Assembly: GCF_014645555.1 (NCBI RefSeq)
Contig: NZ_BMLY01000006.1
Coordinates: 62,001 to 126,000, forward strand
Length of the DNA: 64,000 nucleotides
Source: Silvimonas amylolytica
GTDB lineage: Bacteria; Pseudomonadota; Gammaproteobacteria; Burkholderiales; Chitinibacteraceae
Direction of reading: 5' to 3'
Below, piece by piece: positions 1 through 64,000 of this stretch (positions are counted from its first letter, which is position 1; each line of letters starts with the position of its first letter). Under the pieces are notes generated by a model. That model saw only the letters and a program-made list of their open reading frames with translations, did no database searches and was not told where the DNA came from. Position numbers and translations under genes: made by a program.

Positions 1-1383
1 GCGGTAACCGGTTTGCCTGATTTTACGCAACTGGTTGAAAAGGAAGGAAAAGCAGTCGTCAACGTGTCTACAACGGCGACGCTTCGGGATTCGGGCGATG
101 AGTCGGGTCTGGATGAAGACACGCTCAATCTGCTGCGTCGTTTTGGTTTTCCTGTGCCCCCATCTGCAGGTCAGCAACAGCCACGTGAGCGCACCGCGCA
201 GTCATTGGGTTCCGGGTTCGTTATTGATGCCAACGGCTATATCCTGACCAATGCCCATGTCGTGGCGCAGGCAGACTCCATCAAGGTCACGCTGACCGAC
301 AAGAAAGAATACAAGGCCACGGTGGTCGGTTCCGATACGCGTACCGACATCGCCTTGTTGAAGATCGAGGCGACCAATCTACCCAAGGTGGATCTGGGCA
401 ACTCTGATGTGCTCAAGCCTGGTCAGTGGGTTGTGGCTATTGGTTCTCCATTCGGGTTTGAGAATACGGTTACGGCTGGCATTGTCTCGGCGACGGGCCG
501 CAGATTGCTCGACGAAAACCAGACCCCGTTTATCCAGACGGATGTCGCTATCAATCCGGGTAACTCTGGTGGTCCGTTGTTTAATCTGGATGGCCAGGTG
601 GTGGGGATCAATTCCCAGATTTACAGCCGTTCTGGCGGTTTCATGGGGTTGTCGTTTTCCATTCCGATCAATGAAGCCATGAAAGTTGTGGCTGAACTCA
701 AGGCGCACGGCAAGGTGATTCGTGGGCGGATCGGTGTGGCAGTGCAATCCGTCAGTGACGATCTGGCCAAGAGCTTTGGTCTGACCAAGGCGCAGGGCGC
801 GCTGGTTTCTGCAGTCGACAAGGACGGCCCAGCCGGCAAGGCCGGCGTGAAGCCGGGTGATATCGTGCTCAAGTTCAATGGTCAGCCGGTGGAAGAGAGT
901 AGCGATCTGCCGCGTCTTGTGACCAGCACCAAACCGGGTACCACTGCCACCATGCAGATCTGGCGCGACAAGTCTGCCCGCGACGTCACTTTGACGGTGG
1001 CCACACTGGATGAGCAGGATGAAGCTGCGCCAGGCAAGCCTGGCAAGCCGGGTGGAAAGAAGAACGACGATGCGGTTTCGTCCCGGCGCTTTGGTCTGTC
1101 GCTGGTCGAACTCAACCCGCGCCAGCTCAAGCAGTTGGGTATCAAGTATGGTGTGGGCGTACAGGGGGCCAGCGGTGCGGCAATGCGCGCCGGTCTGCAG
1201 CAAGGAGATGTGATCATTGGCATTGCGGGTGCTGAGTTGACCAGTTTTGCCCAGCTCAAGCAGGCTCTGGATGCGCTCAAGCCAGCTGAAACCCTTGCTT
1301 TGCGCGTGATGCGTCAGGATGGTTCATTGTTCCTGACCATCAAGGCGCCGGAAAAAACCGACAAGGACAAACAAGCCCCATGA
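1..1383 (+). CDS. mucD: Do-like periplasmic serine protease (DegP/MucD), 5'-truncated
   Basis: This is a trypsin-like protease of the HtrA family, which degrades or refolds damaged envelope proteins in the periplasm. The reading frame is open from base 1, so the signal peptide and true start lie outside the window. Counting from an in-frame TTG at 13, the catalytic triad is His82 (TNAHVV), Asp112 (TDIALL) and Ser185 (GNSGGP). Two PDZ domains follow, at about residues 220-330 and 355-445. They are joined by a Gly/Pro/Lys-rich linker containing GKPGKPGG. The stop codon overlaps the start of the downstream glutaredoxin gene. In related bacteria this gene follows rpoE and its anti-sigma factors, which cannot be checked here. 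Family assignment is secure; the choice between MucD and DegP naming is not. Confidence 0.93.
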   Translation, partial: AVTGLPDFTQLVEKEGKAVVNVSTTATLRDSGDESGLDEDTLNLLRRFGFPVPPSAGQQQPRERTAQSLGSGFVIDANGYILTNAHVVAQADSIKVTLTDKKEYKATVVGSDTRTDIALLKIEATNLPKVDLGNSDVLKPGQWVVAIGSPFGFENTVTAGIVSATGRRLLDENQTPFIQTDVAINPGNSGGPLFNLDGQVVGINSQIYSRSGGFMGLSFSIPINEAMKVVAELKAHGKVIRGRIGVAVQSVSDDLAKSFGLTKAQGALVSAVDKDGPAGKAGVKPGDIVLKFNGQPVEESSDLPRLVTSTKPGTTATMQIWRDKSARDVTLTVATLDEQDEAAPGKPGKPGGKKNDDAVSSRRFGLSLVELNPRQLKQLGIKYGVGVQGASGAAMRAGLQQGDVIIGIAGAELTSFAQLKQALDALKPAETLALRVMRQDGSLFLTIKAPEKTDKDKQAP

Positions 1384-1634
1384 CCATGCCCATGCAACTG
1401 CGCCTTTATGGCCGGGAGTATTGCAGCTTGTGCGTGAACATGCGCGAGCAGCTTGACGTGCTTTCCCGTCAGCGCGGGTTCTGCGTGACCTGGATCGACA
1501 TTGACGATAGTGATGATCTGGAAGAGCGCTATGGTGAGCTTGTGCCAGTGCTGGCAGATAGCGCTGATACAGAAATCTGCCACTATCACCTGGACCTGGA
1601 AGCGCTCGATGCCTGGCTAGTCAAGGCACATTAA
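1380..1634 (+). CDS. Glutaredoxin-like thiol-disulfide protein (DUF836 type)
   Basis: This small 84-residue protein has a thioredoxin-fold start (LRLYGREYCSLC) with a CxxC redox pair at about residues 15-18. A short acidic alpha/beta body follows, as in the DUF836 glutaredoxin-like family. It probably acts as a cytoplasmic thiol-disulfide oxidoreductase, but no substrate is known. The ATG at 1380 overlaps the protease stop codon (ATGA), indicating translational coupling; a second in-frame ATG lies at 1386. Its position between the HtrA protease and lepA is typical of Neisseriales and related betaproteobacteria. Confidence 0.82.
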   Translation: MTMPMQLRLYGREYCSLCVNMREQLDVLSRQRGFCVTWIDIDDSDDLEERYGELVPVLADSADTEICHYHLDLEALDAWLVKAH

Positions 1635-1666
1635 GCGGAAGCGGGCGGGGCTGCCGGCCGATGTTT

Positions 1667-1695
1667 TTGTTTGCGAGCCCGATTTCCGGTAAAAT
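1667..1695 (+). promoter_or_regulatory. Candidate sigma-70 promoter ahead of lepA
   Basis: A -35-like TTGTTT (1667-1672) is separated by 17 bases from a -10-like TAAAAT (1690-1695). Transcription would start near 1702, before the hairpin at 1724-1749 and about 100 bases upstream of lepA. The boxes are imperfect and were picked by eye. Confidence 0.4.
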
Positions 1696-1723
1696 CGGTT
1701 TCAATTATCCGGCTTTCAACCGA

Positions 1724-1749
1724 GGGGCACGCAGGGCGTGCCCCTTTTT
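1724..1749 (+). terminator. Rho-independent terminator or attenuator in the lepA leader
   Basis: A 9-bp perfect stem (GGGGCACGC / GCGTGCCCC) has a 3-base loop and is followed by five T residues. It can end the protease-glutaredoxin transcript. Because a likely promoter lies just upstream, it may also attenuate transcription into lepA. Confidence 0.75.
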
Positions 1750-1800
1750 GCAGTTGCACGGCGTAGCGGCCCACTGCCCTTAGGTTATTGAACTTACTCG

Positions 1801-3594
1801 ATGAAGCACATTCGCAATTTCTCCATCATTGCCCACATTGACCATGGCAAGTCGACGCTGGCAGACCGTTTTATCCAGTTTTGTGGCGGCCTCGAAGCGC
1901 GCGAGATGTCCGAGCAAGTGCTCGACTCGATGGACATCGAAAAAGAGCGAGGCATTACCATCAAGGCCCAGACCGCAGCGCTGACCTACAAGGCACGTGA
2001 TGGTCAGGTCTACAACCTGAATTTGATCGACACCCCGGGGCACGTTGACTTCAGTTATGAAGTCAGCCGTTCGCTGGCCGCCTGTGAAGGGGCATTGCTG
2101 GTGGTTGATGCCTCACAGGGGGTGGAAGCCCAGACTGTTGCCAACTGCTACACCGCCATTGAGCAAGGTGTGGAAGTCGTTGCGGTCTTGAACAAAATTG
2201 ACTTGCCCGCTGCAGAGCCCGAGCGCGTAATCCAGGAAATTGAAGATATCGTTGGTATCGAAGCCACTGAGGCCGTGCGTGCATCGGCCAAAAACGGCAT
2301 CGGTATTGAAGACATTCTGGAAGAGGTGGTGCGTCGTGTCCCGGCACCTTTGGGCAATCCGGATGGCCCCCTCAAGGCGCTGATCATTGACTCCTGGTTT
2401 GACAACTATGTGGGCGTGATCATGCTGGTGCGCGTGGTCGATGGCGAACTGCGCCCGAAGGACAAGATTCTGTTCATGTCGACCAAGGCACAGCATCTGT
2501 GTGAACAAGTCGGCGTGTTTACGCCCAAATCGATCCAGCGTGATGTATTGCGTGCCGGTGAAGTGGGTTTTGTGATTGCTGGCATCAAGGAATTGGCCAG
2601 TGCCAAGGTCGGCGATACGGTGACGCTGGTGAAGCCGGCTGCTGAAGAGCCACTGCCGGGCTTCAAGGAAGTCAAATCGCAGGTGTTCGCCGGTTTGTAT
2701 CCGGTAGAAAGCCATGACTTTGAAGCGCTGCGTGAATCGCTGGAAAAGCTCCAGTTGAACGATGCATCGCTCCATTTCGAACCAGAAGTCTCTCAGGCTC
2801 TAGGTTTTGGTTTCCGCTGTGGTTTCCTTGGTTTGTTGCACCTGGAAATCGTACAGGAACGCCTTGAGCGCGAATTCGATATGGACCTCATCACCACGGC
2901 GCCGACCGTGGTGTACGAAGTGCTGATGAAAGACGGCACGGTGGTTGAAGTGGAAAACCCGTCCAAGCTGCCGGATCCGGGCAAGGTTGAGGAAATCCGT
3001 GAGCCGATTATTACCTCAACCATCCTTGTGCCGCAGGATTACGTGGGCGCAGTCATGACGCTGTGTAACCAGAAGCGCGGTGCCCAACGCAACATGCAGT
3101 ACATGGGTCGCCAGGTCATGCTGACCTACGATCTGCCCATGGCCGAAGTCGTGATGGATTTCTTTGACAAGCTCAAGTCGGTTTCGCGCGGGTATGCCTC
3201 GCTGGACTATGACTTCAAGGAATTCCGCGCTGATGATCTGGTCAAGCTGGATGTGCTGGTGAATGGCGAACGCGTTGATGCGCTCAGTCTGATCGTGCAC
3301 CGCGCCAGTTCTATCTATCGTGGCCGCGAGCTGGTTTCCAAAATGCGGGAACTCATTCCACGCCAGATGTTCGATATTGCCATTCAGGCAGCGATCGGCG
3401 CGCACATTATTGCGCGTGAAACCGTAAAAGCCATGCGTAAAGACGTGCTGGCAAAATGTTACGGTGGCGATATTACCCGCAAGAAAAAGCTGCTTGAGAA
3501 ACAGAAAGCAGGTAAAAAGCGCATGAAACAGGTAGGTAACGTGGAAATCCCGCAAGAGGCTTTCCTCGCGATCTTGCAAGTCAGCGACAAATAA
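1801..3594 (+). CDS. lepA: Elongation factor 4 (back-translocating GTPase)
   Basis: LepA is a ribosome-bound GTPase of the translation factor family, implicated in back-translocation and in efficient initiation and ribosome assembly. The 597-residue length is normal. The G1 motif AHIDHGKS is at residues 11-18, DTPGH at 77-81 and NKID at 131-134. The C-terminal basic region unique to LepA is intact and ends with a lysine-rich stretch ([14 protein letters not shown]). It is followed after 82 bases by lepB, the usual partner gene in proteobacteria. There is no sign of disruption. Confidence 0.98.
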
Positions 3595-3676
3595 ACAGTA
3601 CAAACATCGTCAACTGCACGTGCCGGCGGGGTGTTGAGCTCCGCTTGTTTCAATCCAATCCAATACAAGGTTTCTG

Positions 3677-4639
3677 ATGAACTGGCTTTTAATCGGCATC
3701 GTGGTGACTTTGCTTGGCCCGGTCATGATCGCGCTGGGCAGCAAGCAGCAACGTACTGGTCCGGAAGCGCCGCAACTGGTGCAGTACGGATACCTTTTTG
3801 CCATTGTGGGTGTGTTCATCCTGCTGGTGCAGTACATGTCGATCGCTGCGGCGATGCTGGTATTCGTCATCCTGACCGGTATTGTGTGGGCACTGGACAA
3901 GTTTGTACTGGGCAAAAAACGCGGTTCGGCTGCGGTGCCCGACTGGGTCGAATACGGTCGTGGGTTCTTCCCGGTTATCCTGGTGGTGTTCCTGCTGCGC
4001 TCGTTCTTGATTGAGCCTTATCAGATTCCGTCATCCTCCATGCGCCCTGGTCTTGTAGTGGGCGATTTCATCGTGGTTAACAAGTTTGCTTACGGTTTGC
4101 GTGTACCGGTGCTGAACAACGTGTTTGTTCCGGTAGGCAAGCCCCAGCACGGTGATGTGATGGTGTTCAATTACCCGGAAAATCCGGCGGTCAATTACAT
4201 CAAGCGCACTATTGGTGTACCGGGTGACACGGTCGAGTATCGTCACAAACGCCTGACCATAAATGGTCAACCGGTGCCTACTCAGGACGCCGGAACGCTT
4301 GATTACGTCGAAGATGGCGTGCAACTGGTACGGAATAAACAGTTTCTGGAAAAGCAGGGCGAGCATGTCTACAACACGCTCGAAGCCATTGAGAATCCGC
4401 CGTACGTAATGCTTTCGGAGGTGCGTGACTTTCCGTACCGCGAAAACTGCCGCTATGATGACGAGGGTTTTAGCTGCAAGGTACCGGACGGGTATTACTT
4501 CATGATGGGCGACAACCGCGACCACTCTGCGGATAGCCGTTATTGGGGTTTTGTACCGGATAAATACGTGGTGGGCAAGGCGTTCCTGGTGTGGTTCAAC
4601 CCCAAGCAGTTGAGCCGTGTTGGTACCGTCATTCACTAA
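3677..4639 (+). CDS. lepB: Signal peptidase I
   Basis: This is the inner-membrane serine protease that removes signal peptides from exported proteins using a Ser-Lys dyad. The 320-residue protein has two N-terminal hydrophobic segments (about 1-20 and 38-73) and a third before the catalytic domain (about 96-112). The nucleophile is Ser121 in the PSSSM motif and the general base is Lys176 in YIKRTIG. The conserved box MGDNRDHSADSRYWG lies near the C-terminus. The gene sits between lepA and the DUF4845 gene, matching the conserved lepA-lepB-rnc-era order. Confidence 0.97.
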   Translation: MNWLLIGIVVTLLGPVMIALGSKQQRTGPEAPQLVQYGYLFAIVGVFILLVQYMSIAAAMLVFVILTGIVWALDKFVLGKKRGSAAVPDWVEYGRGFFPVILVVFLLRSFLIEPYQIPSSSMRPGLVVGDFIVVNKFAYGLRVPVLNNVFVPVGKPQHGDVMVFNYPENPAVNYIKRTIGVPGDTVEYRHKRLTINGQPVPTQDAGTLDYVEDGVQLVRNKQFLEKQGEHVYNTLEAIENPPYVMLSEVRDFPYRENCRYDDEGFSCKVPDGYYFMMGDNRDHSADSRYWGFVPDKYVVGKAFLVWFNPKQLSRVGTVIH

Positions 4640-4709
4640 ACTGCATAGCCGCACAGGGCTGTTTGCCAACCGGGCAGAATGATCCGGGGGCATAGAAGGG
4701 GATATAAAA

Positions 4710-5078
4710 ATGCGCAAGCAAGCGGGGTTGTCGTTTTTCGGATTTGTCATCGTGGCTATTGTTGTGGCTGCGGTAGCAGTCACTGCGTTTAAAGCTGTTC
4801 CGGCGTGGATTGAATACTTCAACGTCCAGAAGACAATTAGCACTCTCGTGAAGGAAGAGGCAGGCGCTTCCCCTGCGGACATCCGCGCTTCGTTTAGCCG
4901 CCACTCGCAAATCAGTGATATGGATTCGGTCAAGCCGGAAGACCTCAAAATCAGTCAAGGGGGTGGTGTGACGACCATTAGTGTCAGCTATGAGCGCGTA
5001 GTGCCGCTGGTAGGCAATTGCAGCTTGTTGTTCACTTTTGATGTTTCCAAATCGAGTGGCGCTTCGGCAGGTCAGTAA
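4710..5078 (+). CDS. DUF4845 membrane-anchored protein
   Basis: This 122-residue protein has a single N-terminal membrane segment (about residues 9-30, FGFVIVAIVVAAVAVTAF) after a short basic head. A small soluble domain follows, probably periplasmic. It matches the DUF4845 family, which in beta- and gammaproteobacteria lies between lepB and rnc. No function is established. The pattern of a hydrophobic start and short body resembles a pilin-like anchor, but no prepilin cleavage motif is evident. It ends only 3 bases before the rnc start, so it is surely co-transcribed. Confidence 0.85.
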   Translation: MRKQAGLSFFGFVIVAIVVAAVAVTAFKAVPAWIEYFNVQKTISTLVKEEAGASPADIRASFSRHSQISDMDSVKPEDLKISQGGGVTTISVSYERVVPLVGNCSLLFTFDVSKSSGASAGQ

Positions 5079-5081
5079 ACA

Positions 5082-5792
5082 GTGTCCATTGTTCTTCCTC
5101 CAGAGCACCTGCAAAAGGTGCTCGGTTATTCCTTTTCTGATCCACGCTTGATCAAACAGGCGTTGACGCATCGCAGCTTTGCTTCTACCCACAATGAGCG
5201 TCTCGAGTTTGTTGGTGATGCAGTGCTGAACGCCGTGGTCGGGCGCGCTTTGTTTATTCATTTTCCAAAGCTGAACGAAGGCGAACTGTCACGACTGCGT
5301 GCCAGTCTTGTGCGGCAAGAGTCGCTGGCTAATGTGGCCAGCGAACTCAACCTGGGCGACTATCTGTGGTTGGGAGAAGGCGAGCTTAAGAGCGGTGGTC
5401 ATCGCCGGCCGTCTATACTGGCGGATGCGCTGGAGGCCATTTTTGGTGCGGCGTGGCTTGATGGCGGCTTTGAAGCCGCGCAAGGCATGATTGAGCGCCT
5501 GTTTGTGAGCCGCATCGAGTCCATTGACCCGGCTCGTGCGCTCAAAGACCCGAAAACCGCGCTGCAAGAATGGCTGCAGGCGCGTCACCATGCGTTGCCG
5601 ATTTACGAAGTGGTGCGCCAGGAGGGTGAATCGCCCAACCTGGTATTCGAGATGTCATGCAGCATTCCTGCGCTGAAAGTCACTACACTGGCGCAAGGCC
5701 CGAGCCGGCGTTCAGCAGAACAACTTGCCGCGGGTGAAGCACTGGGTATGCTGAAAGAGAAGTACCCAGGCAAGGCGCCCAAGCGCGCTTGA
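5082..5792 (+). CDS. rnc: Ribonuclease III
   Basis: RNase III is a double-strand-specific endoribonuclease that processes rRNA precursors and structured mRNAs. The 236-residue protein carries the signature [10 protein letters not shown] at residues 39-48. The metal-binding acidic residues correspond to Glu42, Asp46, Asp114 and Glu117. A dsRNA-binding domain occupies the C-terminal 70 residues and ends in a lysine-rich tail. The start is GTG at 5082, 3 bases after the DUF4845 stop. A GC-rich hairpin (CCGGCCT / AGGCCGG) follows the stop near 5800 but lacks a T-run. Confidence 0.97.
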
Positions 5793-5862
5793 GAGTCGGC
5801 CCGGCCTCAGAAGGCCGGTACTGACTCAATCCCCCAATTCAATATCAAGTCTGGAGCCCGTT

Positions 5863-6798
5863 ATGGCTGATTCCGATTTCGTTGCTGGCCCGGAGAGTGC
5901 CGCAGGGTTCCGTTGTGGTTTTGTCGCCATCGTGGGCCGTCCTAATGTGGGCAAGTCCACGTTGATGAACCATCTGATCGGACAGAAGATCAGTATTACT
6001 TCGCGCAAGGCGCAAACGACGCGCCATCGCATCACGGGTGTGTATACCACTGAAGCGGCGCAGTTCGTTTTTGTTGACACGCCTGGTTTCCAGACCAAAT
6101 ACAAAAACGCATTGAATGATGCGATGAACCGTAATGTGACCACAACGCTGGCCGACGTGGACGCAGTGCTGTTCCTGGTAGAGGCGGGCCAGTTTGGTGC
6201 TGCCGATGAAGCCGTGCTCAAGCTTCTGCCGAAACACCGCCCGGTTCTGCTGGTGATCACCAAGATCGATCAGTTGCCGCAAAAAGAAGCTTTGCTACCG
6301 TTCATTGAAAAAATTGCCGAACGGTTCGAGTTTCATGCGATTGTCCCTGTTTCGGCCCTGCGCGCCCAGCAACTGGATGTCTTGCTGCAAACGGTACAGC
6401 CTTTGTTGCCTGAGTCGGTGCCGATGTATCCGGAAGATCACATCACGGATCGCAACTCACGCTTTCTGGCCGCTGAGATTGTTCGTGAAAAGCTCTTTCG
6501 CATGCTGGGCGACGAACTGCCCTATGCCATGACGGTGGAAATCGAGAAGTTCGACGAAGAAACCATGCGAGACGGTCGCCCGTTGTATCGCATCTACGCG
6601 GCGGTGCTGGTTGATCGTGATGGCCAAAAAGCGATCCTGATCGGCAAGAATGGTGAAAAGCTCAAGCGGATTGCCACCGAGTCTCGCCAGGATATGGAAA
6701 AGCTCTTTGATGCCAAGGTTTATCTGGAAGTCTGGGTCAAGGTCAAAAGCGGCTGGGCGGACGACACCCGCGTATTGCGCCAGCAAGGCTTTGAATAA
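5863..6798 (+). CDS. era: GTPase Era
   Basis: Era is an essential GTPase that binds the 3' end of 16S rRNA and assists 30S subunit assembly. The P-loop GRPNVGKS is at residues 25-32, the G3 motif DTPG is in VDTPGFQ, and the G4 motif is TKID. A C-terminal KH domain includes the GxxG-type loop [11 protein letters not shown]. The 311-residue length is normal, with a slightly longer N-terminus (about 15 extra residues) than the E. coli protein. It lies downstream of rnc, the classical rnc-era-recO arrangement. Confidence 0.97.
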
Positions 6799-6822
6799 AC
6801 CGGTTGCGCGTGGAGCCTTGAT

Positions 6823-7599
6823 TTGGCGCGACGCCCGGCTGGTTCTCCCCCCAAAGTGTCCCGTACCCGCGGTGGCAAAGGCCAGCCGCGCGTCGACACA
6901 CAACCCGTCTTTATCCTGCATCAGTACGCATGGCGAGAAACCAGCCGGCTGATTGAGGTGTTCTCACGCGACTACGGTCGTATCTCTATTGCCGCGCGTG
7001 GCGTGCAACGGCCAGGTTCACAACTCAGAGGCACGCTCCTGGCTTTTCAGCCCTTGCTGATGTCCTGGTTTGGTGGCGCTGAGGTCAAAACACTGCATGC
7101 GGCGGAATGGCAGGGCGGTATCACCCAGCCCTCAGGGCTTTCATTATTGTGCGGGTTCTACCTGAACGAATTGCTGGTGCGGTTGATGCCGCGTGAAGAA
7201 CCCCAGCCCGTCCTGTTTGCCGCTTATTACGAGGCGATCCGTGACCTGGCGGGTTTGCCAACAGAAGCCGGTAGCGCGGTCGAGCCAGTTTTGCGTGGGT
7301 TCGAACTTAAATTGCTCACGGAACTCGGATATGGCGTAGATCTTGCTCACGATACTGCGGGTAGGGATGTGCAAGCCGACCAACAATATGACTTTGTCGC
7401 AGGTCAGGGATTAATACTTGCTGACAACGGACGAGGTCGCTTCGATGGCGCTGTGCTGCAGGAACTGGCAGCGGGTCGGCTGGCTGACGAGCGTGTTCTC
7501 GCTCAAGGCAAGCTCCTGATGCGACAAGCGCTGACTGTCGCATTGGGTGACGCGCCTTTGCATACCCGGCAGCTGTTGCTGGACTTGCAGCGTATCTGA
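6823..7599 (+). CDS. recO: DNA repair protein RecO
   Basis: RecO works with RecR in loading RecA onto SSB-coated single-stranded DNA during gap repair. The protein has the N-terminal OB-fold block (FILHQYAWRETSRLIEVFSRDYGRISIAARG) typical of RecO and a helical C-terminal domain. I chose the TTG at 6823 because GGAG at 6812-6815 is well placed. That gives 258 residues with a basic, Pro/Gly-rich extension of about 25 residues before the conserved domain. A GTG at 6856 is a possible shorter start. The zinc-binding cysteines of some RecO proteins are absent. Confidence 0.92.
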   Translation: MARRPAGSPPKVSRTRGGKGQPRVDTQPVFILHQYAWRETSRLIEVFSRDYGRISIAARGVQRPGSQLRGTLLAFQPLLMSWFGGAEVKTLHAAEWQGGITQPSGLSLLCGFYLNELLVRLMPREEPQPVLFAAYYEAIRDLAGLPTEAGSAVEPVLRGFELKLLTELGYGVDLAHDTAGRDVQADQQYDFVAGQGLILADNGRGRFDGAVLQELAAGRLADERVLAQGKLLMRQALTVALGDAPLHTRQLLLDLQRI

Positions 7600-7760
7600 T
7601 CCGCCGGGGGCGGCAATACAGGCGGATGTCTGATTGCAGCTTGGGTGCGGGGCGCGAGTGGCTTATGATAAAAGTGTCAGTTTGTCGAAGAGAGGGTGGA
7701 TGCCATATTGGCAACGTATCTTTTTTCGGCTGAACAGCATTGCTGCGGAGAGACTGTTTT

Positions 7761-8531
7761 ATGGCTGGTGACCTTTCGCTTGGCGTAAATATTGATCACG
7801 TTGCAACCCTGCGCAACGCACGTGATGCCCGTTATCCCAGCCCGGTGTTCGCCGCCCAGGTGGCAGAGCAGGCCGGTGCGGATCACATTACCGTGCATCT
7901 GCGTGAAGACCGTCGCCATGTGGGCGATGAGGACGTCAGGCTGATCAAGGCTTTGTTGCAGACGCGCATGAATCTGCAAATGGCGCTCAATCCATCTTTG
8001 CTGGATTTTGTTCTCGGCATTGCGCCGCAGGATGTGTGCCTGGTCCCGGCCGATGGCGATCAGCAGGGTAGCTCGCATGGGCTTGATGTGCGTGGCAACA
8101 AAGCCGAGGTGGGCGAGTACATCAAAAAACTCAGCGCAGCTGGCGTCAGAACCAGTGTCTTGCTGGCGCCAGACTTCGAGCAGATCCGCCTGGCCCATGC
8201 GCTGGGCGCGCAAGCGATCGAGCTTGATACAGGCAGGTACGCAGCCGCACTTGATCGCCGGGCCAGAGAGACGGAATATGCGCGGGTCAAGGTGGCTGCG
8301 GAATATGCCGCTAATCTGGGCCTGGTGGTTTCCGCCGGGCATGGTTTGAACTATCACAATGCAGAGCCCATTGCCGCCATTGCTCAGGTTTCTGAACTGA
8401 ACATTGGCCACGCTATCATTGCGCATGCATTGATTGTCGGGTTGCCGACGGCTGTGCGTGAAATGAAAATGTTGATGATCCGTGCGCGTTTAACCAGCAA
8501 GCGCGAATTGCCGGACGATGACGAAAACTGA
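7761..8531 (+). CDS. pdxJ: PdxJ-family protein with altered active site (annotated role: pyridoxine 5'-phosphate synthase)
   Basis: PdxJ condenses deoxyxylulose 5-phosphate with 3-amino-2-oxopropyl phosphate to form pyridoxine 5'-phosphate in vitamin B6 synthesis. The 256-residue TIM barrel is full length and starts at ATG 7761 with GGAGAG upstream. Conserved features include VNIDH (residues 9-13), Arg21, His46 in TVHLREDRRH, Glu154, AGHG with His194, and LNIGHAI. Two blocks differ from the family. The catalytic Glu in RMNLEMA is Gln73 here, and the phosphate-substrate loop usually written PEKRQEVTTEGG is PADGDQQGSSHG (residues 96-107). The reading frame through both blocks is clean, so these are substitutions rather than a frameshift. 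Its place after recO is the orthologous locus, but the usual downstream acpS is missing. The reaction it performs is therefore uncertain. Confidence 0.85.
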   Translation: MAGDLSLGVNIDHVATLRNARDARYPSPVFAAQVAEQAGADHITVHLREDRRHVGDEDVRLIKALLQTRMNLQMALNPSLLDFVLGIAPQDVCLVPADGDQQGSSHGLDVRGNKAEVGEYIKKLSAAGVRTSVLLAPDFEQIRLAHALGAQAIELDTGRYAAALDRRARETEYARVKVAAEYAANLGLVVSAGHGLNYHNAEPIAAIAQVSELNIGHAIIAHALIVGLPTAVREMKMLMIRARLTSKRELPDDDEN

Positions 8532-8601
8532 AGCACTGAACTTCCATCGCTTGCGTCAGGTCGCAGTAGTCTGGGTCGACGTAGCGGATGTAAACAAAGC
8601 G

Positions 8602-8613
8602 CCTGTTAACAGG
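8602..8613. promoter_or_regulatory. Perfect 12-bp palindrome between pdxJ and the STAS gene
   Basis: CCTGTTAACAGG is a perfect palindrome and is followed by TTTTG. It could be a protein-binding site ahead of the STAS gene or a weak terminator for pdxJ. Nothing else in the window identifies a binding protein. Confidence 0.25.
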
Positions 8614-8653
8614 TTTTGATTACTGAACAAGCCAGCCAATTTCAGGGGGTGCC

Positions 8654-9022
8654 ATGATCAGCGTTACCCATGAGCCAGGTTATGTATCGGTAGCGGTTTT
8701 CAATGAATTTACCGTGCACGATTTTCGTCAGTTTGAAGATGACGTGCGCTACAAGATTAATTTTGAGGGCAAACCCAATCTCTTGTTCGACATGACCGCC
8801 ATGGTGCGCTACACGCTGGACATGGCGGTTGAGGAATACAAGTTTGCCAAAACGCATCGCAACGATTTCGGCCGGGTTGCCGTTGTAACCACTGACCAGT
8901 GGGTGGCCTGGTCCGCGTGGGTGAACACGTTGTTCTCCGAAGCGCGTATCGAAATCTTTGATAACCTGGAAGAAGCCGTTAACTGGGTACGCCAGGACGG
9001 AACACAAGGCGCAGCCGCGTAA
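8654..9022 (+). CDS. SpoIIAA-like STAS/SEC14-type protein
   Basis: This 122-residue protein has the alternating beta/alpha pattern and aromatic-rich core of the SpoIIAA-like family (STAS/SEC14 fold). The motif LLFDMTAM lies near residue 45 and a DNLEEAVNWV helix is at the end. Members are thought to bind small lipophilic molecules or act as partner-switch domains; no specific role is known. The start ATG at 8654 is preceded by AGGGGG. It lies 22 bases upstream of the large PilZ-like gene and is probably co-transcribed with it, which may hint at a shared signalling role. Confidence 0.72.
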   Translation: MISVTHEPGYVSVAVFNEFTVHDFRQFEDDVRYKINFEGKPNLLFDMTAMVRYTLDMAVEEYKFAKTHRNDFGRVAVVTTDQWVAWSAWVNTLFSEARIEIFDNLEEAVNWVRQDGTQGAAA

Positions 9023-9044
9023 GACGGTCAAGCACAGGAAAACC

Positions 9045-10763
9045 ATGAGATCGTTTCTCAATAATTTGTTCTCAAGAGATACATCCCCGCTTGAGAACCC
9101 ACGACAAGTCACTGCCTGGTGCAAAAAGCTTGAACTGGCAGACCCGCAAGCACAGCGAGCGAAGGTCGCGTCGGTGGTCAACGAATTTTTGTCTGTGGGT
9201 GGCAAGCCATCCCCCGATATCCTGCAGGCGCTGATCAAGATCGATGAAAGCGTACAGATGGGCTATGAGCGCATCCGCTACCAGTACGTTTCCAATCCGC
9301 GCATGCCCAAAGAGATCGAGCAAAGCCTCTGGCAAGACATTACCGGGCTGGCTGACTCCATGGTCAAGGCCTATCTGCGCTTTGCCAAGGTCGAAGCGGA
9401 TGGCGAGGAAAAGCAGGCCTACGATGCCATGATGCCGCTGGTGCTGGCGCGTTGCCTGCATTACGTAGGGGTGCTGGCCAAATGGCATTACTTTCGTTTT
9501 GATCGCGTGCCGGGGCAGCTCTGGTCACAAGCGCATAGCCTGTACCGGCTTTCCGAGATCGACGGGTTCGATTGCAATCCGTTTCCGCTCTACCCGCATC
9601 ACGGTGCAGAAGTCAGTTCTTGTGCCGATGAGTATATTCAGCTGTTGATGCTGAATACGGTGTCGTCCAATAACCTGGCGGTGCGTCAACTCGATTGGGT
9701 CGATCAATGGCTGGATAAATGGTCGCGTAATGTCCTGATTGCGCGCCGCTATCAGCCGGATCATCACCACTACTGTGTCAATTTGAGCGGGAAGCAGGGG
9801 CCGGAAAAAATTGGCGACGACAGTCAGGGTGATCCTTATCGCTACTGGGGTATTTACGAACTGTTGAATGAGGTGCAGGGACTGATTGCGCGATTGGAAG
9901 CCGGGGCTTCTCCTGCCAGTCTGGGTTTGGGTAATGACGTGCGCGGCCCCGCCTGCCTTGAACTCTTGAAGCACCTGGACGTGTTCTGGGGTATGGCCGT
10001 ACGCAATGCCCAGTTCACCCGTAGTGATCGCCGAGACGTGCATAAAGAAGCGGACGTGGTGTACGGGCTGGATCGGCTGCATCGCAAAATTCGCGCCGAC
10101 AACGAGAAGTTTTCTCGCCAGCCAGACGAAGCCAAAACCGGCGTTGATTACGATGAAGTCATGGATATGCGACTCTATGGTTTCGTCTCGGCGCGGACGC
10201 GCTCTCGTCAAGCGCAGGCACCTCAAATTGTGCAGCGTAATGATCCTGCCGACTGGCAATCCTGGCGTGTTGAAAATGAGTCTGAAGGTGGCTACGGCGC
10301 CACGCTGGAGGCCGAAGGCGCAGAATGGGTGCGCCCGGGCGTGCTGGTGGGTATGCGTTTTGGGCCGGAAGACAGCTGGAAGGTGTGTGTTGTGCGCCGG
10401 ATCTCCCGCATGAATGAGTTCCAGATCTACGCAGGCTTGCAGTTGCTCAGCGCGACGCCGGTCGCGGTGAATATCCAGACGACCACTGTTGCCGCCGCGC
10501 CGCCGCGCGCACTGGAGGTGACGGACTTTGCCGAGTTTGATAGCACGGCCTTGCACTCCGCAAATTCAGCACTGTACTTGCCGTACGAGATCGATGGCGT
10601 AACCAGCAATACCTTGCTGATGCATTCCGCCAATTATGATGCGGATCGCACCTATGAGGTTCAGGCGCGGGACCGCCACTTCACAGTGAACCTGACCCGT
10701 TCGCTGGACAAAGGCGTGGACTGGACCTGGGTAACGGTGCAAGTGCTGGGCCAAAAGCACTGA
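9045..10763 (+). CDS. Large cytoplasmic protein with a C-terminal PilZ-like c-di-GMP binding domain
   Basis: I do not recognise the N-terminal 370 residues, which look helical and soluble, without a signal peptide or membrane segment. The C-terminal part has the two PilZ signatures in the right order: RxxxR at residues 384-388 (RTRSR) and NxSxxG at 411-416 (NESEGG). Beta-barrel-like strands follow (VLVGMRF, WKVCVVRRI, IYAGLQLL). PilZ domains bind cyclic di-GMP, so this is probably a second-messenger receptor controlling motility, biofilm or secretion; the output is unknown. ATG 9045 has AGGAAAA upstream and gives 572 residues. A strong terminator follows the gene. The domain call rests on motifs read by eye. 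Confidence 0.6.
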   Translation: MRSFLNNLFSRDTSPLENPRQVTAWCKKLELADPQAQRAKVASVVNEFLSVGGKPSPDILQALIKIDESVQMGYERIRYQYVSNPRMPKEIEQSLWQDITGLADSMVKAYLRFAKVEADGEEKQAYDAMMPLVLARCLHYVGVLAKWHYFRFDRVPGQLWSQAHSLYRLSEIDGFDCNPFPLYPHHGAEVSSCADEYIQLLMLNTVSSNNLAVRQLDWVDQWLDKWSRNVLIARRYQPDHHHYCVNLSGKQGPEKIGDDSQGDPYRYWGIYELLNEVQGLIARLEAGASPASLGLGNDVRGPACLELLKHLDVFWGMAVRNAQFTRSDRRDVHKEADVVYGLDRLHRKIRADNEKFSRQPDEAKTGVDYDEVMDMRLYGFVSARTRSRQAQAPQIVQRNDPADWQSWRVENESEGGYGATLEAEGAEWVRPGVLVGMRFGPEDSWKVCVVRRISRMNEFQIYAGLQLLSATPVAVNIQTTTVAAAPPRALEVTDFAEFDSTALHSANSALYLPYEIDGVTSNTLLMHSANYDADRTYEVQARDRHFTVNLTRSLDKGVDWTWVTVQVLGQKH

Positions 10764-10793
10764 TCACACTTGTCGCGATGTCATTGCAAAACG

Positions 10794-10830
10794 AAAGGCT
10801 TTGTCGGTCATCGACAAAGCCTTTTGTTTT
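10794..10830. terminator. Bidirectional rho-independent terminator
   Basis: A 13-bp perfect stem (AAAGGCTTTGTCG / CGACAAAGCCTTT) with a 5-base loop is followed by TTTTGTTTT on the plus strand. An A-run on the other side serves the convergent esterase gene, whose stop is at 10843. Confidence 0.88.
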
Positions 10831-10842
10831 GGGGCGAAATGA

Positions 10843-11523
10843 TCAGCCGAGCACTTTGTTCAGGAACCGCCCGATTGCGTGGATTTCGGGCAAACAGACG
10901 GAATGTTGCATGGGCCAGTCATACCATTCCACCGGGTTGCCCAAGGCTTCTGTCGCGGCGCGGGCCCGGCGCCCGAGCGCCACCGGCACAACGGGGTCGG
11001 CCGTGCCGTGAGCGGCTAGCACCGGCGTGGTAGCGTTGATGGCGCTCCGGTTTTGTTCGATCAGAACCGGTGACGGCCAGTAAGTCGACAGTGCGACAAT
11101 GCCGGCCAGTCGCTCCGGATAAGTCAGCCCGGCTGTGTACGCAATCGCGCCGCCTTGGGAAAAACCGGCCAGTACGATGCGATGGGTTGGCACTCCACGG
11201 GCGTTTTGATCCTTGACCAACGCCTCAACATCAAGCAGTGACTGCCGAATGCCATCTTCATCGGCATGGCGATCAATGTCCTCAAAATAGAGGATGTCGT
11301 ACCACGCGCGCATGGTGTAGCCATTGTTGCAGGTGATGGGCATAAAGCGCGCATGCGGGAAAATGAAGCGTACGGCCAGATTGTCCGATAACCCCAATTC
11401 CGGTATGACGCCGGCAAAGTCACTGCCATCAGCACCCAGACCATGCATCCAGATCACGGCGGCGGTTGGATTGTCGCCGGTTTCTACCTCAATGGTGTCC
11501 AGCAAAGACGTGGTCGTACTCAC
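10843..11523 (-). CDS. Phospholipase/carboxylesterase family alpha/beta hydrolase
   Basis: This is a 226-residue cytoplasmic serine esterase related to carboxylesterase II of Pseudomonas and to acyl-protein thioesterases. The catalytic triad is visible as Ser122 in GFSQGG, Asp176 in HGTADPVVP and His207 in MQHSVC. The oxyanion segment WMHGLGADG is at residues 25-33. No signal peptide is present. It hydrolyses short-chain esters in characterised relatives; the physiological substrate is not known. It is the last gene of a minus-strand run starting at darP and lies 3 bases after the mogA stop. Confidence 0.88.
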   Translation of the reverse strand: MSTTTSLLDTIEVETGDNPTAAVIWMHGLGADGSDFAGVIPELGLSDNLAVRFIFPHARFMPITCNNGYTMRAWYDILYFEDIDRHADEDGIRQSLLDVEALVKDQNARGVPTHRIVLAGFSQGGAIAYTAGLTYPERLAGIVALSTYWPSPVLIEQNRSAINATTPVLAAHGTADPVVPVALGRRARAATEALGNPVEWYDWPMQHSVCLPEIHAIGRFLNKVLG

Positions 11524-11526
11524 GGT

Positions 11527-12108
11527 TCATTCCTGCGGTTTGATGGCGGATTTGGGGCGGAAAGCTGCGACCACGTCGGCACGTGTTTCGATATACGGGC
11601 CTTCCAGCAACTGAATGCAATACGGTACAGCGGCAAAGATACCCGGCACGATGACGTGATCCAGTCCGTCTTTGAGGCCTTCCAGCGTTTCGCGAATAGA
11701 CTTGGGCTGACCAGGCAGATTCAGGATCAGGCAGCGCTTGCGAATCACGCCGACCTGGCGTGACAAAATAGCGGTCGGCACAAACTTCAGGCTGATCTGG
11801 CGCATTTGTTCGCCAAAGCCTGGCATTTCACGGTCCGCCACGGCCAGCGTTGCATCCGGGGTGACATCACGTAGCGCTGGCCCGGTGCCACCGGTCGTCA
11901 GCACCAGATCGCAGGCAAGTTCATCAACCAGTTCGATCAAGGTAGCTTCGATCACGGATTGTTCATCGGCAATCAGGCGGGTAACCGTTTCGAAAGGTGT
12001 GATGAGTGCGTTATGTAGCCATTGTTCCAGTGCAGGAATGCCTTTGTCCTCATAGACACCCTGCGAGGCGCGGTCAGAGACCGAAACCAGACCAATCCTG
12101 AATGTCAT
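11527..12108 (-). CDS. mog: Molybdopterin adenylyltransferase
   Basis: MogA adenylylates molybdopterin to prepare it for molybdate insertion in molybdenum cofactor synthesis. The 193-residue protein begins with GLVSVSDRAS and contains the family motif TTGGTGPALRDVTPDAT at about residues 70-86. LNLPGQPKSIRE, the second conserved element, is also present. The gene overlaps the HAD phosphatase gene by 4 bases. No other molybdenum cofactor gene is in the window, so the operon context is not informative. Confidence 0.92.
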   Translation of the reverse strand: MTFRIGLVSVSDRASQGVYEDKGIPALEQWLHNALITPFETVTRLIADEQSVIEATLIELVDELACDLVLTTGGTGPALRDVTPDATLAVADREMPGFGEQMRQISLKFVPTAILSRQVGVIRKRCLILNLPGQPKSIRETLEGLKDGLDHVIVPGIFAAVPYCIQLLEGPYIETRADVVAAFRPKSAIKPQE

Positions 12109-12761
12109 GGGCGCTGTTCCAGAATCAGCTCGGCGCCACTGCCCGGACGTAACGCCAGTTCTTCGTAGTGCGCAACTTTGGCACCAGCAAGACCGGTGGG
12201 TTCATGGCCGCTGGCGTGAAGAATGGCGACCACATTCATGCCGGCGGCGTGGGCCGAACGGATGCCTGCTTCGGCATCTTCAAAAGCGACGCAGCGCTCC
12301 GGAGGCAAACCGAGCAAGGCTGCGCCTTTCAGATAGGGCTCCGGGTGCGGCTTGCCACTTTGTACGTCGTCCGAACTGATCAGCAGATCAGGCACTGGCA
12401 GGCCGGCAGCGCGCAGCTTGGCTTGAGCAATGGCGCGGGAGGCAGACGTTACGACAGCCCAGCGGCCAGCAGGCAAGCTGGCCAGGAACGCCGCTGCACC
12501 GGGGATGGCGGGAATGTCTTCCATCATCTCCATTTCCTGCTCCAGCAGAGCAATCACTTCCGTTTTTGCATCCATATGCGGTGCGACGATCTCGATGGTC
12601 TCGGTACCTCGACGCCCATGCACATGCTGCATCAGGAAATCAAAATCAATGCCGTTCTTGATCGCCCAGCCATGCCAGATACGCTCAATCAGCACGGTGG
12701 AGTCGACCAGCGTGCCATCCATGTCAAACAGAAAACCTTCGCACTGCATTTGCCAACTCAT
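12105..12761 (-). CDS. HAD-superfamily sugar-phosphatase-like hydrolase
   Basis: This 218-residue haloacid dehalogenase-like phosphatase (subfamily IA) has motif I DMDGT with Asp13 and Asp15. Motif II is VVTSA, motif III is the Lys of SGKPHPEPY, and motif IV is FEDAEAG. A small helical cap follows motif I, as in YfbT/YniC-type sugar phosphatases and beta-phosphoglucomutases. The substrate cannot be assigned. The stop overlaps the mogA start, so the two are translationally coupled. An in-frame Met5 is an alternative start. Confidence 0.85.
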   Translation of the reverse strand: MSWQMQCEGFLFDMDGTLVDSTVLIERIWHGWAIKNGIDFDFLMQHVHGRRGTETIEIVAPHMDAKTEVIALLEQEMEMMEDIPAIPGAAAFLASLPAGRWAVVTSASRAIAQAKLRAAGLPVPDLLISSDDVQSGKPHPEPYLKGAALLGLPPERCVAFEDAEAGIRSAHAAGMNVVAILHASGHEPTGLAGAKVAHYEELALRPGSGAELILEQRP

Positions 12762-12767
12762 TGGGGC

Positions 12768-13331
12768 TTATTCCTCGTCAGATTCGGGCAACGTGCCATC
12801 CGGATTGGGTTGCACCGGTTGGGCGAACTGTTCTTTCAAAAGCTGGAACAGCTCACGGAATGCCTTGGGTGGCTTTTGCTGCTCACGTTCCTTGACGGCA
12901 TTACGGATCAGTTGGCGCAAATGCTGAACGTCAACGGCCGGATGTTCTGCCACGAAAGCTTCGACCGCTTTGGGTTCGGTCAGCATTTTTTCGCGCAGGC
13001 GTTCCAGCTTGTGCAACCAGGCATTGTGCTCGTCAGACTGCCCGGCAATACGCGCCAGCAAGGCACGGATCGGCTCGGGGTCGACTTCGCGCATCAGTTT
13101 GCCAATGTATTGTTTATGGCGGGCAATGGCACCATGTGCCTTGAGTCGCTTGGCTTCGCGGATGGCTGCCACCAGGCGTTCGGGCAGGCCAAGTGGTTCA
13201 AGCAGTTTGATGTCCAGCGGGATCAGTTCCGCACCTAGATCCTGCAGCGCGGTCATTTCGCGCTTCATCTGGGATTTGCTCACCAGTTCGACGTCATCGT
13301 CGTGCTGGTCGTAAGAGTCGTTATGTGCCAT
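12768..13331 (-). CDS. darP: Ribosome-associated protein DarP (YjgA, DUF615)
   Basis: This is a 187-residue basic, helical protein of the DUF615 family. YjgA/DarP binds late 50S precursors and promotes maturation of the peptidyl transferase centre. Family features include KSQMKREMTALQDLG near residue 20 and the LPERL/AIREAKRLKAHGAIARHKQYIGKLMR block. The start ATG at 13331 is chosen because homology begins there, although the frame stays open further upstream. It is divergent from pmbA, the usual neighbour, with 92 bases between the two starts. Confidence 0.93.
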   Translation of the reverse strand: MAHNDSYDQHDDDVELVSKSQMKREMTALQDLGAELIPLDIKLLEPLGLPERLVAAIREAKRLKAHGAIARHKQYIGKLMREVDPEPIRALLARIAGQSDEHNAWLHKLERLREKMLTEPKAVEAFVAEHPAVDVQHLRQLIRNAVKEREQQKPPKAFRELFQLLKEQFAQPVQPNPDGTLPESDEE

Positions 13332-13423
13332 GTTTGGGGCCGTTACTGCAAAACCGCTATCATAACAAACTACGACATGGACCACGCCGCGGGCGTGCTT
13401 GCCAATCATCTAAAAGGAAAATC

Positions 13424-14755
13424 GTGTCCGGATTCAGTTTTAGCGAACAGCAACTGGCCGCCCTTGTTGGTCAGGTTCTGGATGAAGCCAAAAAGCAAGG
13501 CGCCAGTGATTGCGAAGTGGATATTTCCGAATCGTTTGGCCAGAACGTGAGCGTTCGCCTGGGCGATGTGGAAACCATTGAATACAACCGTGACAAGGGC
13601 ATTGGCGTCACCGTGTTCCTCGGCAAGCAAAAGGGCCATGCCAGTACTTCTGATTTCTCTGGCCAGGCGCTTGCTGATACCGTGAAAGCCGCGCTGGCCA
13701 TTGCGCGTTACACCGCAGCTGATGAGTACGCAGGCCTGCCGGATAAAAACCTGCTAGCGACCCATTTCCCTGATCTGGATCTCTACCACCCGTGGGATTT
13801 GCCGGTGGAAGACGCTATCCGGATTGCCACCGATTGCGAAGATGCGGCGCGTGGCGTTGACCCGCGCATCACCAATTCCGAAGGGGGATCGGCGTCCACT
13901 CATGCTTCGCGCTGGGCGTATGGCAACTCGCTGGGTTTTGTCGGTGCGGGTACGGGCTCACGCTATGGCGTCTCGGCAGCGGTGATCGCTGAAGACGAAA
14001 GCGGTATGCAGCGCGATTACTGGTACACCAGCATGCGCGATCCCAAAGACCTCGAACCGGCAGTGATCGTCGGGCGCAAGGCGGGTGAGCGTGCATTGCG
14101 TCGTCTTGGTGCACGTCGCGTGAAAACCGGCGAGTACCCGGTGTTGTTTGAAGCTTCGCTGGCGTCCTCTTTGCTGGGTAACTGGGTCAACGCGGTGAGC
14201 GGTAGCAGCCTGTATCGCAAATCGTCGTTCTTGCTCGATAGTCTGGGCAAGCCAGTGTTTGCGCCGTGCGTGACCATCGTTGATGATCCGTTCCTGAAGA
14301 AGGGGCTGGGGAGCGGTGCGTTCGATGCGGAAGGTGTGGCCACCCAAAGGCGCACGGTGATTGATGCCGGCATACAACAGGGTTATTTCCTGTCCAGTTA
14401 CAGTGCGCGCAAGCTGGGGATGCAAAGTACCGGCAATGCCGGGGGCGCGCACAACCTGATCGTGACGCCCACTGCGTCGTTTGACGAGTTGCTGGCCGAA
14501 CTGGGCACTGGTTTGCTCGTGACTGAATTGCTGGGGCACGGCACCAATATGGTCACGGGCGATTACTCGCGCGGTGCGGCCGGTTTCTGGGTGGAAAACG
14601 GCCAGATTCAATACCCGGTGGAAGAGATCACTGTCGCGGGTAATCTGAGGGATATGTTCCTGAACGTGATTGGCGTAGGTAGCGACATTCAGTTGTCATC
14701 CAGCCGCCGCATTGGCTCAGTGTTGATCAGCAGCATGACCGTGGCGGGTGAATGA
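13424..14755 (+). CDS. pmbA: Metalloprotease PmbA (TldE)
   Basis: PmbA/TldE is the partner of TldD in a heterodimeric cytoplasmic metalloprotease that matures microcins and degrades the CcdA antitoxin. PmbA is the subunit lacking the zinc site. The 443-residue protein starts at GTG 13424, preceded by AAAAGGAAAA. Recognisable blocks are DCEVDISESFGQNVSVRLGDVE near the N-terminus and ELLGHGTNMVTGDYSRGAAGFWVENG near the C-terminus. The gene is divergent from darP and overlaps the downstream glycosylase by 4 bases. tldD is not in the window. Confidence 0.95.
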   Translation: MSGFSFSEQQLAALVGQVLDEAKKQGASDCEVDISESFGQNVSVRLGDVETIEYNRDKGIGVTVFLGKQKGHASTSDFSGQALADTVKAALAIARYTAADEYAGLPDKNLLATHFPDLDLYHPWDLPVEDAIRIATDCEDAARGVDPRITNSEGGSASTHASRWAYGNSLGFVGAGTGSRYGVSAAVIAEDESGMQRDYWYTSMRDPKDLEPAVIVGRKAGERALRRLGARRVKTGEYPVLFEASLASSLLGNWVNAVSGSSLYRKSSFLLDSLGKPVFAPCVTIVDDPFLKKGLGSGAFDAEGVATQRRTVIDAGIQQGYFLSSYSARKLGMQSTGNAGGAHNLIVTPTASFDELLAELGTGLLVTELLGHGTNMVTGDYSRGAAGFWVENGQIQYPVEEITVAGNLRDMFLNVIGVGSDIQLSSSRRIGSVLISSMTVAGE

Positions 14756-15384
14756 CCGGCACCCCGCGCCCGCCGTATTGGGATGAAGCCACCGCCGCGC
14801 TTGCGGTGGCGGACCCAGTGCTGGGAAGGCTGATTGCGCAGTTTCCCAATGTCAGCTTGCGCGGGCGGGGAGACGCCTGGCAGACGCTGGCGCGTTCTAT
14901 TGTCGGGCAGCAGATTTCGGTGAAAGCGGCAGAGTCGGTGTGGAACCGTTTTTTGCTGGCACTGGGCGGCGAGTTATCGAGTGCAGCCGTACTTGCCTTG
15001 CAAACCGCGCAACTGCGCGAATGCGGGCTTTCCGGACGCAAGGTTGAATATCTGCAGGATCTATCCCGGCACCACATTGAAGGGCGGCTGGATATGTCGC
15101 TCTGGCAGGGCTGGGACGATGAGACAGTGATCAAGGAACTGGTGGCAATCCGGGGTATTGGCCGCTGGACTGCGGAGATGTTCCTGATGTTCTCCATGCT
15201 ACGGCCCAATATCCTGCCGCTGGATGATATCGGCGTAATCAACGCGATCGCCCGGCTGTACAACAATGGGGAACGCATGCCGCCCAAAGCCATGCGAGAC
15301 CTGGCAGAGCGCTGGCAGCCATGGCGCAGTGTGGCGACGTGGTATCTGTGGCGCAGCCTGGAAGCAACACCGATCGAGTATTAA
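14752..15384 (+). CDS. DNA-3-methyladenine glycosylase II-like (AlkA family)
   Basis: This is a 210-residue helix-hairpin-helix DNA glycosylase that excises alkylated bases. The hairpin is LVAIRGIGRWTAEM (about residues 129-142) and the catalytic aspartate is in LPLDDIG about 20 residues later. It lacks the N-terminal domain of E. coli AlkA and is closer in size to the shorter Mag-type enzymes. ATG 14752 overlaps the pmbA stop (ATGA), implying co-translation. A GC-rich hairpin follows the stop. Confidence 0.88.
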   Translation: MTGTPRPPYWDEATAALAVADPVLGRLIAQFPNVSLRGRGDAWQTLARSIVGQQISVKAAESVWNRFLLALGGELSSAAVLALQTAQLRECGLSGRKVEYLQDLSRHHIEGRLDMSLWQGWDDETVIKELVAIRGIGRWTAEMFLMFSMLRPNILPLDDIGVINAIARLYNNGERMPPKAMRDLAERWQPWRSVATWYLWRSLEATPIEY

Positions 15385-15404
15385 GCGGGCGCAGTCACGC
15401 CCGC
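15385..15404. terminator. Compact hairpin between convergent genes
   Basis: GCGGGCG / CGCCCGC form a 7-bp perfect stem with a 6-base loop right after the glycosylase stop, and the MarR gene converges onto it. There is no T-run, so it is a weak intrinsic terminator at best. Confidence 0.4.
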
Positions 15405-15408
15405 ATGA

Positions 15409-15837
15409 TTAACCAACTCGCTTCGCCATCGCCTTCATCACGGCTTCCCAGCCCTGAACGGCCTGTGGGCCACATTGGGCGAAGACTTCGCCCAGCATCG
15501 CAAACTGGGGTGAGGAGAGGGCGGATTCCAGTTGCGCGCCAGCTTCGGTCAAACTCAGGCATTTCACGCGGCGGTCTTCCACATCAGGCGCGGTTTCTAC
15601 CAGCCCGGCTTCGACCAGTGCTTTGAGCGGGCCATGCACGGCTTGTTTGCTCACGCCCAGCTTTTCCAGTAGTTCGTTCACCGCAATGCCAGGGTCTCGT
15701 CCGATGAAATGCAGCAAGCGATGATGAACCCGGTTCCAGCCACGTTGATCCAGCAAGGCATCGGGTGCGGCGGTAAAGGCGCGGTAGGCGTAAAACAGCA
15801 GTTCCTGCGCTTCGCTGAGAGCACGTTTGGTGGTCAT
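15409..15837 (-). CDS. MarR-family transcriptional regulator
   Basis: This is a 142-residue winged-helix regulator. The recognition region (ELLEKLGVSKQAVHGPLKALVEAGLVE) lies at about residues 60-86 and is followed by the wing (DVEDRRVKCLSLTEAG). It is divergent from an aminotransferase gene. The spacer between them carries two palindromes of GTCAA-type half-sites, which are the obvious binding sites. It probably represses itself and the aminotransferase until an unknown ligand binds. No redox cysteines characteristic of the OhrR subgroup are apparent. Confidence 0.88.
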   Translation of the reverse strand: MTTKRALSEAQELLFYAYRAFTAAPDALLDQRGWNRVHHRLLHFIGRDPGIAVNELLEKLGVSKQAVHGPLKALVEAGLVETAPDVEDRRVKCLSLTEAGAQLESALSSPQFAMLGEVFAQCGPQAVQGWEAVMKAMAKRVG

Positions 15838-15872
15838 GAAGGAATTGGCAACTGTTATGGTTGATATGGTGG

Positions 15873-15887
15873 GTCAATGATATTGAC
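15873..15887. promoter_or_regulatory. Candidate MarR operator 1
   Basis: GTCAAT-GAT-ATTGAC is a perfect inverted repeat with 6-base arms and a 3-base centre, lying 36 bases upstream of the marR-type start. Its half-site GTCAA is shared with the second palindrome 42 bp away, centre to centre. Confidence 0.6.
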
Positions 15888-15913
15888 AATCTGCCCGCAG
15901 GGAAACAAGATAT

Positions 15914-15930
15914 GGTCAAATATATTGACC
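15914..15930. promoter_or_regulatory. Candidate MarR operator 2
   Basis: GGTCAA-ATATA-TTGACC is a perfect inverted repeat with 6-base arms and a 5-base centre. It is 76 bases upstream of the aminotransferase start. Centre-to-centre distance to operator 1 is 42 bp, about four helical turns, which would place two dimers on the same face of the DNA. Confidence 0.6.
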
Positions 15931-16005
15931 TAACCGTTTGTTTATGTTGTTTTCTTGGCCACTTTGCGGACCGAAACGCATAAAACAGATGCTGGAGACT
16001 CTGCC

Positions 16006-17148
16006 ATGTTTGCCAAGCGTATCGAACGCCTCACCTCGTCGCTGGTGCGCGACATTCTTGCCGCGGCCAGCCGCCCGGGTGTGATTTCTTTTGCTGGCGG
16101 CCTGCCGGCGGAGGAAGCGTTATATCGACCAGATCTGGCACAAGTGCAATCTGCGCAGCAACTCAATTGCTGGCAATACGGTCAGACGGAAGGTGAGCCG
16201 CAATTGCGTGAAGCCATTGCTGCGGAAGCCCGGGCCCTTGGCATTGCCTGTGAGGCAAGTCAGGTGCTGGTGCTGTCGGGTTCACAGCAGGGGATTGATC
16301 TCGTCTCCAAGCTGTTCATTGAGGAAGGGACGCGCGTACTGGTTGAAGCGCCGGCTTATCTGGCGGCGGTCCAGTCATTTCGCTTGTTTGGTGCGGATTT
16401 CCTGCCGGTAACGGTCGACCCGACGGCGGGCCCGGATAACCAGTCTTTCAAGGTAGCACTCGAACAAGCTCAACTGGCTTATCTCACGCCGACGTTCCAG
16501 AATCCTTCCGGATATTGTTACCCGGATGAACAACGTGACCGTATTGCTGCGGCACTGGATACGGCAGGTGTGCCGCTGTTTGAAGACGACCCTTATCGCG
16601 AGCTGGCCTTTGATGGTGCGGCCCCGCAACCGATCGTTGGGCGTTTGAAGCATGCGCCGTGGGTGTATCAAGGTTCTTTCTCGAAAACCCTGGCACCGGG
16701 TTTGCGTCTGGGTTTTTTGATCGCGCACCCGATACTCGTCCCGCATTTGACCCGACTGAAACAGGCTGCCGACCTGCATAGTAATCGTCTCAGTCAGCAC
16801 CTCATTTTGCAGGCACTGCAAGGTGGTTTGCACGAACATGTGGCGCAAATCTTGCCAATCTACCGCGAACGGCGTGATGCCATGCATGTTGCGTTACAAC
16901 GCCATCTGGGCGATCTGGTGACCTGGCAAAAACCGGTCGGCGGCTTGTTCTTCTGGGTGCAGTTCAAACAACCCGTAGATACCCACGCATTAATGAAACA
17001 AGCACTGGAGGCAGGGGTCGCCATCATGCCGGGCGATGCGTTTTACACAGAAAAGCCTGCGCTGAGTTGCCTGCGCCTCAATTTCAGTCACTCCACCCCG
17101 CAGGATATTGAAGAGGGCATGGCCCGGCTTGCCAGCTTGCTGCGCTGA
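16006..17148 (+). CDS. PLP-dependent aminotransferase, class I/II (2-aminoadipate/MocR-domain type)
   Basis: This is a 380-residue fold-type I aminotransferase. The Schiff-base lysine is in GSFSKTLAPGLRLGF (about residue 225), PTFQNPSG precedes it and FEDDPYRELAF carries the pyridine-binding Asp. The start FAKRIERLTSS and the FAGGLPAEE motif are typical of the LysN/2-aminoadipate aminotransferase group, which accepts several amino acids. The substrate is not determined. ATG 16006 was chosen over upstream frames because of GGAGA at about 15994. Regulation by the divergent MarR protein is likely. Confidence 0.88.
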   Translation: MFAKRIERLTSSLVRDILAAASRPGVISFAGGLPAEEALYRPDLAQVQSAQQLNCWQYGQTEGEPQLREAIAAEARALGIACEASQVLVLSGSQQGIDLVSKLFIEEGTRVLVEAPAYLAAVQSFRLFGADFLPVTVDPTAGPDNQSFKVALEQAQLAYLTPTFQNPSGYCYPDEQRDRIAAALDTAGVPLFEDDPYRELAFDGAAPQPIVGRLKHAPWVYQGSFSKTLAPGLRLGFLIAHPILVPHLTRLKQAADLHSNRLSQHLILQALQGGLHEHVAQILPIYRERRDAMHVALQRHLGDLVTWQKPVGGLFFWVQFKQPVDTHALMKQALEAGVAIMPGDAFYTEKPALSCLRLNFSHSTPQDIEEGMARLASLLR

Positions 17149-17185
17149 TTTACAATGCCGCGGTAGCCAGGGCGGAGTCGATAGC

Positions 17186-17596
17186 ATGAATGCGGTAGTG
17201 ACCAGCAAGTCGCAGAAGTGGCAGATGTGGTTGTTATTGGGTGTTTTCGTGGTTGGTGCAGCCAGCATGCTCATTGATGTCGTTGATGCTGGAGACCCTA
17301 CCGCCAGTGTGCCGGTGATTACCCTTCAAGCGGGCATGCCGGTGGTGCCCACCAAGCCGGGCGCCTACGCCTGCGCATTTGCCGATACGGCGCACAATAG
17401 TGTGACCTACGTGCAAACAGGCCGACAGGACAAATTTCAGGCGCTGTTTGAAAGCCGCGAATGCCGGGAGTTGCCGCGCGATCAGCATTTGCAGGTAATT
17501 GCCGTTGATCAGGGCTACGTGCAAATCCGGGGCGCTGATCAGTATTTTGGCAAAGGTGCCTGGGCACCGCCAGGAATGCTCCAGCTGGCACAATGA
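17186..17596 (+). CDS. Hypothetical membrane-anchored protein
   Basis: I do not recognise this 136-residue protein. It has a short polar head, one membrane segment at about residues 13-33 (MWLLLGVFVVGAASMLIDVV) and a soluble C-terminal domain with two cysteines (in YACAFAD and SRECREL). Those cysteines could form a disulfide if the domain faces the periplasm. ATG 17186 is preceded by GGGCGGAG. It lies 37 bases after the aminotransferase and converges with the LysR gene only 16 bases away. Confidence 0.6.
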   Translation: MNAVVTSKSQKWQMWLLLGVFVVGAASMLIDVVDAGDPTASVPVITLQAGMPVVPTKPGAYACAFADTAHNSVTYVQTGRQDKFQALFESRECRELPRDQHLQVIAVDQGYVQIRGADQYFGKGAWAPPGMLQLAQ

Positions 17597-17612
17597 CTGA
17601 TCGCTCGTGCTC

Positions 17613-18557
17613 TCAGTCTGCCAAAAGCGCACTCAGCCAGCGAGCCGCAGCCGTGCCCGCAGGGTGTGAGTCCCATACCATGTGCAATTGCAGATTGACG
17701 GTTTCTTGCAACGGCCGCATGGCTACGCCTGGCATGCTCACCTGACGGTAGCCGTTCGGCAGTAGTGCCAGGCCCAGCCCCTGACCAATCAGCGTCAGCG
17801 CACTAAGCGGGCTCTGCACGATATGCGCCACGCGTGGTATGAAACCGTGGGCGAGGCAAACGGTGTTGAGAAAACCATTGTTAAAGGCCTCACCGGTCTC
17901 GTAGTGAATCATGTCCAGTTGCGCCAGTTGTTTGAGTGAAACGGCGGGTTGTGCTGTCAGGGCGTGGTCGGCGGGCAGCGCCAGACACAGGGGCTCGCGC
18001 TGGATCAACTGGTGTGAAAGTCTGCGCGGTGCGGTATCTCCACTCAAATACCAGAACCCGGCATCCAGCTCACGCGAGAGCAACGCGTCGATCTGTGCTT
18101 GCGGGCTTAATTCCTGGTAATGAAATTGCAGGCCTGGTTTGGTGGCCGCAGCAGCAGACAGTTGTGCTGGCAGGGTACTGGTCAGTGCCGCAGCGCTGAG
18201 GCCCAGATTGACACAACCACTCACCAGCTGATCGACATCACAAACCTGCGCGATGGACTGCCGAACCTGGGCAAACAACTGTTGCAATTCACGCGCCAGT
18301 TTTTCACCCGCTGGTGTGAGCAACACTGCGTTCTGCCGGCGAATGACCAGTGGCACGCTGATCAGGTCTTCCAGCTCTCTCACCTGCCGTACCAGGGTCG
18401 GCTGGGACATGCGCAATGCCACCGCTGCGTGCGCGAAGTTCCGTTCAGCTGCAACGGCATGAAAAGCGTGAAGCAATAACAGGTTGACCTTGTCAGTGCC
18501 GGCGGGCGGCACGAACGATTGCGCCCCAAGCAGGGCGGCGAGAGCGGGCATGTTCAT
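17613..18557 (-). CDS. LysR-family transcriptional regulator
   Basis: This is a 314-residue LysR-type regulator. The N-terminal winged helix includes FHAVAAERNFAHAAVALRMSQPTLVRQVRELE, and a substrate-binding domain fills the rest. The DNA-binding domain begins at about residue 25, so the ATG at 18557 gives an unusually long N-terminal tail. A start nearer the HTH would be expected, but the codon there is GTC, not a start codon. It is divergent from an EamA exporter gene, a common regulator-target pairing. The effector is unknown. Confidence 0.87.
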   Translation of the reverse strand: MNMPALAALLGAQSFVPPAGTDKVNLLLLHAFHAVAAERNFAHAAVALRMSQPTLVRQVRELEDLISVPLVIRRQNAVLLTPAGEKLARELQQLFAQVRQSIAQVCDVDQLVSGCVNLGLSAAALTSTLPAQLSAAAATKPGLQFHYQELSPQAQIDALLSRELDAGFWYLSGDTAPRRLSHQLIQREPLCLALPADHALTAQPAVSLKQLAQLDMIHYETGEAFNNGFLNTVCLAHGFIPRVAHIVQSPLSALTLIGQGLGLALLPNGYRQVSMPGVAMRPLQETVNLQLHMVWDSHPAGTAAARWLSALLAD

Positions 18558-18767
18558 GGCGATGGTGGGCGCAAAGCCGCTGATCCAGAGAAAACAAACC
18601 CGTATTTTCGGGATAGCAACGCCACGGCTCTATCGGATAACCCGGATTTCTGAGAATGCCACTTCCTGGGGGGCGAGGATGCAGTGTTGCGCCATTGCGG
18701 TAAACCCGCAGCGTGCCGGGTCTGCATCGTGCGCTATGCTGCTGCAATCAGTGGCACGGAGAAACCG

Positions 18768-19712
18768 GTGTTTGCAGGCATTGTGTATGGCGTGATGGCG
18801 GGTGCATTGTGGGGCGTGATTTTTCTGGTGCCCCGCGTTTTGTCCATGTTCAGTGCGACGGAACTGATGGTGGGGCGCTATGTGGCTTACGGCATTGTTT
18901 CCCTGGTGTTCTTGCTGCCCGTTGCGCGGCGCGTCTTGCCCCGTCTGGACAGGCGTGACTGGTTCACCCTGTTTTGGCTCAGCGTAGCCGGGAACCTCAT
19001 CTACTACTTCATGCTGGCCATTGCCGTGCAGCGTGTCGGCGTAGCAGCCACTTCACTCGTCATTGGTATGCTACCCGTGCTGGTGACGCTGGCTGGCAGT
19101 ACCGATCACAATGCGGTGCCGTTGCGCCGGCTTGCCTTGCCCCTGGCTGCCATTGTGCTGGGTGTGCTGTGTAACGGCGCCGATGTGCTTACTGCCCGGT
19201 TGCCCGCCGATTACGCCCAAAGCACGGGTGCAAGGCTGCTTGGGCTGGGTGCAGCGGTGGCGGCTTTGCTGAGCTGGAGCGCCTATGCCATTGGTAATGC
19301 ACGCTTTCTGATGCGGCGCAGTGATATGTCCAGCCATGACTGGTCTTTGTTGATGGGCGTGACGACCGGCGCATTGGCCTTGCTGACAGGGGTGCTGGTG
19401 CTGGGCCCGTCGGCGGCCTCGCATCATGTGGCGAGGCCCTGGGGCTGGTTTACGCTGGCCATGTTTGCGATTGCGATCGGTGCCTCCATGGTTGGCACGG
19501 GGCTGTGGAATGCTGCGACACGCCGGCTGCCGCTTACACTGGGTGGCCAGATGATCATTTTTGAAACCATCTTTGCGCTGTTTTACGGCTTTTGTTACGA
19601 CGCCCGTTTGCCACGTCCGCTAGAACTGGCGGCCATTTTCCTGTTGCTTGGCGGTGTGGCCGGATCGTCATGGGCCCATGCTGCGCGTCACGCACCGGAA
19701 CATCCGGGTTAA
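18768..19712 (+). CDS. EamA/DMT-superfamily transporter
   Basis: This is a 314-residue integral membrane protein with about ten hydrophobic segments in two EamA repeats, the pattern of drug/metabolite exporters such as RhaT, YdcZ and YedA relatives. GTG 18768 is favoured because GGAGA lies at 18758-18762; the frame is open further upstream but without a good ribosome site. The substrate is unknown. Its divergent LysR neighbour may control it, with a 210-base spacer between the starts. Confidence 0.83.
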   Translation: MFAGIVYGVMAGALWGVIFLVPRVLSMFSATELMVGRYVAYGIVSLVFLLPVARRVLPRLDRRDWFTLFWLSVAGNLIYYFMLAIAVQRVGVAATSLVIGMLPVLVTLAGSTDHNAVPLRRLALPLAAIVLGVLCNGADVLTARLPADYAQSTGARLLGLGAAVAALLSWSAYAIGNARFLMRRSDMSSHDWSLLMGVTTGALALLTGVLVLGPSAASHHVARPWGWFTLAMFAIAIGASMVGTGLWNAATRRLPLTLGGQMIIFETIFALFYGFCYDARLPRPLELAAIFLLLGGVAGSSWAHAARHAPEHPG

Positions 19713-19850
19713 CGCGGTTTGATAGTTGGTCGATCATCTTTCAAAGATTCTTGTGCTGGAAATCCCCAACTACGCAGCACAATGTACTGCGGTATTTTTG
19801 CAACTCAGAAATAACAAATTGTTCCTTGTCAAAAAATTGGTTTATCGTCC

Positions 19851-19872
19851 TGCATCATTGATGCGTGATGCA
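19851..19872. promoter_or_regulatory. Inverted repeat upstream of lrp-type gene
   Basis: TGCATCA (19851-19857) and TGATGCA (19866-19872) are perfect 7-base arms around an 8-base centre, 48 bases upstream of the Lrp-type start. The surrounding 207-base spacer is AT-rich. It may be an autoregulatory site. Confidence 0.35.
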
Positions 19873-19919
19873 GCGGAGTCTGCTTCACGTGGGCTAAAGC
19901 AAAGCACGACGGGGATCGC

Positions 19920-20408
19920 ATGGCCAAGCTGGATCAGATAGACCTGGAAATTCTGGAAAACCTGCAGCAAGAAGGGCGCATGACTAATGTGGCGTTGGCC
20001 AAAAAGGTCGGCCTCTCCACTACGCCTTGCCTTGAGCGCGTTCGATCGCTGGAAGAGTCTGGCGTCATCAAGGGCTACGCTGCCCAGTTGTCGACTGAGA
20101 AACTGGGTTTGGGCTTGATGGTGTTTGTCGAGGTTTCGATGGAGAAAACATCGGAAGCGGCATTTGACGAGTTCCGCAAGGCCGTACTGGATATTCCGGA
20201 AATCCTGGAGTGTTTCATGATCGCCGGTGGTTTTGACTACTTGTTGAAAATCCGTGTGCCGGATATGGGGTCTTACCGCTCATTTCTGGGGAAAGTATTG
20301 AGTAGCGTACCCGGCATTCGGGTCACGCATAGCTATACCGTGATGGAAGAGGTCAAAGAAACCACGTCGGTGTCATTAGGGCATCTGGTGCATCGCAATG
20401 GGGATTGA
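19920..20408 (+). CDS. lrp: Lrp/AsnC-family transcriptional regulator
   Basis: This is a 162-residue regulator with an N-terminal HTH (LDQIDLEILENLQQEGRMTNVALAKKVGLSTTPCLERVRSLEESGVIKGYAA region) and a C-terminal RAM ligand-binding domain with the conserved CFMIAGGFDYLLKI core. Length and motifs fit the Lrp subgroup that binds leucine or other amino acids. The gene stands directly upstream of a branched-chain amino acid ABC operon. Control of that operon is therefore likely, but it remains inference. Confidence 0.9.
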   Translation: MAKLDQIDLEILENLQQEGRMTNVALAKKVGLSTTPCLERVRSLEESGVIKGYAAQLSTEKLGLGLMVFVEVSMEKTSEAAFDEFRKAVLDIPEILECFMIAGGFDYLLKIRVPDMGSYRSFLGKVLSSVPGIRVTHSYTVMEEVKETTSVSLGHLVHRNGD

Positions 20409-20457
20409 GCCAAAGCCACAATATTCAATTTCAGATAATCATTATTTGATAATTAAT

Positions 20458-20473
20458 ATCAGTCGTAACTGAT
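20458..20473. promoter_or_regulatory. Palindrome downstream of lrp
   Basis: ATCAGT-CGTA-ACTGAT is a perfect palindrome with 6-base arms inside an AT-rich tract, 50 bases after the lrp stop and ahead of the tandem repeat. It could be a binding site for the Lrp-type protein. Confidence 0.4.
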
Positions 20474-20494
20474 TTAATCAAAACAGTTAAAAAA

Positions 20495-20549
20495 GTTAGA
20501 ACTAGTTAGAACAGTTAGAACAGTTAGAACAGTTAGAACAGTTAGAACA
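20495..20549. repeat. 9-bp tandem repeat (GTTAGAACA)
   Basis: Five exact head-to-tail copies of GTTAGAACA start at 20505, 20514, 20523, 20532 and 20541. A 10-base variant (GTTAGAACTA) at 20495 and a related GTTAAAAAA at about 20486 precede them. Such an array changes copy number by slippage and would alter the spacing between elements upstream of livK. Confidence 0.9.
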
Positions 20550-20578
20550 ATCAAAATTAACAAGCTGGTGGAATACCC

Positions 20579-20604
20579 GATTTGTATCAGACTGGGTACA
20601 AATC
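20579..20604. promoter_or_regulatory. Inverted repeat upstream of livK
   Basis: GATTTGTA (20579-20586) and TACAAATC (20597-20604) are perfect 8-base arms separated by 10 bases. They lie 30 bases after the tandem array and 220 bases before livK. It is a plausible operator for a dimeric regulator. Confidence 0.4.
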
Positions 20605-20824
20605 GATAGGCTGGACCGGAAATCAAGAGTGCAATGCTTTGCCGGGTGAGTTCATCGGCAAGGTCACAAGCAAGCGCGTGCCAGCGGACATAGATCCGTA
20701 CGCTTGCTGTTTTCCGGCGAGAAGTCATGCTTGTGTTGCAGCCGTAAATGGCTGGAGCCGGCTCTGTGCATGCCTTTCGCTGACTCTTTCAAGTGGGTTT
20801 TTCTTTTTTGGAGACGAGGAAATC

Positions 20825-21934
20825 ATGAAAGCGGCATTGAAAAAAAGCGTTGTGATTGCAGGCTTTGGTTTGCTGGGTATGCTGTCCGCACCTGCATGGG
20901 CTGACTATTCTGTAGGGATTGCCGGTCCAATGACTGGCGAATATGCATCTGCAGGTGCGCAGATCCGTGCTGGTGCAGAAATGGCCGTGGCTGATATCAA
21001 TGCCAAAGGCGGCGTATTAGGCCAGAAAATCAAACTTGAAATTGGCGACGACGCATGTGATCCGAAACAGGCTGTTTCTGTTGCCAATGCCATGGTGAAT
21101 AAACATATTGTGTTCATGCATGGTCACTGGTGTTCCAGTTCTACCATTCCGGCGTCGGATATCTATAACGATGCCCAGATTCCGATGGCCACGGTGTCTA
21201 CCAACCCTAAAGTCACCGAACGCGGTCTGAAGAATATTTTCCGCATCATGGGTCGTGATGACCAGCAGGGCGGCGTGGGCGGCGGCTTCCTGGCAGAACA
21301 TTTTGGCAGCAAAAAAATAGCCGTGGTGGATGACAAGAGTGCTTACGGTAAAGGTCTGGCCGACGAAATGGCCAAAGGCATGCAAGCCAAGGGCGCAAAG
21401 CCGGTGCTGCGAGAGTCTATTACCGCTGGTGAAAAAGATTACTCCGGCCTGATCACCAAGCTCAAAGCCGCGGGCATTGAAGTGGTGGCCTACGGTGGTT
21501 ATCACACAGAAGTCGCGCTGATTCTGCGCCAGGCTCAACAAGCTGGTTTGAAGCTGACCATCATGGGCGGCGACACCATGAGCAACAACGAAATCGTGAC
21601 GGCTGCCGGTGGTGATAACGCCAATAATGTCCTGTTTACCTTTGCGCCGGATTCACGTCTGGAGCCGGGTGCGGCAGATGTGGTCAAGCGCTTCCGTGAC
21701 AAAAAAGTCGAGCCAGATGGTTATGTGCTGTACGCCTACGCGGCCATGCAGTTGTTCCAGCAAGCCGCAGAGAAAGCCAAGAGCGTCAAGTACGCGGATC
21801 TGGATAAGGCGATTGCCAATGGCTCGTTCAACACAGTGGTGGGTACGCTGTCGTTTGATGCCAAGGGCGACCTGAAAGTCCCGGCTTTCCGCGTGTATCA
21901 GTGGAAAGGCAACAAATATGAGTACTTCAAGTAA
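20825..21934 (+). CDS. livK: Branched-chain amino acid ABC transporter substrate-binding protein
   Basis: This is a 369-residue periplasmic binding protein of the Leu/Ile/Val family. A signal peptide with a basic start and hydrophobic core is cleaved after PAWA (about residue 26). The mature protein starts DYSVGIAGPMTGEYAS, the typical LivJ/LivK beginning, and has the GDDACDPKQAV and GHWCSSSTIPAS segments with the paired cysteines of the family. ATG 20825 follows GGAGACGAGG. It heads the livHMGF operon. Exact ligand preference cannot be read from the sequence. Confidence 0.92.
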   Translation: MKAALKKSVVIAGFGLLGMLSAPAWADYSVGIAGPMTGEYASAGAQIRAGAEMAVADINAKGGVLGQKIKLEIGDDACDPKQAVSVANAMVNKHIVFMHGHWCSSSTIPASDIYNDAQIPMATVSTNPKVTERGLKNIFRIMGRDDQQGGVGGGFLAEHFGSKKIAVVDDKSAYGKGLADEMAKGMQAKGAKPVLRESITAGEKDYSGLITKLKAAGIEVVAYGGYHTEVALILRQAQQAGLKLTIMGGDTMSNNEIVTAAGGDNANNVLFTFAPDSRLEPGAADVVKRFRDKKVEPDGYVLYAYAAMQLFQQAAEKAKSVKYADLDKAIANGSFNTVVGTLSFDAKGDLKVPAFRVYQWKGNKYEYFK

Positions 21935-22067
21935 GTCGTGACGGGTGAGCGGTGAGGTGTAAACCGTTGGCGTGCCCTTGGTACGCGGGTTGTCACTTCA
22001 CCGTGCTGGCAAGTAATCCGATAAGGGCAAGGGCGCGAAAAAAGGGACGTTTCCCGCATCACGCCCG

Positions 22068-22081
22068 CCCTTACTCCTCAC
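22068..22081 (+). repeat. Intergenic repeat copy A (CCCTTACTCCTCAC)
   Basis: The 14 bases CCCTTACTCCTCAC lie 16 bases before the livH start and recur exactly at 56877-56890, 12 bases before sucC. Here the flanking ACACCTCAC (22080-22088) is complementary to GTGAGGTGT at 21952-21960. The whole livK-livH spacer can thus be closed as a long stem. Confidence 0.6.
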
Positions 22082-22097
22082 ACCTCACGGAGTAACC

Positions 22098-23012
22098 ATG
22101 GGGCAGTTCATTCAACAGTTGATCAACGGCCTCACGCTGGGTGCGGTCTATGGCTTGATCGCTCTGGGTTATACGATGGTGTACGGCATCATCGGCATGA
22201 TCAATTTCGCCCACGGCGATATCTATATGGTTAGTGCGATTATTTCCGTTACCGCGCTGACCCTCATGAGCGCATTGGGTATTAGCGCCGTGCCACTGGT
22301 TCTGGCGCTGGTACTCATCATTGCCATTGCATTTACCTCTGTGTATGGCTGGGCGGTGGAGCGTACGGCGTATCGTCCGCTGCGCAATGCCTCACGCCTC
22401 GCGCCCCTTATTTCTGCCATCGGGATGTCGATCTTCCTGCAGAACATGGTGCAGGTGACACAAGGTGCCCGTGTCAAACCCGTGCCCACCTTGATGCCTG
22501 GTGGTATTGAGCTCTTTACTCACGCAGGGTTCTCGGTGCATCTGGCTTACACGCAAATCATGATCTGTGTGGTGACCGTGGTGCTGATGGTCGCGTTTAC
22601 CGGTTTGATCACCCGTACTTCATTTGGCCGTCAGCAGCGGGCCTGCGAGCAAGACCGCACCATGGCGTCCTTGCTGGGCATCGACGTCGATAAAACCATC
22701 TCTTACACCTTCATGCTGGGGGCCGCGCTGGCCGCTGTGGCGGGTGTTATGGTCACTGTTTATTACGGTGTGGTGGATTTCTCGATTGGGTTTGTGGCTG
22801 GTATCAAGGCGTTTACTGCTGCCGTATTGGGTGGTGTAGGTTCTTTGCCGGGCGCCATGCTCGGTGGTGTGCTGATCGGGTTGATTGAATCGTACTGGAG
22901 CGCGTATCTCTCACCGGAATACAAAGACGTGGCGACGTTCGTCATTCTGATTCTGGTGCTCATGTTCCGTCCCAGCGGTTTGCTGGGGCGTCCTGAAGTG
23001 GAGAAAGTCTGA
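22098..23012 (+). CDS. livH: Branched-chain amino acid ABC permease LivH
   Basis: This is one of the two inner-membrane channel subunits of the Leu/Ile/Val importer, 304 residues with about eight hydrophobic segments. It starts with the family hallmark QLINGLTLGAVYGLIALGYTMVYGIIGMINFAHGDIYM. The cytoplasmic coupling segment (TSFGRQQRACEQDRTMASLLGIDVDKT) contacts the ATPases. The stop overlaps the livM start by one base (TGATG). It follows livK after 163 bases that contain repeat elements. Confidence 0.95.
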   Translation: MGQFIQQLINGLTLGAVYGLIALGYTMVYGIIGMINFAHGDIYMVSAIISVTALTLMSALGISAVPLVLALVLIIAIAFTSVYGWAVERTAYRPLRNASRLAPLISAIGMSIFLQNMVQVTQGARVKPVPTLMPGGIELFTHAGFSVHLAYTQIMICVVTVVLMVAFTGLITRTSFGRQQRACEQDRTMASLLGIDVDKTISYTFMLGAALAAVAGVMVTVYYGVVDFSIGFVAGIKAFTAAVLGGVGSLPGAMLGGVLIGLIESYWSAYLSPEYKDVATFVILILVLMFRPSGLLGRPEVEKV

Positions 23013-24319
23013 TGAGCGCGCATGCGGTACAACAATCGTCCGGCATGCTGCTGGCGGACAGGCTCAAAGACGCAGTGCGCATCGGCGTTGTGGCTTTGTT
23101 GCTGGGTATCCCGATGCTGGGGCTCACCACTGCTGATCAAGGTGCAGGCTTGCAAGTGCTGACGCGCTGGCCCTTGCTGGCGCAATTTGTCGGCGTCGTG
23201 TTTTTTGGGCGACTCAGTCTGCAGTGGCTGGTTTCGCATTTTCACTTGCGCAAGCTGCAACGCCAGCGTGTCGCGGCCAAAACAGCGGTGGCGCAAGAGC
23301 GGCCGTGGCTCAAATGGCTGGGTGCGCTGGCACTGGCCATTGCGGTGGGCTTGCCCATTGCGTTTTCCGGTAATCGCTATGTGATCGATACCGCGACCAC
23401 GGTGCTGATTTACGTCATGCTCGGCTGGGGTCTGAATGTCGTGGTCGGCCTGGCCGGCCTGCTGGATCTGGGCTATGTGGCCTTCTATGCCGTGGGTGCC
23501 TACAGCTACGGTTTGCTGTCCACCTTGTTTGGGTGGGGTTTCTGGGAAACGCTACCCGTCGCGGGCGGTATGGCGGCACTGTTTGGTGTATTGCTGGGCT
23601 GGCCGACATTGCGTTTGCGCGGTGATTACCTGGCCATTGTCACGCTGGGTTTTGGCGAGATCATCCGGATCATCCTGGTAAACTGGACCGATTTCTCTGG
23701 CGGCCCGAACGGGATCAACTCAATCCCGCGCCCAGGCTTCTTTGGGCTTGAATTCAAGCCACCCGGCGACACGCCCACCTTTGCCTCGTTTTTCCATCTG
23801 GAATATTCGGCCAACCACCGCGTTGTGTTCCTGTACTACCTGATCCTGATGCTTGCGCTTCTGACCAACGTATTCGTATCGCGCCTGCGCCGCTTGCCCG
23901 TGGGTATGGCATGGGAAGCCGTGCGGGAAGACGAACTGGCTTGCAAGGCGCTGGGTATCAACGTGACGGGGGTGAAACTCTCTGCCTATGCCATCGGTGC
24001 CATGTTGGGCGGCTTTGCGGGCGTATTCTTCGCTGCACGCCAGGGGTTTATCTCGCCCGAGAGCTTTGTGTTTTCAGAATCGGCCACGATCCTGGCCATC
24101 GTCGTGCTGGGCGGGCGGGGCAGCCAGTTGGGTGTGGTATTTGCGGCGCTCTTGCTGGTGGTGCTGCCGGAGCTGGGGCGTGATTTCTCTGACTACCGCA
24201 TGCTGTTGTTCGGCGCGGCGATGGTGCTGATTATGGTGTGGCGTCCAGGCGGCCTTGTGGCACGCAGGGAGCCAACCATCCAGATTGAAACCCCGGCTGT
24301 GCAAGGAGCGACGACATGA
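23012..24319 (+). CDS. livM: Branched-chain amino acid ABC permease LivM
   Basis: This is the second channel subunit, 435 residues. It has the long N-terminal region with extra membrane segments seen in E. coli LivM, then the core YVMLGWGLNVVVGLAGLLDLGYVAFYAVGAY. The coupling helix EAVREDELACKALGINVTGVKLSAYAIGA is typical. It overlaps livH by one base and livG by four bases, so the operon is tightly coupled. Confidence 0.95.
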   Translation: MSAHAVQQSSGMLLADRLKDAVRIGVVALLLGIPMLGLTTADQGAGLQVLTRWPLLAQFVGVVFFGRLSLQWLVSHFHLRKLQRQRVAAKTAVAQERPWLKWLGALALAIAVGLPIAFSGNRYVIDTATTVLIYVMLGWGLNVVVGLAGLLDLGYVAFYAVGAYSYGLLSTLFGWGFWETLPVAGGMAALFGVLLGWPTLRLRGDYLAIVTLGFGEIIRIILVNWTDFSGGPNGINSIPRPGFFGLEFKPPGDTPTFASFFHLEYSANHRVVFLYYLILMLALLTNVFVSRLRRLPVGMAWEAVREDELACKALGINVTGVKLSAYAIGAMLGGFAGVFFAARQGFISPESFVFSESATILAIVVLGGRGSQLGVVFAALLLVVLPELGRDFSDYRMLLFGAAMVLIMVWRPGGLVARREPTIQIETPAVQGATT

Positions 24320-25143
24320 TCGAGACGCCGCAAAACACCTTGCTGGAAGTCAACAACCTGACCATGCGCTTTGGTGGCTTGACCGCGCTGGATGATCTCT
24401 CGCTGGCCGTGCCGGCTGGCAAGGTCACGTCCATCATCGGCCCCAACGGCGCGGGCAAAACCACGTTCTTTAACTGTCTGACCGGGTTCTACAAGCCCAC
24501 AGTGGGTGACGTGGTCATGCATCACCCACAACATGGCAAGCTCATCCTTAACCAGTTGGCAACGCACCGCGTCGCGCGCCATGCCGGCGTAGTGCGCACT
24601 TTCCAGAATATCCGGCTGTTCCCCAGCATGACGGTGCTGGAAAACCTGATGGTGGCGCAATACAACGCCCTGCAGCGCGCATCGCGTTTCTCGCTGGCGG
24701 GCTTGTTGGGCTTGTCGGGCTATCGGCGGGCCAACGAAGAAGCGCTTGCCAAGGCGACAACCTGGCTGGAACGGCTGGGGCTGATTGATCGCGCCAATGT
24801 GGCGGCCGGTAACCTTTCTTATGGCACGCAACGGCGTATCGAAATTGCCCGCGCGCTCTGCGTGGACCCGCTGCTGTTGTGCCTGGATGAACCTGCTGCC
24901 GGCCTGAACCCACGTGAATCGGCAGAACTCAACGAGCTTTTGCTGTATCTCTCGCGGGAACACGACAAAGGTATTTTGTTGATTGAGCACGATATGAGTG
25001 TGGTGATGCGCGTTTCTGATCAGATCTGCGTACTGAACTTTGGCCACAAGATCGCTCAGGGTACGCCGCATGAAATCCAGCACGACCCTAATGTGATCAA
25101 GGCCTATCTGGGCGAAGAAGAAACCGAAGAGGTCAGCGCATGA
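24316..25143 (+). CDS. livG: Branched-chain amino acid ABC ATP-binding protein LivG
   Basis: This is a 275-residue ATPase of the Leu/Ile/Val importer. Walker A is GPNGAGKTT (about residues 40-48). The ABC signature is in NLSYGTQRRIEIARAL, with SYGTQ in place of the common SGGQQ, which is normal for LivG. Walker B is LLCLDEPAAGLNP, and the switch His is in LIEHDM. It works as a heterodimer with LivF. The start ATG overlaps the livM stop and its own stop overlaps livF. Confidence 0.95.
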   Translation: MIETPQNTLLEVNNLTMRFGGLTALDDLSLAVPAGKVTSIIGPNGAGKTTFFNCLTGFYKPTVGDVVMHHPQHGKLILNQLATHRVARHAGVVRTFQNIRLFPSMTVLENLMVAQYNALQRASRFSLAGLLGLSGYRRANEEALAKATTWLERLGLIDRANVAAGNLSYGTQRRIEIARALCVDPLLLCLDEPAAGLNPRESAELNELLLYLSREHDKGILLIEHDMSVVMRVSDQICVLNFGHKIAQGTPHEIQHDPNVIKAYLGEEETEEVSA

Positions 25144-25862
25144 GCATGTTGACGATGAAGGGCGTACACGCTCATTACGGCGCCATCCACGCCTTGCGCG
25201 GTGTAGATCTGACGGTGGAGCAGGGTGAAATTGTCACGCTGATCGGGGCGAACGGCGCGGGTAAATCCACATTGATGATGACCCTGTTTGGCCAGCCACG
25301 GGCTTCGGAAGGGGAAATCCGGTTTCAGGATCAAAACCTGCTTAAGGTGACGACGCACCAGATCGCCCGCAAGGGCATTGCGCTGGTGCCAGAGGGCAGG
25401 CGGATTTTCCAGCGCATGACCGTGCTGGAGAACCTGCAGATGGGTAGTACTTTTGCTGACCAGGCGCATTATCAGGACGATCTGACACGCATGTATCAGA
25501 TGTTCCCGATTCTTGAGCAACGCCTGACCCAACGCGCCGGCACCTTGTCTGGTGGCGAGCAGCAAATGCTGGCCATTGCCCGTGCCCTGATGAGCCGACC
25601 GCAATTGTTGTTGCTGGATGAACCCTCGCTGGGCCTGGCACCGATTTATATCCGCCAGGTGTTCCGTATCATCAAGGAGCTCAATGAGGCGTGGGGTATG
25701 ACCATTTTACTGGTCGAACAAAACGCCCATCACGCGCTGCGGGTTGCGCATCGGGGTTACGTGCTACAACATGGTGCGATTGTGCTGGCGGGTACTGGCA
25801 AAGAATTGCTGGAAAACCCGCAGGTGCGCGCGGCTTATCTGGAGAGCGGGGCGCACGCCTGA
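25140..25862 (+). CDS. livF: Branched-chain amino acid ABC ATP-binding protein LivF
   Basis: This is the 240-residue second ATPase subunit. Walker A is GANGAGKST (about residues 37-45), the signature is LSGGEQQMLAIARAL, Walker B is LLLLDEPSLGLAP, and the switch region is LLVEQNAHHAL with Gln-Asn after Glu, as usual in LivF. The QRMTVLENLQMG segment is also typical. It is the last gene of the operon and is followed by a strong terminator. Confidence 0.95.
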   Translation: MSMLTMKGVHAHYGAIHALRGVDLTVEQGEIVTLIGANGAGKSTLMMTLFGQPRASEGEIRFQDQNLLKVTTHQIARKGIALVPEGRRIFQRMTVLENLQMGSTFADQAHYQDDLTRMYQMFPILEQRLTQRAGTLSGGEQQMLAIARALMSRPQLLLLDEPSLGLAPIYIRQVFRIIKELNEAWGMTILLVEQNAHHALRVAHRGYVLQHGAIVLAGTGKELLENPQVRAAYLESGAHA

Positions 25863-25876
25863 CCTGGCCAGCCCAC

Positions 25877-25909
25877 AAACCGGCAGCGCACAGACGCTGC
25901 CGGTTTTTT
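25877..25909 (+). terminator. Rho-independent terminator of the liv operon
   Basis: AAACCGGCAGCG / CGCTGCCGGTTT form a 12-bp perfect stem with a 6-base loop, and the right arm runs into six T residues. It lies 15 bases after the livF stop. Confidence 0.92.
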
Positions 25910-25945
25910 CCGCCTTTTACTTCTCACTCTGGTCGATTTGCCCTC

Positions 25946-26851
25946 ATGACTTTCAATCGCTATACGTTGTTCCTGATCGTTTCCATGGCGCTGGTGGGCA
26001 GCAATGTCGGAATAGGCAAATCGATTGTCATGGTTGTGCCAGTGATGCTGTTTGCATTGCTGCGCTTTATAGTGGGCGTTGGCATTTTGTTGCCGCGTTA
26101 TCGCATCAGTCGCATGCGTCAGGTGAGTCGAAAACAGTGGTTTGGCCTGTTTTTGCAGGCACTGTTCGGGACGTTCCTGTTTACGCTGCTGATGCTGAGC
26201 GGCGTACAGCGCACTACCGCGCTGGCCGCGGGCGTGATTACCAGCACCATTCCTGCAGTCGTGCTGATTTTGTCCTGGATTTTTCTGCGTGAGCGTCTGG
26301 GCCATCGGGCCATCATTGCCGTTGGGCTCGCGGTGCTGGGCATGGTGATCATTAATGTGACGCGCGCCGGTAGCGGTGGGAGTGGTTCGCTGGCCGGCAA
26401 CCTGATGGTGGCAGGGGCCGTGGTCTGCGAATCGATCTACGTGATCCTCTCTCGCCGCCTCACCCAATCGCTGCCTGCGATTGATATTTGCGCCTATACG
26501 CATCTGATTGGTCTGATGCTGATGCTGCCACTCGGGGTGCCCGCGTTGATCCACTTTGATTTGACCAGTGTTGACCTTGGTACATGGCTGCTGGTGTTCT
26601 GGTATGGCCTTGCAGCCAGCGTGTTGTCGTTCTGGTTATGGATGAAGGGCATTCGCCATATTCCGGCACAAAAAGCCGGGGTATTTACGGCGGCGCTGCC
26701 CGTGGCGGCGGTGAGTTACGCCGTCTTGTTCCTGCATGAACAACCGATGCTGGCACATGCGGTTGCGCTGGTATGTGTGCTGGCGGCGATTTTCCTTGTC
26801 AGTTGGCAAGCACCGGAGTCCCCGGTCGCCAAAGCGCCACCTTTGGTCTGA
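25946..26851 (+). CDS. EamA/DMT-superfamily transporter
   Basis: This is a 301-residue membrane protein with about ten hydrophobic segments arranged as two EamA repeats. Family cues are MLFALLRFIVGVGILLP in the first repeat and YGLAASVLSFWLWMKGIRHIPAQKAGVFTAALPVAAV in the second. It is probably an exporter of amino acids or other metabolites, but the substrate is unknown. ATG 25946 is the first Met consistent with a membrane start; the open frame continues upstream through the livF terminator and is not credible. The gene stands alone. Confidence 0.85.
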   Translation: MTFNRYTLFLIVSMALVGSNVGIGKSIVMVVPVMLFALLRFIVGVGILLPRYRISRMRQVSRKQWFGLFLQALFGTFLFTLLMLSGVQRTTALAAGVITSTIPAVVLILSWIFLRERLGHRAIIAVGLAVLGMVIINVTRAGSGGSGSLAGNLMVAGAVVCESIYVILSRRLTQSLPAIDICAYTHLIGLMLMLPLGVPALIHFDLTSVDLGTWLLVFWYGLAASVLSFWLWMKGIRHIPAQKAGVFTAALPVAAVSYAVLFLHEQPMLAHAVALVCVLAAIFLVSWQAPESPVAKAPPLV

Positions 26852-26996
26852 ACCATGTGTGGGATAACCGCATCAGGGCGGCGCCGTATGGTCCCGTTTC
26901 AAACGAATGTTGTGTTTCAGGTGTTAAGATGATGTTCTGCATTGCGCCAGCAAAGGGCTGGCGTGGTGGTTCAATTCTTGTAAAACGCCTGATTGC

Positions 26997-27497
26997 ATGA
27001 ACACCAAGAAAAAATTCCGCGTTCTCTTCGTTTGCACCGGCAACATCTGCCGCAGCCCGACTGCTGACGGTGTCATGCGCCAACTGGTGCGCAAAGCTGG
27101 TCTGCAAGAGCGCGTGGATATCGACTCTGCTGGCACGGATGACTATCACGTCAGTGAGGCGCCGGATCGCCGTGCGCAACAGCATGCCCGCAAGCGTGGT
27201 TATGACTTGTCGTTTTTGCGCGCGCGCCAGGTGCATAAGCCCGATTTTTCGCAGTTCGACTTGATCCTGGCCATGGATAAAGGGCATTTCACCCGCCTGG
27301 AACGCCAGTGCCCGGCTGAGTATCGTGATCGCCTGAAGATGTTTCTGGATTTTGCCGCAGGGCAAGCAGGCAAGGATGTGCCTGATCCTTATTACGGTGG
27401 GCCGGATGGTTTCGAGCATGTGCTTGATCTGGTAGAGGCCGGCTGCGATGGGCTGGTCAAGCATATTGAACAAGTGCTGGCTGCGCCTCAGGAATGA
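26997..27497 (+). CDS. Low-molecular-weight protein-tyrosine phosphatase
   Basis: This is a 166-residue phosphatase with the P-loop VCTGNICRS (Cys13 nucleophile, Arg19) near the N-terminus and the general-acid loop VPDPYYGG near residue 127. In bacteria these enzymes often dephosphorylate BY-kinases in polysaccharide production or act on small aryl phosphates. No kinase or polysaccharide gene is nearby, so the partner is unknown. A strong terminator follows. Confidence 0.94.
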   Translation: MNTKKKFRVLFVCTGNICRSPTADGVMRQLVRKAGLQERVDIDSAGTDDYHVSEAPDRRAQQHARKRGYDLSFLRARQVHKPDFSQFDLILAMDKGHFTRLERQCPAEYRDRLKMFLDFAAGQAGKDVPDPYYGGPDGFEHVLDLVEAGCDGLVKHIEQVLAAPQE

Positions 27498-27552
27498 CAA
27501 CGCCTGCATTTCACCGGCCGGAAATCACGCCAGCCGGATCATGATCGGGTCA

Positions 27553-27589
27553 AAAAACAAAGCGGCGCTGAGTGTGCCGCTTTGTTTTT
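27553..27589 (+). terminator. Rho-independent terminator after the tyrosine phosphatase
   Basis: AAAAACAAAGCGGC / GCCGCTTTGTTTTT form a 14-bp perfect stem with a 9-base loop and terminal T-run. It lies 56 bases after the phosphatase stop. Confidence 0.93.
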
Positions 27590-27686
27590 GTGGCTGCATC
27601 GCAGTGACAGGCAGGTTTCACACAGACTGCCGACTGCGGCAATCCCCAGGTCGCGGGTACAAGTTGTAAGGTTGAACTGAAAGCTT

Positions 27687-27850
27687 GGCCGGAGTAAACT
27701 GCGCACCTTTTGGTCTTCAGGAAAGTATTTCCCGTTGATCGCGGCAGCACCTGAAAGTCGCTCGCAAAACGGATTGATCGCGCCGTATGGCCGTCAGCCT
27801 TTTTTGCCAGCGGCTTTGTTGCTGTTGCGGCCGGAAAATCAAACATGCTC
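27687..27850 (+). promoter_or_regulatory. Possible Mn-sensing leader (yybP-ykoY-like) before the TMEM165-type gene
   Basis: The 294-base gap between the terminator and the exporter gene has no gene. It begins a block with CCGGAGTAA (27689) and ends with AATCAAACATGCTC (27838-27850). These resemble the GGGGAGUA and AUCAACAUACUC strands of the yybP-ykoY Mn riboswitch, which often precedes this transporter family. GAGTA and TGCTC can pair. The 3' strand has an extra A and the internal helices are not convincing, so this is a weak call. Confidence 0.3.
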
Positions 27851-27883
27851 TTCGTTGAGGCGTTTTTCTGAACACACAAACAG

Positions 27884-28453
27884 ATGATTGACGCATTTCT
27901 CGTTTCCACCGGCGTGGTTGCCATCGCCGAGATGGGCGACAAAACCCAACTTCTGGCGCTGGTGCTTGCCGCGCGGTTCCGTAAACCGCTGCCCATCGTC
28001 GCGGGCATTTTTGCGGCCACTATTTTCAATCACTTCGCGGCTGGCTGGATCGGCGTGCTGCTGGCTGGTTTTATCTCGCACGAGGTCTTGCGCTGGGTAG
28101 TCGGTTTTGGCTTTCTGGCCATCGCCGCCTGGGCGCTGATTCCTGATCAATATGAAGAGGGCGAGAGCCCGATCAAGGCACATGGCGCGTTTATCGCCAC
28201 AGCGCTCACGTTTTTTCTTGCCGAAATGGGCGACAAAACGCAAATTGCCACGATTGCCCTTGCTGTTAAATACCAACCGTTGTGGCAGGTGATCGCCGGT
28301 ACCACACTGGGCATGTTGCTGGCTGATGTGCCAGCGGTATTTGTGGGTAAGTGGATCAGCGCTCGCATGCATGTATTGCGCTACGTCCGCTTTGTCGCCG
28401 CGGCGATTTTCGCCCTGATGGGCGCATTGGCTCTGTCCGGCGTGGGTGGTTAG
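27884..28453 (+). CDS. TMEM165/GDT1-family (UPF0016) cation exporter, probably Mn2+
   Basis: This is a 189-residue inner-membrane protein with six hydrophobic segments in two inverted repeats. Each repeat has the defining motif EMGDKTQ (residues 16-22 and about 113-119). Family members export manganese in Vibrio and transport Mn/Ca in eukaryotes, so manganese efflux is likely. ATG 27884 is the only good start. A possible Mn riboswitch upstream would fit this role. The gene seems monocistronic. Confidence 0.9.
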   Translation: MIDAFLVSTGVVAIAEMGDKTQLLALVLAARFRKPLPIVAGIFAATIFNHFAAGWIGVLLAGFISHEVLRWVVGFGFLAIAAWALIPDQYEEGESPIKAHGAFIATALTFFLAEMGDKTQIATIALAVKYQPLWQVIAGTTLGMLLADVPAVFVGKWISARMHVLRYVRFVAAAIFALMGALALSGVGG

Positions 28454-28685
28454 ACCACACCGGTTTCTGATCTGGCTCACAACGCATGGGCCGGACATGT
28501 TGTTGAACTTGCACTGACCTGGCTGTACGCATCGGAGAAACCGAAAGTAAAAAAATGGGATGGCGCAGTAGATGTTGTGCCCAACTGGCAAACACCATCT
28601 GGCAGGCGCTATAAACCATTATTCAATGAGCGTTTTTAACGCGACAAACATGTAGTCAGGATAATTTCAAACCGGGGAAAAAGAG

Positions 28686-29978
28686 ATGCTCGAAGCGTTC
28701 TTCAAACTCAAGGAACATGGTACCGACGTCCGGACCGAAGTTCTGGCAGGTTTCACCACCTTTTTGACGATGGCATACATCATCTTCGTCAATCCTTCCA
28801 TCCTGTCCATTACGGGCATGGACTTCAACGCCGTATTCGTGGCGACATGTATTGCCGCGGCCACCGGCTCGCTGGTCATGGGCCTTGTGGCCAATTACCC
28901 GATCGCGCTGGCGCCGGGCATGGGCCTGAACGCTTACTTCACCTTCACTGTGTGCAAGGGCATGGGTGTGCCCTGGCAAGTGGCGCTGGGTGCGGTGTTT
29001 ATCTCCGGTATCATTTTCCTGGTGGTGAGCCTCTTCAAGGTGCGTGAGGCAATCGTGAATGCGATTCCGCACTCGCTCAAGCTGGCCATTTCTGCCGGCG
29101 TGGGCATTTTCCTGGCCTTGATCGCCCTCAAGAGCGCAGGTGTTGTGGTGGGCTCGCCTGCAACGCTGGTGACGCTGGGTAACATCCACGCACCCACCAC
29201 GCTGCTGGCCGTGCTGGGTTTCTTCCTGATCGTGGCGCTGGAATACCGTCGTATTCCGGGCTCCATCATCATTTCTATCCTGGCCGTGACGGTGATCTCG
29301 GTCCTGATGGGTCTCTCCAAGTTCCTTGGTGTCATGTCCGCACCGCCGTCGATCGCTCCGACCTTCCTGCAAATGGATCTGCATGGCGCGCTGAACGCCG
29401 GCCTGCTGGGCGTGATCTTCGTGTTCTTCTTTGTGGATCTGTTTGATACCACTGGTACGCTGATCGGCGTGTCGCACCGCGCAGGCTTGCTGGATAAAGA
29501 TGGCAAGCTGCCGCGCCTGAAGCGCGCCCTGATGGCTGATAGCTCAGCCATTGTGGTTGGTTCTGTGCTGGGTACCTCGTCCACAACCGCTTATATTGAA
29601 TCTGCAGCGGGCACCGCCGTAGGTGGTCGTACTGGCCTGACTGCTGTGGTGGTGGCGATCCTGTTCCTGATTTCGCTGGTGTTCGCACCGCTGGCCAACT
29701 CGGTGCCGGCTTTCGCGACCGCTCCGGCGCTGTGCTATGTGGCTGTGCTGATGGCCCGTGGTCTGGCCGAGATCGAATGGAACGATCTGACCGAATCTGC
29801 CCCGGCAGTCATGACAGCGCTGGCTATTCCGTTTACTTACTCGATCGCAGACGGTATTGCGATCGGCTTTATCAGCTACGTGGCCATCAAGTTGCTGGCT
29901 GGCCGCCTGCGTGATCTGTCGCCCGCCGTGGTGGTAATCGCACTGTTGTGGCTGGTGAAATTTGCCTTCTTTGGCTGA
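28686..29978 (+). CDS. NCS2-family purine permease (AzgA/AdeP type)
   Basis: This is a 430-residue membrane transporter with about 12-14 hydrophobic segments. Diagnostic sequences are TEVLAGFTTFLTMAYIIFVNP at the start, ALAPGMGLNAYFTFTVC, and FFFVDLFDTTGTLIGVS, all of the AzgA-like branch that takes up adenine, guanine or hypoxanthine. It lies 21 bases before apt and then hpt, so it supplies purine bases to the two salvage phosphoribosyltransferases. Which base is preferred cannot be decided here. Confidence 0.92.
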   Translation: MLEAFFKLKEHGTDVRTEVLAGFTTFLTMAYIIFVNPSILSITGMDFNAVFVATCIAAATGSLVMGLVANYPIALAPGMGLNAYFTFTVCKGMGVPWQVALGAVFISGIIFLVVSLFKVREAIVNAIPHSLKLAISAGVGIFLALIALKSAGVVVGSPATLVTLGNIHAPTTLLAVLGFFLIVALEYRRIPGSIIISILAVTVISVLMGLSKFLGVMSAPPSIAPTFLQMDLHGALNAGLLGVIFVFFFVDLFDTTGTLIGVSHRAGLLDKDGKLPRLKRALMADSSAIVVGSVLGTSSTTAYIESAAGTAVGGRTGLTAVVVAILFLISLVFAPLANSVPAFATAPALCYVAVLMARGLAEIEWNDLTESAPAVMTALAIPFTYSIADGIAIGFISYVAIKLLAGRLRDLSPAVVVIALLWLVKFAFFG

Positions 29979-29999
29979 TCCACTTCAAGGTTTTCCAGG

Positions 30000-30548
30000 A
30001 TGAATGAACCGCTTTACGCCGACTATATCCAGTCGCATATCCGTACCGTGCCAGACTGGCCGCAGCCTGGTGTGATGTTTCGCGACATCACGCCGCTGCT
30101 CCAGGACCCCAAGCTCTTCCGGGTGCTGGTTGATACGTTTGTCCATCGGTATATGGATGCCAAGCTGGATGTGGTTGCAGGCGTAGATGCGCGTGGGTTC
30201 ATCCTGGGTGCCGTGGTGGCCTATGAACTGAATCTGGGTTTCGTGCCGATCCGCAAGAAAGGCAAGCTTCCCTATCTGACCGTGGCAGAGGAATACGAAC
30301 TGGAATACGGTTCGGCCACGGTCGAAATCCACACCGATGCCTGCAAGGCGGGCGATCGGGTTCTGTTGATCGACGATCTGGTGGCCACCGGCGGCACCAT
30401 GCTCGCGGCCTACAATCTGCTGCACCGCCTTGGCGCGACGGTGGTTGAAGGTGCGGCGATTGTCGATCTGCCAGAACTGGGCGGTTCCAAACTGATCCGG
30501 GATCAGGGTTTGCCGCTGTTTACCATTTGTGATTTTGCCGGACATTGA
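30000..30548 (+). CDS. apt: Adenine phosphoribosyltransferase
   Basis: Apt converts adenine and PRPP to AMP in purine salvage. The 182-residue protein has the start [22 protein letters not shown], the [11 protein letters not shown] segment and the PRPP-binding motif [14 protein letters not shown] at about residues 121-134. It follows the purine permease and overlaps or abuts hpt, forming an uptake-salvage operon. AGGA precedes the ATG. Confidence 0.96.
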
Positions 30549-30562
30549 TCGGGGTATCGACC

Positions 30563-31117
30563 GTGACGCTTGAACTACCTGCAGCCAACACCATTATCGA
30601 CAACGCAGACTGCCTGCATACCGAACAGGAGGTCCTTGCTGCGATCGACCATATGGCTGCGCGCATTACGGACGCCATGTCCAGCAGCAACCCGATCGTT
30701 TACACGATCATGAACGGTGGCTTGATTGTTTCCGGGCATCTCTTGCCTAAACTGCGTTTTCCGCTGGAGTGCTCTTATCTGCACGCCAGCCGTTATCGCC
30801 ATGAGACCAGTGGCGGCCAGATCAACTGGCTGGTGCCGCCGCGTGACGACATGAAAGGCCGCACCATCCTGATCATTGACGATATTCTGGACGAGGGCCA
30901 CACCCTGGCCGCCGTGATTGAAGATTGTCTGAAGCGCGGCGCCAAGGAAGTGAAGGTGGCAGTGCTGGTCGACAAAAAGCATGATCGCAAGGCGCCGGGT
31001 GTCACGGCGGACTTTGTGGGTCTGGAAGTCGAAGACCGCTTCCTGTTTGGTTGCGGAATGGATTATCAGGGGTACTGGCGTAATACGCTGTGTATCTATG
31101 CAGTGAAGGGGCTGTAA
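30563..31117 (+). CDS. hpt: Hypoxanthine(-guanine) phosphoribosyltransferase
   Basis: This enzyme converts hypoxanthine or guanine and PRPP to IMP or GMP. The PRPP-binding motif ILIIDDILDEGHTL is near residue 108 and VYTIMNGGLIVSGHLLP gives the base-side loop. The DEGH variant is typical of proteobacterial enzymes. I prefer GTG 30563, which has CGGGG eight bases upstream and gives 184 residues. A TTG at 30545 overlapping the apt stop is an alternative. A terminator follows. Confidence 0.93.
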   Translation: MTLELPAANTIIDNADCLHTEQEVLAAIDHMAARITDAMSSSNPIVYTIMNGGLIVSGHLLPKLRFPLECSYLHASRYRHETSGGQINWLVPPRDDMKGRTILIIDDILDEGHTLAAVIEDCLKRGAKEVKVAVLVDKKHDRKAPGVTADFVGLEVEDRFLFGCGMDYQGYWRNTLCIYAVKGL

Positions 31118-31139
31118 GCCACCTGCTGTGTGCGTTACC

Positions 31140-31170
31140 AAAACCCGGTCTTGTGCCGGGTTTTGTGTTT
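31140..31170 (+). terminator. Rho-independent terminator after hpt
   Basis: AAAACCCGG / CCGGGTTTT form a 9-bp stem with a 7-base loop followed by GTGTTTTG. It ends the permease-apt-hpt operon 23 bases after the hpt stop. Confidence 0.85.
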
Positions 31171-31287
31171 TGTATCCGCGGGCCTGGCGTAGGCTGGATC
31201 ATGAATCCTGCTCATCCACTCATGCGCATAACGCCGCCAGAACGACCCGAAATCGGCTTCATGGTGCGGTAATAAACACGTAAACCA

Positions 31288-31296
31288 TGATAAAAT
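31288..31296 (+). promoter_or_regulatory. Extended -10 promoter element for glyA
   Basis: TGATAAAAT has the TGn extension and a TAAAAT hexamer, 37 bases before the glyA start. No good -35 is visible, which is tolerable for an extended -10 promoter. Confidence 0.45.
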
Positions 31297-31332
31297 CGCG
31301 AATTCTTCTGACACACACCTGGACTTGTCACG

Positions 31333-32580
31333 ATGTTCTCCCGATCCCTGACCATTGCCCAGTACGACCCCGCACTCGCCCAAGCCATGGCTGGCGAAGT
31401 GGTTCGTCAGCACGAACATATCGAGCTGATCGCCTCTGAAAACTACACCAGCCCGGCGGTGATGGAAGCCCAAGGCTCCCAACTGACCAACAAGTACGCT
31501 GAGGGTTACCCCGGCAAGCGTTTCTACGGTGGTTGCGAATATGTAGACGTGGTTGAGCAGCTGGCCATTGATCGTGTGAAAGAACTGTTTGGCGCTGAAT
31601 ACGCCAACGTGCAGCCGCATTCCGGCTCACAAGCCAACCAGGCTGTTTACTTCTCCATTCTGAAGCCGGGCGACACCGTCATGGGCATGAACCTGGGTCA
31701 CGGTGGTCACCTGACTCACGGGTCGCCGGCCAACCTGTCGGGCAAGCTGTTCAAGATTGTGCCCTACGGTCTGAACGAAAAAGAAGAAATCGACTACGAC
31801 GAGATGGAACGCATTGCCATCGAAGCCAAGCCGAAACTGATCATCGGCGGCGCTTCGGCTTATGCCCTGCGTTTTGACTGGGCCCGCATGGCCGAGATCG
31901 CCAAGAAGGTCGGCGCGTACTTCATGGTTGATATGGCGCACTACGCCGGCCTCGTGGCCGCTGGTGTTTATCCGAACCCGGTTCCGCATGCTGACTTCGT
32001 GACCTCGACCACCCACAAGACCCTGCGTGGTCCGCGTGGTGGCATCATCCTGGCCAAGGCTGAACACGAAAAGATGCTGAACTCCAACGTCTTCCCGACG
32101 CTGCAGGGTGGCCCGCTGATGCACGTCATCGCAGGTAAGGCCGTTGCGTTCAAGGAAGCGCTGACCCCCGAGTTCAAGGAATACCAGGCTCAGGTCATCA
32201 AGAACGCCCAGGCCATGGCCAAGACCCTGACCGAACGCGGTCTGCGCATCATCTCTGGCCGTACCGAGTCGCACGTGTTCCTCGTGGACCTGCGCCCGAA
32301 GGGTCTGACTGGCAAGGCCGCTGACGCTGTGCTGGGCAAGGCACATATCACCGTCAACAAGAACGCCATCCCGAATGATCCGGAAAGCCCGTTCGTGACT
32401 TCCGGTATCCGTATCGGCAGCCCGGCCATTACCACGCGCGGCTTCAAAGAAGCTGAAGCCGTTCAGGTTGCGCACCTGATCGCTGACGTGCTGGACAACC
32501 CGAACGATGAAGCCAACCTGGCGACCGTGGCGGAAAAGGTGAAAGCCCTGACCGCGCAGTTCCCGGTTTACGGCGCGTAA
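31333..32580 (+). CDS. glyA: Serine hydroxymethyltransferase
   Basis: GlyA interconverts serine and glycine while loading tetrahydrofolate with a one-carbon unit, using PLP. The 415-residue length is normal. The Schiff-base lysine is in [13 protein letters not shown] (about residue 230), and [12 protein letters not shown] and [18 protein letters not shown] are present near the N-terminus. Codon use looks highly biased, as in a strongly expressed gene. It is followed by a hairpin and then nrdR, which has its own ribosome site. Confidence 0.98.
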
Positions 32581-32639
32581 TCAATGCGTTAAGTCCCGCG
32601 GGGGCACCCTTGACGGGTGTTGTGGCGGGCAAGGCAAAC

Positions 32640-32664
32640 AGGGTGGGGCATAGCTCCACCCTTT
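32640..32664 (+). terminator. Likely terminator after glyA
   Basis: AGGGTGG pairs with CCACCCT around a small loop, extendable by a G-T and a G-C pair, and is followed by TTTG. The T-run is short, so termination may be partial. Confidence 0.55.
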
Positions 32665-32792
32665 GCCATTTCATGATCTTTGATTAATCAGTCACAATAC
32701 GCTGCTTGAATCGTGTTCAACCGGCGGTATGTTTAGACATCGACTGGTTGTTTTTCGCCCGATCCGGGCTTGATCTTTGTCGGAGGCTTCTA

Positions 32793-33260
32793 GTGAAGTG
32801 TCCATTTTGTGGTTCCCCCGATACCCAGGTGGTTGATAGCCGGGTGTCTGATGAAGGCGATGTGGTCCGCCGCCGCCGCCGTTGCGCCGTCTGCGACAAA
32901 CGCTTCACCACCTTTGAAACCGCCGAAGTGCGCATGCCGCAGGTGGTCAAACAGAACGGCCAGCGCGCCGAATTCGATCGCGAAAAAATCCGCACCAGTT
33001 TCCATCGGGCGCTGCACAAGCGGCCGGTGCCCACGCATCTTGTCGACGAAGCCATCAGCCGTATCATCCAGAAAGTGCTGACTGTGGGTGAGCGTGAAAT
33101 CATGTCGCGCCAGATTGGCGAGATGGTGATGAACGAATTGGCACGTCTGGACAAGGTGGCTTATATCCGGTTCGCTTCCGTCTACCGTTCCTTCTCTGAT
33201 CTTGATGACTTCCGCGACGTGATCCGTGAAGTCAGCAAGGATCACAAGGCACAGCCGTGA
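32793..33260 (+). CDS. nrdR: Transcriptional repressor NrdR
   Basis: NrdR senses ATP and dATP and represses ribonucleotide reductase genes. The 155-residue protein has the zinc ribbon CPFC...CAVC (Cys3, Cys6, Cys31, Cys34) with the basic stretch VVRRRRRC. An ATP-cone follows ([16 protein letters not shown]). GTG 32793 is fixed by the zinc motif and by GGAGG at 32782-32786. Its stop overlaps the ribD start (GTGA). The nrdR-ribD linkage is common in proteobacteria. Confidence 0.96.
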
Positions 33261-34369
33261 TCTGGTCTGCCGATGATCTTGTCTTCATGCAGCGTGCGCT
33301 CAAGCAGGCTGCGCGCGGGCAATATTACGCGCCGCCTAATCCCAGTGTGGGTTGTGTGCTGGTGCGCGATGGCGAGGTCGTGGGTGAAGGGCATAGCCAG
33401 CCCGCTGGTCACGCCCATGCCGAAATCATGGCATTGCGCATGGCGGGTGAACGCGCTGCTGGCGCTACAGCGTACGTGACCCTGGAACCCTGCAGCCACC
33501 ACGGGCGCACACCACCGTGTGCTGATGCACTGGTGAAAGCAGGCGTTGCACGGGTCGTGGCAGCCCTGCGTGACCCCAATCCGCTGGTGGCGGGGCAGGG
33601 CCTGGCCCGTCTGCGTGCGGCAGGTGTGGATGTCGCGCACGGATTGCTGGCCAAAGAAGCCGCTGATCATCACCGTGGTTTTCTAAGCCGCATGATCAGG
33701 CAGCGGCCATGGTTGCGACTCAAGATTGCAACATCGCTGGATGGTCGCACCGCGCTGCAAAACGGCCAGTCGCAGTGGATCACCGGTCCGCAAGCACGCG
33801 CAGATGTGCAGCGCCTGCGTGCGCGTTCCAGTGCCATGCTGACCGGTATTGGTACGGTGTTGGCCGATGACGCGCAACTCACGGCACGTGATATTGATAT
33901 TGGCCGTCCGTTACTGCGGGTGGTGGTCGATAGCCGTTTGCGCATGCCGCCTACCGCCAGAATGTTGCAAACGCCAGGTGTGTTGATCGCCACGGCATAT
34001 GCTGAGGAAAGCCGGGCGAAAAAGCTGACCGATGCCGGGGCCGAGATTTTGGTGTGCCCGGATTCAGCAGGGCAAGTAGACGTCGCTCATCTGGTGCATG
34101 AACTCGGCCAGCGTGGCTGCAACGAAGTCACGGTTGAAGCCGGAGCCAGCCTGAATGGCGCATTGTTGCGGGCAGGCCTCGTGGACGAACTGGTGCTTTA
34201 TCAGGCGCCTATTCTGATTGGTGACTCGGCGCGCGGTACCGCCTGGCTAGAACTGGACGACCTGGCGAACAAGCATGCACCCGTGGTGCGGGAGCGGCGC
34301 ATGGTGGGTGATGACCTGCGCTGGGACTTGCGATTCACTGATTCGGCTCTATTTGTCACGCAGGAGTAG
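33257..34369 (+). CDS. ribD: Bifunctional riboflavin biosynthesis deaminase/reductase RibD
   Basis: RibD carries out the deamination and side-chain reduction steps after GTP cyclohydrolase II. The 370-residue protein has an N-terminal deaminase with HAEIMAL and [11 protein letters not shown] zinc motifs (about residues 52-92). The C-terminal reductase has [17 protein letters not shown] and [11 protein letters not shown]. The start is GTG 33257, overlapping the nrdR stop. It begins a ribD-(small zinc protein)-ribE-ribB-ribH run. Confidence 0.95.
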
Positions 34370-34373
34370 CGAG

Positions 34374-34553
34374 ATGACGGACATCCAGAACGCCACCCCC
34401 TTATGCCCGGATTGCGGCAAGCCACTGGAAGAACTGGTGGCTTGCGGCGCTCGCGACTATTTCTGCAACAGTTGCAACGAACTCAAGTCCAAAACGCGCG
34501 TGCGTGAAGCAAACGCGGCGTTTTTCGCTGCCTCAAGCAAGGAAAATCACTGA
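34374..34553 (+). CDS. Short zinc-ribbon protein resembling the C-terminal half of YfgJ
   Basis: This is a 59-residue protein with LCPDCGKPLEELVACGARDYFCNSCNELKSKTRV. It closely resembles the second half of E. coli YfgJ but lacks that protein's first Cys pair. Four cysteines in two CxxC pairs could bind one zinc ion; a fifth sits between them. It is placed 4 bases after ribD and its stop is immediately before ribE, so it is translated within the riboflavin operon. No function is known. Confidence 0.75.
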   Translation: MTDIQNATPLCPDCGKPLEELVACGARDYFCNSCNELKSKTRVREANAAFFAASSKENH

Positions 34554-35165
34554 ATGTTTACCGGTATTGTTCAAGCCGTTGGCACCATCGAGAAAATCAC
34601 GCCGTTTGAAGGTGGGCTCACATTGACTGTGGCTGCGCCGGAGCTGGACATGTCCGACGTCGCGTTGGGCGACAGCATTTCGCACAACGGTGCGTGCATG
34701 ACCGTCATTGAACTCTCGGAAGGCCACCGTTACCGGATCGACGTTTCCAGCGAATCCCTGAGTGTGACCGTGGGGTTGGCCAATGAAGGCGGCAAGGTCA
34801 ACCTGGAAAAAGCCATGCGTTTGTCTGATCGCGTCGGTGGGCACCTGGTGTCCGGCCATGTGGATGGCGTGGGTAGCGTGGTGAGTTTTGACCCGGTGGG
34901 CGACAACCGCGAACTGATCGTCGAAGCACCAAAGGCGCTGGCGAAATACCTGGCCGCCAAAGGGTCCGTGGTTGTGAATGGTGTTTCGTTGACCACCAAC
35001 AAAGTGACGGATGCGGAGGGCGGTTGCCGTTTTTCCATCAATCTGATCCCGCACACGCTGGCGGTGACCACACTGGGTACCATTCAGGCGGGCGACAAGG
35101 TCAATCTGGAGATCGACCTGATTGCCCGTTACGTCGAACGCATGATGTCGCTGGAGCAAGCATAA
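34554..35165 (+). CDS. ribE: Riboflavin synthase, alpha subunit
   Basis: This enzyme dismutates two lumazines into riboflavin. The 203-residue protein starts with the family signature MFTGIVQAVGTIE and shows the expected internal duplication of two lumazine-binding domains. VSGHVDGVG in the first half and VNGVSLTTNKV in the second mark the repeats. The start directly abuts the zinc-ribbon gene and the stop abuts ribB. Confidence 0.96.
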   Translation: MFTGIVQAVGTIEKITPFEGGLTLTVAAPELDMSDVALGDSISHNGACMTVIELSEGHRYRIDVSSESLSVTVGLANEGGKVNLEKAMRLSDRVGGHLVSGHVDGVGSVVSFDPVGDNRELIVEAPKALAKYLAAKGSVVVNGVSLTTNKVTDAEGGCRFSINLIPHTLAVTTLGTIQAGDKVNLEIDLIARYVERMMSLEQA

Positions 35166-36275
35166 ATGGCGGCCAGCATTTCTCCGATCAAAGACATCAT
35201 TGCCGACATTCGCGCCGGCAAGATGGTCATCCTTGTGGATGAAGAAGACCGCGAAAACGAAGGTGATCTGGTTCTTGCTGCCGACTACGTTACGCCGGAA
35301 GCCATTAACTTCATGGCCAAGTACGGCCGCGGCCTGATCTGCCTGACACTGTCTGCAGAGCGCTGCGAGCAATTGGCACTGCCGCTGATGGTGAACAACA
35401 ATGGCTCCAGTCATGGCACCAACTTTACGGTGTCGATCGAGGCCGCCGAAGGGGTCAGTACGGGTATTTCTGCGCACGACCGCGCACTGACCATCCGCAA
35501 GGCTGTAGCCTTTGATGCCAAACCGGGTGATCTGGTTTCGCCGGGTCATGTTTTCCCGCTGCTGGCCCAACCGGGTGGCGTTCTCGTGCGCGCAGGCCAT
35601 ACCGAAGCGGGTTCTGATCTGGCCATGCTGGGAGGCTTGTCGCCCACATCCGTCATTTGTGAAATCATGAATGACGATGGCACCATGGCCCGCCTGCCGC
35701 AGTTGCTGGAATTCGCTGCTGAACATGACATCAAAATCGGCACCATTGCTGACTTGATTCATTACCGCAGCCAGACCGAAACACTGATTGAATGCAAGGG
35801 CCGCCGTACGGTAGAGACGTTTGCGGGCGATTTTGAACTGGCTGTGTTCCGCGACAAACTCACCGAAACAACCCACCTGGCACTTGTTAAGGGTGAGCCG
35901 CAGCCCGACAAGGAAACACTGGTGCGGGTGCACGAGCCTGCATCGCTGATGGACTGGCTGGACCTCTCGCACTCCGGCCATTCCTGGAATGTACGTGAAT
36001 CGCTGGATGCCATCGCCAGGGCGGACAGTGGCGTCATGATCCTGCTTCACCGTACTGAAGACGGGAACGATTTGCTGGCGCGTGCGCTGCCTGAACTCAA
36101 GCTGGAGCAAGTTCGCAAGTGGGATATGCGTACTTATGGCATCGGTGCGCAAATGCTCAAATCTCTGGGGGTCGGCAAAATGCGTTTGTTGAGCCCTGAG
36201 CGCAAGATTCCAAGCATGACCGGTTTCGGGCTGGAAATTACCGGCTTTGAATTGCCGCGTTGTGCAGAGAAATAA
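35166..36275 (+). CDS. ribB: 3,4-dihydroxy-2-butanone 4-phosphate synthase with a GTP cyclohydrolase II-like C-terminal domain lacking zinc ligands
   Basis: The N-terminal domain (about residues 1-205) makes the four-carbon precursor of lumazine. It has [15 protein letters not shown], the GRGLICL block, THFTVSIEA-like [22 protein letters not shown], and [11 protein letters not shown]. The C-terminal 165 residues align with RibA in length and in the ending [10 protein letters not shown]. They contain no CxxxxxxxxCxC zinc site, and no cysteine at all until the last residues (PRCAEK). The second domain is therefore almost certainly not an active cyclohydrolase. A separate ribA must exist elsewhere. 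It abuts ribE and is followed by ribH after 61 bases. Confidence 0.93.
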
Positions 36276-36336
36276 ACAGGCCGTCTGCCAAACAAGCAGT
36301 AACGACCTCTATAAATAACCTTATCAAGGATTAACC

Positions 36337-36810
36337 ATGTCGATCAATTCGTCGATTCCGTTTATTGCCCCTGATTTCAATGGGAACGGACTGCGCATTG
36401 CCATTGTGATGGCACGTTTCAATACTCCTGTATGCGAAGGCCTGCGCGATGCATGTCTGGCTGAACTGAAAAAACTGGGTGTGCAGGATGAAGACCTGCT
36501 GCTGACCACGGTGCCCGGTGCGCTGGAAATCCCGCTGGTGCTGCAGTCTTTGGCTGAATCGGACCAATATGATGCATTGATCGCGCTGGGTGCCGTGATC
36601 CGTGGTGAGACTTACCACTTTGAGCTGGTTTCCAACGAATCTGGCTCGGGTGTTACCCGTATTGGTCTGGATGCTGGTATTCCCATTGCCAATGCGATCC
36701 TGACGACCGAAACCGACGAGCAGGCTGAAGTGCGTGTGCAGGAAAAGGGTGCTGATGCCGCCCGTGTTGCCGTGGAAATGGCCAATCTGCAAAAGGCGTT
36801 GCGAGCATGA
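36337..36810 (+). CDS. ribH: 6,7-dimethyl-8-ribityllumazine synthase
   Basis: RibH joins the pyrimidine and the four-carbon unit into lumazine and assembles as pentamers or icosahedra. The 157-residue protein shows [27 protein letters not shown] and [16 protein letters not shown] with the catalytic His. The stop overlaps the nusB start, as in many proteobacteria. Confidence 0.97.
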
Positions 36811-37298
36811 GCGAAGTAAACCAGCCAGGCGCAGATGCGCCCAAAAAGCCGCCGAAGTCGGCCCGTCGCCGTTCGCGTGAATTTGCCATGCAGGGTTTGT
36901 ACCAGTGGCAGCTCACGGGTGAATCTATCCCCGCTATTGAGCGCTTTCTGAAAGAAAGCAGCCCTTATTTCGTGAAGGCAGATGAAGGCCTGTTCCGCTC
37001 GATCCTGGTGGGGGGTATCCAGAGTAACGCCGTGTTGACCGAAGCGCTCAAGCCGCACGTGGATCGCGACTTCGAAGAGGTCAGCCCGGTTGAGCGCGCC
37101 ATTCTGTTTGTGGGCGCGCAAGAAATCATCAACATGCCCGAAACACCGTACCCGGTCATCATTAACGAAGCCATCGAACTGGCCAAGACCTTTGGCGGTA
37201 CGGATGGTCACCGTTTTGTGAACGGTGTGCTGGACAAACTGGCTGCAGAGGTTCGTCCGGTTGAGGTTGAAGCCATCCGCGCCAAACGCGCGCGCTGA
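36807..37298 (+). CDS. nusB: Transcription antitermination factor NusB
   Basis: NusB binds boxA RNA with S10 and promotes antitermination in rRNA operons. It is a 163-residue helical protein with [19 protein letters not shown] at the start, and [13 protein letters not shown] and [32 protein letters not shown] near the end. The N-terminal 20 residues are Pro/Lys-rich. It overlaps ribH by 4 bases. Confidence 0.97.
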
Positions 37299-37321
37299 GT
37301 GGCACTAGCCCACTTTTCGTT

Positions 37322-38293
37322 GTGAACGAGTTCGACCTCATCAAGCGTTATTTCAACCCCGCTACCCAGCCCGCTGTCGCAGATCTGGGGATCGGGGACG
37401 ACGCCGCTTTGCTCACGCCACGCATTGGTTATCAGCAAGCTATTTCAGTCGACATGCTGGTAAGTGGGCGACACTTCTTTGCCGATGTCGATCCGTGGCG
37501 GCTGGGTTACAAGTCTTTAGCGGTCAATCTTTCTGACATTGCGGCCATGGGGGGCATTCCGCGCTGGTTTACGCTGGCGCTGGCCCTGCCGAGCGCAGAT
37601 GCAGGCTGGCTGGATGCTTTTAGTCGTGGTTTGTTTCATCTGGCACAGTTGCATGGCGTTGAGTTGGTGGGGGGCGATACCACGCGTGGGCCGCTTACTC
37701 TTAGTATCCAGATCGCCGGTGAAGTCGAAACCGGCACGGCACTCACGCGTTGTGGTGCCAGTGCGGGTGATGATGTCTGGGTCTCAGGCGTGCTGGGTGC
37801 CGCAGCTGCCGCCGTCGCACACCGAGTGGAAGGATTGCCATTGGTGCCCGACGTGCTGATGCGCTGCAAGGACAGGCTGGAAATGCCAACGCCCCGTGTG
37901 GCATTGGGGCGTGCTTTGCGTGGCCTCGCTAGCGCATGTCTGGATGTGTCTGACGGCATCGTGGGTGATCTGAGGCATATCTGCGAGCGCTCCGGGGTGC
38001 GCGCTGAATTGTTTGCAGATGCACTTCCGGTTGACCCGGTTCTGACTTCGCTGCCACTTGCAACCCGGCAAAAACTGGCGCTTGCAGGCGGTGATGAATA
38101 TGAACTGTGCTTCTGCGCGCCGACCACGCACCGCGAACAGATCTTGCGCCTGGCACTGGAGCTTGATTTGCCCCTGACCAGAGTTGGCCGTATGCTCGCC
38201 CCGCTAGCGGGCGCACAGCCAGTGCAACTGGTGGATGAAAAGGGGGCGACGCTTGTTTTCAGCCATGGCGCCTTTGATCATTTTGGCGCGTAA
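37322..38293 (+). CDS. thiL: Thiamine-monophosphate kinase
   Basis: ThiL phosphorylates thiamine phosphate to the active diphosphate cofactor. The 323-residue protein has LGIGDDAALL, SVDMLVSGRHFFADVDPWRLGYKSLAVNLSDIAAMGG, GGDTTRGP and DVSDGIVGDL, all family hallmarks. The start GTG 37322 lacks a clear ribosome site but is the only one compatible with the N-terminal domain. The nusB-thiL-pgpA order is the standard proteobacterial one. Confidence 0.95.
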   Translation: MNEFDLIKRYFNPATQPAVADLGIGDDAALLTPRIGYQQAISVDMLVSGRHFFADVDPWRLGYKSLAVNLSDIAAMGGIPRWFTLALALPSADAGWLDAFSRGLFHLAQLHGVELVGGDTTRGPLTLSIQIAGEVETGTALTRCGASAGDDVWVSGVLGAAAAAVAHRVEGLPLVPDVLMRCKDRLEMPTPRVALGRALRGLASACLDVSDGIVGDLRHICERSGVRAELFADALPVDPVLTSLPLATRQKLALAGGDEYELCFCAPTTHREQILRLALELDLPLTRVGRMLAPLAGAQPVQLVDEKGATLVFSHGAFDHFGA

Positions 38294-38334
38294 GCACGTA
38301 CCTGATTCCTGACTTTTCATACTGAAGGTTATCC

Positions 38335-38838
38335 ATGGGAAAAAGCGGAGCCGTCCCTGCGGACTGGCGTTTCTGTTTCAGTCACCCTGCGCATTTCATT
38401 GCGCTGGGTTTCGGTAGTGGCGTAGCACCCAAGGCACCCGGAACGTTTGGCTCGCTCGCGGCGATTCCGTTGTATGCGGCCATGCTGTACTTTTGGCCTC
38501 CCATTTTCATCTTGTCACTGACTGCGCTGGTATTTGTCATTGGCTGGTGGGCCGCAAGTAAAACTGGTCACGATCTGGGCGTGCATGACCACGGTGCAAT
38601 CGTGATCGATGAAATCGTGGCAATGTGGCTGGTGCTGCTGGTTGTGCCGGTTAACTTCTGGTGGTGGATTGCCGCGTTTGCCGCGTTTCGCGTGTTTGAT
38701 ATCTGGAAACCATGGCCGATTCGCTGGTTTGACACCAAAGTGCCGGGTGGTTTGGGAGTGATGGTGGATGATATTGTTGCTGCGTTTTATGCGGTAGTCG
38801 TGTTGCTGCTGGCTCAAACATTGCTCGCGCGCGGGTAG
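38335..38838 (+). CDS. pgpA: Phosphatidylglycerophosphatase A
   Basis: PgpA removes phosphate from phosphatidylglycerophosphate in the inner membrane. The 167-residue protein has about four hydrophobic segments and the motifs GSGVAPKAPGTFGSLAAIPL, HDHGAIVIDEIVAMW and FDIWKPWPIRWFD. It closes the operon begun at nrdR; a strong terminator follows 48 bases later. Confidence 0.95.
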   Translation: MGKSGAVPADWRFCFSHPAHFIALGFGSGVAPKAPGTFGSLAAIPLYAAMLYFWPPIFILSLTALVFVIGWWAASKTGHDLGVHDHGAIVIDEIVAMWLVLLVVPVNFWWWIAAFAAFRVFDIWKPWPIRWFDTKVPGGLGVMVDDIVAAFYAVVVLLLAQTLLARG

Positions 38839-38885
38839 GTGGGGCCAGGATCCTGGCGGTCTTCGGATCTGCGCAGGAGACAATA

Positions 38886-38916
38886 AAAAACGGGCCATCT
38901 GGCCCGTTTTTGTTTT
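38886..38916. terminator. Bidirectional rho-independent terminator
   Basis: AAAAACGGGCC / GGCCCGTTTTT form an 11-bp perfect stem with a 4-base loop, followed by GTTTTTG on the plus strand. It lies between convergent pgpA and bamC, and the opposing A-run allows it to act for bamC too. Confidence 0.9.
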
Positions 38917-38934
38917 TGCTGCAAGCGGCAATGC

Positions 38935-40176
38935 TTACTTGAGCTGGGTTTGCAGCTTGGACAGGAGGTCGTACGCAACCTTGGCGTCCGCCGGCTTGCC
39001 ATCTTTGCCGGTTACCGTCACGCGGATCGTGTTGACTTCCTGCTTGAGCAATACCTGGAATTCGGACTGCTTCACGACGCCGGCGTTCGGATCGTTCTTC
39101 TTCCAGAAAGCCAGTTTGTTCATGAAGCTGTCGCCTTTTTCTTCCTTGCCGATGTCGGCTTCGGCTTGCTTCACGTAGTAGGTGCCTTCTGTACGGTTAC
39201 GATCGAATACGACGTAACCGGTGCGGTCCAGTGCCAGGCCAACACGACGCCATGCGCGGTCATACGTATCGTTCACGCTCAGTGCCGAATTGTTTTCGAT
39301 CAGTGTGGCACCATCCGGCACCTTGACCGGTGCCGCTACAACCTGCTGCGCTTGCTGTGCCGGCATGCCGAACTTTTGTAGCATCAAGGCCAGCATCTGG
39401 GCTTCCAGTTCCGGATCTTCCGGACGCGGAGTCCAGACGGTCTGAACGTTTGCATCGCCGCCAGCGGTGCCTGCATTACGCGGGCTGTCGCTGCCGTTGT
39501 CCTTGTAAACTTCCTTCATGCCTTGATGAGTCAGGTAAATTTCAACTGTACCTGGCTCAGTACCTTGTTCTACACGGGTGCGGAAGCGGTCAAGCAGGCC
39601 GGTGGAAATCACACCATCTGCAATCTTGCGCAGCATGCGGGTGACAATGTCTTGCGGCAGGTTGGCGCGGTTTTCTTGCCAGTCTGTTTCCATGATGCCG
39701 ATCGACGAGTTATCCGTCGTCAGCAAGAAGCCGTTGTCCAGCCAGAACTGACGGATTTCCGGCCACAACTTGGCCGAGTCGCCTTGTACCACCAGCCAGC
39801 GTTGCGAACCAGCCTGAACGAGGCGAGCCGGCTGGTTGGCAGAAAGTGTCGAAGCCTTGGTGATGTTGGCTTCGTCCGTTGCGGCTACGACAGCTGCAGC
39901 GGCAGGCTCGCTAGCTGCTGCACTGGCCGTAGCAGCCGGGGCTGGCGTTGCCGCCTTGGCCGTCGGCGTGCCGGCAAGCGTCTTGCCCGGGACGACAAAA
40001 GCGTTGGTGGCGGTCGGTGCGCTCAGATCGGGCGGCACTTCCAGGGTGTTGGTAGAGAGGTTATCGCTGCCGGAACGGTAGTCAACCTTGCTCTGGAACG
40101 GCATCTGGTCAACAGAAGTACAACCCGCTGCTGCCAGTACGGCAACGAGCGGAATCAGGCGAAACACGTTTTTCAT
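38935..40176 (-). CDS. bamC: Outer membrane protein assembly factor BamC (lipoprotein)
   Basis: BamC is an accessory lipoprotein of the BAM complex that inserts beta-barrel proteins. The signal ends with a lipobox (LAAAGC; Cys19 would be lipidated), followed by the unstructured segment with VDYRSGSD and LEVPPDL that binds BamD. Two helix-grip domains follow. Between the segment and the first domain is an Ala/Pro/Thr-rich linker of about 45 residues (residues 75-120), making this 413-residue protein longer than the E. coli one (344). It lies 36 bases downstream of dapA, the classical arrangement. Confidence 0.92.
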   Translation of the reverse strand: MKNVFRLIPLVAVLAAAGCTSVDQMPFQSKVDYRSGSDNLSTNTLEVPPDLSAPTATNAFVVPGKTLAGTPTAKAATPAPAATASAAASEPAAAAVVAATDEANITKASTLSANQPARLVQAGSQRWLVVQGDSAKLWPEIRQFWLDNGFLLTTDNSSIGIMETDWQENRANLPQDIVTRMLRKIADGVISTGLLDRFRTRVEQGTEPGTVEIYLTHQGMKEVYKDNGSDSPRNAGTAGGDANVQTVWTPRPEDPELEAQMLALMLQKFGMPAQQAQQVVAAPVKVPDGATLIENNSALSVNDTYDRAWRRVGLALDRTGYVVFDRNRTEGTYYVKQAEADIGKEEKGDSFMNKLAFWKKNDPNAGVVKQSEFQVLLKQEVNTIRVTVTGKDGKPADAKVAYDLLSKLQTQLK

Positions 40177-40212
40177 GAGCGGATTCTGCGTCAGGTAATG
40201 GTCGGGTATGGT

Positions 40213-41088
40213 TTATTGCAGGCCGGCGGCGTGCAGTGCCTTGCGCACCACGGGCTGCGCACCTTCTGAAAGGCGGGTCAGTGGCAGGCGGATGCCGCTA
40301 CCAATCAGGCCCATTTCTTCCAGTGCCCATTTAACCGGGATCGGGTTGGCTTCTACGAACAGATTTTTATGCAGGTCTTGCAGTGCATCGTTGATGGCGC
40401 GTGCATCGGCAATACGGCCAGCCGCAGCGGCGACACACAGGTCATGCATCTGACGCGGGGCAACGTTGGCAGTCACAGAGATGACGCCATGGCCGCCCAG
40501 CAGCAGGAAGGCCAGTGAAGACGCATCGTCGCCACTGTACAGGCCGAAGTTTTTCGGCGCGCGTTTGATGAGATCTGCCGCGCGCTCCAGATTGCCGGTG
40601 GCATCTTTGAGGCCAATAATGCCAGGCAGTTCCGCCAGGCGCAGGACGGTGTCGTTATTCATGTCGGCTACGGTACGGCCGGGCACATTGTAAAGCAGGG
40701 TAGGCAAGCCGGACTCTTCGGCAATTGCCTTGAAGTGGCGGAACAGGCCTTCTTGCGTTGGCTTGTTGTAGTAAGGCACCACCGAGAGGCCGTATTGAGC
40801 GCCCACGTCACGCGCCTTGCGGGACAGATGAACTGCCTCACGTGTGGAATTGGCACCGGTGCCCGCAATAACAGGCACGCGGCCGGCTGCCTGTTCGACC
40901 ACAACGCGAATGATCTCTACATGCTCTTCGACATCAACGGTGGGAGACTCACCCGTGGTGCCCACAGCAACAAGGCCATCAGTGCCCTGCGCGATGTGGA
41001 AGTCAACGAACTGCCTCAAACGATCAAAATCAAGAGCGCCGTCGTCCTTCATCGGGGTCACGAGCGCAACCAGACTACCTGTCAGCAT
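40213..41088 (-). CDS. dapA: 4-hydroxy-tetrahydrodipicolinate synthase
   Basis: DapA condenses pyruvate and aspartate semialdehyde in lysine and cell-wall diaminopimelate synthesis. The 291-residue TIM barrel starts [13 protein letters not shown] at 41088. It has [23 protein letters not shown] with the catalytic Tyr, and the Schiff-base Lys in IGLKDATGN. An open frame extends 25 codons upstream but without homology. dapA and bamC form a two-gene operon. Confidence 0.97.
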
Positions 41089-41407
41089 GTGCAAATACCT
41101 GTATTGTCCACTGGAGTTCGTCGACGCAGGATACCCGCTGTCAACGATTATGCAAGCCGCCATTCTAACCGAAGCCAGGGTCGCTTGGCATCAAGAGTGA
41201 ATGGCAGATTTTGTCACTACGAAATAACTTGTGGCATACCTTGCCTGGTATGGCCTGTCTGTCACGTTTTAACGCGTTACAAGGCGGGTGGTGTACCGGT
41301 AACTGTGTGACGATGCCGGGATTCAATTGGGCGGTAGAAATTTGAGTCAAAACAAAATGCGAAAGCTTTTTTGCGCGTAAGTTGACGCATTTTAAAATCA
41401 AGAATCG

Positions 41408-41454
41408 CCTTGGCAAATGCGTTGTGCTTGAGTTGTACAAAACGCGTGCCAAGG
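41408..41454. repeat. Long imperfect hairpin upstream of nagE
   Basis: CCTTGGCA (41408-41415) pairs perfectly with TGCCAAGG (41447-41454). Inside, GCGTT pairs with AACGC after a small asymmetric bulge, leaving a 17-base loop. There is no T-run. It could be a regulatory RNA structure, part of a small RNA, or a protein site. Confidence 0.45.
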
Positions 41455-41672
41455 AAATAAAAGCGACAAAATCGTACAAGCAGAAGATGGAAATGAAAGG
41501 CTGGTTGTTGACGGCATATCGCTGCAATAGCGTGCCCTTCATGTATTTAAAGGCATTGGCCTTCAGTTGCCTGGGCAATTGGAGTAAATGCTTTTTGCGC
41601 CTGACATTGCACAGGACATAGCACGGTGGAATAATTCGCGTGGGTTTACATGTACCCTGGAAGCGATTACAA

Positions 41673-41684
41673 CACCTTTAGGTG
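41673..41684. promoter_or_regulatory. Palindrome in the nagE promoter region
   Basis: CACCT-TT-AGGTG is a perfect palindrome 62 bases before the nagE start. It is a candidate operator for a sugar-responsive repressor; no such regulator is adjacent. Confidence 0.4.
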
Positions 41685-41745
41685 CTGTCTTGTGCAGCCT
41701 GAACTCTTATTAAAATTTTTTTCTTACGTATAAACAGGAGGCAAC

Positions 41746-43719
41746 ATGAACTTGCTGGGCGGATTACAGAGGTTGGGCCGCTCCTTGCAGCTGCCAATTG
41801 CAACGCTGCCAGTGGCTGCATTGCTGTTGCGGCTGGGGCAACCAGATGTGTTCAACCTGCCGTTCATTGCTGAAGCGGGTGGGGCGATCTTCGGGCAACT
41901 GGCACTGGTGTTTGCAATTGGTGTAGCGGTGGGCTGGTCCAAGGATGATGCAGGTGCTGCGGCGCTTGCTGGTGCCGTGGGTTATCTGATTCTCACCAAA
42001 GCAATGGTCGTTATCAACAAAGACGTCAACATGGGCGTACTGGCCGGTATTCTGTCCGGTCTGGTCGCGGGGGCCATGTATAACCGTTTCCATGCGATCA
42101 AGCTGCCGGACTGGCTGGCTTTCTTCGGTGGCAAGCGCTTTGTGCCGATCATTACCGGCTTGACCATGCTGATTCTGGCTGGGATTCTGGGCTACGTCTG
42201 GCCACCGATTCAGGGCGTCATCAAAGACGCTGGTGACTGGATGGTGAGCGCGCATGCCCTGGGTGCTGCCGTGTTCGCTACCGTGAACCGTCTGCTGATC
42301 CCGACTGGTCTGCATCAGGTGATCAACGCGATTGCATGGTTCCAGATTGGCGACTTCACCTATCTGAAGGATGGCGTGTCGACCGTGGCTCACGGCGACT
42401 TGAACCGCTTCTTTGCGGGTGACGTGACCGCTGGCCAGTTCATGGCTGGTTTCTACCCGGTCATGATGTTCGGTCTGCCTGGTGCCGCGCTGGCCATGTA
42501 CTTTGCCGCGCCCAAGAGCCGCCGTGCCGCTGTGGGTGGTCTGCTGTTCTCCGTGGCTTTCACCGCGTTCCTGACCGGTGTGACCGAGCCGATCGAATTC
42601 CTGTTCATGTTCCTCGCACCGGCTCTGTACTTTGTACATGCCGTGCTGACTGGTGTGTCGGCTTACATCGCCACCATGCTTGATGTGCACGCCGGCTTCT
42701 CGTTCTCTGCTGGCGCAATCGACTATGTGTTGATGTCCAAGCTGCCTGCTGCCAAGAACGTCAGCATCCTGCTGATCATGGGCGTGATCTGGTTTGTGCT
42801 GTACTACGTACTGTTCACATTCTTTATCAAGGCATTCAACCTGAAGACTCCGGGTCGTGAAGATGATGCGGTTGAAGGTGCTGCTGCACCGGCTCCGGCT
42901 GCTTCTGGCGACATGGGCGCACTGGCTACTTCCTACATTGCAGTTGTGGGTGGTGCTTCCAACCTGACCGGTATTGACGCTTGCATTACCCGCCTGCGTC
43001 TGCAAGTGAATGATTCCAGCATCGTCAATGAAGCCGAGGCCAAGCGTCTGGGTGCTTCTGGCCTGATCCGCCTGAACAAGCAAAACGTTCAAATCATTGT
43101 TGGCCCCAAGGCTGAGATGATTGCAGACGGCATGCGTCGTCAAGTGGGTGCTTCGGCTGCCGCTCCGGCTCCGGCCACTGCTGCCCCTGCGCCGGCTCCA
43201 AAGCCAGCGGCTGCTGCCCCGGCACCGGTCGCTCCGGTTGCAGTTCCGACTTCTTCCAAGGGCCTGGTTCTGGTTGCACCGCTGACTGGTAACATTGTGC
43301 CGCTGGATCAAGTGCCGGATGCTGCATTTGCCAGCAAGGCTGTGGGTGAAGGCATTGCGATTCAACCGACAGGCAAGTTTGTTGTTGCTCCGGCTAGCGG
43401 TACGCTGGTCAAGATCTTCAACAGCAACCACGCGTTTGCGCTGGTGGCGGACAGTGGTGCGGAAATCATCGTTCACATTGGTATCGAAACTGTGAAGTTG
43501 GGCGGTCAGGGCTTTACCCGTCTGGCCGAGCAAGGTGCTCATGTGAATGCGGGTGAGCCCGTGCTGGAACTGGATCTGGAATACCTGGCCGCCAACGCTC
43601 AGTCGTTGATCAGCCCGGTTGTGATCAGCAACTCTGACCAGTTTGCTGGTCTGGCTGATCTGGCTTCCGGTTCGGTTGAGGCTGGCAAGTCTGCGCTGTA
43701 CACCGTTGTGAACAAGTAA
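41746..43719 (+). CDS. nagE: N-acetylglucosamine-specific PTS permease, fused EIICBA
   Basis: NagE imports and phosphorylates GlcNAc at the inner membrane. EIIC occupies about residues 1-365, with the NagE-like start LGRSLQLPIATLPVAALLLRLGQPD and LIPTGLHQVINAIAWFQIG. EIIB (about 393-470) has its phosphocysteine Cys413 in IDACITRLR, and EIIA (about 505-657) has phospho-His577 in VHIGIE. Ala/Pro-rich linkers join the domains. Similarity to E. coli NagE through EIIC is very strong, so GlcNAc is preferred over glucose. No EI, HPr or nagA/nagB genes are adjacent. The gene is monocistronic, with a strong ribosome site and terminator. Confidence 0.93.
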   Translation: MNLLGGLQRLGRSLQLPIATLPVAALLLRLGQPDVFNLPFIAEAGGAIFGQLALVFAIGVAVGWSKDDAGAAALAGAVGYLILTKAMVVINKDVNMGVLAGILSGLVAGAMYNRFHAIKLPDWLAFFGGKRFVPIITGLTMLILAGILGYVWPPIQGVIKDAGDWMVSAHALGAAVFATVNRLLIPTGLHQVINAIAWFQIGDFTYLKDGVSTVAHGDLNRFFAGDVTAGQFMAGFYPVMMFGLPGAALAMYFAAPKSRRAAVGGLLFSVAFTAFLTGVTEPIEFLFMFLAPALYFVHAVLTGVSAYIATMLDVHAGFSFSAGAIDYVLMSKLPAAKNVSILLIMGVIWFVLYYVLFTFFIKAFNLKTPGREDDAVEGAAAPAPAASGDMGALATSYIAVVGGASNLTGIDACITRLRLQVNDSSIVNEAEAKRLGASGLIRLNKQNVQIIVGPKAEMIADGMRRQVGASAAAPAPATAAPAPAPKPAAAAPAPVAPVAVPTSSKGLVLVAPLTGNIVPLDQVPDAAFASKAVGEGIAIQPTGKFVVAPASGTLVKIFNSNHAFALVADSGAEIIVHIGIETVKLGGQGFTRLAEQGAHVNAGEPVLELDLEYLAANAQSLISPVVISNSDQFAGLADLASGSVEAGKSALYTVVNK

Positions 43720-43759
43720 TTGTTCTGACACCCGCAGCCTTCGGGGTGCGGGGCATAAC

Positions 43760-43793
43760 AAAAAGGGCATGACTTTTCAGTCATGCCCTTTTT
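43760..43793 (+). terminator. Rho-independent terminator of nagE
   Basis: AAAAAGGGCATGACT / AGTCATGCCCTTTTT form a 15-bp perfect stem with a 4-base loop and T-run, 40 bases after the nagE stop. Confidence 0.93.
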
Positions 43794-43836
43794 GTTTCTG
43801 TCGTATCCCTCTCCTGGCGGCCGGGGAGAGGCAACA

Positions 43837-43867
43837 AAAAAGGCGAGCCGCAATGGCTCGCCTTTTT
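43837..43867 (-). terminator. Rho-independent terminator of mdh
   Basis: A 13-bp perfect stem (AAAAAGGCGAGCC / GGCTCGCCTTTTT) with a 5-base loop lies 16 bases past the mdh stop. On the minus strand it ends in a T-run. A smaller CCTCTCC / GGAGAGG hairpin sits between it and the nagE terminator. Confidence 0.9.
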
Positions 43868-43883
43868 AATGACTTGAAACGGC

Positions 43884-44864
43884 TTACGACAGCAGGTGCT
43901 TCACGGCGTCACGTTCTTCAGACAGTTCCTTGTACGTGGCATCCATGCGGGAGCGGCTGAATTCGCTGACAGCCAGGCCCTGAACGATTTCGTACTTGCC
44001 ATCTTTGCAGGTGACCGGGTAACCGAAAATGATGTCGCTGTAGCCGTATTCACCATTGGCCGGAACACCCATGGTGACCCAGTCGCCTTCCGGTGTGCCC
44101 AGCACCCAGTTACGGATGTGGTCGATTGCGGCATTTGCAGCAGACGCAGCAGAAGACAGGCCACGCGCCTTGATAATGGCTGCACCACGTTGTTGCACAG
44201 TCGGGATGAACTCGGCTTCGAGCCACTTTTGATCATTAATCAGTTCAGCGGCATTCTTGCCGTTCACTTCGGCGTGGAAGATATCCGGATATTGGGTCGA
44301 GGAGTGATTGCCCCAAATGGTCATCTTCTTCACAGCGGTCACGGCATTGCCGGTCTTCTGGGCAATTTGTGTCAGTGCACGGTTGTGATCCAGACGCATC
44401 ATGGCGGTGAAGTTGGCCGGGTTCAGATCCGGGGCGTTCTTCATGGCGATGTAAGCGTTGGTGTTGGCCGGGTTACCGACCACCAGAACCTTCACGTCGC
44501 GGCTGGCGACTTCGTTCAGGGCGCGGCCCTGAGCAGTAAAGATGGCGCCATTGGCTTCCAGCAGGTCTTTGCGTTCCATGCCCGGGCCGCGCGGACGTGC
44601 GCCCACCAGCAGGGCAACGTCTGCATCTTTGAATGCAACCTTCGGGTCGTCGGTTTGCACGATGCCAGCCAGCAGCGGGAACGCGCAGTCGTCGAGTTCC
44701 ATCACAACGCCATTGAGTGCCGGCAGGGACGGGGTGATATCCAGCAATTGCAGAATAACCGGTTGATCCGGGCCCAGCATCGCGCCGGAAGCAATGCGGA
44801 ACAGGAGGCTGTAACCGATCTGGCCGGCTGCGCCGGTTACGGCAACGCGTACGGGTTTTTTCAT
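43884..44864 (-). CDS. mdh: Malate dehydrogenase
   Basis: Mdh oxidises malate to oxaloacetate with NAD. The 326-residue protein has the Rossmann start [21 protein letters not shown], the mobile loop [15 protein letters not shown] with substrate arginines, MRLDHNRA, and the catalytic His in [12 protein letters not shown]. It belongs to the LDH-like MDH group common in betaproteobacteria. It is divergent from the GntR gene, with a palindromic operator between them, so coordinated control with the sdh-gltA-suc genes is likely. Confidence 0.97.
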
Positions 44865-45195
44865 TGAGTACTACTCCGCGTAAAAGTGGGCGGGTATCCC
44901 GCCATCGACGACAGCGCAGGGCTTTTCCTTGCGCGCCATGAAGCAGTGTGTCTGGTTCTCGTCAGCCCGTATGTTGTCATTGTGCGGACGCTACATCTTT
45001 TTGAGGACTTGATCCGATGCTGGACCGGGCCATACCGAACCGGACTGCAATTGCAAAGTGGCGAAAGTTTATCATGCACTTCCGCGCAGGTGGTACGTTT
45101 TGGCGGCTTTCTACCGCTATTCGGTGGTTTGTCTTATGTCTTATATAAGACTGTAGTAGACTCCACGGCGACAACATGTTAAAAAGCTGCAAATC
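44865..45195. other. Divergent control region between mdh and gntR
   Basis: This 331-base gap holds no gene. Its main feature is the palindrome at 45138-45151 close to the gntR start. The mdh-proximal half shows nothing I can assign. Confidence 0.6.
45138..45151. promoter_or_regulatory. Candidate GntR operator (14-bp perfect palindrome)
   Basis: GTCTTATATAAGAC is perfectly palindromic. An extra half-site GTCTTAT abuts its left side (45131-45137), and a weaker AGTAGAC lies on the right (45155-45161), so half-sites recur about every 7 bases. It is 44 bases before the gntR start. HutC-type GntR regulators commonly bind AT-centred palindromes of this size and autoregulate. Confidence 0.7.
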
Positions 45196-45918
45196 ATGAA
45201 AAAGCTCATTGCCCAATCGCTCTATCAACAGGTGATGCGGGAGGTGCTCTCTGATATTGAAACCGGTATGTGGCAAGGCGATGAAGCCCTGCCGAGCGAG
45301 CAAGAACTGGCTCAACGTTTCGGTGTCAGTCAGGGGACCGTCCGCAAAGCGCTGGATGTACTGGTCGCCAGCAATGTGTTGTATCGGCGCCAGGGCGTGG
45401 GCACGTTTGTTACCGATGCAGGGGACGATCTCGGAAGTATGCGGTTTGCTGCACTGAATGAGCATGCGGCAAGAACACCGAAGGTTGAAGTGTTGAGCTG
45501 CGTGAAAATTCATGCTGGCGAATACCTTGCGGAAGTACTGAATCTGCGCCGTAGCGCGCCGCTCTGGCAGGTGCGCCGGCTGGTGCGGGTCGAGGGCGAA
45601 GTGATTGGTGTGGATGAATCCTTGTTGTCAGAGGTGACATTTCCTGCGCTGGACATGCGGCGTTTGCGGGAACTGGGCGGCAATATTCGCGCCATGTGCT
45701 GGCGTGATTACCGCGTCCGGCTCAAGGGCAGCGACATGCGTTATCGGGCGGTGCCCGCAGCGCAAACAGAAGCACGTTTGTTGCAGATTGAAGTCAACGA
45801 ACCGGTACTGCAGGTGATTCGCCTGTCCAAAGATTTTGAAGACGTGCCGCAGGTCTGGAGTGCGGCATGGTTTTGTAGTGAGAAATATGCATTGCAATCA
45901 GTCGAGATGATTGGCTGA
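45196..45918 (+). CDS. GntR-family (HutC subfamily) transcriptional regulator
   Basis: This is a 240-residue regulator with an N-terminal winged helix (LPSEQELAQRFGVSQGTVRKALDVLVASNVLYRRQGVGTFV, about residues 34-75) and a UTRA-type effector domain. The effector domain has the pattern LRRSAPLWQVRRLVRVEGEVIGVDESLL. It lies at the head of the TCA cluster, divergent from mdh and 123 bases before sdhC. It is a good candidate to sense a TCA-related acid and control these genes. The ligand is unknown. Confidence 0.9.
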   Translation: MKKLIAQSLYQQVMREVLSDIETGMWQGDEALPSEQELAQRFGVSQGTVRKALDVLVASNVLYRRQGVGTFVTDAGDDLGSMRFAALNEHAARTPKVEVLSCVKIHAGEYLAEVLNLRRSAPLWQVRRLVRVEGEVIGVDESLLSEVTFPALDMRRLRELGGNIRAMCWRDYRVRLKGSDMRYRAVPAAQTEARLLQIEVNEPVLQVIRLSKDFEDVPQVWSAAWFCSEKYALQSVEMIG

Positions 45919-46041
45919 GGCGGCTCTGGTTGTACTCGGGGTTGTTCGTTTTGATGAAAAGTGAAATGAACAGCCTGAACGATGCAGTGGATGGTAATAA
46001 CGGTTCTCAAACTTGTGAGTCAAAAAGAAGGATTTGTGCGT

Positions 46042-46416
46042 ATGAGTCAAAAAAGACCCAAGCACCTCGCGCTATGGCAGATCAAACTGCCGATCCCGGG
46101 GATAGTCTCGATTCTGCATCGCGCCAGCGGCGCGCTGATGTTTGTAGCGATTCCCTTCATGTTGTATGCCCTCGCAGGTTCCCTCTCTTCCGCAGAGCAC
46201 TTTGATGCGTTTCGCGCCTGTATTGCCAACCCGCTTGTGAAAATCCTGTTGCTGGTCGTGCTGTGGGGCTTTTTGCATCACGCCTGTGCTGGCGTCCGTT
46301 TTTTGCTGCTGGATATCCACAAAGGTCTTGATCTGGCCACCGCGCGCCTGACCGCCAGACTGGTGCTGGTTGTGAGCCTGGTGCTGACCGTCATCATCGG
46401 GGGGCTGACATGGTAA
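46042..46416 (+). CDS. sdhC: Succinate dehydrogenase cytochrome b556 subunit
   Basis: SdhC is one of two membrane anchors of complex II and helps bind heme b and ubiquinone. The 124-residue protein has three hydrophobic segments and the motif PGIVSILHRASGALMF (quinone-site Ser/Arg). HHACAGVRFLLLD contains the heme-ligand His region. ATG 46042 has AAGGA nine bases upstream; GTG 46036 is less well spaced. It overlaps sdhD by 7 bases. Confidence 0.93.
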   Translation: MSQKRPKHLALWQIKLPIPGIVSILHRASGALMFVAIPFMLYALAGSLSSAEHFDAFRACIANPLVKILLLVVLWGFLHHACAGVRFLLLDIHKGLDLATARLTARLVLVVSLVLTVIIGGLTW

Positions 46417-46757
46417 ATCGTCATGTAATCGGTGCGCACTATGGTTTGCGCGACTGGCTGGCTCAGCGCGTTACCGCTGTGATCATGCTGGTCTATACGC
46501 TGGCCATCGTGGTGTTTTTGCTGGCCGCCCATAACCAGGGTTTTGATGGCTGGAAAGCCTTGTTCGCCTGTACCTGGGTCAAAGTGCTGACGCAGATCAC
46601 TGTGCTTGCGCTGCTGTGGCACGCCTGGATTGGTGTGCGGGATATCTGGATGGACTACATCCAGCCCGTCGGCGTACGCCTGACCATGCACGTGCTCACG
46701 CTGGTATGGCTGCTGGGCAGTCTTGTTTATTCCGTTAAAGTGGTGTGGGGTGCCTGA
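46410..46757 (+). CDS. sdhD: Succinate dehydrogenase hydrophobic membrane anchor
   Basis: SdhD is the second membrane anchor of complex II. The 115-residue protein has three hydrophobic segments, with [18 protein letters not shown] near the start and [14 protein letters not shown], the segment with the heme/quinone His and Asp-Tyr. It overlaps both sdhC and sdhA, so all four subunits are translationally coupled. Confidence 0.92.
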
Positions 46758-48523
46758 TGTCTGTTCCCGTTCGCAAATTTGATGCAGTCATCGTTGGTGC
46801 CGGTGGCGCCGGTCTGCGCGCAGCCCTGCAACTCTCGGAAGCCGGCTTGAAGACCGCCGTGCTGTCCAAAGTTTTCCCGACCCGCTCCCACACCGTTGCA
46901 GCACAAGGTGGCATCTCCGCCTCGCTGGGCAATGTGCAGGAAGACAAATGGGAATGGCATATGTACGACACCGTGAAGGGGTCGGACTGGCTGGGTGACC
47001 AGGATGCGATTGAATTTATGTGCCGCCAGGCGCCAGAAGTCGTGGTTGAGCTGGAACACTTCGGCATGCCATTTGACCGTCTGGAAAACGGCAAGATCTA
47101 TCAGCGCCCGTTCGGCGGCCACATGGCTGACTTCGGCAAGACCCCGGTGCAACGTGCCTGTGCTGCCGCTGACCGTACCGGTCATGCCATGTTGCATACC
47201 CTGTACCAACGTAATGTACGCGCCAATACCCAGTTCTTTGTGGAATGGATGGCGCTGGATCTGATCCGTGATGCTGATGGCGACGTGATTGGTGTCACTG
47301 CGCTGGAAATGGAAACCGGTGAAACCTACGTGCTGCATGCCAAGGCGGTGTTGTTTGCCACGGGTGGTGCTGGTCGTATCTATTCTGCTTCCACGAATGC
47401 CTTTATCAATACCGGTGACGGTCTGGGTATGACGGTGCGTGCCGGTATTCCGCTGGAAGACATGGAATTCTGGCAATTCCACCCGACCGGTGTGGCTGGT
47501 GCTGGCGTATTGATTACCGAGGGCGTGCGCGGCGAGGGCGGTATTCTGCTCAATGCCAATGGTGAGCGTTTTATGGAGCGTTACGCACCAAATGCCAAGG
47601 ATCTGGCTTCGCGTGATGTGGTGTCCCGCGCCATGGCGCTGGAAATCCTGGAAGGCCGTGGTTGTGGCAAGGAAAAAGATCACGTGCTGCTCAAGCTTGA
47701 TCACCTGGGCCCGGAAATCATCAATCATCGCCTGCCGGGTATCCGCGAAATTGCCATCAAGTTCGCCGGCGTGGACCCGATTAAAGACCCGATCCCGGTG
47801 GTGCCGACAACGCACTACATGATGGGCGGTATTCCGGCCAACTATAAGGGTGAAGTGGTCGCGCCGCAGGGCGATAACCCGGAAGTGCGCGTCAACGGTT
47901 TCTACGCAGCGGGCGAGTGCGCATGTGCTTCCGTGCACGGTGCCAACCGCTTGGGCACCAACTCCTTGCTGGATCTGGTGGTGTTCGGCAAGTCAGCCGG
48001 CAACAGCATGATCGACTTTATCCGGAACGAACGTAAAGACTGGAAACCGCTGCCGGAAAATGCCGCTGATTTCTCGCTGGCCCGTCTGGCGCGTCTGGAA
48101 AACCAGACCGGTGGCGAAGAAGTGGCCGATGTTCGCGCTGCCATGCAAAAGTGTGTGCAACTGCGCGCGGGCGTGTTCCGCAACGACGAGAACCTCGCCA
48201 AGGGTGTGGCCGAGATCAAAGAGATCGCCGAGCGTGCCAAGCGCACCCAGATCAAGGACAAGTCCAAGGTCTGGAACACGGCCCGTACCGAAGCGCTGGA
48301 ACTGGACAACCTGATCGAAGTGGCCATTGCGACGCTGATCTCTGCGGAAGCCCGCAAAGAATCGCGCGGTGCGCATGCTCAGGATGATCACCCGGACCGC
48401 CACGATGACGAGTGGATGAAGCACACGCTGTATGACGGCCAGACTCGTTCGTTGTCATACAAACCAGTGCATACCCAGCCGCTGTCGGTTGAATATATTG
48501 CTCCGCAAAAGCGCGTCTATTAA
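46757..48523 (+). CDS. sdhA: Succinate dehydrogenase flavoprotein subunit
   Basis: SdhA oxidises succinate to fumarate with covalently bound FAD. The 588-residue protein has the FAD-binding [14 protein letters not shown], the FAD-attachment His in [11 protein letters not shown] (about residue 43), and the substrate-site segments [19 protein letters not shown] and [22 protein letters not shown] 46757 overlaps the sdhD stop. FAD attachment would depend on SdhE, encoded two genes downstream. Confidence 0.98.
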
Positions 48524-48543
48524 TTGGCGAGAGTACACAGATC

Positions 48544-49245
48544 ATGAAAATGCATTTCCAGATGTACCGTTACAACCCGGACGTGGACGCCAAGCCCTAC
48601 ATGCAGGACTACCACGTCGAACTGGAACCGTCCGACAAAAAACTGCTGGACGCGCTGGTGCGCCTCAAAGCGGTGGATGACACGCTGAGCTTTCGCCGCT
48701 CCTGCCGCGAAGGCGTGTGCGGTTCTGACGCCATGAACATCAACGGCAAGAACGGCCTGGCCTGTATTACTGACCTGAATGATCTGAAGCAGCCAGTGCA
48801 GATCCGTCCGCTGCCGGGGCTGCCGGTGATCCGCGATCTGATCGTGGACATGACGCAGTTCTTCAAGCAGTACCACTCGATCAAGCCGTACGTGATCAAC
48901 AATGACCCGGCGCCGGAGCGTGAGCGTCTGCAGTCGCCAGAAGACCGTGAAGAACTCGACGGTTTGTACGAGTGTATTCTGTGCGCCTGTTGTTCTACGT
49001 CCTGCCCGTCGTTCTGGTGGAACCCGGACAAGTTCGTTGGTCCGGCGGGTCTGCTGGCTGCATACCGTTTCATCGCCGATACCCGCGACACCGCCACGAA
49101 CGAGCGTCTGGATAACCTGGAAGACCCGTATCGTCTGTTCCGTTGCCACACCATCATGAACTGCGTGGATGTGTGCCCGAAGCATCTGAACCCGACGAAG
49201 GCGATTGGCAAGATCAAAGACCTGATGGTCAAACGCGTGGTGTGA
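48544..49245 (+). CDS. sdhB: Succinate dehydrogenase iron-sulfur subunit
   Basis: SdhB carries electrons from FAD to ubiquinone through [2Fe-2S], [4Fe-4S] and [3Fe-4S] clusters. Its 233 residues show SCREGVCGSDAMNINGKNGLAC for the first cluster, CILCACCSTSCPS for the second and CHTIMNCVDVCPK for the third. It is followed by a structured 170-base spacer before sdhE. Confidence 0.98.
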   Translation: MKMHFQMYRYNPDVDAKPYMQDYHVELEPSDKKLLDALVRLKAVDDTLSFRRSCREGVCGSDAMNINGKNGLACITDLNDLKQPVQIRPLPGLPVIRDLIVDMTQFFKQYHSIKPYVINNDPAPERERLQSPEDREELDGLYECILCACCSTSCPSFWWNPDKFVGPAGLLAAYRFIADTRDTATNERLDNLEDPYRLFRCHTIMNCVDVCPKHLNPTKAIGKIKDLMVKRVV

Positions 49246-49249
49246 GGGG

Positions 49250-49410
49250 CTACTGCGCAACGCCATGCTGACTCCCGGCGGTCCTCGCAATCCTCACGTA
49301 CTTGCATGTACGTTCCGGTTGCTGCGGTCCGGCGGAATCCAGCCTGACGTCGCTCGCTACGCCTGAGGCGACGCTGGGGAGTAGTGGTATGCCAGTGGTG
49401 CAACTCGGGC
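49250..49410. repeat. Structured repeat-like intergenic element between sdhB and sdhE
   Basis: This spacer is rich in inverted repeats. CGTAC-TTGCAT-GTACG at about 49299-49314 forms the tip, continued by flanking CC/GG and GCAA/TTGC pairs. Further out, CTACT and ACTCCC near the left end can pair with GGGAGTAG near 49376-49384. The layout resembles dispersed intergenic palindromic elements of other proteobacteria, but only one copy is in this window. Confidence 0.45.
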
Positions 49411-49442
49411 GTTGAATGAATGTTTTTGCAGGACTGAGAGCA

Positions 49443-49685
49443 GTGGACGAAGTTGAAAAGAAACGCATCGTCTGGCGGTCACGCCGGGGTTTGCTGGAGC
49501 TGGATATCCAGTTGGAGCGCTTTGTGCGCGACGTGCTGCCCGGGTTCAGTGATGCCGAATGGTTAGCCTATTCGCAGATGTTGTTGCTCTCTGATAACGA
49601 TTTGCTGGATTACCTGAACGGCAAGGCGCCATGCCCGGATCAAGGTCTTGTTCCGATGATTGAACGGGTTCGTGCGCAAAGATAG
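49443..49685 (+). CDS. sdhE: FAD assembly factor SdhE
   Basis: SdhE binds SdhA and promotes covalent FAD attachment. The protein is small and helical and has the diagnostic RRGLLELD motif, shortly after [15 protein letters not shown] 49443 gives 80 residues, places the start where the family usually begins, and has AGGA nine bases upstream. An in-frame ATG at 49416 would add nine residues. The position between sdhB and gltA supports the assignment. Confidence 0.92.
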
Positions 49686-49749
49686 TTTAGATACACGGTC
49701 TGACCTCTCAAGGGCCAGATACGGCATTGCAAACCAGGAGCTTGTAAAC

Positions 49750-51033
49750 ATGGCAGAAAACAAAGTTACTCTGACTTACACCGGCGGCACCATTGACCTG
49801 CCGGTTCAGTCGGGCACGCTAGGTCCCGATGTAGTGGATATCCGCACGTTCTCCAAAACCGGGATGTTTACCTATGACCCGGGTTTCCTGGCGACCGCTT
49901 CATGCGAATCTGCGATCACCTTCATTGACGGTGATCAGGGCCAGCTTTACTACCGTGGTTACCCGATTGAGCAACTGGCGGAGCATTCGGATTACCTGGA
50001 AACCTGCTACCTGCTGATCTTTGGCGAACTGCCGACTGCAGAACAAAAGGCAGACTTCGTCAAGACAGTCACCCGTCACACCATGGTGCACGATCAGATG
50101 ACCCGTTTCTTCCAGGGCTTCCGTCGTGACGCACATCCGATGGCCATGATGGTTGGCGTAACCGGTGCTTTGTCTGCGTTCTATCAAGACAGCCTGGACA
50201 TCAACAACCCGCGTCACCGCGAAGTGACCATGTACCGTCTGATCTCCAAGATTCCGACGATCGCGGCCATGTGTTATCGCTACAGCAAGGGTTTGCCGTT
50301 CAACTATCCAAAGAACGACCTCTCTTACGCAGCCAACTTCCTGCAAATGATGTTTGCAACGCCATGCGAAGACTACAAGCCGAACCCGGTGCTGGTTCGC
50401 GCGCTGGATCGCATCTTTACGCTGCACGCTGATCACGAACAAAACGCATCGACCTCCACCGTGCGTCTGGCAGGCTCCTCGGGCGCTAACCCGTTTGCAT
50501 GTATCGCTGCCGGTATCGCATGTCTGTGGGGCCCGTCCCACGGTGGCGCTAACGAAGCCGTGCTGAAAATGCTGGATGAAATCGGCTCGGTAGAGAACGT
50601 GCCGGCCTTCATGGAAGGCGTGAAGAACAAGACGCACAAGCTGATGGGTTTTGGTCACCGTGTTTACAAGAACATGGACCCGCGCGCCGCCATCATGAAG
50701 AAGACCTGCGACGACGTGCTCAAGGAACTGGGCCTGGAAAACGATCCGAAGTTCAAACTTGCCATGGCACTGGAAAAGATTGCCCTGGAAGACCCGTACT
50801 TCATCGAACGCAAGCTCTACCCGAACGTCGACTTCTACTCTGGCATCGTGCTGACCGCGCTGAACATTCCGGTCTCGATGTTCACCGTGATCTTCGCACT
50901 GGCCCGCACTGTGGGCTGGATCAGCCACTGGAACGAAATGATTTCCGATCCGGGCATGAAGATTGGCCGTCCGCGCCAGTTGTACACCGGCTCGCCGCGC
51001 CGCGATTACGTGCCGGTTGAGCAGCGCAAGTAA
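49750..51033 (+). CDS. gltA: Citrate synthase (type II, hexameric class)
   Basis: GltA condenses acetyl-CoA and oxaloacetate. The 427-residue protein has the N-terminal beta domain typical of the NADH-sensitive Gram-negative enzymes. The active-site residues are in [18 protein letters not shown] and [15 protein letters not shown] (catalytic His), with a conserved Asp in the following segment. ATG 49750 is preceded by CCAGGAG. It lies between sdhE and sucA. Confidence 0.97.
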
Positions 51034-51061
51034 CACACAAGCTGTAAATAAACAGTAGTAC

Positions 51062-51085
51062 CACGGCCCGCGGGCGCGGGCCGTG
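51062..51085. terminator. GC-rich hairpin between gltA and sucA
   Basis: CACGGCCCG / CGGGCCGTG form a 9-bp perfect stem with a 6-base loop, 28 bases after gltA. It has no T-run, so it may be a processing or mRNA-stability element or a partial terminator. Confidence 0.4.
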
Positions 51086-51142
51086 TGAAAGACTCCCGGC
51101 CGGGCAGACCGGGACAGTTAGAGTGACAGGACACTGGCCATC

Positions 51143-53968
51143 ATGAAACGAGAGCTGGAACAGCTAGCATTGAACTCCCACTTGTTCGGCGGCAATGCCC
51201 CCTTTGTGGAGGACTTGTACGAGCAATATCTGGGAGATCCCAACCTGGTCGATCCGGGCTGGCGCACCTACTTCGACAAACTCCAGCAATTGCCTGGCAC
51301 GACGGCCCGCGACATTCCGCGCGCGCCGATCGAAGAATCATTCCGCCAGTTGGCCCGCCAGCCGCGCGCCATGGCTGTGCATGCTTCGGTGGCTGAGGAC
51401 TCCGTCTCGCGCAAGCAGGTAGAAGTGCTGCGCATGATGCAGGCCTACCGTCTGCTGGGCAGCCGCAATGCCACGCTGGACCCGCTGTGCCGCATGGACA
51501 CAGATTACGTCGAAGAACTCGACCCCAAATTCTACGGTTTCACCGAAGCCGATATGGCGCTGACGTTTGGCACCAATATCAAATCGATGGAACGTGCATC
51601 ACTCTCTGAAGTCATTTCCTTCGCCAAGCAGACTTACTGCGGCAACGTGGGTCTTGAGTTCATGCACATGACCAATTCCGAGGCCCGCAAGTGGGTGCTG
51701 GAATACTTTGAAGAGCGTCGCTCCACGCCGTCGTTCAACAAAGAGCAAAAGCTGCGCATCCTCAAGCAAGTGACTGCCGCGGAAACGCTGGAACAGTACC
51801 TGCACAAGAAATACGTTGGCCAGAAGCGTTTCTCGCTGGAAGGCGGCGACTCGATGATCCCGGCCATGGATTATCTGGTGCAGATGGCAGGCGAGCAGGG
51901 TATTCAGGAAATGGTGATCGGCATGGCCCACCGTGGCCGTCTGAACATGCTGGTCAACATCCTGGGCAAGCAGCCGCGTGATTTGTTCAGCGAGTTCGAA
52001 GGTCGCCCGACCACCGAACTGCCGTCTGGTGACGTGAAGTACCACAATGGTTTCTCCGCCGATATCCCGACACCGGGCGGCCCGATTCACCTGAGCCTCG
52101 CGTTCAACCCGTCACACCTGGAAATTGTTAACCCGGTGGTGGAAGGTTCGGTGCGTGCGCGTCAACAACGTCGCCAGGACCGCACGGGCGACCAGGTTTT
52201 GCCGGTACTGATCCATGGTGACTCGGCCTTTATTGGTCTCGGTACCAATCAGGGTACGTTCAACCTGTCGCACACCCGTGGCTACGGCACGGGCGGTACG
52301 GTGCATCTGGTGGTGAACAACCAGATCGGCTTTACCACGTCTGACACGCGTGACACCCGTTCCACACTCTACTGTACCGACATCGCCAAGATGGTCGAAG
52401 CACCGATCTTCCACGTGAACGGTGATGATCCGGAGGCCGTGTGTTTTGTGGTGCACGCCGCCATGGAATACCGTCGCGTGTTCAAGAAAGACGTGGTGGT
52501 GGATATCGTCTGCTTCCGCAAGCACGGCCATAACGAGGCGGATGATCCGTACCTCACCCAGCCGATGATGTACAAGCGCATTGCCGCTCACCCGGGCGTG
52601 CGCCAGAAGTATGCCGACAAGCTGATTCGCGAAGGCGTGGTGCAAGCCGAACAGACCGATGCGCTGATCACTGCCTATCGGGCCGCGCTGGATAAGGGTG
52701 AACACGTCGAGCAGACTTCGCTGACCGACTACAAGCGCTCTTACGCCATCGACTTCAGCCGCTATATGGGTACGCACTGGCGTCACCCGGTGGTGACCTC
52801 GGTACCGCAAGCCGATCTGGCGCGCCTGACCGAAAAGTTCACCACGGTGCCGGACGGCTTCAAGCTGCACCGCACGGTTGAGAAAGTCGTGGCAGACCGT
52901 CGCGAAATGGCCGCAGGTAATCTGAACATTGATTACGGTATGGCCGAACACCTGGCCTATGCCACGCTGCTGACCGAAGGCTATGCCGTGCGTATCTCCG
53001 GTGAAGACTCGGGCCGCGGTACATTCAACCATCGTCATGCGGTGTTCCACGACCAGAACCGTGAGCGCTGGGACCAGGGCGTGTACGTGCCACTGCAAAA
53101 CCTGTCGGAGAACCAGGCGCACTTTGCGGTGATTGACTCCATCCTGAACGAAGAAGCCGTGCTGGCCTTTGAATACGGCTACGCCTCTTCCGCGCCGGAT
53201 GAACTCGTGATCTGGGAAGCGCAGTTCGGTGACTTTGCCAATGGCGCGCAAGTGGTGATCGACCAGTTCATTGCTTCCGGTGAAACCAAGTGGGGCCGTC
53301 TGTGTGGCTTGACCATGATGTTGCCGCATGGCTACGACGGTGCGGGCCCAGAGCATTCGTCTGCCCGTGTTGAGCGTTTCCTGCAGTTGTGTGCCGAACA
53401 CAATATCCAGGTTGTTCAACCGACTGAAGCCAGCCAGGTGTTCCACATGCTGCGTCGTCAGATGGTGCGCCCGGTCCGCAAGCCGCTGATCGTGATCATG
53501 AGCAAGCGTCTGTTGAAGGCCAAGAACGCCGCCAGCCCGATCGAGCATTTCACCAATGGTGAGTTCCGCAATGTGATCGGTGATACGGCCGGTCTGGATG
53601 CCAAGAAGGTCAAACGCGTCGTGGTGTGTGCCGGTCAGGTGTATTACGACCTGGATAACGCCCGCCGCGAGCGCGAGATCAAAGACATCGCCATTGTCCG
53701 TGTTGAGCAGCTTTATCCGTTCCCGACCGAAGAATTGCAGGCAGAGATGGAGAAATACCCCAATGCCCGCGAAATGGTCTGGGTACAGGAAGAGCCGCGC
53801 AATCAAGGTGCATGGCACCAGATCCGTCATCGTCTGGAGAGCGTGACCACCGCCAAGCAAACGTTGCGCTACGCCGGTCGCCCGTCGTCTGCATCGCCGG
53901 CCGTGGGTTACATGAGCAAGCACACCGCACAGCTCAAGGCTTTCCTGGACGAAGCACTGACCCTTTAA
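51143..53968 (+). CDS. sucA: 2-oxoglutarate dehydrogenase E1 component
   Basis: E1 is the thiamine diphosphate-dependent decarboxylase of the 2-oxoglutarate dehydrogenase complex. The 941-residue protein starts with the E2-binding segment SHLFGGNAPFVEDLYEQYL. It contains GMAHRGRLNMLVNILGK, HGDSAFIGLGTNQGTFNLS, VVDIVCFRKHGHNEADDP and, in the C-terminal domain, SGEDSGRGTFNHRHAV and MLPHGYDGAGPEHSSARVERFLQ. Length and order are normal. It is followed by sucB after 79 bases. Confidence 0.98.
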   Translation: MKRELEQLALNSHLFGGNAPFVEDLYEQYLGDPNLVDPGWRTYFDKLQQLPGTTARDIPRAPIEESFRQLARQPRAMAVHASVAEDSVSRKQVEVLRMMQAYRLLGSRNATLDPLCRMDTDYVEELDPKFYGFTEADMALTFGTNIKSMERASLSEVISFAKQTYCGNVGLEFMHMTNSEARKWVLEYFEERRSTPSFNKEQKLRILKQVTAAETLEQYLHKKYVGQKRFSLEGGDSMIPAMDYLVQMAGEQGIQEMVIGMAHRGRLNMLVNILGKQPRDLFSEFEGRPTTELPSGDVKYHNGFSADIPTPGGPIHLSLAFNPSHLEIVNPVVEGSVRARQQRRQDRTGDQVLPVLIHGDSAFIGLGTNQGTFNLSHTRGYGTGGTVHLVVNNQIGFTTSDTRDTRSTLYCTDIAKMVEAPIFHVNGDDPEAVCFVVHAAMEYRRVFKKDVVVDIVCFRKHGHNEADDPYLTQPMMYKRIAAHPGVRQKYADKLIREGVVQAEQTDALITAYRAALDKGEHVEQTSLTDYKRSYAIDFSRYMGTHWRHPVVTSVPQADLARLTEKFTTVPDGFKLHRTVEKVVADRREMAAGNLNIDYGMAEHLAYATLLTEGYAVRISGEDSGRGTFNHRHAVFHDQNRERWDQGVYVPLQNLSENQAHFAVIDSILNEEAVLAFEYGYASSAPDELVIWEAQFGDFANGAQVVIDQFIASGETKWGRLCGLTMMLPHGYDGAGPEHSSARVERFLQLCAEHNIQVVQPTEASQVFHMLRRQMVRPVRKPLIVIMSKRLLKAKNAASPIEHFTNGEFRNVIGDTAGLDAKKVKRVVVCAGQVYYDLDNARREREIKDIAIVRVEQLYPFPTEELQAEMEKYPNAREMVWVQEEPRNQGAWHQIRHRLESVTTAKQTLRYAGRPSSASPAVGYMSKHTAQLKAFLDEALTL

Positions 53969-54047
53969 CGCATTCCAAACGCGGCAGGCGCACCATCAAC
54001 GCCTGCCGCGTCTTGTTACCCACAAGAAATAATTGGAGAAGTAACCC

Positions 54048-55295
54048 ATGATCATTGAAATCAAAGTCCCGCAACTGCCGGAATCCGTTGCTGAAGCCAC
54101 CTTGTTGCAATGGAAGAAAAAAGAAGGCGAAGCGGTTGCCCGTGACGAAACGCTGATCGACCTGGAAACCGATAAGGTTGTACTGGAAATCCCGGCGCCG
54201 CAGGCGGGTGTACTGGTGTCCATCGTCAAGCATGAAGGCGACAACGTGGGCAGCAACGAAGTGATCGCCACGATTGATACCGAAGCCAAGGCTGCAAGCG
54301 CGGCCCCGGCACCGGCCGCCGCACCCGCTGCACAAGTGACCGAAGACAAGAAGCGTGTGGCTGAAGCTGCACAAGCCCACGGCGTGGAAGCCTCCGCAGT
54401 CGGCTTTGGTACCGCCGTGATGCCGGCCGCCAAGAAGCTGGCTGCTGATGCTGGTGTGGATGCCAGCCAGGTGGCCGGTTCCGGCCGCGGTGGTCGCGTA
54501 CTGAAAGAAGACGTGCAAGCCGCTATTGCTTCTGGCGCCAAGCCAGCCGCAGCACCGGCACCGGCCGTTCCGGCATATGTGTTGCCGCAGGGCGATCGCC
54601 AGGAACAACGCGTGGCCATGAGCCGTCTGCGTCAGCGCGTGGCCGAGCGTCTGCTGGAATCGCAACAAACCAACGCCATCCTCACCACGTTCAATGAAGT
54701 GAACATGAAGCCGGTGATGGATCTGCGTAACAAGTACAAAGATCGCTTCGAGAAAGAACACGGCGTGAAGCTGGGCTTCATGGGTTTCTTTGTGAAGGCA
54801 GCTGTTCACGCACTGAAGAAGTATCCGATCGTGAACGCTTCGGTTGACGGTAACGAAATTGTTTACCACGGCTACTACGATATCGGCGTTGCTGTGGGCA
54901 GCCCGCGTGGTCTGGTGGTGCCGATCATCCGCAATGCGGACCAGCTCAGCCTGGCGGACATTGAGAAGACCATTGCTGACTTCGGCAAGCGTGCCCAGGA
55001 AGGCAAGCTGACTGTGGAAGAACTCACAGGCGGCACGTACACCATTTCTAACGGTGGCACCTTCGGCTCCATGATGTCGACCCCGATCATCAACCCGCCG
55101 CAATCCGCGATTTTGGGCATGCATGCCACCAAGGAACGCGCTGTGGTTGAGGATGGCCAGGTGGTCGTGCGCCCGATGATGTATCTGGCCCAGTCGTACG
55201 ATCACCGCATTATCGATGGCCGCGAAGCCGTGCTGAGTCTGGTGGCGATCAAGGAAGCGATTGAAGATCCGTCGCGTCTGATCCTGGATATTTGA
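54048..55295 (+). CDS. sucB: Dihydrolipoamide succinyltransferase (2-oxoglutarate dehydrogenase E2)
   Basis: E2 transfers the succinyl group to CoA and forms the 24-mer core. The 415-residue protein has one lipoyl domain with the lipoylated Lys in [12 protein letters not shown] (about residue 43), an Ala/Pro-rich linker, an E1/E3-binding domain ([30 protein letters not shown], about 125-155), and a catalytic domain ending in [13 protein letters not shown] with the catalytic His. GGAG precedes the ATG. Confidence 0.97.
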
Positions 55296-55313
55296 TCTGA
55301 GGTGTGGGGAGGG

Positions 55314-55377
55314 CGGGGTGCGGTGTAACCCCCGCACTCCCTGGTGCATCACTGGTTCTGGCATGCGGGGTTACACC
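55314..55377 (+). promoter_or_regulatory. Mutually exclusive hairpins upstream of lpd
   Basis: GGTGTAACCCC-CGCA (55322-55336) can pair with TGCGGGGTTACACC (55364-55377), with one bulge. Its left strand can instead fold locally, with GTGCGG pairing with CCGCAC (55318-55337). The spacer separates sucB and lpd and may adjust lpd expression, since Lpd also serves other complexes. Confidence 0.45.
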
Positions 55378-55405
55378 TCTCCTCGCGTGCTTCACAGGTA
55401 AAAAC

Positions 55406-56839
55406 ATGGCACAACAATTTGACGTACTGGTCATTGGCGGTGGCCCCGGTGGTTACGTGGCTGCTATCCGCGCTGCGCAACTCGGTTTCAAGACTGCCTG
55501 CGTAGACGAATTCAAGAATGCCGAAGGCAAGCAAAGCCTCGGCGGCACATGCCTGAATGTGGGTTGCATCCCGTCCAAGGCACTGTTGGAGTCCTCCGAA
55601 AACTGGGAACGCGTGAACCACAAGTTCGCTGCCCATGGCATTACGGTTTCCGGCGCAAAGTTTGATGTTTCCAAGATGCTGGAACGTAAGGAAGGCATCG
55701 TCGCCAAGCTCACCGGCGGGATTGGTTTCCTGTTCAAAAAGAACAAGGTCACCAGCCTGTTTGGTCACGGCAAGCTCCTGAGCCGCAATGGCGACAAGTG
55801 GCAAGTCGAAGTCGATGAATCGGGCAAGACCGAAGTAGTTGAAGCGACTCATGTCATCATTGCTACCGGTTCCGTGCCGCGTCAGTTGCCAGGTCTGCCG
55901 GTCGATAACAAGGTGGTTCTGGATAACGTCGGCGCGCTGGCGATTCCGGATGTCCCCAAGAAGCTGGGCGTGATTGGCGCTGGCGTGATTGGCCTCGAAA
56001 TGGGTTCGGTGTGGAAGCGTCTGGGTGCTGACGTCACCATCCTCGAAGCTGCGCCGGGCTTCCTGCTGGCTGCTGATGAAGCTGTGGCCAAAGAGGCCCA
56101 GAAGATTTTCATCAAGGAACTGGGTCTGAAGATCAACACCGGCGTGAAGATCAACAGCACCAAGGCCGCAGCCAAATCGGTCAAGGTGGAATACACCGAC
56201 AACGAAGGCAAGGATCACACCGAAACCTTCGACAAACTGATTGTGTCGATCGGCCGTGTGCCCAATACCTGGAACCTGGCTGAGCAAGCTGTTGGCCTGC
56301 CGCTGGATGCCCGCGGGTTCATCGAAGTCGACGATGAATGCCGTACCAAACTGCCGAACCTGTGGGCGGTGGGTGATGTGGTGCGCGGTCCGATGCTGGC
56401 GCACAAGGCGTCGGAAGAGGGCGTTGCTGTGGCAGAACGCATTGCCGGTCAGCACCCGCATATCGACTTCAACACCGTGCCGTGGGTGATCTACACCAGC
56501 CCGGAAATGGCCTGGGTAGGCAAGACCGAACAACAACTCAAGGCCGAAGGCGTTGAATACCGTAAAGGCCAGTTCCCGTTTGGCCCCAACGGCCGCGCAC
56601 TGGGTCTGGGCGAGACTGCCGGCTTTGTCAAAATGCTGGCAGATGCCAAAACCGATCGCATCCTGGGCGTGCACATCATCGGCCCGTTTGCCTCGGAACT
56701 GATTACCGAAGCCGTGGTAGCCATGGAATTCAATGCTTCATCTGAAGACCTGGCCCGCATTGTTCACGCGCACCCGTCCCTCTCCGAGGCCGTTCATGAA
56801 GCGGCGCTGGGTGTCGACAAGCGCGGTTTGCATTCGTAA
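55406..56839 (+). CDS. lpdA: Dihydrolipoamide dehydrogenase (E3)
   Basis: E3 reoxidises dihydrolipoamide and passes electrons to NAD. The 477-residue protein begins [23 protein letters not shown] and has the redox disulfide [16 protein letters not shown], the NAD-binding [16 protein letters not shown], the FAD motif [15 protein letters not shown] and the C-terminal catalytic His-Glu in [16 protein letters not shown] 55406 is set by homology. Its position in the suc cluster points to the 2-oxoglutarate complex; it may also serve glycine cleavage or pyruvate dehydrogenase. Confidence 0.97.
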
Positions 56840-56845
56840 TTGCGC

Positions 56846-56876
56846 GTGAGGCTGGCGGGATGACCGCAAGCCTCAC
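56846..56876 (+). repeat. Hairpin between lpd and sucC
   Basis: GTGAGGCT pairs with AGCCTCAC, and inside GCGG pairs with CCGC around a 5-base loop, broken only by one G-A mismatch. It directly precedes intergenic repeat copy B. Confidence 0.6.
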
Positions 56877-56890
56877 CCCTTACTCCTCAC
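56877..56890 (+). repeat. Intergenic repeat copy B (CCCTTACTCCTCAC)
   Basis: This is an exact copy of the 14 bases found at 22068-22081 before livH. Both copies stand 12-16 bases upstream of a start codon and next to GTGAGG/CCTCAC inverted repeats, suggesting a dispersed intergenic repeat family. Confidence 0.6.
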
Positions 56891-56902
56891 AAGGATTTAC
56901 CC

Positions 56903-58072
56903 ATGAATCTGCATGAATACCAGGCCAAGGAACTGCTGGCCAAATACGGTCTGCCGGTACAACGCGGCATTCTGGCGGACAGCGCAGAAGCTGCTGCCGC
57001 TGCCTACGACCAGCTCGGCGGCAAGTTTGCCGTGGTGAAGGCGCAAGTCCATGCTGGCGGTCGCGGCAAGGCTGGTGGCGTGAAAGTGGTGAAGAGCCGC
57101 GAAGAAGCCGCTGAAATCGCCAAAACCCTGATCGGTACCAACCTGGTGACCTACCAGACCGACGCGGCTGGCCAACCGGTTCACAGCGTGCTGGTGTGTG
57201 AAGACATGTACCCGGTACAGCGCGAACTGTATCTGGGCGCTGTGGTGGACCGTGGTTCGCAACGCGTTGTGTTCATGGTTTCCACCGAAGGTGGCGTGGA
57301 AATCGAGAAGGTTGCAGAAGAAACCCCGGAAAAGATCATCAAGATTGAAGTGAACCCGCTGACCGGCATGCAACCGTTCCAGGCACGTGACGCCGCGTTT
57401 GCGCTGGGTCTGGCCGGTGCTCAGGTGAAGTCCTTCGAAAAACTGATGCTGGGTGCGTATCAAGCGTTTGTTGAGAACGACTTTGCCCTGTTTGAAGTGA
57501 ACCCGCTGGCCTTGCGTGAAAACGGCGAACTGGCTTGCGTTGACGGCAAAATCAACCTGGACTCCAACGCACTGTTCCGTCACCCGGACCTCCTGGCCCA
57601 GCGCGACAAGTCGCAAGAGAACGAGCGTGAAGTAAAGGCCTCCGAGTTCGAACTGAACTACGTGGCACTGGAAGGCAATATCGGTTGTATGGTGAACGGC
57701 GCCGGTCTGGCGATGGCCACCATGGACATCATCAAGCTCAAGGGTGGCCAGCCGGCCAACTTCCTGGATGTGGGCGGCGGCGCAACCAAAGAGCGCGTGA
57801 TCGAAGCGTTCAAGCTGATTCTGGCTGATACCTCGGTGAAGGGCGTGCTGATCAACATCTTCGGCGGTATCGTCCGCTGCGACATGATTGCTGAAGCCAT
57901 TATCGCTGCCGTGAAGGAAGTGAACGTGACCGTGCCGGTCGTGGTTCGTCTGGAAGGCAACAACGCAGAGCTGGGCGCAAAGATTCTGGATGAATCCGGT
58001 CTGAAGCTGACTTCCGCCCAGGGCCTGAACGATGCGGCAGAGAAGATCGTCGCCGCCGTGGCTGCCCTCTAA
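56903..58072 (+). CDS. sucC: Succinyl-CoA synthetase, beta subunit
   Basis: SucC carries the nucleotide-binding ATP-grasp domain of succinyl-CoA synthetase. The 389-residue protein starts [18 protein letters not shown], with [19 protein letters not shown] and, near the C-terminus, [21 protein letters not shown] and [17 protein letters not shown] for succinate/CoA-side binding. AAGGA precedes the ATG. sucD follows after 26 bases. Confidence 0.98.
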
Positions 58073-58098
58073 TACCGCACGCGTAAAAGGATTCTGAA

Positions 58099-58986
58099 AT
58101 GAGCGTTCTTGTAAATAAAGATACGAAAGTGCTGGTGCAGGGTTTCACCGGCAAGAATGGTACCTTCCACGCTGAACAAGCGCTGAAGGTTGGCACCAAG
58201 GTGGTTGGTGGCGTGACCCCGGGCAAGGGTGGTTCTGAGCATCTGGGCCTGCCGGTGTTCAACACGATGAAAGACGCCGTACGCCAGACCCAGGCTGATG
58301 CCTCCGTCATTTACGTACCGGCAGCCTTTGCCAAGGATTCCATCCTGGAAGCCCTGGACAGCGGCGTGAAGCTGATCGTGTGTATCACTGAAGGCGTGCC
58401 GACACTGGACATGCTGTACGTGAAAAAGGCCGTGGATGAAGCCGGCGTGCGCCTGATCGGCCCGAACTGCCCTGGCGTGATCACCCCGGGCGAGTGCAAG
58501 ATCGGCATCATGCCGTGGCACATCCACAACCCGGGCCGTATCGGTATTGTCAGCCGTTCTGGCACGCTGACCTATGAAGCCGTGGCGCAAACCACCGCGC
58601 TGGGTCTGGGCCAGTCCACATGTATCGGTATCGGCGGCGACCCGATCCCGGGTACCAGCCATATCGACGCCCTGAAGCTGTTCCAGGACGATCCGGATAC
58701 CGACGCCATCATCATGATCGGTGAAATTGGTGGTTCTGCTGAAGAAGAAGCCGCCGAATTTGCCCGTCAATACGTGACCAAGCCGGTGGTGGGTTACATC
58801 GCCGGTGTGACTGCCCCGAAGGGCAAGCGCATGGGCCACGCTGGCGCCATCATCTCTGGTGGCAAGGGGACGGCCGAAGAGAAGTTCAAGGCTTTCGAGA
58901 AGGCTGGCATTGCGTACACCCGCAGCCCGGCTGAAATCGGCAAGACCATGCATGAACTGTTGAAGTCCAAAGGTATGATCAAGTAA
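58099..58986 (+). CDS. sucD: Succinyl-CoA synthetase, alpha subunit
   Basis: SucD binds CoA and is phosphorylated on an active-site histidine, His247 of the E. coli sequence, matched by [14 protein letters not shown] here. The 295-residue protein also shows [17 protein letters not shown] and [21 protein letters not shown]. It ends the TCA cluster, and a strong terminator follows 14 bases later. Confidence 0.98.
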
Positions 58987-59000
58987 TTGGTCTGATGCCG

Positions 59001-59038
59001 GACACAAAAAAGCCCGCTCTTGCGGGCTTTTTTGTGTC
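59001..59038. terminator. Strong bidirectional terminator of the TCA cluster
   Basis: GACACAAAAAAGCCCGC / GCGGGCTTTTTTGTGTC form a 17-bp perfect stem with a 4-base loop. It separates sucD from the convergent metalloprotease gene and has T-runs in both directions. Confidence 0.95.
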
Positions 59039-59047
59039 CCACCGAGC

Positions 59048-59797
59048 TTACTTGCCTGATGCGATCCGGCTCTGAACATGTTTGGCGCGATCGGCAGAGG
59101 CGGGGTGCGAACTCATGATACTGCTCTGGCCGCCGTCCAGTTTCGCCAGCTTCTGAAAGCTGCTGACCAGTGCCTGCGGGTTGTATCCCTTGCTCTTCAG
59201 AAGGTCGAACGAGTAGTCATCCGCCTGACTTTCCTGTTTTTGCGAGAACTGGGCATTGACCAGTTGCTCGCCCAGATCAGCCAGTTGAGATTTACTTAAA
59301 GCACCCACGGTGCCACCGACCGAGCCCGCTGCACCGCGGGCAGCGCTGACGCTATAGGCCACTTGAGCCGCCTTCTTGGTGTGCCCCAGCGCGACGTGGC
59401 CAATTTCGTGGCCGAGGACGGCGCGGACTTCGTCATCGGTCATCAAATCCATCAGGCCGCTATAAACCCGCACGCAGCCATTGGCCATCGCCCAGGCGTT
59501 GACGTCCTTGGTGAGGTAAACCTTGAAGTTCAGCGGCGCGCCATTCACGCTGGTGGGCAAGCCCTGGCTAACGGTGGCAAGGCGCTTTACATATGTGCTG
59601 CTGGCCGGGGCGATCTGGTTCTTGCTGTCCTGATCCTGGCAAGAGGCCACAGACAGTTGCTGGACGTCGCTATCGGTCAGCATGGCCGCTTGAGCGGCAG
59701 TTGCACCTGATTGCATAAGCGCGTTGGTATCCATATTGGCGCAGCCGCCCAACAGCAGGGCAGCAACGAGGGCAGGGGCATAGCGGCGGTGTGTCAT
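59048..59797 (-). CDS. M48-family metalloprotease, outer-membrane lipoprotein (LoiP/YcaL-like)
   Basis: This is a 249-residue lipoprotein with a signal ending in LLLGGC (Cys19 lipidated) and the zinc-protease motif HEIGH at residues 130-134. The third ligand Glu is in QKQESQADDYSFDLL. The size and Ser/Ala-rich body fit the LoiP/YcaL group of periplasmic quality-control proteases. ATG 59797 is used because the lipobox then lies at the right distance; the frame is open further upstream. It stands alone, convergent with sucD. Confidence 0.88.
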   Translation of the reverse strand: MTHRRYAPALVAALLLGGCANMDTNALMQSGATAAQAAMLTDSDVQQLSVASCQDQDSKNQIAPASSTYVKRLATVSQGLPTSVNGAPLNFKVYLTKDVNAWAMANGCVRVYSGLMDLMTDDEVRAVLGHEIGHVALGHTKKAAQVAYSVSAARGAAGSVGGTVGALSKSQLADLGEQLVNAQFSQKQESQADDYSFDLLKSKGYNPQALVSSFQKLAKLDGGQSSIMSSHPASADRAKHVQSRIASGK

Positions 59798-60173
59798 GTG
59801 CAGTTTCCTTATATTGAGCCGGATTGGCATCTTACGGTGAGTTTTGATTGTCACTTGCTGTAGCAAATTTTCCTACCGGGCTTTCCGCAACTAACGCGTA
59901 GTCGTTTGATTTTTTGTAGGTTTTTGTCAGTGATTGAAGGGCTTGCCGAAAGTCCGGTGGATTTTTGTATCAGGGTGCAGGCCAGGCCAGGCCATTGCGC
60001 GTTTAATGGCCGCCCCGAACCCGGCTGTATCTTGATGACCTTGCTGTTGCAAAAATGTACTGACCGCCAGGTGGCTACGGAACGACCAGCCTACCGTTCG
60101 TCTTTGCGCCTTGTTTGCGCATGGTTTGTCCTGTGGGCTGCGGTAGATGTTTGTTTTTGGCAATTACTTACAC

Positions 60174-60185
60174 ATTTGCGCAAAT
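60174..60185. promoter_or_regulatory. Perfect palindrome ATTTGCGCAAAT
   Basis: This 12-bp palindrome shares the TTTGCGCAAA core with the flanks of the two downstream LacI-type operators (GCGCAAACGTTTGC), but lacks their CG centre. It may be an auxiliary site. Confidence 0.35.
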
Positions 60186-60392
60186 TTTATCTTTGAAAAT
60201 CACGAAAAAACAATCAGTTGTCATTGCTGTGATTCTCAAATGTCATAACTTTGTTTGTCAGGAAAATCCAGAAATATGCACCAACATGGTGATTTTATGG
60301 CAGAAACGGCTGAGGAAATCGCACTTGGTTAGTGCGTTGCAATACGAAATGCAGTTGACGACAGCGGGTGAAATGAACGTAAATTGTAGTGC

Positions 60393-60404
60393 GCAAACGT
60401 TTGC
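60393..60404. promoter_or_regulatory. LacI/RbsR-type operator 1
   Basis: GCAAACGTTTGC is a perfect palindrome with the central CG typical of LacI-family operators. The shared 15-base block GCGCAAACGTTTGCT recurs 72 bases downstream. Confidence 0.8.
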
Positions 60405-60464
60405 TACATACGGTACTGCCAGTCCGTATCCGATAAAACTTGCGCATGTTTTTTATCTGTTTGC

Positions 60465-60476
60465 GCAAACGTTTGC
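60465..60476. promoter_or_regulatory. LacI/RbsR-type operator 2
   Basis: This is the second exact GCAAACGTTTGC, 58 bases before the rbsB start. The 72-bp spacing to operator 1 is close to seven helical turns, which suits DNA looping by a tetrameric repressor over the promoter between them. Confidence 0.8.
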
Positions 60477-60534
60477 TTGATCGAAAACCAATTCAAATCA
60501 CGCGTAGTACATATCGATGATGAGGAGTCCCAGC

Positions 60535-61488
60535 ATGAAACATAATTTCCGTCGTCTGGCCGCGATGACTATTGCAGTTACCGTTGCTGCCGTGTTGCCG
60601 ATTTCCAGCGCTTACGCCGCTGATGCGCACAAGCCCAAGGTGGCGCTGGTGATGAAATCTTTGGCTAACGAGTTCTTCCTGACCATGGAAAACGGGGCGA
60701 AGGATTATCAGAAAGCCAATGCCGCCCAGTTCGACCTGATCACCAACGGGATCAAGGACGAGACCGATACCGCCAACCAGATTCGTATCGTCGAGCAGAT
60801 GATCGTCTCCAAGGTCGATGCCATCGTGATCGCCCCGGCGGATTCCAAAGCCCTGGTGCCCGTGGTGAAGAAGGCCGTTGATGCCGGCATTATTGTTGTG
60901 AACATCGACAACAAGCTCGACAACGATGTGCTTAAGTCCAAGAACCTGAATGTGCCGTTTGTAGGCCCGAATAACCGCGCGGGTGCCAAGCAAGTGGGCG
61001 ACTACCTGGCCAAGAAGCTCAAGGCGGGCGATGAAGTCGGTATCCTGGAAGGTGTGTCGACCACCACGAACGCTCAGCAACGTACCGCTGGTTTCAAGGA
61101 TGCGATGACCACTGTGGGTGCCAAGATTGATTCCGTGCAATCGGCCGAGTGGGAAATCGACAAGGGCAATAGCGTTGCCGCTGCCATGCTGAACGAATAC
61201 CCGAACATCAAGGCGCTGCTGGCTGGTAACGACAACATGGCCATTGGTGCTGTGTCTGCCGTGCGCGCTGCAGGCAAGCAAGGCAAGGTGATCATCGTTG
61301 GTTATGACAACATCAACGCCATCAAGCCGATGCTGGCCGATGGCCGCGTACTGGCCACTGCGGATCAGTTTGCTGCCAAGCAAGCTGTTTTCGGTATTGA
61401 TGTTGCCCTGAAGGCGATCAAGGATCACAAGAAACAAGCTGATCTGGCTGGCGCGGTAGAAACGCCGGTGCAACTGATTACCAAGTAA
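60535..61488 (+). CDS. rbsB: Ribose-type sugar ABC transporter substrate-binding protein
   Basis: This is a 317-residue periplasmic binding protein. Its signal peptide is cleaved after SSAYA (about residue 28). The mature protein starts with KPKVALVMKSLANEFFLTMENGAKDY, the pattern of RbsB and related sugar-binding proteins, and the hinge/ligand segments (DAIVIAPADSKALVP, NIDNKLDN, GNDNMAIGAV, VGYDNINAIKPML) are intact. ATG 60535 has GAGGAG upstream. Ribose is likely given the operon type, but other pentoses or hexoses are possible. Confidence 0.88.
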   Translation: MKHNFRRLAAMTIAVTVAAVLPISSAYAADAHKPKVALVMKSLANEFFLTMENGAKDYQKANAAQFDLITNGIKDETDTANQIRIVEQMIVSKVDAIVIAPADSKALVPVVKKAVDAGIIVVNIDNKLDNDVLKSKNLNVPFVGPNNRAGAKQVGDYLAKKLKAGDEVGILEGVSTTTNAQQRTAGFKDAMTTVGAKIDSVQSAEWEIDKGNSVAAAMLNEYPNIKALLAGNDNMAIGAVSAVRAAGKQGKVIIVGYDNINAIKPMLADGRVLATADQFAAKQAVFGIDVALKAIKDHKKQADLAGAVETPVQLITK

Positions 61489-61542
61489 TCAAGCAAGACC
61501 ATCACGGAGCGGCTGGTGTGATCACTGGCTGTTCAAGGCAAG

Positions 61543-61574
61543 CCGGGCGCGCGGTCCCCATGCTGCGCGCCCGG
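61543..61574 (+). terminator. GC-rich hairpin between rbsB and rbsA
   Basis: CCGGGCGCGC / GCGCGCCCGG form a 10-bp perfect stem with a 12-base loop and no T-run. It probably protects the rbsB message from 3' decay or causes partial termination, giving excess binding protein over ATPase. A smaller CTGGC / GCCAG hairpin follows near 61601. Confidence 0.5.
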
Positions 61575-61643
61575 AGCCAAACCCGATCCGGTGCCACGGT
61601 GCTGGCAAGCCAGCAGGGTTCTGGCTCATAACAGGACAAGATC

Positions 61644-63194
61644 ATGTCGTCTGATCGTGAAATCATGGCAGTAACAGGTGTTGGCAAGGATTACGCCACC
61701 ACCGTGCTGGCCGATGTCAGCTTGCAGCTGTTTGCAGGCGAAGTACTGGCGCTGACGGGCGAAAACGGCGCGGGCAAAAGTACGCTTTCCAAGATTATTG
61801 GCGGGCTGGTAACGCCCACACATGGCCAGATGAACTATCTGGGCCAGCCGTATGCCCCGCAAAGCCGCACTGCAGCTGAAGACGCCGGTGTACGTATGGT
61901 GATGCAGGAACTCAACCTGCTGCCCACTTTGTCGGTGGCAGAAAACCTGTTCCTGAACAAATTACCGCGCAAGGCCGGCTGGATTTCCCGTCGGCAGTTG
62001 CGCGAAGATGCCCGTCGCGCCATGGCGAAGGTCGGGCTCGATAGCATTGATCCAGATACGCTGGTAGGTGATCTGGGGATTGGTCATCAGCAAATGGTGG
62101 AAATCGCCCGCAACCTGATTGGCGAATGCCGCGTGCTGATCCTGGATGAACCCACCGCCATGCTGACCGCGCGGGAGGTGGATCTGTTGTTTGACCAGAT
62201 CGCCATCCTGAAAGCGCGTGGTGTGGCGCTGGTGTATATCTCGCACCGCCTCGAAGAACTGGCCCGCATTGCCGACCGCATTGCCGTGCTGCGCGATGGC
62301 CGTCTGGTCTGTGCCGATGACATCAACCGCTACACCAGCGATGAACTGGTGACCTTGATGGTCGGCCGCGAGCTGGGCGAGAAGATCGACTTTGGCGTTC
62401 GCAATATTGGCGCGCCGATGCTGGCGGTGCAGGGGATGCGCCGCGGCAATGTAGTCCGCGATGTCTCGCTGGAAGTGCGTAGTGGTGAAATCTTTGGCAT
62501 CAGCGGGTTGATCGGCGCTGGCCGTACCGAGTTGATGCGCTTGATCTACGGCGCAGACAAGGCCGATGCAGGCACGATCCAGATCGGTAACCCGTTGCGC
62601 ACCGTCACTATCAACTCGCCGGTCGATGCCGTGCGTGAAGGCATTGCGCTGATTACCGAAGACCGCAAAGGCGAAGGGCTGCTGTTACCCCAGTCGATTG
62701 CCGCGAATGTGTCGCTGGGCAATATGGATGCAGTCTCGAAGCATGGGATCATCGACAACCAGAAAGAAACGGCCCTGGCACAGCGCCAGATTGCTGCCAT
62801 GCGTATTCGTACTTCCGGTGCAGCACAGGCAGTCCAGGAACTCTCTGGCGGTAACCAGCAGAAGGTGGTGATCGGCCGCTGGCTGGAACGCGACTGTGAC
62901 GTACTGCTATTTGATGAGCCCACGCGCGGGATCGACATCGGCGCCAAGTTCGATATCTACGCCTTGTTTGGCGAACTGGCCCGTAAGGGCAAGGCGTTAG
63001 TGGTGGTCTCGAGTGACTTGCGTGAACTCATGCTGATTTGTGATCGCATTGCCGTGCTCTCTGCCGGCAAAGTCACCGGCACGTTCGAACGCGATACATG
63101 GACGCAAGACGCCATCCTCGCCGCGGCATTTGCCGGTTACCAGACACGCGACCGGATGCTGGCGGATGGCCATGCCGAACCCGCCAGCGCATAA
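61644..63194 (+). CDS. rbsA: Ribose-type sugar ABC transporter ATP-binding protein (tandem ATPase)
   Basis: RbsA energises carbohydrate uptake with two fused ATPase domains, 516 residues. Domain 1 has Walker A GENGAGKST (about residues 40-48), VMQELNLLPTLSVAENLFL and Walker B LILDEPTAML. Domain 2 has the degenerate Walker A GLIGAGRTELMRL usual for this family, signature LSGGNQQKVVIGRWL and Walker B LLFDEPTRGIDIGAK. ATG 61644 has AACAGGACA upstream. rbsC follows after 77 bases. Confidence 0.92.
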   Translation: MSSDREIMAVTGVGKDYATTVLADVSLQLFAGEVLALTGENGAGKSTLSKIIGGLVTPTHGQMNYLGQPYAPQSRTAAEDAGVRMVMQELNLLPTLSVAENLFLNKLPRKAGWISRRQLREDARRAMAKVGLDSIDPDTLVGDLGIGHQQMVEIARNLIGECRVLILDEPTAMLTAREVDLLFDQIAILKARGVALVYISHRLEELARIADRIAVLRDGRLVCADDINRYTSDELVTLMVGRELGEKIDFGVRNIGAPMLAVQGMRRGNVVRDVSLEVRSGEIFGISGLIGAGRTELMRLIYGADKADAGTIQIGNPLRTVTINSPVDAVREGIALITEDRKGEGLLLPQSIAANVSLGNMDAVSKHGIIDNQKETALAQRQIAAMRIRTSGAAQAVQELSGGNQQKVVIGRWLERDCDVLLFDEPTRGIDIGAKFDIYALFGELARKGKALVVVSSDLRELMLICDRIAVLSAGKVTGTFERDTWTQDAILAAAFAGYQTRDRMLADGHAEPASA

Positions 63195-63271
63195 CGCTTC
63201 AATACAACAACCACATTGCAAAACCAGGATGCAGACCACGCAGACACTGCGTGGTGACAGGAGTGGATTAA

Positions 63272-64000
63272 ATGACTGACCAACAAACCAACGCCGTGGC
63301 TCCGGACGCACCAGCGCCCGTTGCTGCGCCGGCGACTGCGCTGCCCAATAACAACGGCGGCCTCATTCGCGGCTTGAGCACCTATCTGGGCCTTGCTGGC
63401 GCATTGATCGCCATGATTGCGCTGTTCTCGGTGCTCAGTTCGCACTTTTTTACGTATGACACCTTCAGTCTGATTGCCAACCAGATTCCTGATCTGGTCG
63501 TCATGGCGGTCGGCATGACTTTCATTCTGATTATTGCCGGGATCGATCTCTCGGTCGGTTCTGTGCTGGCTCTGGCGGCTTCGGTCGTCAGTGTGGCTGC
63601 ACTCAAGTATCAGATGGGGCCCTGGTCGTCGGCGTTGTTGGGTATGGCCGCCGCCGCCGTGGCAGGGGCATTGACCGGTACGGTCACCGTGGCGTGGCGC
63701 ATTCCATCGTTCATTGTGTCGCTGGGCGTGCTGGAGATCGCGCGTGGTCTGGCGTACCAGTTGACCAACTCGCGCACCGCTTACATTGGTGCACAATTTG
63801 ATTGGCTCTCCAACCCGATCGCCGTCGGTATTTCGCCCGCTTTCCTGATTGCTGTGGCCGTCATGGTCATTGCGCAACTGGTACTCACCCGCACGGTATT
63901 TGGCCGTTATCTGGTCGGCATTGGTACCAACGAAGAAGCTGTGCGCCTTGCCGGTATCAACCCCAAACCCTACAAGCTGGCAGTGTTCGCACTGATGGGC
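63272..64000 (+). CDS. rbsC: Ribose-type sugar ABC transporter permease, 3'-truncated by the window
   Basis: This is the membrane channel subunit; the frame is open to the last base after 243 codons, so roughly the last quarter is missing. After an Ala/Pro-rich N-terminal tail of about 30 residues come several hydrophobic segments. The family motif is MTFILIIAGIDLSVGSVLALAASV, and the coupling segment is VGIGTNEEAVRLAGINPKPYKL. ATG 63272 has ACAGGAG upstream. It should be followed by further ribose genes outside the window. Confidence 0.9.
   Translation, partial: MTDQQTNAVAPDAPAPVAAPATALPNNNGGLIRGLSTYLGLAGALIAMIALFSVLSSHFFTYDTFSLIANQIPDLVVMAVGMTFILIIAGIDLSVGSVLALAASVVSVAALKYQMGPWSSALLGMAAAAVAGALTGTVTVAWRIPSFIVSLGVLEIARGLAYQLTNSRTAYIGAQFDWLSNPIAVGISPAFLIAVAVMVIAQLVLTRTVFGRYLVGIGTNEEAVRLAGINPKPYKLAVFALMG

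Follow-up and report, generated by a model that had tools for sequence, protein, structure and literature searches.

PdxJ, as PNP synthase, forms PNP by condensing DXP with the product of PdxA. Two kinds of PdxJ are distinguished here under working names of this analysis: class I, with structures from E. coli (1m5w) and Burkholderia pseudomallei (3gk0), and class II, described by the NCBI model NF003626 and a structure from Stenotrophomonas maltophilia (6w6a). Residues 95-105 of PdxJ form an active-site loop that opens and closes, as excerpts of one paper describe it (PMC10471632), and pdxJ is used as a signature gene for the DXP-dependent B6 pathway in passages of another (PMC9997740). For a Chryseobacterium, two pdxJ homologues are mentioned in passages that are silent on the active sites (PMC8136213). 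In plants, PDX1.2 is characterised in a further paper as a non-catalytic pseudoenzyme that regulates the synthesis of B6 (PMC6829848). Searches of open-licence literature brought up no account of PdxJ copies that are displaced or altered, though their wording may miss other spellings.

The window, by which we mean the whole analysed stretch of 64,000 nucleotides from Silvimonas amylolytica (NCBI RefSeq assembly GCF_014645555.1, contig NZ_BMLY01000006.1, positions 62,001 to 126,000), carries an altered class I pdxJ, hereafter pdxJ-I, at the locus usual for its family. The features referred to below are the following, with residues in E. coli numbering.

5863..6798, + strand: era, upstream syntenic neighbour of pdxJ-I, name taken from the translation (synteny)
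6823..7599, + strand: recO, directly upstream of pdxJ-I, start codon unsettled (synteny; PF11967/PF02565)
7761..8531, + strand: pdxJ-I, class I PdxJ at its native locus, active site altered, 256 aa (translation, PF03740 at 298 bits, synteny, dN/dS)
7896..7898, + strand: retained catalytic His45, codon CAT (CAT or CAC among the four Silvimonas, amino acid constant)
7977..7979, + strand: Gln72, codon CAA (Glu in 42/42 other class I and 19/19 class II proteins; CAA in all four Silvimonas)
8046..8081, + strand: replaced active-site lid, PADGDQQGSSHG for PEKRQEVTTEGG, Thr102 lost (alignment; window residues 99-104 with pLDDT <50)
8226..8228, + strand: Asp at the His155 position (EIHTG to ELDTG), codon GAT (alignment)
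8340..8342, + strand: retained catalytic His193, codon CAT (alignment; codon data)
8406..8411, + strand: Gly215-His216, which we take to be phosphate-site residues (kept in 17/17 altered copies)
8654..9022, + strand: SpoIIAA-like gene, downstream syntenic neighbour (PF11964); marks the site without pdxJ in class II-only relatives
9042..10763, + strand: conserved downstream frame, start unsettled (synteny; without Pfam match)

The active site of the PdxJ encoded beside recO

The frame at 7761-8531 is open throughout, as an earlier note on this DNA had stated, and its translation is a PdxJ-family protein of 256 residues. Upstream of it lie frames assigned to lepA, lepB, rnc, era and recO; Pfam confirms rnc and recO, and the names lepA, lepB and era are taken from the translations. 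The frame at 9042-10763, which follows the SpoIIAA-like gene, is conserved at those family loci read that carry a class I pdxJ, 13 with class I alone and 5 with two copies, and a Pfam search with it gave no match. Close relatives of the window protein (PdxJ-I) are encoded by the named Silvimonas terrae record (96% identity) and by Amantichitinum ursilacus (70% identity).

By profile, PdxJ-I belongs to the PdxJ family. It passes PF03740 (298 bits, cut-off 24.5), TIGR00559 (261 bits, cut-off 192.75) and the NCBI equivalog NF003625 (298.4 bits, cut-off 190), so that an annotation pipeline would still name it PNP synthase, and NF003627 likewise calls it PNP synthase above cut-off. The best-matching NCBI equivalog, NF003623 for class I PNP synthase, has a cut-off of 347, which PdxJ-I fails with 310.9 bits; the Amantichitinum copy also scores 310.9 and the intact relative G007 385.6 bits. 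An AlphaFold2 model of PdxJ-I has a pLDDT of 84.5, with most of the lid (residues 99-104, window numbering) below 50, and its 16 best PDB matches are all PdxJ chains, the first with a TM score of 0.89 by query length; the model indicates that the PdxJ barrel fold is retained.

The two central substitutions described in the earlier note are both borne out by the sequence. The codon CAA at 7977-7979 places Gln at the position of E. coli Glu72, and the stretch 8046-8081 reads PADGDQQGSSHG and not PEKRQEVTTEGG, with Gly at the position of Thr102. The catalytic histidines His45 and His193 are retained, as are Gly194, Gly215 and His216 of the phosphate site, again in agreement with that note. Two changes go beyond it, Asp for His155 (8226-8228) and Ser for Asn190. 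The catalytic quartet Glu72/His45/His193/Thr102 is incomplete in the window protein, two histidines being kept while Glu72 is Gln and Thr102 is Gly, and in the alignment Glu72 and Thr102 are each present in 61/61 other PdxJ proteins of both classes. PdxJ-I has thus lost residues that are universal among its relatives, as a pseudoenzyme would. The Silvimonas proteins keep 12 of the 14 ligand or catalytic residues, with Arg20, Arg47, His52, Glu153 and both histidines present in 4/4, and across the four species the new lid shows the same Asp97, Gly98 and His105. The class I copy of Amantichitinum keeps Glu72 and has lost His45, His52 and Thr102.

For a statistical comparison, an active-site set was defined as 14 ligand or catalytic residues, with roles assigned as in UniProt, together with the lid, residues 95-105, and 42 other class I PdxJ proteins (13 of the same family, E. 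coli included) served as a reference set that yields 62 strictly invariant positions. At least one of the four Silvimonas proteins deviates at 9 of the 62, and 8 of these 9 belong to the active-site set (Fisher p = 2.7e-4); all four deviate at 8 invariant positions, 7 of them in the set (Fisher p = 0.001). The concentration of the Silvimonas changes in the active site exceeds chance. That the changes were confined to chemistry-bearing positions, as had been proposed, is nearly accurate at the invariant positions, where only Phe133 to Leu lies outside the set, but not for the protein as a whole, which has diverged: the four Silvimonas proteins show 60-62% identity to the nearest intact relative in the set.

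A class II PdxJ in the same genome and the distribution of both classes

The earlier note had suggested searching the genome for a second pdxJ with an intact site and for other B6 genes. A profile search finds two PF03740 matches in the window genome, and the second (G000:C2:120251-120961) is a PdxJ of class II that has Glu72, Thr102, His45 and His193, as is usual for the active site; it lies elsewhere in the genome and is about 35% identical to the native class I copy. It scores 342 bits against NF003626 (cut-off 222), and its best PDB match is 6w6a. Both pdxA and dxs are present, and a PdxS profile search of the window genome gave no match. Since the class II protein has the usual site residues in a genome with pdxA and dxs and without a PdxS match, it is likely the PNP synthase of S. 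amylolytica. A DXP-independent backup route was rejected, there being no PdxS match. A search for PdxH (TIGR00558, E 0.001) gave no match in 26 of the 27 family genomes covered, that of the window among them and irrespective of their PdxJ class; the congener G003 has a match below cut-off (89.7 bits vs 180). Almost 1000 genomes that have PdxA and PdxJ and lack PdxH are counted in passages of the signature-gene paper (PMC9997740).

Among 43 genomes of the Chitinibacteraceae, two PdxJ matches occur only in the four Silvimonas and in Amantichitinum, and the other 38 have one; sequences were read for 13 class I-only and 10 class II-only genomes of these, and 15 were put in class II by score alone. 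At the 14 ligand or catalytic positions, every one of the 13 class I copies without a class II partner is intact, and all five copies that stand beside class II are altered. The order era-recO-pdxJ-SpoIIAA-like is common to the 13 class I-only copies read and the altered copies, so that pdxJ-I has kept its native locus. In the class II-only relatives for which the recO locus was read the order is era-recO-SpoIIAA-like, with no PdxJ match there in 9/9. The altered five form one clade (100/100) with a long stem within the class I clade of the family (99.6/100). As the class II proteins of Silvimonas and Amantichitinum group (98*, quick tree) with those of three genera that carry class II alone, a single class II gain, followed by loss or retention of class I, would be the simplest history.

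The two classes also exchange within single genera of the family: by sequence, G007 and G033 of genus g5 carry class I and G016 class II, and in genus g11 class I is found in G022 and others and class II in G013 and G035. In other families of the order, class II lies directly after recO in two of three class II-only genomes whose recO locus was read (G046, L111, and G053, L099, not G054); outside the window's family, the recO site may also hold class II. Searched for with a degenerate DNA pattern, the Gln72 motif appeared in 2/399 genomes of the order, G000 and G001, both of them Silvimonas; the count is a lower bound, since the set included neither the other two Silvimonas nor Amantichitinum and the motif has spellings outside the pattern. 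A peptide-pattern scan of the genome collection returned three loci, namely Silvimonas terrae, Amantichitinum and an intact copy in Denitrificimonas caeni. In G081, a class I-only genome of another family, His216 is replaced by Tyr and the branch is very long.

Across the class, a survey of 369 genomes found a PdxJ match in 314 and two matches in 11. Besides the window's, ten genomes thus have two matches: five hold pairs of class I and class II (G480, G505, G684, G779 and G786, the class II of the last cut by a contig end), four (G550, G580, G729, G750) have what appears, from coordinates alone, to be a single gene in two pieces, and the second match of G656 lies below cut-off. The case at G750:C1:1499626-1500317 (L124, L131) is a single PdxJ in two overlapping frames with a stop, as from a frameshift or sequencing error. 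Class I is altered beside class II in G779 and G684, which belong to one family, and intact beside class II in G480, G505 and G786 of other families. As these three genomes show, co-residence with class II does not always bring alteration of class I.

The family of G779 and G684 repeats the pattern independently. PdxJ matches were found in 46 of its 48 genomes, 26 with class I only, 13 with both classes and 7 with nothing but class II. None of the 26 class I copies without a class II partner is changed at the 14 positions, whereas 11/12 full-length co-resident copies are altered there and the twelfth, from G817, is altered in the lid (Fisher p = 1e-8 by genome, ignoring relatedness); G818, the class I gene of which is split over two contigs, was left out of these counts, and its fragments also have an altered lid. 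The 12 co-resident copies form one clade (96*), so that the two families represent two independent histories, not 17. An independent-pairs test of class II against alteration has 3 pairs, too few for significance, and the link between the two rests on two clades. On the tree that shows this clade, the changes of Glu72 take at least three steps, those of His45 five and those of Thr102 six, and Glu72 to Gln arose in both families. Where frames are visible, altered pdxJ genes of this family (L165, L167, L169-L171, L173, L174, L176) lie between genes that we take, from their translations, to be sdhAB-like and acpS-like, and so do the intact ones in L180 and L181.

Selection, residue retention and explanations of the altered copy

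Between Silvimonas species, dN/dS of the altered pdxJ-I is 0.018-0.053 (6 pairs), with bootstrap upper bounds of at most 0.091, although for the three pairs involving G003 dS saturation left 39 to 90 of 300 resamples without a value; a slightly longer alignment yields 0.027-0.053. These ratios fall inside or beneath those of the family's intact class I pairs (0.022-0.139 in the 25/78 pairs with dS <2.5), and for the neighbouring rnc and era genes the Silvimonas values are 0.017-0.055. Codons for His45, His193 and His216 vary synonymously while the amino acid stays constant. In the lid, 7/12 codons are variable in amino acid, compared with 30/231 elsewhere. The frame is open in all five genomes, the four Silvimonas and Amantichitinum. 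Given its low dN/dS, PdxJ-I in Silvimonas is maintained under strong purifying selection and is not decaying; it is kept by selection, as a pseudoenzyme would be. In the second family, seven pairs of 86-96% identity give 0.021-0.055, with dS >1 in each, and wider pairs give up to 0.25. Purifying selection was measured within Silvimonas and in close second-family pairs, Amantichitinum being represented by one genome.

Over the 17 altered copies, Asn9, His12, Gly194, Gly215 and His216 are kept in all and Arg20 in 16. Arg47, His52, Glu153 and His193 are retained in 15 each, Asp11 in 12, His45 in 10, Glu72 in 7 and Thr102 in 5, so that D11, R20, H45, R47, H52, E72, T102, E153 and H193 are each lost in one lineage or another. 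According to the residue roles assigned above, most of the kept residues surround the phosphate of the amino-ketone substrate, and those lost serve acid-base work or the DXP side; His12, which is kept and which we likewise assign to the DXP side, runs against a clean split.

The account towards which we lean, by a modest preference, is that of a displaced class I PdxJ: class II would have taken over PNP synthesis, and the old protein would have been kept for a second, probably non-catalytic role. On this account, an ancestor of Silvimonas and Amantichitinum would have acquired a class II PdxJ from outside and handed PNP synthesis to it, whereupon the native class I protein would have lost the lid and part of its acid-base machinery, and with them presumably the synthesis of PNP; strong purifying selection since then would reflect the second role. 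Such a role would need the barrel and the phosphate pocket (Asn9, His12, Gly194, Gly215, His216), not Glu72, Thr102 or a closing lid. It would most likely be non-catalytic, namely the binding of PNP, PLP, an intermediate of the pathway or a similar phosphorylated metabolite, by which B6 synthesis might be buffered or regulated. Counting against displacement, the 12 of 14 residues kept in Silvimonas are more than a pure scaffold should need, and the new lid may have a new use, given its constant Asp97, Gly98 and His105.

Those features are what one would look for in a neofunctionalised enzyme that catalyses with a different substrate or outcome through His45, His193 and the new lid, which is close to the changed substrate or reaction of the earlier note. 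The constancy of both histidines, Arg20, Arg47, His52 and Glu153 in 4/4 Silvimonas, the synonymous change of histidine codons 45 and 193, the three fixed lid residues and the strong purifying selection all agree with it. However, amino-acid changes are denser in the lid than in the remainder, the neighbours (era, recO, the SpoIIAA-like gene and the frame without Pfam match) hint at no metabolic partner, and the sister genus lacks His45 and His52 but has Glu72 while the second family loses other residues, so that no single chemistry fits. As the lineages lose different catalytic residues, loss of PNP synthase chemistry with retention of another role would fit better than one shared new reaction, and we consider the new enzyme unlikely, if a serious contender. 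A weak or conditional PNP synthase that backs up class II would be in keeping with the 12/14 residues retained in Silvimonas and with TIGR00559, NF003625 and NF003627, all of which still call PdxJ-I PNP synthase above their cut-offs; it sits poorly with the presence of Glu72 and Thr102 in 61/61 other PdxJ proteins of both classes, with the loss of other catalytic residues instead in Amantichitinum and much of the second family, and with the missed best-matching equivalog (310.9 vs 347, intact relative 385.6), and appears rather improbable.

The earlier note had also considered a dead enzyme backed up by another B6 route. A backup does exist, but it is the class II PdxJ and no PdxS match accompanies it, and decay is contradicted by the dN/dS values. 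A gene on its way to loss could explain why 9/9 class II-only relatives examined have no PdxJ match at the same site, and the stem branch of the altered clade is long; with dN/dS of 0.018-0.053 and its low bootstrap bounds, an open frame in all five genomes and similarly low values in close second-family pairs, we regard it as highly implausible. Sequencing or assembly error in both blocks can practically be dismissed, since four separate Silvimonas assemblies, the window's included and one of them the named Silvimonas terrae record, agree on Gln72 and have related lids, with synonymous differences around both.

The proposed displaced PdxJ among described B6 proteins

Taken together, the two families present a natural series from class I alone and intact, through class I altered beside class II, to class I lost, with class I intact beside class II in three further genomes; in such a series the displacement of an enzyme and its retention for another use could be followed. 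The use of pdxJ as a signature gene means that altered copies would be counted as synthases, and the NCBI models name the Silvimonas and Amantichitinum copies PNP synthase, yet the gene at the usual locus is probably not the synthase. As a tentative proposal that we hold with less assurance than the displacement in Silvimonas itself, displaced class I PdxJ might constitute a recurrent class of bacterial B6 pseudoenzymes, which could lose base and lid once class II has taken over and be kept as phosphate-ligand-binding regulators or as partners of class II, with Glu72 to Gln as a possible signature of the switch.

Class I PdxJ, as known from E. coli (1m5w) and B. pseudomallei (3gk0), resembles PdxJ-I in its fold (TM 0.89 to 3gk0, about 50% identity), its phosphate pocket and both catalytic histidines, and PdxJ-I stands at the class I locus of its family. 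Unlike class I PdxJ, PdxJ-I has Gln for Glu72, a replaced lid at 96-105, no Thr102 and Asp for His155, and it co-resides with a class II protein. Class II PdxJ (NF003626; 6w6a from S. maltophilia) belongs to the same superfamily and occurs in the same genome; in contrast to PdxJ-I it keeps Glu72, Thr102, His45 and His193, is only about 35% identical and is encoded elsewhere. We take plant PDX1.2 to be of the PDX1/PdxS type and hence of a different protein family. Like PdxJ-I as we interpret it, PDX1.2 is described as a non-catalytic relative of a B6 synthase; it has been studied by experiment, where the role of PdxJ-I is deduced, and it differs in belonging to a eukaryote and to the other B6 pathway. 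If the pseudoenzyme reading is true, the displaced PdxJ would be the bacterial counterpart of plant PDX1.2 in the other route to vitamin B6.
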